Positions 1 through 34,282 of a stretch of DNA of 34,282 bases are shown here, one piece after another. The notes under the pieces are model-generated. The model had not been told where the DNA came from and made no database searches. It was given only the letters and a program-made list of their open reading frames with translations. The stretch comes from Gammaproteobacteria bacterium (GTDB lineage: Bacteria > Pseudomonadota > Gammaproteobacteria > Eutrophobiales > Eutrophobiaceae). The stretch spans positions 1 to 34,282 of the forward strand of contig JAPORZ010000211.1 of NCBI GenBank assembly GCA_026709915.1, in the 5' to 3' direction. The translations under genes were made by a program, and so were the position numbers. Positions within the stretch are counted from its first letter, which is position 1; each line of letters begins with the position of its first letter.

Positions 1-876
1 CCGCGCCATTCCCGCGCCCGGTTGCAGGGCTGGATCAGGGATGGTTTTGTCAGTGTGGACGGCGTCGGGCTCAGGCAGAAGGACCGCGTCAGCGCCGGGC
101 AGTTGATCGAGGTCAGGGCGACCCTGGATGACCGGCATGAAAATTGGGTTGAGCAGGCCATTCCCATTGACATTATCTTCGAAGATGAGGCCATTCTGGT
201 ACTCAACAAAGCGCCGGGTCTGGTAGTGCACCCTGGCACCGGCAACCCGGACCGCACCCTGGTCAATGCCTTGCTGCATCACGCGCCGCAACTGGCAAAA
301 GTGCCCCGGGCGGGCATCGTGCACAGGCTGGACAAGGATACCTCCGGGATTATGGTCGTAGCCAAGACCCCGGCAGCCCACACCAGGCTGGTCAAAGAAC
401 TGCACGACCGCAACGTCACCCGGGAATACCGGGCGCTGGTGCATGGAACGCTGATCAGCGGCGGTACGGTTGACGCGCCGCTGGGCCGGCACCCGACCCT
501 GCGCACGCGCATGGCCGTCACCGACAGGGGCAAACCGGCAACAACCCATTACCGCATTGTCAGTAAATTTCCCACCTGTACCGACCTGCGGGTAAAGCTG
601 GAAACGGGGCGCACGCACCAGATCCGGGTGCATCTGGCGCACCTGGGTCATCCTGTTGTCGGTGACCCGGTGTACGGCGGCAGGAAGCGCTTTGCGAAAA
701 ACGCCGCCGCAGGGATCAGGGAGGCGCTTGTTGCGTTCCCCAGACAGGCGCTGCACGCTTTGCGGCTCGAATTGCGGCATCCCGTGAGCGATCACCCCCT
801 GGCGCTGGAAGCGCCCCTGGCCGAGGATATGGCAGACCTGTTGACCCTGATACAGTCTGGTACTCTTGCAACCTGA
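1..876 (+). CDS. rluD: 23S rRNA pseudouridine synthase RluD (5' truncated by window edge)
   Basis: Converts specific uridines of 23S rRNA (U1911/1915/1917 in E. coli) to pseudouridine in the cytoplasm. The frame is open to base 1, and the first codons (RHSRARLQGWIRDG) align with the S4 RNA-binding domain of RluD, so the true start lies before the window and the ATG/TTG codons inside are not the start. The catalytic motif HRLDKDTSG, with its essential Asp, follows the S4 part. Further family blocks are VVHPGTGNPD, the RTHQIRVHLAH segment and VGDPVYGG. The C-terminal end is complete and of normal length. It is followed 40 bp later by pgeF, the same order as in E. coli. RluD is favoured over RluC/RluA because of the overall match and the pgeF neighbour. 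Confidence 0.95.
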   Translation, partial: PRHSRARLQGWIRDGFVSVDGVGLRQKDRVSAGQLIEVRATLDDRHENWVEQAIPIDIIFEDEAILVLNKAPGLVVHPGTGNPDRTLVNALLHHAPQLAKVPRAGIVHRLDKDTSGIMVVAKTPAAHTRLVKELHDRNVTREYRALVHGTLISGGTVDAPLGRHPTLRTRMAVTDRGKPATTHYRIVSKFPTCTDLRVKLETGRTHQIRVHLAHLGHPVVGDPVYGGRKRFAKNAAAGIREALVAFPRQALHALRLELRHPVSDHPLALEAPLAEDMADLLTLIQSGTLAT

Positions 877-916
877 CGTTGCCATGTTCAGGATTAAATG
901 GGAAGAGTAAGTACTA

Positions 917-1690
917 ATGCCGACTGCTAACTGGATTCCCGCAAACTGGCCGGCGCCGGCGCATGTCCGGGCCGGAACGACCACCCGGCAGCACGGGGTC
1001 AGCCGGCGTCCCTTTGACAGTTTCAATCTGGCCGCGCATGTGGGCGACCGGCCGGACGCCGTGGCCGCAAACCGGCGGCAACTGTACGCGCAACTGAACC
1101 TGCCGTCAGAACCACCTTGGTTGGAGCAGGAGCACGGGAACCGGGTGCTCAGTTTGAGTAGAGAGACACTGGTTCCCGCAGATGGTTGCCACACGGACTG
1201 TGTTGGAGCTGCATGTCCCATTCTGACCGCCGACTGTGTCCCGTTACTACTCTGCAATGACGCCGGCAGCGAAGTCGCGGCGCTGCACGTAGGCTGGCGC
1301 GGCCTGTGCAAGCGGGTCATAAAACACGGCCTGTCCCTGTTTAATGCGCCACCCCGGCAACTGCTGGCCTGGATCGGCCCGCATATCCGCCAGCAACACT
1401 ACGAGGTCGGCGCTGATGTGGTGTCTGCCTGCTCATCAATCTGGCAGGAAACCGCAGGCACGATCACCCCGTCCCGCAACAACTCCCGCGGCAACTACTG
1501 GTACTTGAGTCTGGCGCGACTGGTAACGACAGAACTGCGACAACTGGGAGTGACCCGCATTTACGACGACCACTACTGCACCTATGCCGACCGGGAACTG
1601 TTTTACTCCTACCGCCGCGACGGCGTGACCGGCCGCACGGCCAGCCTGATCTGGATGGAAAGTGAAAAAACGGAAAGCATGGAGATTTGA
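917..1690 (+). CDS. pgeF: Peptidoglycan editing factor PgeF (YfiH family)
   Basis: Family known in E. coli to hydrolyse wrongly made UDP-MurNAc-L-Ser so that peptidoglycan precursors keep L-Ala at position 1; related enzymes are described as multicopper/polyphenol oxidases. The 257-residue protein keeps the three metal ligands, His73 (in EQEHGNRV), Cys107 (ADCVPLLLC) and His124 (LHVGWRGL), at almost the same positions as H71/C107/H124 of E. coli YfiH. The ATG at 917 has a purine-rich GGAAGAG about 9 nt upstream. It lies 40 bp after rluD and 30 bp before acyP, so the three may be co-transcribed. The C-terminal tail (residues about 247-257, Glu/Ser-rich) looks dispensable. Confidence 0.94.
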   Translation: MPTANWIPANWPAPAHVRAGTTTRQHGVSRRPFDSFNLAAHVGDRPDAVAANRRQLYAQLNLPSEPPWLEQEHGNRVLSLSRETLVPADGCHTDCVGAACPILTADCVPLLLCNDAGSEVAALHVGWRGLCKRVIKHGLSLFNAPPRQLLAWIGPHIRQQHYEVGADVVSACSSIWQETAGTITPSRNNSRGNYWYLSLARLVTTELRQLGVTRIYDDHYCTYADRELFYSYRRDGVTGRTASLIWMESEKTESMEI

Positions 1691-1720
1691 ACACTCACGG
1701 TTAACAGAGGTGCCCCTATA

Positions 1721-1996
1721 ATGCAAAAAACCTGTTCATTCAGAGTAAACGGCCTGGTCCAAGGCGTATTTTTCCGCCAATCCACCCAACAACAGGCCAA
1801 GTTACTGGGTGTTACCGGATGGGTCCGGAACCGATCGGATGGCTGCGTCGAAGGACAGGCAACAGGAGATGAGAAAATGCTGAAAACCTTGCGCGCATGG
1901 CTTAATCATGGGCCTGCCATGGCAACAGTACTGAAACTGGAATGGAAAGAAACAGAGCTACAGCGCTTCGATGGTTTTTGTATCCGTCTTTCTTGA
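1721..1996 (+). CDS. acyP: Acylphosphatase
   Basis: Small cytoplasmic enzyme that hydrolyses the carboxyl-phosphate bond of acylphosphates. The 91-residue length is typical. The signature VQGVFFR contains the substrate-binding Arg19, and GWVRNRSDG contains the catalytic Asn37; VEGQATG completes the family pattern. The ATG is preceded by AGAGGTG at 1707-1713, a good ribosome site. The physiological role of bacterial acylphosphatases is not well defined. It follows pgeF by 30 bp and is the last gene before the accessory island, where base composition becomes more AT-rich. Confidence 0.93.
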   Translation: MQKTCSFRVNGLVQGVFFRQSTQQQAKLLGVTGWVRNRSDGCVEGQATGDEKMLKTLRAWLNHGPAMATVLKLEWKETELQRFDGFCIRLS

Positions 1997-2005
1997 TTTC
2001 CCATT

Positions 2006-2048
2006 TTTTTCGTTTATATTGGAATATTACTCCAATATAAACGAAAAA
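2006..2048. repeat. Perfect 18-bp inverted repeat before the ATPase gene
   Basis: Left arm 2006-2023 and right arm 2031-2048 are exact reverse complements (TTTTTCGTTTATATTGGA in the left arm), with a 7-nt centre ATATTAC. The right arm ends only 4 nt before the GTG start of the downstream ATPase gene. The stem is AT-rich and is followed by A residues rather than T on the + strand, so it does not look like an ordinary rho-independent terminator. An operator or an RNA hairpin over the start site is more likely, but this is inference. Confidence 0.85.
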
Positions 2049-2052
2049 TATT

Positions 2053-3285
2053 GTGTCTGTGATATATCAGCGCACGCTGGCGCGCGCAGTTGAAAATATA
2101 AGCAACAGTTTTCCCGTGCTGTTGATAACCGGCCCGCGTCAGGTGGGTAAAACTACGTTGCTGGAAATGTGTGCCGAAACTGGCAGGAATTATGTCACGC
2201 TTGATGACATCGAGGCGCGCAGTCTGGCCGGTAACGACCCGGGGCTCTTTGTGCAAACCTATCAGCCGCCGGTCATCATTGATGAGGTTCAGTATGCGCC
2301 TCAACTCTTCAGCTACCTGAAAATTGTGGTGGATCGTGAGAAGAAAAACGGCCTGTTCTGGCTGACCGGATCGCAAAAATTTCATCTTATGCGGGGTATC
2401 ACGGAAAGTCTTGCCGGTCGTGTTGCCGTCATTGACCTGCTGGGTCTCTCGCAGGCAGAGCTTGACGGCCGGGGCGACAAGGTTGTGCCGTTCCTGCCAA
2501 CGCCCGCATGGATCGATGCAGCGAGGGGAAATATGACTCAGCCCCGGCAGTTATCGGACGTTTATGAGCAGCTGTGGCGTGGCTCATTTCCGCGTATGAA
2601 TACGGTCAAGGACCCACCGCGCGACCTGTTTTACCGATCTTACGTTCAAACCTACATCCAGCGCGATCTGAGAGACTTGTTATCAGTTTCCAATGAAACC
2701 ACATTTCACAGGTTTTTAAGCGTTGTGGCCGCCCGCACCGGGCAGTTGTTGAACTATGCAAAATTGGCCAGGGATGTTGACATTGATAACAAAACCGCAA
2801 AATCATGGCTTTCGATTCTGCAAACTTCCGGGCTTGTTTATCTCTTGCAGCCGTATTACCGAAATGTCACAAAACGTCTTGTCAAAACGCCCAAGCTGTA
2901 TTTTCTTGACACCGGACTGAGCGCCTACCTGAGCAAGTGGCCGACATCTGCTTCCCTGGAAGCCGGCGCCATGTCCGGTGCGCTGCTGGAGAGCTACATG
3001 TTTGCCGAAATTCTCAAAAGCTATTGGCATAATGGGATTGAACCGCATTTTTATTATTATCGGGATACCGACCAAAGAGAGGTCGATTTGGTGATTGAAA
3101 CCGGTGACACGTTTTACCCGGTAGAATTCAAAAAAACCGCGACACCCTCAAAAACGGCCTCCAGACATTTTCGCCTGTTGGACAAGCTGGGCAAGAAAGT
3201 GGGACACGGCTGCGTGTTATGCCTGGTGGAAAAGGATGTGCCACTGTCGGAGAATGTCACGGCCGTTCCCATTGCTTATCTCTGA
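2053..3285 (+). CDS. AAA_14/DUF4143 family ATPase
   Basis: A 410-residue P-loop ATPase of the widespread accessory family that joins an AAA_14 ATPase domain to a C-terminal DUF4143 domain. Residues 27-35 (GPRQVGKTT) are the Walker A motif and 73-81 (PVIIDEVQY) the Walker B motif. LTGSQKF near residue 115 fits the sensor-1 region. The C-terminal part has EVDLVIE at about 343-349 and VEFKKT at about 357-362; D345, E358 and K360 resemble a PD-(D/E)xK nuclease core. The molecular role of the family is not established. The start is GTG at 2053 with no Shine-Dalgarno sequence, because the preceding bases belong to an inverted repeat. It is AT-richer than its flanks and sits in a spot where E. coli has no gene, so it was probably acquired. 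Confidence 0.9.
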   Translation: MSVIYQRTLARAVENISNSFPVLLITGPRQVGKTTLLEMCAETGRNYVTLDDIEARSLAGNDPGLFVQTYQPPVIIDEVQYAPQLFSYLKIVVDREKKNGLFWLTGSQKFHLMRGITESLAGRVAVIDLLGLSQAELDGRGDKVVPFLPTPAWIDAARGNMTQPRQLSDVYEQLWRGSFPRMNTVKDPPRDLFYRSYVQTYIQRDLRDLLSVSNETTFHRFLSVVAARTGQLLNYAKLARDVDIDNKTAKSWLSILQTSGLVYLLQPYYRNVTKRLVKTPKLYFLDTGLSAYLSKWPTSASLEAGAMSGALLESYMFAEILKSYWHNGIEPHFYYYRDTDQREVDLVIETGDTFYPVEFKKTATPSKTASRHFRLLDKLGKKVGHGCVLCLVEKDVPLSENVTAVPIAYL

Positions 3286-3327
3286 AGGGCACATCTAGTT
3301 ACCTTCGCGCAGCCAAAATAACTGCCG

Positions 3328-3336
3328 TGATATACT
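3328..3336 (+). promoter_or_regulatory. Candidate extended -10 promoter of the methyltransferase operon
   Basis: TGATATACT matches TGn plus a -10 hexamer (TATACT at 3331-3336). I see no convincing -35 box, which extended -10 promoters can lack. A start near 3343 would give a very short leader that begins just before GAGGA (3345-3349) and the ATG at 3357. Inferred from pattern only. Confidence 0.4.
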
Positions 3337-3356
3337 CAAAAATTGAGGAAAAAATC

Positions 3357-3380
3357 ATGGATATATTATCAGCTTGTTAG
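3357..3380 (+). CDS. Possible 7-codon leader peptide or frameshifted start
   Basis: ATG at 3357 has the best ribosome site of the island (GAGGA at 3345-3349, 7 nt spacing) but is followed by only MDILSAC and then TAG at 3378-3380. The next frame opens with TTG at 3374, inside this short ORF. Either a tiny leader couples translation to the following ORF, or the small gene once started here and has shifted frame by one base. It could also be chance, although the strength of the ribosome site argues against that. Confidence 0.3.
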   Translation: MDILSAC

Positions 3381-3556
3381 TACAAGCAAAAAAGCGGAGA
3401 AAGCCAAGCCGCGAAAAAGACGGTCATGATCGTTCAATGCAGTTCATTGAAAAAGCCGAAGAGATGAAATGTGAGCATTACATCAGGCCATTTGAGCGGA
3501 TAGTTACCCGATTATTGAAACCAAAGGAAGCAGAGCCGCAGTGTATTCAACTTTAG
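3374..3556 (+). CDS. Small basic hypothetical protein before the methyltransferase
   Basis: A 60-codon frame starting with TTG at 3374; ATG at 3437 is an alternative giving 40 residues. The N-terminal third is rich in Lys and Arg (AKKRRKPSREK), followed by SMQFIEKAEEMKC and FERIVTRLLKP. That pattern reminds me of small bacterial hypothetical proteins with an 'RFIExAxELgcdE...F...lkkI' layout, but I could not test it. Its end overlaps the methyltransferase start by 16 nt, so the two would be translationally coupled. It does not show an obvious helix-turn-helix like restriction-modification controller proteins. Function unknown. Confidence 0.45.
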   Translation: MLVQAKKRRKPSREKDGHDRSMQFIEKAEEMKCEHYIRPFERIVTRLLKPKEAEPQCIQL

Positions 3557-4449
3557 CAGATAACAATATCTATCAGGGTGACTCCCTGAAACTGATTGAG
3601 CAAGTTGATAGTGAATCTGTTCACCTGATATTGAGTGATATTCCCTACGGCATCGGCTCAGATGATTGGGATGTGCTGCATGAAAATACCAACTCGGCTT
3701 ATCTTGGTTCCAGTCCGGCGCAGAAAACCACAGGGGCAGTATTCAAGCGGCGCGGGAAGCCCATTAATGGTTGGTCTAAGGCTGACAGGGATATTCCGAA
3801 GCAATATCAGGATTGGTGTTCTCAATGGGCGCCGGACTGGTTCCGTGTATTGACGCCTGGTGCGAATGTGTTGGTGTTTGCCGGAAGGCGACTGGCTCAT
3901 CGCTGCATCTGCGCAATGGAAGATGCCGGATTTAACCTGAAAGATAATCTTGCCTGGATACGGGATCGCGCAGCACATAGGGCGCAACGGATAAGTGTTG
4001 TCTATTCCCGGCGCGGCGATACGGAATCAGCTGAGCAATGGCAGGGGTGGAAAGTGGGTAACTTGCGCCCTACTTATGAGCCTATCCTATGGTTTACCAA
4101 GCCGTACAAAATCGGGACAACAATCGCTGATAATGCCCTCAAGCATGGTGTCGGCGCGTATAACGAAAATGCCTATTTGAGATATGTTGAGGAGCCTGAA
4201 AATATAATCCGGGGCGGACTGGATAAGCGCGAAGGCGGACAACATCCAACCCAAAAATCAGTTCGCCTGATGCAAGCACTGATTGAACTGACAACACGTT
4301 CCGGACACCTTGTTTTGGACCCGTTTGCCGGGAGTGGGTCAACGCTTGTGGCAGCTAAAACGCTTGGTAGGCGATACATAGGCTTTGAAGCCAAGCCGGA
4401 ATATGTCGTGACCTGTAAAAGTCGCCTGATGTCTGAGATTGCCTTTTAG
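3541..4449 (+). CDS. Type II DNA adenine methyltransferase, beta class, M.HindIII-like
   Basis: Predicted to methylate adenine in the recognition site of the neighbouring endonuclease (AAGCTT if the pair is truly HindIII-like), protecting the host genome. The 302-residue protein has catalytic motif IV SDIPYG (about residues 33-38) before the AdoMet motif I DPFAGSGST (about 261-269), the order of beta-class amino-methyltransferases. Between them lie NTNSAYLGSSPAQ, FKRRGKPINGW and HPTQKSVRLM. The start is GTG 3541 with AAGGAAG at 3524-3530, and an in-frame stop upstream (3493-3495) limits extension. Its stop codon TAG (4447-4449) overlaps the stop codon of the convergent endonuclease gene. Confidence 0.92.
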   Translation: MYSTLADNNIYQGDSLKLIEQVDSESVHLILSDIPYGIGSDDWDVLHENTNSAYLGSSPAQKTTGAVFKRRGKPINGWSKADRDIPKQYQDWCSQWAPDWFRVLTPGANVLVFAGRRLAHRCICAMEDAGFNLKDNLAWIRDRAAHRAQRISVVYSRRGDTESAEQWQGWKVGNLRPTYEPILWFTKPYKIGTTIADNALKHGVGAYNENAYLRYVEEPENIIRGGLDKREGGQHPTQKSVRLMQALIELTTRSGHLVLDPFAGSGSTLVAAKTLGRRYIGFEAKPEYVVTCKSRLMSEIAF

Positions 4450-5354
4450 GACAACTCCATTATTGAGTTGCCTGTTATGGACTTGATGATCTCTATCCGG
4501 CTATCTATCTTGCTCATCTTGATCAGCTGACCAATCGCCTGTTTGTGGCTGAGTTTCAAGACCTCCTCACGCCGTGACGCGTAATACTGCATGGCTGCAT
4601 CTTTCGCGATGTCAATGCTTTCCAATGTCGCTATCTTCTCATCCCGCCATAGTCCGCTTATAATACCTCCATACCTGTGCATGGTACGATTCACGGCCTG
4701 CCAATAGACGCTTGCGTCTTTTGAGGGATTCATGGCCTGGATGGTTTTGAAAACCTCGTGCAGAAGGCCAACAGCATCACCGTTACTATCAGCGAAGCCG
4801 GATAAAACTGCCAGGTGGGAATATGAAAAAATGCAGACATTCCTGGCCGTCGCCTGCGAATAAATCTGACTGTTGCGCGCTGGGAGTTGATAAAGTGGAC
4901 AAACAATCATGGCAAACGGCTTTCCTCGCTTCCAGTTATCCATAGCTTGAACTTTGAAATCCTTCTGATTCTTTGCTGTTCGACTGAGTCTGAAGGCCTT
5001 TGCGTCCGCGATAAAACTGTAGTCCTGTGCTACCGCTTCCACGTCAGCCGAGTCGCTTCTTTCGGTCAATACTGTGCTGTTCAGTCCAATATGGGAATAA
5101 CTGGCAGATAAGATCGCATCAGTGTATTTTGAGTACAGCTTTTCTTCGCTGGAATTAATGCCGTATGATTCAGGAATAGCAGAGCATAGACGGAGGTGAT
5201 CAATTAACGCAGGCGCGCCTTCCTTCTCGATTTCGCTCAACAGTCTGTCTTCAACCTGTGAAGAATCAGAGACAAAATCACCGCTGAGAACGGCCAACTC
5301 TCTGACCCAACAATTCCGTCTATCAATAGCACTGTATGAAATCACTTCGTTCAT
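4446..5354 (-). CDS. HindIII-like type II restriction endonuclease
   Basis: Predicted to cleave unmethylated AAGCTT. The protein resembles HindIII as I recall it: ADAKAFRLSRTAKNQKDF is nearly identical to the HindIII active-site block, followed by matching QxPxxxSQIY and FSxxHLAxL segments. Asp117 and Lys119 (numbered from this start) form the DxK part of a PD-(D/E)xK core. The chosen ATG at 5354 gives 302 residues, close to the 300 of HindIII; a TTG at 5390 would add 12 residues. Neither has a normal Shine-Dalgarno spacing. It is transcribed away from clpB and towards the methyltransferase, ending with a 3-nt overlap. No controller protein gene is next to it. Composition is clearly AT-richer than clpB, consistent with transfer. 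Confidence 0.93.
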   Translation of the reverse strand: MNEVISYSAIDRRNCWVRELAVLSGDFVSDSSQVEDRLLSEIEKEGAPALIDHLRLCSAIPESYGINSSEEKLYSKYTDAILSASYSHIGLNSTVLTERSDSADVEAVAQDYSFIADAKAFRLSRTAKNQKDFKVQAMDNWKRGKPFAMIVCPLYQLPARNSQIYSQATARNVCIFSYSHLAVLSGFADSNGDAVGLLHEVFKTIQAMNPSKDASVYWQAVNRTMHRYGGIISGLWRDEKIATLESIDIAKDAAMQYYASRREEVLKLSHKQAIGQLIKMSKIDSRIEIIKSITGNSIMELS

Positions 5355-5371
5355 TCCTGAGATTATCAGGA
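5355..5371. repeat. Short inverted repeat at the endonuclease start codon
   Basis: TCCTGA (5355-5360), GATTA, TCAGGA (5366-5371): 6-bp perfect arms directly before the ATG at 5354. In the endonuclease mRNA it would form a small hairpin ending on the first base before the start codon and containing the only AGGA. It could limit translation or be an operator. Short enough to arise by chance. Confidence 0.4.
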
Positions 5372-5454
5372 AAAAACAGCCGAAGTTCAATTATCGGAGA
5401 GAATTACGAATACGGGTTATGAGTTCCTGTTATGTCAGCTATTATTCTGGATAT

Positions 5455-5481
5455 CCTTGAAGCCGCGCTGATTGACCATAC
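5455..5481 (+). promoter_or_regulatory. Candidate sigma-32 heat-shock promoter of clpB
   Basis: CCTTGAA (5455-5461) matches the sigma-32 -35 element, and GACCATAC (5474-5481) matches five or six of the positions of CCCCATNT, with 12 nt between them. clpB is a classic sigma-32 target. The start would fall about 25-30 nt before the clpB ATG. Pattern-based. Confidence 0.55.
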
Positions 5482-5485
5482 CTTA

Positions 5486-5500
5486 TAGTGTCATACACTA
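5486..5500. repeat. 15-bp palindrome between clpB promoter and ribosome site
   Basis: TAGTGT-CAT-ACACTA is a perfect inverted repeat with 6-bp arms, located just downstream of the putative heat-shock promoter and just before the CGGAG ribosome site (5502-5506). It might be an operator or a start-region hairpin; no known regulator motif is recognised. Confidence 0.4.
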
Positions 5501-5515
5501 CCGGAGTTTATTGAG

Positions 5516-8092
5516 ATGCGTGCAGACAAACTGACCAGCAAATTCCAGCAGGCTCTGGGGCAGGCCCAGAGTCTGGCGCTGGGGCGTGATAATCAGTTTA
5601 TCGAGCCGCTGCACCTGATGGCGGCGCTGCTGGCTCAGGAAGGTGGCGCCACCACCCAGCTGCTGGGCCTGGCTGGCGTGGATGTTGCGCGCCTGCACCA
5701 GGGCCTCGGGCAGGCGCTGGAAAACCTGCCGCAAATCCAGGGCCACAACGGCGAGGTGTATCTGTCCAAGGACCTGGAACGGTTGCTCAATCTCAGCGAT
5801 AAATTCGCGCAGCAGCGCCAGGATCAATATATTTCCAGCGAACTGTTCTCGCTGGCCGCGGCGGCTGATAAATCGGAACTGGGCCGGCTGCTGCGGGAAT
5901 GCGGCGCGGAAAAACGCAAGCTCGAGGCGGCTATAGACAAGGTACGCGGCGGCGAGCAGGTGAACGACCCGAACAGCGAAGACAAGCGTGGCGCGCTGGG
6001 CAAATTCACCATTGATTTAACCGAGCAGGCTCTGCAAGGGAAACTGGACCCGGTGGTCGGCCGCGATGAGGAGATCCGTCGCACCATACAGGTATTGCAG
6101 CGGCGCACAAAAAACAACCCGGTGCTGATCGGCGAGCCCGGCGTGGGCAAGACCGCGATCGTCGAGGGACTGGCGCAACGCATCGTCAACGGCGAGGTGC
6201 CCGATTCCCTCAAAGGCAAGCAACTACTGGCGCTGGACCTGGGCGCGCTCATCGCCGGGGCGAAGTTTCGCGGGGAATTTGAAGAGCGTTTGAAGGCCGT
6301 GCTGAGCGACCTGAAAAAACAGGAGGGCGGCATTGTCTTGTTCATCGACGAGGTGCATACCATGGTCGGCGCCGGCAAGGCGGAGGGCGCCATGGACGCC
6401 GGTAACATGCTGAAACCGGCCCTGGCCCGGGGCGAATTGCACTGCATCGGCGCCACCACCCTGGATGAATACCGCCAGCACATCGAAAAAGACGCGGCGC
6501 TGGAACGGCGCTTCCAGAAAGTGTTCATCGACGAGCCGAACGTAAACGACACCATCGCTATCCTGCGCGGTCTGAAAGAACGCTACGAAGTGCACCACAA
6601 CGTACAGATTACCGACCCGGCCATTATCTCCGCGGCGACGCTGGGCCAGCGCTATATCACCGACCGACAGCTGCCTGACAAAGCCATCGACCTGATCGAT
6701 GAAGCCGCCAGCCGTATCAGCATCGAAATCGACTCCAAGCCGGAGGCGATGGACCGGCTGGAACGACGCCTGATCCAGATGAAGATCGAACGGGCGGCGC
6801 TGAAAAAAGAGACCGACGAGGCGTCCAAACAACGTCTGGCCGACCTGGAGCAGGACATCGACCAGGTTGAACTCGAATTTGCCGACCTGGAAGAAATCTG
6901 GAAAGCGGAGAAAGCCGCGCTGCAAGGCGCGCACGAAGTCAAGGAGCAGCTGGAACAGGCGCGCATGGAGTTCGAAACGGCGCAACGGGGCGGCGACCTT
7001 AACCGCATGTCGGAATTGCAATATGGCATTATTCCTGATCTGGCAAAACAGCTGGAAACCGCCGAGCGCGCGGAAACCAGACCCTTGCAACTGCTACGTA
7101 ACAAGGTGACGGAAAACGAGATCGCGGAGGTCGTCTCGAAATGGACCGGGATACCGGTGGCGAAGATGTTGCAGGGCGAAAAAGACAAGCTGCTGCATAT
7201 AGAGGACGCGTTGCGACAGCGGGTGGTCGGGCAGGATGAAGCGATCGCTGCCGTTGCGGATGCAATCCGGCGCGCCCGCGCCGGCCTTGCTGACCCGAAC
7301 CGGCCGAACGGCTCCTTTCTGTTCCTCGGCCCGACCGGCGTGGGCAAGACGGAACTGTGCAAAGCGCTGGCAGATTTCCTGTTCGACAGTGAAGACGCCA
7401 TCGTGCGTATCGACATGTCCGAGTACATGGAGAAACACTCGGTATCGAGACTGATCGGGGCGCCGCCGGGCTACGTTGGTTATGATGAAGGCGGCCAGCT
7501 TACCGAGCAGGTACGGCGCCGGCCCTACAGTCTGGTGCTGCTGGACGAAGTGGAAAAAGCCCATCCGGATGTGTTTAATGTGTTGCTGCAAACGTTGGAC
7601 GACGGACGCCTGACCGACGGTCAGGGCCGCACCGTGGACTTCCGCAATACCGTCATCATTATGACCTCGAACCTGGGTTCAGAACAAATCAGGGAGTTGT
7701 CCGGCGCGGCTGATTACGAGGCCATGAAGACCACGGTGCTGGAGATCGTGTCCACCTACTTCCGGCCGGAGTTTCTCAACCGCATAGACGACCTGGTGGT
7801 GTTCCACACCCTCAAGCGCGCACACCTGAACGCCATCACCGATATTCAGATGCACAGGCTCAAACAACGCCTGGCCGCACAGGGTATTGACATTACCCTT
7901 TCGGATCAGGCCAAGGAGACCCTGGCAAATATCGGTTATGACCCGGTGTACGGCGCGCGCCCGCTGAAACGGGCCGTGCAGACCCACCTGGAGACCCCGC
8001 TGGCTAAGGAGCTGCTGGCAGGCAAATTTCATAGTACGGATACCATTTATGTGGATGCCGAAGCCAGCAGTTTGACTTTCTCTGCGGGATAA
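5516..8092 (+). CDS. clpB: ATP-dependent chaperone ClpB
   Basis: Hexameric AAA+ disaggregase that pulls polypeptides out of aggregates together with DnaK/DnaJ/GrpE. Length 858 against 857 in E. coli. Domains in order: Clp N-domain repeats (1-145), AAA-1 with Walker A GEPGVGKT at 206-213 and Walker [10 protein letters not shown], coiled-coil middle domain (about 410-525, many Glu/Leu/Lys heptads), AAA-2 with Walker A GPTGVGKT at 605-612 and Walker [11 protein letters not shown], and a C-terminal D2-small domain. Residue 149 is Val encoded by GTG (5960), the same position as the internal start that makes the short ClpB form in E. coli. ATG 5516 has CGGAG 9 nt upstream. It has its own probable heat-shock promoter; the island separates it from pgeF, its neighbour in E. 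coli. Confidence 0.98.
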
Positions 8093-8172
8093 GCAAGGCG
8101 CCCTGCCGGCAGGATAGATAGCAACGGCCTGCGCCTCAGTCAGAATATCATTGAAACCATGCCCGTTTGCAC

Positions 8173-9048
8173 ATGAGCACCCTGCAGCAGCTCCCGCCTC
8201 CCCTCTTTTACAGCGCCGCCGGCATCCTCGGGCTGCTCGTCGGCAGCTTCCTGAACGTGGTCATCCTGCGCCTGCCGCGTATGCTCGAAGCAACCTGGCG
8301 CAGGGAGTGCTGCGAGTTTCTTCAAGTGCCCGCCGCCGAGGGCGGCGCCGGGCAGCCCTTTAACCTGCTGCAACCGGGTTCCACCTGCCCGCATTGTGCG
8401 CGCCGGCTTACGGTAACGGAAAATATTCCCGTGCTCAGCTACTTCCTGCTGCGGGGCCGGTGTAGAGCCTGTCACAACCGGATTGCCCTGCGCTACCCTC
8501 TGGTGGAACTGTTATGCGCGGCGCTGACGCTGTTCGTCGCAATCAGGTTCGGTCCCGGTCCCCAGGCGTTTTTTGCCTGCCTGTTCACCTGGGCGCTCAT
8601 CGTCCTGACTTTCATCGACATTGACCGGCAACTGCTACCGGACAATATCACCTTGCCGTTGCTCTGGCTGGGCTTATTGTGCAACGGGTTCGGTCTGTTT
8701 ACCGACCTGCATTCGGCCCTGATCGGCGCGGTGGCAGGTTATGGCATACTGTGGCTGATCTACCAGCTTTACCGGCTCATGGCCGGCAGGGAAGGTCTGG
8801 GACGGGGAGATATGAAGTTGCTGGCCATGCTGGGCGCCTGGTGCGGCTGGGAAGCGCTGGTTCCCATCATTTTCCTGTCCTCCCTGACGGGCGCGCTGGT
8901 GGGGCTTTATCTGGTAGTGCGGCGGCGCCAGCCACGCGCCGCGCCTATTTGTTTCGGCCCGTTCCTGGCGCTGGCGGGATGGCTGAACCTGGTATGGGGG
9001 CTGGACGCGCTGGATCATTTCTACTCTATCGCAGGAAAAATGCTATGA
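8173..9048 (+). CDS. pilD: Type IV prepilin leader peptidase / N-methyltransferase PilD
   Basis: Inner-membrane aspartic protease that cleaves prepilin leader peptides and methylates the new N-terminal residue. The N-terminal membrane helix is followed by GSFLNVVILRLP, a cytoplasmic zinc-binding loop with two CxxC pairs (CPHC and CRAC), then about six more membrane helices. The two catalytic Asp residues lie in FIDIDRQLLPD and LGRGDMKLL (GxGD-type motif). ATG 8173 is preferred over the TTG at 8167 because it gives the usual short N-terminus (MSTLQQLP); neither has a strong ribosome site. The stop overlaps the coaE start (ATGA). The usual partners pilB and pilC are not upstream; clpB is. Confidence 0.95.
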   Translation: MSTLQQLPPPLFYSAAGILGLLVGSFLNVVILRLPRMLEATWRRECCEFLQVPAAEGGAGQPFNLLQPGSTCPHCARRLTVTENIPVLSYFLLRGRCRACHNRIALRYPLVELLCAALTLFVAIRFGPGPQAFFACLFTWALIVLTFIDIDRQLLPDNITLPLLWLGLLCNGFGLFTDLHSALIGAVAGYGILWLIYQLYRLMAGREGLGRGDMKLLAMLGAWCGWEALVPIIFLSSLTGALVGLYLVVRRRQPRAAPICFGPFLALAGWLNLVWGLDALDHFYSIAGKML

Positions 9049-9644
9049 AACGCCCGCTACGCGTGGGTTTGACCGGTGGCATAGGCAGCGGCAAGTCAAC
9101 CGTTAAAACATGTTTTGACGGGTTGGGTGTGCCCACTATCGACGCGGATGAAATTTCCCATCGAATTACGAAACCCGGTCAGGCAGCTTTCAACGAGGTG
9201 GTTGCGCTGTTCGGCGCGCACAGCCTGGATAACGCGGGAAATCTGGACCGGCGCCGGTTGCGCCGGCAGGTGTTTCGCGAACCGACCTTAAAAAAACGCT
9301 TAGAAGCGATTATTCATCCGCGGGTACGTGAAGAAATTCAAGCATTTATAAAACAAATAGACTATGCTTACTGTGTTATTTGCATTCCGCTGTTGCTGGA
9401 AACCGGCGCGCAAACAACCGTGGATCGCGTGTTGGTGGTTGACGCGCCCGAGGCGCTGCAAGTGGCGCGGGTGGGCTTGCGGGACAACGCCGAGGAACAA
9501 CAGACCAGGAGTATAATCAGTGCACAGGTCAGCCGGGAGCAAAGACTGCGCGCCGCGCATGATATTATTGTAAACGATGGTAATATTGACGCTGTAAAAA
9601 CCCAGGTGGAACGCCTGCATGAGAAATACCGGAACCTCATTTGA
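9045..9644 (+). CDS. coaE: Dephospho-CoA kinase
   Basis: Last step of coenzyme A synthesis: phosphorylates the 3'-hydroxyl of dephospho-CoA with ATP in the cytoplasm. The 199-residue length is typical. The P-loop GGIGSGKST lies at about residues 11-19, DADEISH follows at about 34, and IPLLLETG and the HDIIVNDG-like C-terminal block are family features. The start is ATG 9045, overlapping the pilD stop by 4 nt, so translation is coupled. The longer open frame upstream (from 8679) is only pilD read in another frame. Next gene is zapD, 75 bp on, as in many gammaproteobacteria. Confidence 0.97.
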   Translation: MKRPLRVGLTGGIGSGKSTVKTCFDGLGVPTIDADEISHRITKPGQAAFNEVVALFGAHSLDNAGNLDRRRLRRQVFREPTLKKRLEAIIHPRVREEIQAFIKQIDYAYCVICIPLLLETGAQTTVDRVLVVDAPEALQVARVGLRDNAEEQQTRSIISAQVSREQRLRAAHDIIVNDGNIDAVKTQVERLHEKYRNLI

Positions 9645-9656
9645 ACTCTCCGGGGT

Positions 9657-9691
9657 ATTACAGAAACCTCTGATTGTCTGATTGTCAGAGG
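9657..9691. repeat. Palindromic repeat between coaE and zapD (ATTACAG-AACCTCT family)
   Basis: CCTCTGA (9667-9673) and TCAGAGG (9685-9691) are inverted, with an 11-nt loop; TGATTGTC is directly repeated at 9671-9678 and 9679-9686. The left part ATTACAGAAACCTCTGATT matches 17 of 19 bases of the element before ftsZ (19222-19240). No T-run follows, so it is not a clear terminator. Confidence 0.6.
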
Positions 9692-9719
9692 GGTAGCCTC
9701 GACGTTTGACAGGATTAGC

Positions 9720-10487
9720 ATGGCAAATAGTCTGATCTACGAACATCCGCTGAATGAAAGCATCAGAACCTTGTTAAGGCTCGAGAATTTATTCAGCCGG
9801 TTGGACTATTATTCAGGCTCGACAGATGCTATTGACATGCGCCTGCTCATCTCCCTGCTGATCGACCTGAATGAATTACTGAAGTGGTCCGACATCAAAA
9901 CCGACCTGATCAGGGAGCTGGAACGTTGCCAAACCATGTTGAACGGGCTGGCAGACAACCCTGGCGTGGACTCCTACAAACTCAAACAGATTCTCGGAGA
10001 TATCAGTGAATACCTGGCAGGGTTGCGAGGTAATGCCTACCAACCGGGCGCGGCGCTGGACAATGACGAACTGATTACCTCCATTAAGCAAAAAGGTTCC
10101 TTAGCGGGTGGCGCCTGCAATTTTGACCTGCCTGCTTATCATTACTGGCTGAATCTGCCCTTGCGTGACCGGCAACAGTGCTTGCGCGCATGGCAGGAGG
10201 ACCTGTCGCTCACCCACAAGAGCGTCAATCTGGCGCTGGATATGATCAGAAATAACGCCAGAGCGCAGAAAGAAGTTGCCAAGAACGGTTTTTTTCAGCA
10301 ATCAGTCGAAGCCGGCGTCACCAACAAGTTAATCAGGGTCATCAACAAACGCTCGCTGAAGTGTTTTCCTGAAGTCAGCGGCGGCAAACATCGCCTTACG
10401 GTGCGCTTCCTGGAACAACCGGACCTGAAAGTCCGGCCGGTGCAGACCGAGAAAGATGTGGAGTTCGAGCTGCACTTCTGCATTTGA
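9720..10487 (+). CDS. zapD: Cell division protein ZapD
   Basis: Cytoplasmic protein that binds the C-terminal tail of FtsZ and bundles its filaments at mid-cell. The protein has 255 residues (E. coli 247) and begins with the family pattern YEHPLNESIRTLLRLE; the GGACNFDLPAYHYWL block and C-terminal FELHFC match the end of E. coli ZapD. ATG 9720 has AGGA 5 nt upstream. coaE precedes it as in E. coli, but yacG, often next to zapD, is absent: the following 73 bp are a convergent gap without a gene, holding an AAGCTT site at 10496. Confidence 0.95.
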   Translation: MANSLIYEHPLNESIRTLLRLENLFSRLDYYSGSTDAIDMRLLISLLIDLNELLKWSDIKTDLIRELERCQTMLNGLADNPGVDSYKLKQILGDISEYLAGLRGNAYQPGAALDNDELITSIKQKGSLAGGACNFDLPAYHYWLNLPLRDRQQCLRAWQEDLSLTHKSVNLALDMIRNNARAQKEVAKNGFFQQSVEAGVTNKLIRVINKRSLKCFPEVSGGKHRLTVRFLEQPDLKVRPVQTEKDVEFELHFCI

Positions 10488-10560
10488 CAGCCGGCAAGCT
10501 TTTTCCACTCCCGTGCGTCATTTTGGGCTTGAACCGGAATCCAGCAGGCGACAAAACTCC

Positions 10561-11547
10561 TTACAAGGAAAGCCCGGAGGTACATTTCTTCAACCTTGCG
10601 ATCGCATCCGCGCGTTCCCAGACATCGCTGATCAAGGCAATGCCCTGGGCGCCGTGTTGTCTGGCCTGCTCGAGGTCGGACAGCTGCATTCCACCCAGCG
10701 CATAAATGGGTATCGGCAACTTGCCGACCATGTCGGCAAACCGCGCCCAGCCCAGCGCCGTGCCATCCTTGCCGGTGGACTTGCGTAGCGGGGAGAGCAC
10801 ACAGAAGTCAACGCCGATTGCCGCGGCGTGGTGTAACTCATCGAGGTCGTGGCAAGAGGCCGCAACCCAGGCTCCGGCGGGCAGCGGACGTGCCGAGGCT
10901 TGCCGCAGGCGCGTGCTGTTGAGGTGGACGCCGGCCGCACCCACGCGCCGGGCAAACTCCGGGGTGGCATTGACCAGCAACTCAGCGCCGGCGCGGCTGC
11001 ACGCGTCGTTCATCTCCGTCAGCGCGCAGTCATGGTCATGCGCCGCTTTACTCCTGAACTGCACCAGTTTTACGCCGGCAGCCAGATATTCCCGCAACTG
11101 CTTCACAACAGCCGGGGGGTAACTGTGCAGGTGCGGGGTGATGAGATACAGCGGCGGTAGCCGGCAGGCGTTGATAATGCCTCTGTTGGCAGGAGGAAAA
11201 TCCTGCACCGATAGTGAGGAGATGTCCATCCAGCGAGTTTCCTGCCCTTCCCTGCCGGTGGCGGCGCCGGCCCAGTCGTGGATCTTCCATACCTTAAAGT
11301 GCAATGACCGGTGCGGATAGTCGTAATCGAATGAGATCAGCGGGGTACAGCCGCCAACCTCTATATTCACCTCTTCATACAGTTCCCGCTTCAGCGCCAG
11401 CAGTGCAGGTTCGCCGGCCCGCACCTTGCCACCGGGGAATTCCCAAAAACCGCCGAGATCTGAACCCGGCGCGCGCCTGGCGACCAGGACCTTGTTGCCG
11501 GCAGGATTACACACAATACCCAGGACGACCTGAATTCTGTCGCACAT
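10561..11547 (-). CDS. Nudix hydrolase (MutT-like) fused to a degenerate ThiE-like domain
   Basis: N-terminal part (about 1-130) is a MutT-type Nudix domain that probably hydrolyses oxidised nucleotides such as 8-oxo-dGTP: the box reads GKVRAGE then seven residues then RELYEEVNI, with Asn where the last Gly is usual. The C-terminal part (about 140-328) is a TIM-barrel domain related to thiamine phosphate synthase/TenI (PLYLITP, VQFRSK, GAAGVHLN, ALGGM). The Mg-binding positions of true ThiE are changed (NATPE instead of NDxxx, NSTRL instead of GQEDL), so thiamine synthesis is unlikely. The same fusion is found near secA/argJ in other gammaproteobacteria. ATG 11547 is chosen because it lies 7 nt after the argJ stop with AGGA upstream; an ATG at 11592 would overlap argJ. 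Confidence 0.9.
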   Translation of the reverse strand: MCDRIQVVLGIVCNPAGNKVLVARRAPGSDLGGFWEFPGGKVRAGEPALLALKRELYEEVNIEVGGCTPLISFDYDYPHRSLHFKVWKIHDWAGAATGREGQETRWMDISSLSVQDFPPANRGIINACRLPPLYLITPHLHSYPPAVVKQLREYLAAGVKLVQFRSKAAHDHDCALTEMNDACSRAGAELLVNATPEFARRVGAAGVHLNSTRLRQASARPLPAGAWVAASCHDLDELHHAAAIGVDFCVLSPLRKSTGKDGTALGWARFADMVGKLPIPIYALGGMQLSDLEQARQHGAQGIALISDVWERADAIARLKKCTSGLSL

Positions 11548-11554
11548 CGGTCCG

Positions 11555-12760
11555 TCACGTCCTGTACTCTGCGTTAATGGTGACGTAATCATGGGACAAG
11601 TCGCAGGTCCAGTAGCAGGCGCAGGCAGCGCCCTGATTTAAGTCGATGCGGATATCGATTTCGTCCTGCTGCATGGCGGCTGCGCCTTGCTCCTCGGTAT
11701 AGTCTGCGGCCCTGGCGCCATGCGTTACGATACACACCTGGTTCAAATATATGCACACCTTGTTGATATCCAGCCTGGCGGCTTTGCTGCGGCCCAGCGC
11801 GGCCAGTATCCTGCCCCAGTTGGGGTCGCTTGCGTAGAGTGCAGTTTTGACCAGTGGCGAGGTGGTTATAGCTGCCGCCAGCGCTTCGCAGTCGGCTTCA
11901 CTGGCGGCATTATTCACCTGCACGGTCACGAATTTTGTCGCGCCCTCGGCATCCCGAACAATATCCTGGGCGAGGCCGATACATAGTGCCGTTACCTGCT
12001 GTTCCAGTTGCCGGCAAGCCGGACTGTTTTCAGTGATGGGTTGGTTGCTCCCCTCCCCTTGGCCGGTGGCTACCAGTACACAGGCGTCATTGGTCGAGGT
12101 GTCGCCGTCCACACAGATGCGGTTGAATGACTGCTGCACGGCCGCGGCCAGGATGCGATCCAATACGGGTCGCGCCAACGCCGCGTCCGTCGCGATAAAC
12201 GCCAGCATGGTGGCCATATCCGGCTTGATCATCCCCGCGCCCTTGGCGATGCCAGTCACGGTCGCCGTTTTACCGTCAAGGCTGAACTGTACTGAGCGCG
12301 CCTTGGGGCGCGTATCGGTAGTCATAATGGCCCGGGCACAATCGTGCCAGGCATCAGCGGCCAGTTTGTCGAGCAAAGTCGGCAGCGCCCGACAGATTTT
12401 ATCGACCGGCAGGTACTCCCCGATAACCCCGGTGGAAAACGGCAATACTGCCTCCGGCTCAGACCCGGCGCGGGACGCCAGCGCGCGGCACACCTGCAGG
12501 GCATCGGCAACCCCTCGGGCACCGGTGCCGGCATTGGCATTACCGGCATTCACCAGCAGGTAGCGCGCTGTCCCCTGGCGCAGGTGCGCTCTGGCAATAC
12601 TCACCGGCGCCGCGCAAAACCGGTTGCGGGTGAACACTGCGCTGATGCGCGCGTCGGCGCACAATGAGAATAAAGCCAAATCGTCACGGTTCTGGCCGTA
12701 GCTCCCCGCCGAAGCCGCCGCCAGGCGGACACCGTTAACCGGATACAGGACTTTATTCAA
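11555..12760 (-). CDS. argJ: Bifunctional ornithine acetyltransferase / N-acetylglutamate synthase ArgJ
   Basis: Transfers the acetyl group of N-acetylornithine to glutamate, recycling it in arginine synthesis; many ArgJ enzymes also use acetyl-CoA. The protein has 401 residues and carries the autocleavage motif KGAGMIKPDMATM, with nucleophile Thr184, which splits the precursor into alpha and beta chains. Other family blocks are NAGNANAGTG and VDGDTSTND, and DPNWGRI lies near residue 315. The start is a TTG at 12760 (MNKVLYPVNG); no better in-frame start is present and the ribosome site is weak. It begins 21 nt after the secA stop, so it is probably co-transcribed with secA and the Nudix gene. 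Confidence 0.96.
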   Translation of the reverse strand: MNKVLYPVNGVRLAAASAGSYGQNRDDLALFSLCADARISAVFTRNRFCAAPVSIARAHLRQGTARYLLVNAGNANAGTGARGVADALQVCRALASRAGSEPEAVLPFSTGVIGEYLPVDKICRALPTLLDKLAADAWHDCARAIMTTDTRPKARSVQFSLDGKTATVTGIAKGAGMIKPDMATMLAFIATDAALARPVLDRILAAAVQQSFNRICVDGDTSTNDACVLVATGQGEGSNQPITENSPACRQLEQQVTALCIGLAQDIVRDAEGATKFVTVQVNNAASEADCEALAAAITTSPLVKTALYASDPNWGRILAALGRSKAARLDINKVCIYLNQVCIVTHGARAADYTEEQGAAAMQQDEIDIRIDLNQGAACACYWTCDLSHDYVTINAEYRT

Positions 12761-12781
12761 AGTGGTTGTGCTTCTTGGCCA

Positions 12782-15472
12782 CTAACCCAGCTTGCCATGA
12801 CAAAGTTTGTATTTCTTCCCGGAACCGCACGGACAGGGCTCGTTGCGGCCGATCTTTCTCTGCTCCCGGATAAACGGTTTTTGCTGCGCCGGCTGTTCCT
12901 GTTTGCCCAGGGTGCTGGGCGCGTCCGGATGATTGAATTGCATGGCCGCAGGCTGGACGCGGCGCGGCAACAGTTGCGCGTCCTGCCCTTCCCTGAGCTG
13001 TATCTTTGCGAGCAGGGTAACAACATCGTACTTGATATTTTCCAGCATCGCGCTAAACATGGCGAAGGCTTCTTTCTTGTATTCCTGCTTGGGATTCCGG
13101 GCCGCGTAACCGCGCAGTCCGATGCCCTGGCGCAGGTGGTCCATGGCTACCAGATGCTCTTTCCAATGCCGGTCCAGTGTATCGAGCATCAGCCCTTTTT
13201 CCACCCGGCGCACCACTTCTTGCGGGAGCGCGTGATGCTTGTGCTCCACCTCAACGGCAACGTTTGCCGTGACTTTTGCCAACAACGCCTCCTCATCCAG
13301 GCTGTCGTCCTGGTCCAACCACTCCTGCAGCAGCAACTGCACGCTCAATTCATTGCTGAGCGCCTCCGTCAAGTCTGCGATATTCCACATCTCCTCCATA
13401 CTGCCGGGAGGAATGTGGGTCGCAAAAATACCTCTGATAACGTCTTCGCGCATGGTGAGGATATCCGTGGATACGTCATCCCCACCCAGCAGCTCCTTGC
13501 GCCATTCATAAATGACCTTGCGCTGGTCGTTGGCGACATCGTCATATTCCAGCAAATGCTTGCGGATATCGAAGTTGTGGGCTTCCACTTTTCGTTGCGC
13601 GTTTTCTATCGCCCGGGTCACCAGGTTGGATTCGATGGCCTCTCCCTCTTCCATACCCAGTCTCTGCATAATGGCCGACACCCGTTCCGATGCAAAAATA
13701 CGCATCAGGTCATCCTCCAGCGAGATATAGAACCGGCTTGAACCCGGGTCGCCCTGGCGTCCCGAACGCCCCCGCAACTGGTTGTCTATACGCCTGGATT
13801 CATGCCGTTCAGTGCCGATAATGCGCAACCCGCCAACGTCGACCACCTGGTCATGACGCGCCTGCCACGCCGATCGCACTTGTTCCAGTGTTGCTGCGTC
13901 AACCTCTCCTAAGCCCTTGATCTCTGCATCGAGGTTGCCGCCCAGTACGATGTCAGTGCCGCGTCCGGCCATATTCGTGGCAATCGTGACCGTGCCCGGA
14001 CGACCGGCCTGAGCGATAATTTCGGCTTCTTTTTCATGGTACTTGGCGTTCAACACCTGGTGTTTAACCTTCTGCTTTTGCAACTGGTCGGACAGGTATT
14101 CCGATACTTCTATGGACACGGTGCCCACCAGCACCGGTTGCCCTTGCTGCTGGCAGAACTTGATGTCGTCGATGATGGCGGTGAACTTCTCGCGCGCGCT
14201 CAGGTAGATCATGTCCGCCTGATCATCCCTGATCATGGGCAGGTGCGTTGGCGCCACCACCACTTCCAAACCGTAGATCTGCTGAAACTCGTAAGCCTCG
14301 GTGTCCGCGGTGCCGGTCATGCCGGCCAGCTTTTCATAGAGGCGGAAATAATTCTGGTAGGTGATGGTGGCCAGGGTCTGGTTTTCATTCTGAATGGTGA
14401 CATTTTCCTTGGCCTCGATGGCCTGGTGTAAACCATCCGACCAGCGCCGCCCCGGCATGGTCCTGCCGGTGAACTCATCGACGATCACCACTTCATTGTT
14501 CTGCACGATGTAGTCCACATCGTTGTGGAACAAGGCGTGGGCGCGTAGCGCCGCGTTCAGATGATGCAGGATGGGGATATTCACCGGATCGTACAGGCTC
14601 ATGCCGGGCTGCATGATCTTGTGGTCCAGCAATAGCTGTTCCACCCGGTCGTGACCCGTTTCCGTCAGGTAGGCCTGCTTGCTCTTTTCGTCCAGCACAT
14701 AATCACCCTCAGCGCCTTCATCCTGCTGCAGCGTCAAGCGCGGCACTATCCTGTTCATGCTCAGGTACAGGTCGGAACGGTCGTCCACGGTGCCGGAGAT
14801 AATAAGCGGCGTGCGCGCTTCGTCGATCAGTATGGAATCGACTTCATCCACTATCGCATACTTCAGGCTGCCTTGTACCTGGTCATCGCGTTGGAACTTC
14901 ATGTTGTCGCGCAGATAATCGAAACCGAACTCATTGTTGGTTCCATAAGTAATATCCGCAGCGTAAGCGCGCGTGCGCGCTTCGTTGTTGAGGCCGGATA
15001 CAATTACCCCGACCGTCATGCCTAAGAACGCGTAGATGGCGCCCATCCATTGTGCGTCGCGCTGCGCCAGATAATCGTTGACCGTGATGATATGCACGCC
15101 AGCGCCGGTGAGGGCATTCAGATACGCGGGCAAGGTCGCCACCAGGGTCTTGCCCTCACCGGTGCGCATTTCGGCAATGTTGCCTTGATGCAGCACGATC
15201 CCGCCCAGCAGTTGCACATCGAAATGGCGCATGTTCAGGGTTCTCCTGCCGGCTTCACGCACCAGCGCAAAGGCCTCAGGCAGGAGCTCTTCTAAGGTCT
15301 CGCCGCGTTCCAGCCTGGATTTCAGCTGCACAGTCCGGAGCGGGAACTCCGCGTCCGCCAGCGCCGCCACTTCCGTTTCCAGCGCGTTGATGCGCGCCAC
15401 AGCCTTGTGCATCCTCTTCAGGACGCGGGCATTTCTGCTGCCGAAAATTTTTGTGAAAAAAGTTTTGAACAT
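12782..15472 (-). CDS. secA: Preprotein translocase ATPase SecA
   Basis: Motor that pushes secretory proteins through SecYEG at the inner membrane. The 896 residues compare with 901 in E. coli. The start ATG 15472 is chosen because [14 protein letters not shown] aligns with the start of E. coli SecA; the TTG at 15493 adds seven unrelated residues. Walker A MRTGEGKT is at about 102-109, Walker [17 protein letters not shown] at about 208, then the NBD2 block [10 protein letters not shown], and at the C-terminus the zinc SEC-C motif [14 protein letters not shown] that binds SecB and lipids. An M23 peptidase gene precedes it, in the place where enterobacteria have secM. No SecM-like arrest peptide is seen in the 85-bp gap. 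Confidence 0.98.
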
Positions 15473-15557
15473 CCTAACAATGCATGCTGACAACGCGCGG
15501 GCAGCGCCCGGACAAGTGAGGGCTGATTAAAACAGAACGGGGGGGAAAAATAAAGGG

Positions 15558-16442
15558 CTAACGCAAGGAAATATAGTCGCGGGGATTGACGTTGCTACCG
15601 TTTTTGACAACCTCAAAATGGACATGGGCGCCAGTGCTGCGGCCGGTACTGCCCATGATCGCGATCGTCTGTCCTTTTTCAACGCGCTCCCCGACATTGA
15701 CGAGGTTCTCCTTGTTGTGGGCATAACGGGTCATATAACCATTGCCGTGACTGATCTCAACCATGTTGCCGTAGCCCTTGTAGCGACCCGACCAGGTCAC
15801 GATACCGGAGGCGATGGTCGTTACCGCCATACCGACCCTGCCCGCCATATCAATACCCGGATGAAACGCTCTACGCCCGGATATGGGATCGGCGCGATAA
15901 CCGAACGACGATGAAATCCAGCTCCCCTGCGCGGGGTTGCCCAGCGGCCGCGCCTGGGATTGCAGGTCTCTGCCCATAAGCATGGTCTCCATTGCCGACA
16001 ACTTATCCTGGCGATCCTGCAGGGCAAATTCCAACTGGTTGAGAGAGGTGAGAAAATCATAAGACGACAAACTCTGCGACGCCTCATGAAGCGGCGGCCG
16101 CGGCCCGCCCAGACCGGGCGGGCTCTCCAGCCCGAACTCAATGTCATCCAGTTGCGTCAGGTCTGCCAAGCGGGCGCCCAGGGCATCCAGCCTTAACACG
16201 TGGCTCTGCATCAGGCTCACGCGCCCGGCCATGGCGTCCAAGGCCGTCTGCGTCTCTCCTTTTACGTCTTCGAGAACCTGCACCTGCTCTGCAATAGCCT
16301 GCTTGTGCAGGTACGCGCCGCGCAAATCTGCAAGATATCCGAACAACGCAACAACCGCCACCAGCGCCACCGCGACGCTGCCCCTGCCGATAGACAGGTG
16401 CAACGGCTTTTTCCTGTTGCGCGGAAAGATTATAATTTGCAT
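15558..16442 (-). CDS. M23 family zinc metallopeptidase (membrane anchored)
   Basis: Predicted periplasmic peptidoglycan endopeptidase or LytM-type factor. A single membrane segment lies at about residues 22-38 (VAVALVAVVALFGYLA), followed by a coiled-coil stretch (about 45-165), then a LytM domain with HPGID (H and D zinc ligands), RYAH, and AHVHFEV. All zinc ligands are present, so it is probably active. The start ATG 16442 (MQIIIFPRNRKK) has AGAGGTG about 6 nt upstream; that site lies inside a 9-bp hairpin (16448-16468). A longer frame from 16496 would run through the palindromes and is rejected. M23 genes upstream of secA are common in non-enteric gammaproteobacteria. Confidence 0.93.
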   Translation of the reverse strand: MQIIIFPRNRKKPLHLSIGRGSVAVALVAVVALFGYLADLRGAYLHKQAIAEQVQVLEDVKGETQTALDAMAGRVSLMQSHVLRLDALGARLADLTQLDDIEFGLESPPGLGGPRPPLHEASQSLSSYDFLTSLNQLEFALQDRQDKLSAMETMLMGRDLQSQARPLGNPAQGSWISSSFGYRADPISGRRAFHPGIDMAGRVGMAVTTIASGIVTWSGRYKGYGNMVEISHGNGYMTRYAHNKENLVNVGERVEKGQTIAIMGSTGRSTGAHVHFEVVKNGSNVNPRDYISLR

Positions 16443-16447
16443 AAGGT

Positions 16448-16468
16448 CACCTCTAATTTTTAGAGGTG
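16448..16468 (-). promoter_or_regulatory. Hairpin covering the ribosome site of the M23 gene
   Basis: CACCTCTAA, TTT, TTAGAGGTG form perfect 9-bp arms. On the mRNA (minus strand) the 3' arm UUAGAGGUG is the Shine-Dalgarno sequence of the M23 gene, 5 nt before its AUG, so the site is fully paired in the folded state. It may act as a simple translational switch. It is also a copy of the dispersed repeat seen before ftsZ. Confidence 0.6.
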
Positions 16469-16473
16469 GCCGT

Positions 16474-16601
16474 GCAGTATAGGGATATACTGCCATTTTT
16501 AAGCACGTAAGTGCTTGAAAATGACGGAAACGGAATGTCCCACTTTTTCGGGCATTTTTCCGTTTCCGTCTCTAAAAATGCCACGGAGGGCATTTTTAGA
16601 G
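16474..16601. repeat. Array of four further palindromes in the M23-dciA divergent gap
   Basis: Directly after the hairpin at 16448-16468 come four more inverted repeats: (a) GCAGTATA-GGGA-TATACTGC, 16474-16493; (b) CATTTTTAAGCAC (16494-16506) and GTGCTTGAAAATG (16511-16523), one mismatch; (c) GACGGAAACGGAA (16523-16535) and TTCCGTTTCCGTC (16558-16570) with CCC/GGG inside; (d) CTCTAAAAATGCC (16570-16582 region, first base shared with c) and GGCATTTTTAGAG (16589-16601). They tile the gap almost without unpaired bases. The array begins and ends with copies of TTTTTAGAGGT (16457-16467 and 16593-16603). Confidence 0.85.
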
Positions 16602-16638
16602 GTTCCCATAATATAAAACGCCCACGCTGATTCAGACA

Positions 16639-17106
16639 ATGATTAACCATAATGCGTCGCCAATTCATTCACTTGCTGACATTGTTACCGCGTCAGGCAG
16701 ATTGTCACAAATTCTTGATCATATAGAAAATATAAACAGATTACAAGCAAAATTATCCAAATATCTGGATGCTCCGCTCAATCAGCATGTGGTGGTGGCA
16801 GATTACCAGCAACAAACACTGGTGCTGCATGCCGACAGCGCGGCCTGGACCACTCGCCTGCGTTACCGCACGCGTGAACTGCTTGCAGTCTTCAAAACCG
16901 ATCTCCCCGAACTGTGCACAATCCATATTAAAAACCGCCCCCCGGCGCCATCCCGCCGGACTGCTCGTCAGGCTGCCCGGGTCTCTGCCGCAGCGGCCAG
17001 CGCCCTGCGCGCGGCAGCCGACGGCATTGCCGACCCATCCCTGCGCGCCGCGTTACTCAAAATAGCCGGTACTGCAACTGCTTGTTCTACTACAGAGGAC
17101 GCCTGA
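16639..17106 (+). CDS. dciA: DciA (DUF721) replicative helicase loader-like protein
   Basis: DciA recruits the DnaB helicase in bacteria that lack the phage-derived DnaC. The 155-residue protein has the DUF721 core: LSKYLDAPLNQHVVVADYQQQTLVL, then HADSAAWTTRLRYRTRELL, then the LCTIHIKNRP strand. The C-terminal 45 residues are Ala/Arg-rich and probably disordered. ATG 16639; upstream is an AT-rich TATAATATAAA-like stretch at about 16607-16617 that could hold a -10 box. It lies divergent from the M23 gene and convergent with lpxC. DUF721 genes lie between lpxC and secA in many gammaproteobacteria, which supports the call. Confidence 0.88.
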   Translation: MINHNASPIHSLADIVTASGRLSQILDHIENINRLQAKLSKYLDAPLNQHVVVADYQQQTLVLHADSAAWTTRLRYRTRELLAVFKTDLPELCTIHIKNRPPAPSRRTARQAARVSAAAASALRAAADGIADPSLRAALLKIAGTATACSTTEDA

Positions 17107-17120
17107 AGCGCAGAGGACAC

Positions 17121-17141
17121 CTCTGATTTTCAGGCTCAGAG
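17121..17141. repeat. Inverted repeat at the convergent dciA/lpxC ends
   Basis: CTCTGA (17121-17126) and TCAGAG (17136-17141) pair around a 9-nt loop; preceded by ACAC so that the left part reads ACCTCTGATTTT, a diverged relative of the ACCTCT palindromes elsewhere in the window. It overlaps the lpxC stop. It may help end transcription from either side, but has no strong T-run. Confidence 0.45.
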
Positions 17142-18053
17142 ACTCTCGGCCGTAAGCGGCCGGATGTATGACACTGACTCGGCCACATCCTGATTGAAAT
17201 TGACGATTTCCCAGGCATCCCGGGATTGGGCCAGTTTACGCAACAAGCGGTTGTTCAGGTCATGCCCGGATTTATATCCCTGATAAGAGCCGATCAGACT
17301 GTGGCCAAGCAGGTACAGGTCGCCTATCGCATCGAGTATCTTGTGCCTGACGCACTCATCCTGGTAGCGCAACCCCTCTTCATTCACCACCTGTTCGTGG
17401 TCCACCACAATCGCATTATTCAGACTGCCTCCCAGGATCAGGTTCTTTTTACGTAAAAAATCGAAATCCTTCATAAAACCAAACGTGCGCGCCCGGCAGA
17501 CTTCCTTGATAAACGAAGTGGTGGAAAAATTGATCTCTGCCCGGCAGTCACGCTCGTGGAAAACAGGATGGTCGAACTGTATGGTGAAGCCGACCTTGAA
17601 GCCGTCGTAAGGTTCCAGCATGGCCCACTTGTCGCCGTCCTCCACACGTAGCGCGCGGGTGATGCGCAGAAAACATTTCTCTTCGTCCTGCTCCTGCACC
17701 CCGGCAGACTGAATCATGAACACAAAAGGGCCGGCGCTGCCGTCCATGATTGGCACTTCCTCGGCGCTCACGTCAATATAGGCATTATCAATACTGAAAC
17801 CGGCAAAGGCAGATAACAGGTGCTCCACTGTGGAAACACTGGCGCCGTTCATCACCAGAGTCGTAGATAACTGGGTGTTGCCTACGTTGGCCATGCGCGC
17901 GGGAATCTCCGCCGGCGGATCCTGGTCAACGCGGCGGAACACTATGCCCGTGTTTGCCGCCGCAGGGCGTAGGGTAATATCGGCTTTTTTGCCGGTGTGC
18001 AAACCTACGCCTTGCGCCCTGATCGTATTTTTCAATGTGCGCTGTTTTATCAC
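17136..18053 (-). CDS. lpxC: UDP-3-O-acyl-N-acetylglucosamine deacetylase LpxC
   Basis: Zinc amidase of the first committed step of lipid A synthesis, so the organism makes lipopolysaccharide or lipooligosaccharide. 305 residues, the same as E. coli. The zinc ligands His78 (VEHLLSAF), His237 and Asp241 ([15 protein letters not shown]) and the catalytic His264 ([10 protein letters not shown]) are all kept, one residue below E. coli numbering. The start is GTG 18053, 3 nt after the ftsZ stop, so the two are tightly linked. It is the last gene of the dcw cluster here, as in E. coli. The C-terminal tail, through which FtsH controls LpxC in E. coli, is present but different in sequence. Confidence 0.97.
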
Positions 18054-18056
18054 CTG

Positions 18057-19196
18057 TTAATCGACCTGTCGTCTCAGGAATGCCGGTATCTCCAGATAGT
18101 CAGGATCATCCCTGACCGACACAACTTCGGGCGCAGTAACTTTATTGCGCATGATTGCCGGACGTTCCAGCCTTTCATAATCCACGATATCCTCGCCACC
18201 GGCCGTCGCAACCAGTTTTGGTTTGACCAACTGTTCGCCGGGTTGCCCGAGTCCGGTAGCTACAATAGTGACCCATAATTCGTCACTAAGTTCAGGATTC
18301 ACCACTGTACCTATTACCACGGTGGCATCATCGGCGGAAACTCCCTTGATAATATTGCCCACTTCATTAAACTCACCGATGCAAAAATTCATCCCGGCAG
18401 TGATGTTGGCCAGTATGCCTTTGGCGCCGGACAGGTCAATGTGTTCCAGCAACGGGCTGCTGATAGCGGCCTCTGTTGCGACCCTGGCGCGGTCTTCGCC
18501 CTGAGCTTTGCCGGAACCCATCATCGCCATGCCCATTTCTCCCATGACGGTCCTGACGTCGGCGAAGTCAACATTGATCAAGCCCTGACAGGTGATAACC
18601 TGCGCGATCCCCCGTACCGCGCCGAGCAGCACGTCATCTGCCGATTCGAACGCATGCAGCAACGGCACGTCTGAACCCAGCACATCTACCAGCTTATCGT
18701 TCGGTACAGTGATCAGCGAATCCACGTACTGGCTGAGTTCGCGGATGCCGGCGGCGGCGATTTCAGCCCGCTTGCGGCCCTCAAATGCGAATGGTTTGGT
18801 GACTACCGCAACCGTCAGAATGTTCATTTCCTTGGCTACCTGGGCTACGACCGGCGCCGCGCCGGTGCCGGTGCCACCACCCATGCCGGCGGTAATAAAC
18901 ACCATGTCTGCGCCGTCCAGGGCGTCTTCTATGCGGTCCCGGTCATCCAGCGCTGATTGGCGTCCGATCTCCGGGTTGGCGCCGGCGCCGAGGCCGTGCG
19001 TGATACTATTGCCCAACTGCAGGACGTTAGGCGCTGCCGAGCACTTCAGCACCTGTGCATCCGTATTGGCGCAGATAAATTCAACGCCCTCAATCTCGGC
19101 TTTTATCATGTGGTTCACGGCGTTGCCGCCACCACCGCCCACACCTATCACTTTTATTACTGCCGCCTGACTCGCGGCTTCGACCAGTTCAAACAT
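18057..19196 (-). CDS. ftsZ: Cell division GTPase FtsZ
   Basis: Tubulin homologue that forms the Z-ring. 379 residues from ATG 19196 (MFELVEAAS), which has GGAGGTG about 6 nt upstream; the ATG at 19211 lies within that ribosome site and is rejected. GVGGGGGNAVNHM begins the nucleotide-binding domain, GGGTGTGAAPVVA is the tubulin signature, and the conserved C-terminal peptide DYLEIPAFLRRQ binds FtsA, ZipA and ZapD. The linker before it (about 315-365) is short. It lies between ftsA (67 bp upstream) and lpxC. The gap to ftsA holds a hairpin that is a copy of a dispersed repeat. Confidence 0.98.
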   Translation of the reverse strand: MFELVEAASQAAVIKVIGVGGGGGNAVNHMIKAEIEGVEFICANTDAQVLKCSAAPNVLQLGNSITHGLGAGANPEIGRQSALDDRDRIEDALDGADMVFITAGMGGGTGTGAAPVVAQVAKEMNILTVAVVTKPFAFEGRKRAEIAAAGIRELSQYVDSLITVPNDKLVDVLGSDVPLLHAFESADDVLLGAVRGIAQVITCQGLINVDFADVRTVMGEMGMAMMGSGKAQGEDRARVATEAAISSPLLEHIDLSGAKGILANITAGMNFCIGEFNEVGNIIKGVSADDATVVIGTVVNPELSDELWVTIVATGLGQPGEQLVKPKLVATAGGEDIVDYERLERPAIMRNKVTAPEVVSVRDDPDYLEIPAFLRRQVD

Positions 19197-19230
19197 TTTG
19201 CCCACCTCCATAAATGGTGAAATTACAGGA

Positions 19231-19249
19231 ACCTCTAATTTTTAGAGGT
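19231..19249. repeat. 19-bp palindrome in the ftsA-ftsZ gap
   Basis: ACCTCTAA-TTT-TTAGAGGT, identical over 19 bases to 16449-16467. It lies in the ftsZ leader, 35-53 nt before the ATG, preceded on the + strand by ATTACAGGA (19222-19230) as at 9657. In mRNA it makes an 8-bp hairpin. It could be a processing site, a regulator target, or simply a mobile repeat. Confidence 0.75.
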
Positions 19250-19263
19250 GCTTTATATGAATA

Positions 19264-20484
19264 TTAAAAATTACCTTGAAACCAACTCTTCATTCGTTTC
19301 CAGACGCCGGCGACGCCACCCTCGATATGCCCTGAGTAGGTGCGGCGGCGCTGCTGGCGCTGGCTGTGCAGCAATAACCCGACCCCGGTTGCATAAATCG
19401 GATTCTTTATGAGTTCGGCTAAACCGCCGACGTATTGCGGTGTTCCCACCCGCACCTGCATGTGAAAAACTTCTTCGGCCAGTTCCACTGCGCCCTGCAT
19501 ATTGGAACTGCCGCCGGTTATAACAATGCCCGCCACAATCGAGCGTTCATAGCCGCTACGCCGCAGTTCCGCCTGCACCAGGGAAAACAGCTCCACGTAT
19601 CGAGGCTCAACCACCTCGGCCAGTGTCTGTCTGGACATGCGGCGCACGGGCCGGTTGCCGACGCTGGGCACTTCCACGGTATCGTCGGAATTAGCCAGTT
19701 GCGCCAGCGCGCAGGCGTAGCGCACCTTGATCTCTTCGGCATTCTGTGTCGGCGTGCGCAGGGCCACAGCTATATCGTTGGTAACGTGATCGCCCGCTAT
19801 CGGGATCACCGCGGTATGACTGATGGCGCCATTGGTGAACACAGCCACATCCGTGGTGCCGCCACCGATATCCACCAGACACACGCCCAGATCTTTTTCG
19901 TCCTCGGTCAGTACCGAATAGCTGGACGCCAGTTGTTCAAGCACAATATCGTCCGCTTCCAGGCCACAACGACGCACACATTTGATGATGTTCTGGGCTG
20001 CGCTGACGGCGCCGGTAACGATGTGCACCTTTGCTTCGAGTCTCACGCCTGACATGCCAATGGGATCCTTGATGCCCCCCTGGCCGTCAATGGCAAAATC
20101 CCTGGGCAGGATATGCAGGATCTTCTGGTCCGCGGGAATAGCAACGGCGCGCGCGGCGTCAATCACTCGCTCTATATCGCCCTCCATGACTTCATTGTCA
20201 CGGATGGCAACGATGCCATGGGAGTTGAGACTGCGGATATGGTTGCCGGCGATCCCCGTATAGACAGCATGGATGTTGCAGCCGGCCATCAGTTCCGCCT
20301 CCTGTATGGCGCTGCGTATGGTTTGCACGGTCGCTTCGATATTCACGACCACGCCTTTTTTCAACCCGCGCGAACGACACGAGCCCAGACCGATGATCTC
20401 AATCTCATTCTGCCCGTGCACCTCGGCAACAATCGCAACCACCTTGGAAGTGCCGATATCAAGCCCGACAATCAATTCAGTCAT
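19264..20484 (-). CDS. ftsA: Cell division protein FtsA
   Basis: Actin-like ATPase that tethers FtsZ to the membrane and recruits later divisome proteins. 406 residues. Phosphate-1 block VGLDIGTSKVVAIV at about 5-18, phosphate-2 block VDIGGGTTDVAVF at about 206-218, adenosine block VITGGSSNMQGA at about 330. The C-terminal GVWKRMKSWFQGNF is the amphipathic membrane-targeting helix. ATG 20484 overlaps the ftsQ stop by 4 nt (ATGA). Confidence 0.97.
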   Translation of the reverse strand: MTELIVGLDIGTSKVVAIVAEVHGQNEIEIIGLGSCRSRGLKKGVVVNIEATVQTIRSAIQEAELMAGCNIHAVYTGIAGNHIRSLNSHGIVAIRDNEVMEGDIERVIDAARAVAIPADQKILHILPRDFAIDGQGGIKDPIGMSGVRLEAKVHIVTGAVSAAQNIIKCVRRCGLEADDIVLEQLASSYSVLTEDEKDLGVCLVDIGGGTTDVAVFTNGAISHTAVIPIAGDHVTNDIAVALRTPTQNAEEIKVRYACALAQLANSDDTVEVPSVGNRPVRRMSRQTLAEVVEPRYVELFSLVQAELRRSGYERSIVAGIVITGGSSNMQGAVELAEEVFHMQVRVGTPQYVGGLAELIKNPIYATGVGLLLHSQRQQRRRTYSGHIEGGVAGVWKRMKSWFQGNF

Positions 20485-21254
20485 GTCTCTCCCCTACCCG
20501 GAATAGTGCGCCCGGACTCGCCCGTCCACCTGACTGCGAACCCGTTCGTATATCTCATGTCGATGGATGCTGCCCGTGACAACCTGTCAGACTGGTACGG
20601 AATTGCAAAATCAAAAAATCGCTCAAACCTGCCTTCCAGGTCCTTGCGACCCAACAGCACCAGCGGCCCGTTTACCATGCTGAATTGCCAGGCCCGGCGT
20701 TCGGTCAACGTCAACGCCTCGAGCTCCAGGTTCAGTTGTGCCAATTCCTGTTGCAACAGCAGGTATTTTTGCAGTACCGCGCGGGCGCTGCCTTGAGGGC
20801 CGCGCAGGGCCGGCAATGCGGCAGGAAAGGAATCCTGTGGCGGTGAAAATATAACTGCCTCGCTGCTCAGCAAACTGTTATCGCCCCACAAGGCAACCGG
20901 TTCGTGCTCAGTGATATAGATCATCAGACGATCCGGCCACACCCGTCGTACCGCGACCTTGCTGATCCATTCCTCCTGCACCAACTCCCGCTTAATCGCA
21001 GCGACACTGACGCTGATAAAGCCGCCGCTGATAATATCCGTCGCTCTTGTTTCCAGTTCGGAAGGAGACAGGTGCGTGAACTCACCGGCAATCTCCACCT
21101 GTTTTATGGGCAGAATTTTCGGCCAAACATCCCGTAGCGGCACGATGCAGGCGCCCAGCGCCACAATCCCCACCACATACTTCTGCCATGGCGCAATGCT
21201 AAATCTCTGAGAGATATGTAAACTACTGCGAATTCTGGGACGGGCTCGTCTCAT
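20481..21254 (-). CDS. ftsQ: Cell division protein FtsQ
   Basis: Bitopic inner-membrane protein that links FtsL/FtsB to the divisome. 257 residues from ATG 21254, which overlaps the ddlB stop by one base (TAATG) and has a GGGGGTGG run just upstream; a GTG at 21260 would add two residues. A basic cytoplasmic tail (RRARPRIRSS) precedes a membrane segment at about residues 26-42 (VVGIVALGACIVPL). The POTRA domain begins at LPIKQVEIAGEFTHLSPSEL, followed by the beta domain with VRRVWPDRLMIYITEHEPVALW. Confidence 0.95.
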   Translation of the reverse strand: MRRARPRIRSSLHISQRFSIAPWQKYVVGIVALGACIVPLRDVWPKILPIKQVEIAGEFTHLSPSELETRATDIISGGFISVSVAAIKRELVQEEWISKVAVRRVWPDRLMIYITEHEPVALWGDNSLLSSEAVIFSPPQDSFPAALPALRGPQGSARAVLQKYLLLQQELAQLNLELEALTLTERRAWQFSMVNGPLVLLGRKDLEGRFERFFDFAIPYQSDRLSRAASIDMRYTNGFAVRWTGESGRTIPGRGET

Positions 21255-22201
21255 TACCACCCCCTGCTACGCGTGGGCGGCGCCATACTCGTATCCAGCA
21301 CCTGCACGACCAGGTTGTCGAAATCCGTTCCCAGCTGGCGCGCGGCCATAGGCACCAGGCTGTGACCCGTCATCCCGGGCACGGTATTGATATCGATCAG
21401 GCTGGGCCTACCGTTTTCGTCCAGCAATAAATCGACCCGACCCCAACCGCTGGCGCCGATCGCAGCAAAGGCCCGTAGCGCCAACCCGGCCAGTTCCACT
21501 TCCAGCGCCGGCGCTAACCCGCTGGGACAGAGATAGCGCGTAGCAGCGTCCTGATACTTGGCCTGGTAGTCATAAAATTCCCGTTGCGTTTCGATCTTAA
21601 TAGAAGGCAATGCCCGCCCGTTCAGGATACCCACGGTATAATCGCCGCCCGGCAGCCACCGCTCACAGATAACCTCGTCGTCGTAGCGGCTGGCGTGCTC
21701 CCAGGCCGTTTGCAGATCCGCCGCGGCTGCCACCTTGGCCGCGCCCAGGCTGGAGCCTTCATGCACCGGTTTCATCATCAACGGAAACCCCAGCGCCTGC
21801 GCTGCGTCGGGCAAGTCCTGAGCGCCGCGTAGCAGCGTGAATTCCGGAGTCGGCAGGTCCAGCCGTTGCCAGATCCACTTGCATCTCAGCTTGTCCATGG
21901 ACAGGGCCGAACCGAGTACGCCGCTGCCTGTATAGGGCAGGTTCAGAGCCTGGAGCGCGCCCTGTATCACACCGTCTTCGCCGCCGCGTCCGTGCAGCGC
22001 GTTGAACACGCGCTTAAAGCCACCTGCGATCAGGTCGCTCACCACATTCTCACCTGCGTCGAGCGCCCACGCGTCCACCCCTTGCCGGCGCAGGGCTGCC
22101 AGGACCGCAGCGCCGGTCTGCAAGGATATTTCCCGTTCGGCCGAGGTACCGCCCATGAGCACCGCGACCTTGCCATAGCGTATCTGTTGTTTACTTGTCA
22201 C
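21254..22201 (-). CDS. ddlB: D-alanine--D-alanine ligase
   Basis: ATP-grasp ligase making D-Ala-D-Ala for the peptidoglycan stem. 315 residues. MGGTSAERE is the N-terminal binding block, HGRGGEDGVIQG follows, EGSSLG is the ATP loop, and the DLLLDENGRPSLIDINTVPGMTGHS region holds the Mg-binding Asp/Glu/Asn. Start GTG 22201 overlaps the murB stop by 4 nt (GTGA). Called ddlB from its place between murB and ftsQ. Confidence 0.97.
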   Translation of the reverse strand: MTSKQQIRYGKVAVLMGGTSAEREISLQTGAAVLAALRRQGVDAWALDAGENVVSDLIAGGFKRVFNALHGRGGEDGVIQGALQALNLPYTGSGVLGSALSMDKLRCKWIWQRLDLPTPEFTLLRGAQDLPDAAQALGFPLMMKPVHEGSSLGAAKVAAAADLQTAWEHASRYDDEVICERWLPGGDYTVGILNGRALPSIKIETQREFYDYQAKYQDAATRYLCPSGLAPALEVELAGLALRAFAAIGASGWGRVDLLLDENGRPSLIDINTVPGMTGHSLVPMAARQLGTDFDNLVVQVLDTSMAPPTRSRGW

Positions 22202-23157
22202 GGGTGGTGGTCCGTTTGGTTGCGCTGCGTCTCGCCTCCCTTCCTCAGCGGGAGGGGGACGCGGCGGTCCGGGTTTGTTGCCTTGTGGTTCTCGGTCTCA
22301 CCGATGATTCTTACCTCCGGGTCCAGTCGGATACCCGTCAGCTGCGCAACGGTTGCCTGTACGTGCCGGATCAACGCCTCAATATCTGCGGCGCGCGCGT
22401 CCCCGGTGTTGATGATGAAATTTGCGTGTTTGTCCGACACCACCGCGGCGCCGATGGCACAGCCCTTGAGCCCGCATTGTTCAATCAGGCGACCGGCGAA
22501 ATCACCCTCGGGGTTCTTGAACACGGAGCCGCAACTGAAGCGGCCGGTGGGTTGGGTGGCGGCGCGCCGAGCCAGCAACTCACTGATGCGGATTTGCGCC
22601 ATCCCGTCCGGATCCGGCTGCAGCCGCAGCTGTGCAGCTAAGAACCATTCATCGTCGGCCAGCTCAACCCGGCGGTAGTCGGTATTGAAGTGTGTGCGCG
22701 CGCGTTCGGTGCGTACGCCGGCGCGATTTACCAGTTCCACCTGTTCGACGATATTCCAGGTCTCAGCCCCGAAAGCGCCCGCATTCATGGCCAGCGCGCC
22801 GCCCACCGAACCCGGTATGCCAGCCATGAATTCGGCGCCGGCAAGCCCGGCTCTGGCGCTGAAGCGCGCCACCTTTGCACAAGCCGTACCGCTGCTGGCG
22901 CGCACCGCATTGCCCGCCAGCAATTCCAGTCGGTCGTTCATGCCCGTGGTCGAAATGACGGTGCCCCTGATACCGCCGTCCCGTACCAGCACGTTGCTGC
23001 CCAGACCGATCCAGGTAACCGGCTCCGCAGCCGGCAACGCAGCCAGGAACGTGGCCAGATCAGCGTCATCAGCGGGCACAAAAAACCTGTCCGCCGCCCC
23101 CCCGACTTTCCAGGAAGTATGGCGCAACATGGGTTCGTCAAGTTTGAGCATATTCAC
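22198..23157 (-). CDS. murB: UDP-N-acetylenolpyruvoylglucosamine reductase MurB (type I) with C-terminal tail
   Basis: FAD/NADPH enzyme that reduces enolpyruvyl-UDP-GlcNAc to UDP-MurNAc. 319 residues. FAD-binding block GLGSNVLVRDGGIRG, then AGIPGSVGGALAMNAGAFG, catalytic RFSCGSVFKNPEG (Ser as proton donor) and the LDPEVRIIGE end. After that normal end there are about 32 extra residues rich in Arg, Pro, Asn and His (PDRRVPLPLRKGG within), whose DNA holds an inverted repeat (CCTCCC 22235-22240 / GGGAGG 22250-22255). This tail looks like a short repeat inserted at the gene end. Start GTG 23157 overlaps the murC stop (GTGA); ATG 23151 is possible. Confidence 0.96.
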   Translation of the reverse strand: MNMLKLDEPMLRHTSWKVGGAADRFFVPADDADLATFLAALPAAEPVTWIGLGSNVLVRDGGIRGTVISTTGMNDRLELLAGNAVRASSGTACAKVARFSARAGLAGAEFMAGIPGSVGGALAMNAGAFGAETWNIVEQVELVNRAGVRTERARTHFNTDYRRVELADDEWFLAAQLRLQPDPDGMAQIRISELLARRAATQPTGRFSCGSVFKNPEGDFAGRLIEQCGLKGCAIGAAVVSDKHANFIINTGDARAADIEALIRHVQATVAQLTGIRLDPEVRIIGETENHKATNPDRRVPLPLRKGGETQRNQTDHHP

Positions 23158-24572
23158 TGACCCTTGGCCCCCGGCTCTGCCGGTTGCCGCTGGTACAACT
23201 CCAGCAAGCGCCCGCCCAGCGCGCTGATATCGCCAGCGCCCAGCAGCAGCAGCACATCGTTGTCGGCGGTGATGTTTTCCAGCACGTTCAGCAGTTCCTT
23301 TTCCTTGCTGACGAGAATCGGCTCGAGCTTGCCGCGCACTCGCAACGCCCGGCCTAAGGAGCGGCTGTCAGCGCCTCTTATGGGCCGCTCGCCGGCCGGA
23401 TAAACGTCCAGCAGGACTAAGGCATCCAGCGTTGACAAGACCTGGCAGAACTCGTCGAACAGGTCCCGGGTGCGGGTGTAACGGTGTGGCTGGAACACCA
23501 CCACCACCCTGCGTCCGGGCCAGCCCAGGCCCACTGCATTGACGATAGCGTTGATGGCGCTGGGGTGGTGGGCATAGTCATCCACCAGCAATACATTCTT
23601 GCCGTTGATCTCAATATCACCCAAAATTGAGCTTCTGCGGGCGATGCCCTGGAAGTTTTCCAGTCCGGCGCTGATGGCTTGTTGCGACACGCCAAGTTCG
23701 GTTGCCAGCGCCGTCGCCGCCAGCGCATTTAAGACATTATGGCGGCCCGGCAGATTCAGCGTCACCGGAAACGTGTCGGCGCGGGCGCGTTGCACGACAT
23801 TGAAACGGGTGCGCGCGCCATCGTATTCGATGGCTTGCGCCCGGTAATCGGCGCTGGAATCTATGCCGTAAGTCACATACGGCCGGTTGATGCGGGCACT
23901 GATTTCCCGGATGCCGGCGTCATCGCCGCAAATGACGACCAGACCGTAAAACGGCAGGCAATGCAGGAAGTCGATGAAATTGTTTTGCAGGGCCTGATAA
24001 CTGCCGCCGCAATATTCCAGGTGATCGGCGTCGATATTGGTCAGCGCCGCATACACCGGCGAGAGATGGAGAAACGACGCGTCGCTCTCGTCGGCTTCGG
24101 CCACGATGTACTTACCCTTGCCCAGGCGGGCATGGGAACCGCTCATGTTCAGGCGTCCGCCAATGATGTAAGTCGGGTCGAACATGCCTTCCGCCAGCAG
24201 GCTGGCGATCAAGCTGGTGGTGGTGGTCTTGCCATGCGTGCCGGCTACCGCAATGCCTTCCCGGAAGCGCATCAGTTCCGATAACATCTCCGCGCGCGGA
24301 ATAATCGGAATACGTTGTCGGCGCGCGGCCACCAGTTCCGGGTTGTCGGCGGGCACTGCGCTGGAATAAACCACGACGTCACTGCCGTTCACGCGCTGTT
24401 CCCGGTGGGCATAATTGACCTTGACCCCCAGCTTTTCCAACCTGTCGGTGCTGCTGCCACGCTTCAAGTCGGTGCCCGTCACCGCATAACCCTGGTTGTG
24501 CAATACCTCGGCAATACCGCTCATACCGGCGCCGCCGATGCCGACAAAATGGACCTGCCTGACGCGTCTCAT
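23154..24572 (-). CDS. murC: UDP-N-acetylmuramate--L-alanine ligase MurC
   Basis: Adds L-Ala to UDP-MurNAc, the first stem-peptide residue. 472 residues from ATG 24572 (MRRVRQVHFVGIGGAGM), with GAAGG 9 nt upstream overlapping the murG stop; ATG 24596 and 24590 would extend it into murG and are less likely. Rossmann start HFVGIGGAGMSGIAEVL, P-loop GTHGKTTTTSL (about 113-123), EADESDASFL, and the HPSAI block with the DDYAHHP signature. Separate from murB, not fused. Confidence 0.97.
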   Translation of the reverse strand: MRRVRQVHFVGIGGAGMSGIAEVLHNQGYAVTGTDLKRGSSTDRLEKLGVKVNYAHREQRVNGSDVVVYSSAVPADNPELVAARRQRIPIIPRAEMLSELMRFREGIAVAGTHGKTTTTSLIASLLAEGMFDPTYIIGGRLNMSGSHARLGKGKYIVAEADESDASFLHLSPVYAALTNIDADHLEYCGGSYQALQNNFIDFLHCLPFYGLVVICGDDAGIREISARINRPYVTYGIDSSADYRAQAIEYDGARTRFNVVQRARADTFPVTLNLPGRHNVLNALAATALATELGVSQQAISAGLENFQGIARRSSILGDIEINGKNVLLVDDYAHHPSAINAIVNAVGLGWPGRRVVVVFQPHRYTRTRDLFDEFCQVLSTLDALVLLDVYPAGERPIRGADSRSLGRALRVRGKLEPILVSKEKELLNVLENITADNDVLLLLGAGDISALGGRLLELYQRQPAEPGAKGQ

Positions 24573-24582
24573 GTTATGGCCT

Positions 24583-25737
24583 TCAGGCATGAGCATACTC
24601 CAGGCACAGTGAACCTACCGCTTGCGCGGCTGCGGGGAACGCGCACTGACGGGCTTGCTGCGCCATCGCCGACAAACGGTTGTTCGTGCCGCACAACTGC
24701 CACAGCAGTTCTGCCACCGCAGTTTCGGTCAATTCGCTTTCCGGGAGCAATACTGCGGCGCCGGCGTCACACAGGTAACTGGCATTGGCGCGCTGGTGGT
24801 CGTCTATGGCATGGGGAAGCGGCACCAGTATTGACGGGAGTCCGGCTGCACACAGTTCGGCGATGGTCAGCGCGCCGGCCCTGCATACAGCAATATCCGC
24901 CCAGCTGTAAGCGGCTGCCATATCGGTGATAAACGGGTCAATTCTGGGCTGATCCAGTTGTAAACCGGCATACACGCGCTGCGTCTCGGCAACATGCCGC
25001 GCGCCACACTGGTGCCAGACGTTTACCTTAAGCCGGTGTTGCAGACGGTTCAGGCCACGCGGCGCCAGCCGGTTCAGTTGACGTGCGCCCTGGCTGCCGC
25101 CCAGCACGAGCACATTCAGCTGCGCCGGCGCGCGCGTCGGGGCCGCTGGGGTCGGCGTGACCTCAGCGCGGCCCGGCGCGCCGCCACGACCCAGGGTGAT
25201 GTTACTCTGGCCCCTGGCTGCCGACCCGCCTGATGGCGCAGCAGACAGATCAACTATGGCCCGGCGCACCGGGTTGCCTGTGGTAATCACCTTGGCGCTG
25301 TCCCTGAAAGTGCCCGGAAAACCCTGCATGATCTTAACTGCAAACCGGGACAGGATCCTGTTGGTGGTGCCGGCAACCCGGTTCTGTTCGTGGATCAGCA
25401 ACGGAATACGCAACAACCAGGCGGCAATGGCGCCGGGACCGCTGGCAAAACCGCCCATGCCCAGCGCCGCCGCCGGGCGTCGTTGCCGGCAGATACGCAA
25501 GGCCTGCGCGATAGCGCCGAGTATTGTCAGCGGCGCCATCAACTTGCGCCGCCAGTCCTTGCCACGTACGCCGCTCACCTTCACGGTCAGCAGTTCTATG
25601 CCGTGGGCCGGCACAACCCGGTTCTCAATACCACGCGGGGCGCCCAGCCAGAACAGCGGGACGCCCTGGTCGCGCAGGTAATCAGCCACCGCCAGCGCCG
25701 GGTAAACATGGCCGCCGGTGCCACCCGCCATGATCAT
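24583..25737 (-). CDS. murG: Lipid II synthase MurG (GlcNAc transferase) with long interdomain linker
   Basis: Peripheral inner-membrane GT28 glycosyltransferase that adds GlcNAc to lipid I. 384 residues from ATG 25737 (MIMAGGTGGHVYPA), which has AAGAG just upstream and lies 7 nt after the ftsW stop; the TTG at 25758 adds seven residues. GGTGGHVYPALAVA is G-loop 1, MGGFASGPGA and HEQNRVAG follow, VLVLGGSQGARQLN is G-loop 3, and RAGALTIAELCAAGLPSILVPLP is the donor site. Between the two domains (about residues 165-206) there is a Gly/Ala/Pro/Thr-rich stretch about 25-30 residues longer than in E. coli MurG (355 residues). Confidence 0.97.
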   Translation of the reverse strand: MIMAGGTGGHVYPALAVADYLRDQGVPLFWLGAPRGIENRVVPAHGIELLTVKVSGVRGKDWRRKLMAPLTILGAIAQALRICRQRRPAAALGMGGFASGPGAIAAWLLRIPLLIHEQNRVAGTTNRILSRFAVKIMQGFPGTFRDSAKVITTGNPVRRAIVDLSAAPSGGSAARGQSNITLGRGGAPGRAEVTPTPAAPTRAPAQLNVLVLGGSQGARQLNRLAPRGLNRLQHRLKVNVWHQCGARHVAETQRVYAGLQLDQPRIDPFITDMAAAYSWADIAVCRAGALTIAELCAAGLPSILVPLPHAIDDHQRANASYLCDAGAAVLLPESELTETAVAELLWQLCGTNNRLSAMAQQARQCAFPAAAQAVGSLCLEYAHA

Positions 25738-25744
25738 GATCTCT

Positions 25745-26938
25745 TTACGCGGGGGCAAGGCCGTCTCCCCTCCTGTTTATCCTGATGCCACGCGGATAAC
25801 GGTTTTCCAAATCGATACGCAGCAGGATCGCCACCAGCATACAGCTCACGACGATGCTGTTGGCGCCATAACTGAACAGCGGCAGGGTCAGCCCCTTGGT
25901 GGGTAGCAGGCCCACATTGACGCCCATGTGAATGAATGCCTGGATGCCGATCAACAGGCCAATGCCATAAGCCATGTAGGCGGCAAAGTAGTTGCGCAAC
26001 TGGTGCGCATAGGCGGCGATGGTAAATGCTCTCCAGATAAAGAACAGAAATGCCGACGCAAGCAACAGGGAAAACAGCAAACCCAGTTCTTCGGCGGCAA
26101 TGGCAAAGATAAAATCGGTGTGCGCCTGGGTCAGGTAAAACAGTTTTTGCACACTACTGCCCAGGCCAACGCCGAACCATTCACCGCGGCCGAATGCGAT
26201 CAACGACTGGATAAGCTGGTAACCCGAATTGAACGGGTCCTGCCAGGGGTCGATAAACGCCTTGAGCCGGGCCAGACGGTAAGAAGGAATGACTGCCAAT
26301 GCCACCAACGCCGACACCATCACCGGCAGCCACAGAAAAAAGCGGCCGGCCGGGATGCCGGCCAGGAACAACACACCAACCGTGGTCAGGAAAATAACTA
26401 CAACGGTGCCGTAATCCGGTTCCAGCAACAGCAGGCCCGAGAGCAGCGTCATCACTGCCAGCGGCGGCATGAACATGCGGAAACTCAGGTGGCGGGTTTC
26501 AGCCAACGGCGCCAGGTAGGCCGCGACGTAACTGATGATACAAAGCTTTGCCAGTTCCGAAGCCTGAAAATTGATCGGGCCCAGCTTAATCCAGCGCACA
26601 CTGCCGTTGACCTCGCGGCCAACGCCGGGCACCAGCACCAACGTCAGCAGGATAATGGCCAGCGCCAACAACGGCACGCCCAGTTTCTGCCACAACGCGA
26701 CCGGGACTCTAACGATTACAAAGGCCAGACCCAGACCCAGAACCGCAGCGATGGCCTGACGCTGGAAATAGTGCAGGGGGTTATCGTGCAGCCGGTCGGC
26801 CAGGGCAATCGAGGAGGAGGCTACCATCACCAGCCCTCCCACCAGCAGGAACATGAGCACCAGCACCAGCCAGTGGTCATAATCATGCCAGCCTGCGGTT
26901 CCCACCTGCTGAATGCTGACTGCTTGTAGCTTCTGCAT
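25745..26938 (-). CDS. ftsW: Septal peptidoglycan polymerase FtsW
   Basis: SEDS glycosyltransferase that polymerises lipid II at the septum with FtsI. 397 residues and about ten hydrophobic helices. Family blocks: WIKLGPINFQASELAKL, LEPDYGTVVV (with the Asp of the active centre), and near the C-terminus PLFSYGANSIVVSCMLVAILLRI. A soluble N-terminal tail of about 20 residues precedes helix 1. ATG 26938 overlaps the murD stop by one base (TAATG). Confidence 0.97.
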   Translation of the reverse strand: MQKLQAVSIQQVGTAGWHDYDHWLVLVLMFLLVGGLVMVASSSIALADRLHDNPLHYFQRQAIAAVLGLGLAFVIVRVPVALWQKLGVPLLALAIILLTLVLVPGVGREVNGSVRWIKLGPINFQASELAKLCIISYVAAYLAPLAETRHLSFRMFMPPLAVMTLLSGLLLLEPDYGTVVVIFLTTVGVLFLAGIPAGRFFLWLPVMVSALVALAVIPSYRLARLKAFIDPWQDPFNSGYQLIQSLIAFGRGEWFGVGLGSSVQKLFYLTQAHTDFIFAIAAEELGLLFSLLLASAFLFFIWRAFTIAAYAHQLRNYFAAYMAYGIGLLIGIQAFIHMGVNVGLLPTKGLTLPLFSYGANSIVVSCMLVAILLRIDLENRYPRGIRINRRGDGLAPA

Positions 26939-28320
26939 TATTCTTCTTCTCCGATGCCGGCGACGCAGTGTTTGAACGCCTCGCCGCGGGCGCTGAAATC
27001 CGTGAACATGTCGGTGCTGGCGCAGGCGGGGGACAGCAATACGGCATCCCCGGGTTGCGCCACACGCGCGGCGGTGTGCACCGCCGCGGTCATACCGGTT
27101 GCGTAAGATATGTCGCAGCCGGGCGCAACGATGGCGGCCAGGTCGTGCGCGCTCCTGCCCATCACTATTACAGCCTTGACATGCGCGCTGATGGCTGCCG
27201 CCAGTGGCGAGAAATCAGCGCCCTTGCCGTCGCCACCGGCGATCAGAACTATATTACGATCCTGTCCCAGACCCTGCAGGGCTGCCAGGGTAGCGCCGAC
27301 ATTAGTTCCCTTTGAATCGTTGATCCAGTCCACACCATTGATCGCAGCCACCCGTTCGCAGCGGTGCGGCAACCCGGAAAAATCGCGTGCGGCAGCCACC
27401 AGGGCCGGCAATGGCAGGTCCAGGGCCTGGCCTAACGCCAGACAAGCCAGTACGTTGGCCAGATTGTGCCGGCCCCGGACCCTGAGTTCAGACTGTCTGA
27501 ACAGCGCCTCATCCCCGTGCAGCAGCCAGCTCTCGCCGTTGCAGCTACCGACCCGGAAGTCAGCATCCGCCCGCGTCAGGGCATAACTGACGATCCTGCG
27601 CCCCGGCCGCTGCATGGCGCGCACGGTGTCATCGTCCAGGTTGATGATCATGGCGCCGCGGCCGGCATAGATGTTCGCCTTGGCCTGCGCGTAGTCTTCC
27701 ATACTTGCATGGCGATCCAGGTGGTCCGCCGACACGTTCAGTACCGCGGCGGCAACGGGGCGGTGCGAGCGCAGGGTCTGCAATTGAAAGCTGGACAGTT
27801 CCAACAGGTAATAATCCGGCGCCGGCGCAGACAACAGATCCAGCGCCGGGGTGCCGATGTTTCCGCCCAGGCCCACCCGCAGACCCGCGCGCGCCAGCAT
27901 CTGCGCCAGCAGGCTCACCACCGTGCTCTTGCCGTTGGACCCGGTGACCGCAACCAGCGGCGCGTTAATAGTGCGGCAGAAAAGCTCTACGTCACCCACA
28001 ATTTCCACCCCGGCGCGGGCTGCGGCGCAAAGGGCCGGATGATCCGGCGCAACGCCGGGGCTGACAATCAGCCGGCGCGCCCGGCATAACAGTTCGGGCT
28101 GAAAGTCCCCGGCAAGGAACGGCACCTGCGGGTAGTCCTGCTGCAAATTTGCCAGTTGCGGCGGCGCCTGCCGGGTGTCGGCAACAGCCAACCGCTCTCC
28201 CGAACCAGCCAGATGCCTGACACAGGACCAGCCGGTCTTGCCCAAACCCAGGATCAAGCTGTCGAAGCGCGGTTCCAGATCCGGCATGTCGTCCTCATTC
28301 AGTTTGCGTTGTGTCAACAT
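26938..28320 (-). CDS. murD: UDP-N-acetylmuramoylalanine--D-glutamate ligase MurD
   Basis: Adds D-Glu to UDP-MurNAc-L-Ala. 460 residues from ATG 28320, 2 nt after the mraY stop. LILGLGKTGWS is the N-terminal nucleotide fold, VTGSNGKSTV the P-loop (about 133-142), then SSFQLQTL and VSADHLDRH, and NDSKGTNVGATLAAL. A second ATG at 28287 (MPDLEPRFDS) has GAGG 5 nt upstream, a better ribosome site than the first; it would give 449 residues, and I cannot decide between them. Confidence 0.96.
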   Translation of the reverse strand: MLTQRKLNEDDMPDLEPRFDSLILGLGKTGWSCVRHLAGSGERLAVADTRQAPPQLANLQQDYPQVPFLAGDFQPELLCRARRLIVSPGVAPDHPALCAAARAGVEIVGDVELFCRTINAPLVAVTGSNGKSTVVSLLAQMLARAGLRVGLGGNIGTPALDLLSAPAPDYYLLELSSFQLQTLRSHRPVAAAVLNVSADHLDRHASMEDYAQAKANIYAGRGAMIINLDDDTVRAMQRPGRRIVSYALTRADADFRVGSCNGESWLLHGDEALFRQSELRVRGRHNLANVLACLALGQALDLPLPALVAAARDFSGLPHRCERVAAINGVDWINDSKGTNVGATLAALQGLGQDRNIVLIAGGDGKGADFSPLAAAISAHVKAVIVMGRSAHDLAAIVAPGCDISYATGMTAAVHTAARVAQPGDAVLLSPACASTDMFTDFSARGEAFKHCVAGIGEEE

Positions 28321-28322
28321 GG

Positions 28323-29405
28323 TTACCGGATCTTCATGCTGGCAAGCCCGATCAGCACCAGGATGACGGTGATGATCCAGAAGCGCACGATTACCCGCGG
28401 TTCGGGCCAGCCCTTCAGTTCATAGTGGTGGTGCAGCGGCGCCATACGGAATATGCGCTTGCCGGTCAGTTTGTATGAGCTGACCTGCAGGATCACGGAA
28501 ACCGTTTCAATGACGAACACGCCACCCATGATGAACAGCACCAGTTCCTGCCGCACGATCACCGCAATGGTGCCCAGCGCTGCGCCCAGCGACAGCGCGC
28601 CGACATCGCCCATGAACACCTGGGCCGGATAGGTGTTGAACCAGAGAAAACCCAGACCGGAACCGGCAATGGCGGCGCAGACGATGCAGATTTCACCCAC
28701 GCCCGGTATGTAGGGAAAGCCCAGGTATTCAGCGAAGCGGGCATGTCCGGTGACGTAGGCGAACGCAGTCAGACCGCCCACCACCATGACGGTCGGCAGG
28801 ATCGCCAGACCATCCAGACCATCGGTCAGGTTTACCGCGTTGCTCGAACCCACGATGACAAAATAGCTGGTGACGATAAACAACAGACCCAGTTCATAAT
28901 TAAAGGATTTGATGAACGGCAGGATCAAGGTGGTTTCCTCAGGCGCGGTCGCGCTGGCGTAGAGAAAAATGCCCACGCACAGGGCGAACAGCGATTGCCA
29001 GAAATACTTCCAACGGGCGCTGAGCCCCTTTGGGTCCTTGCTTACGATCTTGCGGTAATCGTCCACCCAGCCGATCAGTCCGAATGCCACAATGACACCG
29101 AACACCACCCACACGAAGCGGTTTGACAAATCTGCCCAGCACAGGATGCTCACGGAGATGGAACACAGAATTAACACCCCGCCCATGGTCGGGGTGCCGG
29201 CTTTATCCAGGTGTGTTTGCGGGCCGTCCGTGCGCACTTCCTGCCCGATTCGGTACTTGTCGAGGTAACGAATCAACCTGGGACCGATCAGCAAGGTGAC
29301 GAACAAGGCCGTCAGCGCGCCCAGGATAGTGCGGGTAATGATGTACTGAAACGCATTGAACCCGCTGAGGAACTGCGTCAGGTATTCTGCCAGCCACAGG
29401 AGCAT
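28323..29405 (-). CDS. mraY: Phospho-N-acetylmuramoyl-pentapeptide transferase MraY
   Basis: Inner-membrane enzyme that moves phospho-MurNAc-pentapeptide to undecaprenyl phosphate, giving lipid I. 360 residues, exactly as E. coli, with ten hydrophobic segments. GWVDDYRK holds the Asp pair, [13 protein letters not shown] a further catalytic Asp, and [14 protein letters not shown] the histidine motif. ATG 29405 overlaps the murF stop by one base (TGATG). Confidence 0.98.
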
Positions 29406-30760
29406 CAGTCGGTCTCCTGCGCCAGTGCGCCCACTATCCGTTCCATAGCCATGGACCTCGAACCCTTGACCAGCAATACCACATCGGGCAGCAGCGCCGC
29501 GCGCAGCGCCTCGACCAGGTCATCCGGCTCAGTAAAATGTGCGCCCCCGGCGCCGAAACCGGTTACCGCGTGCGCGGCCAGCTCGCCAATGCCGTACAAG
29601 CGCTCGACGCCCAGCGCGCGCGCCTGGGCGCCGGCCTGCTCGTGCAGCGCGGCGCCGCCGGCGCCCAGTTCACCCATATCGCCCAACGCCAGCCAGCAGC
29701 GTCCCGGCATAGCACACGCGACCTCAAGCGCCGCGCGCAAGGACCCGGGGTTGGCATTGTAGCTGTCATCCAGGATGCCGGCGCCATGCCGCCCGGGCTT
29801 CAACTGCATGCGCCCGGCTACCGCCCGTACCTGACCCAGGCCGCTGGTTACCTGCTCTAAGGGAATGTCGAGAGCGCAACAGCAGGCCGCAGCCGCCAGC
29901 GCGTTCATAACGTTGTGCGCGCCGCACAGGCCTAATTCCACCTTGGCCTTGCGTCCGTGCAGCGCCAGTTCGAAGCGGGTCTGCCCGCTGGCAGGGTCAA
30001 GTTTGACAGCCGTGGCGGTCACGTCTGCCTGCGAGTTCAGGCCAAAGGTGATTTGCCGCCGCGCACGGGTACGTTCCAGCCAGAACCCGGCATACGCGTC
30101 ATCGCCGTTGACTACGGCCGTACCGCCCGGCGCCAACTCCTGATAAATCTCGGCCTTGGCCGCGGCCACGCCGTCCACGGAACCGAAACCCTCGAGGTGG
30201 GCCGGCGCGCACTGGGTGATGAGCGCCACCTGGGGTTTGGCCAGACGGCTTAACCAGCTTATCTCGCCGGGATGATTGGCGCCCATCTCGATCACGGCGT
30301 AGGCATGACCGGGCGCCAGCCGGAACAGAGTCAACGGCACGCCGATGTCGTTGTTCAGATTGCCGCGGGTAGCCAGCACCTCGGCGTTGACGGACAGGAT
30401 AGTGTGCAGCATTTCCTTCACTGTAGTCTTGCCATTGCTGCCGGTCACGGCAATCACCGGCAGCTCAAACTGCGCGCGCCAGTGTGCCGCCAGCAAGCCC
30501 GATTGCTTCCTGGCGTCAGCCACGCGGATGACGGGTAACGGATAGTCGGCATCCCGCTCCACCAGCGCGGCGCCGGCGCCTTTGGCGTACGCAGCAGGGA
30601 TAAAGTCATGGCCGTCCCGGTCCGCCCCGCGCAAGGCGATGAACAGCGCCTCGGGTTCCAGCGCGCGACTGTCATAACTGCATCCGGTGAAGCGCCGGTC
30701 CGCGCCCCTGAGCTCGCCATTGATGACGCCGCAAGCAGTTGATAATGGCATACTGATCAC
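29405..30760 (-). CDS. murF: UDP-MurNAc-tripeptide--D-alanyl-D-alanine ligase MurF
   Basis: Adds the D-Ala-D-Ala dipeptide made by the Ddl enzyme of the same cluster, finishing the pentapeptide. 451 residues. [24 protein letters not shown] is the substrate domain, [14 protein letters not shown] the P-loop (about 106-119), NDIGVPLTL and [10 protein letters not shown] follow, and [10 protein letters not shown] marks the C-terminal domain. Start GTG 30760 overlaps the murE stop by 4 nt (GTGA). Confidence 0.97.
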
Positions 30761-32292
30761 GCGGCTTGCTCCAGCAGCTGCCTGACTTGCTGGCGGTCGC
30801 TGAAGGGGTAGCGCCGGCCGGCAATTTCCTGGCAGGTCTCATGGCCTTTGCCGGCGATCAGCGCAACGTCACCCGGTCCCGCCTTGTGCAAGGCCAGTGC
30901 AATGGCTCCGGAACGGTTGCGTTCGACAGTGACTGCACCCTTGTGGCTGATGCCGGACAGAATGTCTGCGATGATGTCGGCGCCGGCTTCGCCACGCGGG
31001 TTGTCATCAGTGAGGATGATGTCGGTGGCAAGGCGTTCTGCCACTTCCCCCATCAGCGCGCGTTTGTCGCGGTCGCGCTCGCCACCGCAGCCGAACACAC
31101 AGATCAGACGCGCGGCGCCCGCCTGCCTCAAATCCAGCAGCGCCTGTTCCAGCGCGGCAGGGGTATGCGCGTAATCAACAACGATGCGGGCGCCGTCCGC
31201 ACGGGTGAAACTTTCCATACGGCCGGGAACCGGGGTCAGGTTTTCCAGTTGTGCCAATACCTGCTCCAGCGACAGCCCCGCCAGGCACAGCAGGGCGATG
31301 ACAGCCAGGATATTGCCGGCATTGAATGTTCCCGTCACCTGCAGACGCGCCTGACCATGGCCCCAGGGACTGGCAACAGCCAACGCCAGCCCGGCGCCTG
31401 ACGCACTCGCATCCGGCGGGGGCGGGGTCAGGGTTGCACGCACAGTATGTTGACGCCGCCCGCCCGCCATGCCGTAGCTGACGGCATCCACCCGCGCCGG
31501 CAGGCTTTGCAGTATTTTGCGTCCGTACTCATCGTCACAGTTCACCACCGCAGTGCGCAGTGATGGGAATGCGAACAGCTTTTGTTTGGCCGCGAAGTAC
31601 TCGTCCAGGCTGTGGTGGTAGTCCAGATGGTCGCGACTCAGGTTGGTGAACACAGCCATATCGAAGTCGATGCCGTTGACCCGGCCCTGGTCCAGGGCGT
31701 GGGACGACACCTCCATAAATGCCGTGTCCATCCCGGCATCCACAAAGCCGGCGCACAGACGTTGCAGTTCAATTGCTCCAGGGGTGGTGTTCGGGCCGGA
31801 CACCAGTTTCGGGAACGAGCCGTAGCCAAGTGTGCCCACCAGGCCCGCCGGTTGTCCGGTGAGCAATGAGTGCAGCTGCGCCGCCCACCAGCAGATCGAG
31901 GTTTTACCGTTGGTGCCGGTAACGCCGGCAAGGCGCAGGCGCCGGGTGGGCGCCCGGTAAAACCGCCCGGCGATCAATCCCAGCTTATCACGCAGGTTGG
32001 CGACCGGAATAACCACGCCCAAGCGCCGGTCCAGGTCGGACTGCAATGCCTCGTCCACCACTACTGCGGCGGCGCCAGCCTTGATGGCGTCGCGGATGAA
32101 CAGGCTGCCGCGGGTCTGTGACCCCCGACAGGCCAGAAACAGGTCACCGGCACGCACGTTGCGGCTGTCGGCGCTGAGCCCTCGGATCGGAAGGTCCTGG
32201 TTGATGTTATCCGGTGCGGTAACGGGGTCGGTCAGCCCTTGCAGCAGCGTCCGCAATGGCATCCCGGAGTGTCGATTGCGTGCCGGCAACAT
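30757..32292 (-). CDS. murE: UDP-MurNAc-L-Ala-D-Glu--meso-diaminopimelate ligase MurE
   Basis: Adds the third stem residue. The motif DDNPRGE (DNPR) is the signature of enzymes that select meso-diaminopimelate rather than lysine, so the cell wall should be of the DAP type. About 511 residues from ATG 32292, right behind the ftsI stop; TTG 32298 (overlapping that stop) and ATG 32259 (MPLRTLLQG) are alternatives. DSRNVRAGDLFLA is the UMP-binding region, VTGTNGKTSI the P-loop, then YGSFPKLVSGPNTTPG and SRDHLDYHHSL. Confidence 0.96.
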   Translation of the reverse strand: MLPARNRHSGMPLRTLLQGLTDPVTAPDNINQDLPIRGLSADSRNVRAGDLFLACRGSQTRGSLFIRDAIKAGAAAVVVDEALQSDLDRRLGVVIPVANLRDKLGLIAGRFYRAPTRRLRLAGVTGTNGKTSICWWAAQLHSLLTGQPAGLVGTLGYGSFPKLVSGPNTTPGAIELQRLCAGFVDAGMDTAFMEVSSHALDQGRVNGIDFDMAVFTNLSRDHLDYHHSLDEYFAAKQKLFAFPSLRTAVVNCDDEYGRKILQSLPARVDAVSYGMAGGRRQHTVRATLTPPPPDASASGAGLALAVASPWGHGQARLQVTGTFNAGNILAVIALLCLAGLSLEQVLAQLENLTPVPGRMESFTRADGARIVVDYAHTPAALEQALLDLRQAGAARLICVFGCGGERDRDKRALMGEVAERLATDIILTDDNPRGEAGADIIADILSGISHKGAVTVERNRSGAIALALHKAGPGDVALIAGKGHETCQEIAGRRYPFSDRQQVRQLLEQAA

Positions 32293-32294
32293 TA

Positions 32295-34034
32295 TCAACC
32301 CGGGTTTCTTATCAAATTGCTGTTGTTGGCGAGCAGCGCCCGTTGCTTCAACCCGATCAGGTTATCAGGCGGGACATTCAATATGCGCAACGCACCATGC
32401 ATGATATTGGCGAACACCGGCGCCGCAACCAGACCGCCGTAATATTCTCCGGCTCTGGGATCATCAATCAATACGACCATCGCCAGTTGCGGTTCCGTAG
32501 CCGGGGCAAAGCCTGCGAACAGCGACAGGTAACTGTCCTCGTCATAGCCTGTGTCCGAAGCCTTGTGTACGGTGCCGGTCTTGCCGGCAACGTGGTAACC
32601 CTCTACAGCGGCACGCGTGCCGCTGCCGCCTTGCCCGACCACCGTGCGCATCATCGTGTTCACCTCGAACGCGATCTCCTCCGGCAGCACCCGCCGCGGT
32701 GTCGGGGGGGCGCTGACTTTCTGGAAACTGATCGGGTACAACAGGCCGCCTGAGGCAATCACGGCATAAGCCTGAGCCAACTGCATGGCAGTCACTGAAA
32801 TGCCGTAGCCGTAGGAAGCCGTTGCCAGGTCGATCCGGGACCAATCACCGGGGTCGGCAAGTGTCCCCAGGGCTTCACCAGGGTAGCCGCTCATGGTCGG
32901 GGCTCCGAAACCAACATCCTGATGCACCTGCCACAGCGGTTCCGGCCCCAGCGACAGCGCCACTTTGGTGCTGCCTACATTGCTCGATTTGCGGATGATG
33001 TCACTGATGCTCAACAGTCCGTAATTGTTGATGTCGCTGATCGAATAACGACCGATAGAAAGCGACCCCGGCGCCGTGTCGATTATGGTCTCCGGCTGGT
33101 ACTGGCCTGACCTGAGTGCGGCGGCGATGGTGAACGGTTTGATGGTGGAACCGGGCTCGAATACGTCCGTTACCACGCGGTTACGATACTGGTTGCCGCT
33201 GATACCGATGCGGTTATTGGGGTTGAATGAGGGTTGCACCGCCAGCGCCAGGACCTCGCCGGTGCGCACATCCAGCAATAACACCATGCCGCCACTGGCC
33301 TTGTGGTTAAGCACCGCGGATTTCAGTTCCCGGTAGCTCAGGTATTGCAACCGCTGGTCCAAGGCCAGGGTCAGCGCCTCGCCGGGTATGGACTGCTCAA
33401 TGTTTTCAATATCCTTAACCACCGAACCATACAGGTCTTTCAACACCATTTTTTTGCCCGGCGCGCCGCGCAACCAGTCATCAAAAGCCAGTTCGATGCC
33501 CTCCTGCCCGTGATCGTCAATATTGGTAAACCCAATCAGGTGCGAGGCCACCTCGCCGGAAGGATAATAGCGCTTGTACTCCTTGACGGTGTTGATACCC
33601 GGAATTTTCATGGTTTGCGCCTGGCGCGCGACATCAGGTCTGACGTGGCGCGCCAGGTAAAAGAAGTCCCGGTTCTGCCGCGCTGAGAGCGATTGACGCA
33701 GCTCTGCTTCTGACATACCCAGCAATTCGGCCAGTTCGTTCAGATCTGCGCCCGAAGCCAGCGCGCGCGCGGGCACGGCCCAGATTGAATCCACCGGCGT
33801 GCTCACCGCCAGGAGTTCACCGTAGCGGTCGGTAATCATGCCCCGGTAAGCAGGAATGGTAACGCTGCGAACTGCCCTGGCATTGCCCTCGTTGATGAGA
33901 AAATCCTTGTTCAGAATCTGCAGATAGAAGGCCCGCAGGAAGATAGCCACCGCGGCGCTGACGAATAATGCCAGCACCAGCCGCTTGCGGCCGACAAAAC
34001 CGAGTCCGATCGAGCTTTTGGCGCGGGCGCTCAC
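32295..34034 (-). CDS. ftsI: Septal transpeptidase FtsI (PBP3)
   Basis: Class B penicillin-binding protein that cross-links septal peptidoglycan with FtsW. 579 residues from GTG 34034, which overlaps the ftsL stop (GTGA) and gives the length known for P. aeruginosa FtsI; a longer frame to 34154 runs inside ftsL and is rejected. One N-terminal membrane helix (about 18-36), then the pedestal domain (RGMITDRYGELLA). Active site: SxxK at Ser296-Lys299 (GSTIKPF), SxN at 350-352 (SSN), KTG at 485-487 (GKTGTVHK). Confidence 0.97.
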   Translation of the reverse strand: MSARAKSSIGLGFVGRKRLVLALFVSAAVAIFLRAFYLQILNKDFLINEGNARAVRSVTIPAYRGMITDRYGELLAVSTPVDSIWAVPARALASGADLNELAELLGMSEAELRQSLSARQNRDFFYLARHVRPDVARQAQTMKIPGINTVKEYKRYYPSGEVASHLIGFTNIDDHGQEGIELAFDDWLRGAPGKKMVLKDLYGSVVKDIENIEQSIPGEALTLALDQRLQYLSYRELKSAVLNHKASGGMVLLLDVRTGEVLALAVQPSFNPNNRIGISGNQYRNRVVTDVFEPGSTIKPFTIAAALRSGQYQPETIIDTAPGSLSIGRYSISDINNYGLLSISDIIRKSSNVGSTKVALSLGPEPLWQVHQDVGFGAPTMSGYPGEALGTLADPGDWSRIDLATASYGYGISVTAMQLAQAYAVIASGGLLYPISFQKVSAPPTPRRVLPEEIAFEVNTMMRTVVGQGGSGTRAAVEGYHVAGKTGTVHKASDTGYDEDSYLSLFAGFAPATEPQLAMVVLIDDPRAGEYYGGLVAAPVFANIMHGALRILNVPPDNLIGLKQRALLANNSNLIRNPG

Positions 34035-34282
34035 GGCACTAAAAATACTCTGGAACGGTTGTCCGGCGCGCGCATGTCCAGGTCCTCCCTGACGATGCGC
34101 TCGATGTGTTCTTCCATCGTCCAGGTGCTTTGCTCGATCTGCAGTTTGCTCCATTCCTCATTCAACAGGTCGCGCTCCTTTTTCAGCTGCTCTATCTCCA
34201 TGAAGATGTTGCGCGCGGCATGTTGCATGCCCACCACGGATACCGCCGACACCAGCACCGCGCCCACCAGCAACAGGATTAC
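34031..34282 (-). CDS. ftsL: Cell division protein FtsL (5' truncated by window edge)
   Basis: Small bitopic divisome protein that pairs with FtsB and FtsQ and activates FtsWI. The frame is open to the last base, so the start is outside. 83 residues remain: a membrane segment (VILLLVGAVLVSAVSVVGMQHAARN), then a leucine-zipper-like coiled coil (IEQLKKERDLLNEEWSKLQIEQSTW) and the typical FtsL end HIERIVREDLDMRAP. Place before ftsI confirms the call. Confidence 0.93.
   Translation of the reverse strand, partial: VILLLVGAVLVSAVSVVGMQHAARNIFMEIEQLKKERDLLNEEWSKLQIEQSTWTMEEHIERIVREDLDMRAPDNRSRVFLVP

Follow-up and report, generated by a model that had tools for sequence, protein, structure and literature searches.

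A miniature five-hairpin element with IS5-type ends and putative CsrA-binding loops inserted between an M23 peptidase gene and dciA

Bacterial MITEs (miniature inverted-repeat transposable elements) are usually regarded as transient, each being a deletion derivative of a single insertion sequence and confined to one genus. Other mobile repeats of comparable length, such as bcr1 of the Bacillus cereus group and the Correia elements of Neisseria (~100–160 bp), show conserved RNA folding and can be transcribed, and are likewise limited to one genus or group; Correia elements duplicate TA, and REPs leave no target duplication. QMITE1 and QMITE2 of Coxiella burnetii are gammaproteobacterial MITEs with stable RNA folds and are a source of small RNAs; QMITE2 is 150–190 bp long, their direct repeats are 2–3 nt (QMITE1) or 7–11 nt (QMITE2), and no orthologues of QMITE1 have been reported outside Coxiella (PMC5896051). 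Among RNAs that bind CsrA, the antagonist RNAs CsrB/CsrC and RsmX/Y/Z present GGA in hairpin loops in an ANGGAX context (PMC4005645, PMC7652899). The high-affinity CsrA/RsmE site is an ANGGAX hexaloop atop a stem (PMC4005645), and SELEX gave the consensus RUACARGGAUGU, its GGA being located in hairpin loops (PMC7652899). MITEs, small RNAs derived from them (PMC5896051) and RNAs that bind CsrA have all been described before.

The window, i.e. the whole stretch of DNA analysed, is 34,282 nucleotides long and contains an M23 peptidase gene (15558–16442, − strand; Pfam PF01551, E = 4.6e-32) and dciA (16639–17106, + strand; Pfam PF05258, E = 3.2e-12) in divergent orientation. A preliminary description of this DNA reported that five palindromes tile the gap between the two genes from 16448 to 16603. 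All five were recovered by a repeat search as adjacent inverted repeats (16445–16471, 16474–16493, 16494–16523, arms 16523–16535/16558–16570 and arms 16570–16582/16589–16601), together with a direct repeat, ATTTTTAGAGGT, at 16456–16467 and 16592–16603. The + strand folds into exactly five hairpins at −88.9 kcal/mol (z = −11.3), compared with −40.1 ± 4.3 kcal/mol for shuffles of the region, none of 200 of which was as good, and the − strand also folds strongly (z = −10.1). The run of palindromes is thus real, but the extent first given was slightly short; the true unit spans 16445–16607 and is flanked on each side by a 4-bp duplication, ATAA, at 16441–16444 (overlapping the M23 start codon) and 16608–16611.

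These boundaries, with the element in H1-to-H5 orientation on the + strand, are given by a full-length covariance-model match (152.4 bits, 16445–16607), by copies in the same genome and by the empty site in relatives. Hairpin H1 (16445–16471), which constitutes the left terminal inverted repeat, has a 12-bp stem in the predicted fold, with compensatory change in 10 of 10 modelled pairs. H2 (16474–16493) carries the loop A-G-GGA-T at 16481–16486, with the GGA at 16483–16485. H3 (16494–16523) consists of a 13-bp stem, with compensatory change in all 13 modelled pairs and a conserved U-G wobble, and a GUAA (GNRA-type) loop. H4 (16524–16569) shows compensatory change in 10 of 12 modelled pairs. 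H5 (16570–16601), which forms part of the right terminal inverted repeat, displays the hexaloop ACGGAG at 16583–16588, with the GGA at 16585–16587; the loops of H2 and H5 are both of the CsrA/RsmE type. The last bases of the right terminal repeat, GTTCCC (16602–16607), form an unpaired outer tip, and their TTCC end is common to the elements of other families and to IS5-group insertion sequences (see below). The M23-dciA copy is 163 bp long instead of the usual 151 bp, the difference being a 12-nt longer H4, and this longer H4 loop defines a subfamily that includes this copy and six others. H4 of the 151-bp form is capped by AAAA-YCRCRY-TTTT; in the H4 loops of many genomes, AAAA-YCRCRY-UUUU represents a second strongly conserved loop motif (alignment A4, columns 135–144 and 201–204), which is missing from the longer variant at M23-dciA.

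An empty M23-dciA site was found in four same-genus loci or genomes, G003/G006, G005 and G002 having a short gap that lacks the element. When the element and one ATAA were deleted in silico, CAT, 29 bp and ATG remained, the 29 bp being the same as in G003. These comparisons show that the M23-dciA gap received the element in this lineage and that ATAA was duplicated in the process. The insertion point is immediately at the start codon of M23 (ATG, 16442–16440, − strand, the same start position as in relatives), which abuts the element and was kept by the duplication (TTAT), whereas the dciA start codon lies 31 nt past the right end. The spacing between the two start codons was widened by 167 bp (16442–16639; relatives L295–L298). 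In same-genus relatives, a mere ~29 bp separate the start codon of M23-secA from that of dciA, so each promoter probably resides inside the coding region of the other gene. On the + strand, the element is situated in the dciA leader in the sense orientation. On the − strand, its end gives GAGGTGACCTTATG, a candidate Shine-Dalgarno-like sequence that would nevertheless lie within the H1 stem, and a promoter-like match (TTGTCT-18-TATATT) would drive transcription through the element. Followed further upstream, the M23 ORF continues into the element as far as an ATG at 16496 on the − strand (16440–16496). Since relatives show that the true M23 start is 16442, an automatic gene call from 16496 may be wrong, and gene callers may likewise stretch ORFs into other copies of the element.

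A local regulatory structure that evolved for the divergent M23-secA/dciA pair, be it an operator cluster or an RNA leader, could be proposed from the way the palindromes fill the intergenic gap and from the promoter-like match on the − strand, and a multi-site operator for the two genes had indeed been suggested at the outset. The operator proposal fails because the insertion is recent and is missing from the gap in same-genus relatives, where the same gene pair is separated by 29 bp, and because the element lies beside unrelated genes elsewhere. As an origin of the structure, this reading is refuted by the empty site, the target duplications and the dispersed copies, and overall we assign it almost no probability.

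In the genome carrying the element, a 258-contig draft, at least 40 near-full-length copies with 81–100% identity were identified (173-bp query; 40 scored places among 386 candidates), and the 13-mer CTCTAAAAATGCC occurs 226 times, compared with once for the reversed control. The covariance model gave ~26 full-span matches of at least 109 bits in ~672 kb of contigs from this genome, a set that was partly picked for holding copies and that also contains numerous truncated copies and others lying at the ends of contigs. Extrapolation from the seven full-span copies in the consecutive contigs C1–C20 (340 kb) yields roughly 50 copies in this genome. The sister species G003, of the same genus, contains 23 copies that are 93–100% identical, indicating that the family moved recently. 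With respect to genes, the orientation of the copies is unbiased, and their sites are not preferentially between convergent genes. No DNA match to the element was found in plasmids, phages or E. coli. The preliminary description had named a purely local sequence, with no similar structure in relatives and no other genomic copies, as the outcome that would speak against its proposals; further genomic copies and similar structures in relatives are clearly present.

The aligned copies stop sharply at GGNNACCTCT...AGAGGTNNCY, and the terminal inverted repeats are GGNNACCTCT and AGAGGTNNCC, the sequence being GGAASCTCTGA in most other genera. Exact 4-bp duplications flank 18 of 23 copies in G000 and 13 of 14 in G003, compared with ~9% for shuffled flanks; within the element's own genus they are AT-rich and looser than YTAR, TTAA being the commonest. 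In 60 elements of other genera that end in the canonical GGAA...TTCC, and whose boundaries were fixed without reference to the flanks, exact duplications number 38 (13% when the flanks are shuffled). YTAR, the target-duplication motif of IS5 (PMC10359306), accounts for 29 of the 38. The element is 151–163 bp long, non-coding and multi-copy, contains no transposase gene, and has terminal inverted repeats, target duplications and both occupied and empty sites, as do MITEs. We therefore regard it as virtually certain that it is a mobile MITE, and the early suggestion, a miniature mobile element bounded by ACCTCTAA...TTAGAGGT, is borne out by the many copies, the exact duplications and the empty site in relatives.

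Solo H5 and solo H1 derivatives with intact 4-bp duplications were also observed (L109, C61:15215–15266, and L125, C61:30074, in G003; L073 in G005). They are probably either internal deletions between the ATTTTTAGAGGT/CTCTAAAAAT direct repeats or separately mobile palindromes. Lone ends in G003 that were considered as a possible full insertion sequence proved to be solo H1/H5 derivatives, truncated copies or contig ends.

A repeat of the REP/BIME or Correia type, functioning mainly in 3′-end protection, as a terminator or as an RNase III target, would also be intergenic, high in copy number and strongly hairpinned on both strands, and H2 with its T-rich tail contains one weak terminator-like match. 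The fixed ~151-bp architecture, the 4-bp YTAR duplications, the IS5-type ends and the lack of preference for sites between convergent genes all argue against this possibility, which we consider very improbable. Membership of the RAYT-dependent REP/BIME group was specifically rejected, the unit being ~151 bp long with 4-bp duplications, whereas REPs are 20–40-bp units (PMC3733652).

The termini point instead to IS5-group insertion sequences, which encode DUF772 (PF05598) DDE transposases and resemble the element in their terminal inverted repeats (16–18 bp identical between the two) and their 4-bp YTAR duplications; the element differs from them in lacking a transposase gene, in its length (~151 bp rather than ~1.2 kb) and in its unrelated five-hairpin interior. 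Co-resident members of this group with DUF772 transposases (1.16–1.22 kb), having the same ends and a 4-bp duplication, were found in seven element-bearing genomes (G338, G296, G117, G045, G160, G127 and G362). The partner in G338 is 1171 bp long with GGAACCTCTGATTAATTCCC and the duplication ATAA, and that in G296 is 1220 bp long with GGAAACGCTGATTTATTCCC and the duplications CTAG, CTAA and TTAG. In G296, the insertion sequence and the elements both carry the rare variant CGCTGA, indicating that the ends track the resident transposase. Only the outer 16–18 bases are common to the elements and their partners, and we infer that the interior is not a remnant of an IS5-group insertion sequence. 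Searches with PF01609 and PF05598 detected no end-matching insertion sequence in the draft genome carrying the M23-dciA copy or in its close relatives, and a search with an over-specific terminal pattern returned only further MITE copies. Mobilisation of the element in trans by IS5-group transposases that recognise the same ends is very probable. In G045, one element (L191) has the same H2–H4 core with quite different ends (GGAGGGTGTCGC...) and the duplication TCAA, which suggests that the core can change its transposase partner. In G160, an IS5-group insertion sequence and an element lie back to back with CTAA in common (L203, ~776–2091), an arrangement that is a nested or adjacent insertion at a duplicated target.

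In other genera, weak matches were recognised as elements of very different sequence whose five hairpins are the same and follow one another in the same succession. From 22 of these elements, a covariance model (R1) was derived, which detected the element in 67 of 369 gammaproteobacterial genomes and 52 of 272 genera (E ≤ 1e-4), and nearly all of the elements found across the class are 149–154 bp long and have duplications. All 92 of the aligned elements fold into exactly five hairpins. In their alignment (A4), 95.3% of the cells are paired, compensatory (double) changes occur in 49 of 56 pairs, double-changed cells number 983 (249 expected from shuffles), and the covariation score is 0.565 (0.172 when shuffled and 0.07–0.12 when slid), these counts being limited by the relatedness of the sequences and by the fitting of A4 to the covariance model. 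The first alignment, made with MAFFT and not fitted to structure, shows the same trend, with compensatory changes in 19 of 44 pairs. No match above the gathering score was obtained in Rfam 15 for either the M23-dciA copy or diverged copies, and no homology to CsrB/CsrC or RsmX/Y/Z was detected in the Rfam search. Neither this family, nor a MITE covarying across a class, nor CsrA loops in a MITE were found to be described in Rfam 15 or in the open-access literature searched, where the relevant papers dealt with MITEs and CsrA in general and the terminal sequences led to unrelated work, such as articles on human genes and primers.

Strand asymmetry was analysed by counting single mismatches flanked by Watson-Crick pairs as distinct events per genome, after folding without G-U so that both strands were treated alike. 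On the H1-to-H5 strand, G-U mismatches outnumber A-C mismatches by 49 to 18 (p = 2e-4; 19 genomes versus 3), although shared ancestry is only partly removed from these counts; the same test on the reverse complements gave the mirror image. The excess is mostly in H2 (9:0) and H3 (20:4), and in G000 alone the distinct events (14:7) are not significant. In 78 of the 91 cases in which the two strands fold unequally well, the + strand has the better fold. The excess of G-U over A-C on one strand points to selection on the RNA of the H1-to-H5 strand, and this strand is the same as that carrying the GGA loops. The ‘structured RNA’ that had been offered as an alternative to a mobile element is thus supported, by the covariation and by the G-U excess on one strand, as an additional property of that element.

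It could still be argued that the palindromes matter only as DNA, by aiding the transposase, in replication-coupled movement or through resistance to decay, with the RNA being incidental. The termini are the sole parts in common with insertion sequences, the solo H1/H5 derivatives with intact duplications imply that the interior is unneeded for persistence, and the lack of orientation bias relative to genes is likewise as expected. Selection at the DNA level, however, is blind to the 49:18 asymmetry, and neither the GGA in two loops on the same strand only nor the better folding of the + strand is accounted for. We thus consider a role as DNA alone unlikely, and selection on the element at the RNA level likely.

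The loop sequences provide a candidate for what is selected. Among the 92 elements, which derive from 30 or so other genomes, GGA is present in the H2 loop of 89 and in the H5 loop of 88, with 0–1 occurrences in H1, H3 and H4. The H2 loop columns read A (1.00), N, G (0.98), G (0.98), A (1.00) and X, closed by C (0.99) and G (1.00). In the M23-dciA copy, both GGA loops are predicted to be fully unpaired, whereas two other GGAs are buried in stem. Both H2 and H5 correspond to an ANGGAX hexaloop placed directly on a stem, as far as sequence and fold can tell. Across the family, an A-U pair closes many H2 loops and reduces the predicted loop to NGGA, and H5 loops are often 3–5 nt long rather than the ideal hexaloop, some being a nucleotide short or paired more tightly. 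The csrA gene was found in 53 of 59 element-bearing genomes, including the one carrying the M23-dciA copy, and in 49 of 51 of good quality; no csrA was detected in two good-quality genomes, G158 and G231. To our knowledge, csrA is close to universal in Gammaproteobacteria, and its co-occurrence with the element is therefore weak evidence. On balance, we lean slightly towards recognition of the element RNA by CsrA. The unbiased orientation of the copies with respect to genes speaks against cis regulation as a general role, and that reading was dropped; whether dciA or M23 is affected in this organism is rather doubtful.

Compared with the systems described above, the element resembles the QMITEs in kind and QMITE2 in size, but its 4-bp duplications differ from their direct repeats, and class-wide covariation, IS5 ends and CsrA loops are not described for them (PMC5896051). 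It shares GGA loops with CsrB/CsrC and RsmX/Y/Z, which are dedicated single-copy genes with many such loops, whereas the element is transposable, multi-copy and has two. Its ends and target duplications also differ from those of bcr1 and Correia elements.

Taken as a whole, the structure between M23 and dciA is probably an insertion of an IS5-type MITE whose interior is selected as RNA and bears putative CsrA loops. Ordinary MITEs decay, whereas the interior of this ~151-bp run of five hairpins would be maintained by selection on the H1-to-H5-strand RNA. Read-through transcription of the copies would yield an RNA that displays two CsrA/RsmA-type GGA loops (H2 and H5) on stable stems, and each element would thus act as a portable CsrA site, able to bind or titrate CsrA. 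Neighbouring mRNAs, here the dciA 5′ leader, may thereby be placed under Csr influence. A broader proposal, which we hold only tentatively, is that the family is an ancient, class-wide, IS5-mobilised lineage, in effect a mobile CsrA-binding RNA gene of which the RNA and not the DNA is preserved, its copies throughout the genome jointly soaking up CsrA like a sponge or providing portable sites of Csr control. In contrast to the usual view of MITEs, a five-hairpin element is present in many families of one class; its stems show strong compensatory change, and its strand bias points to RNA. If this is confirmed, some non-autonomous elements would be RNA genes that persist for long periods on borrowed transposases, and the CsrA link would tie transposon load to the principal post-transcriptional regulator of the class. 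The covariance model allows copies of the element to be annotated.
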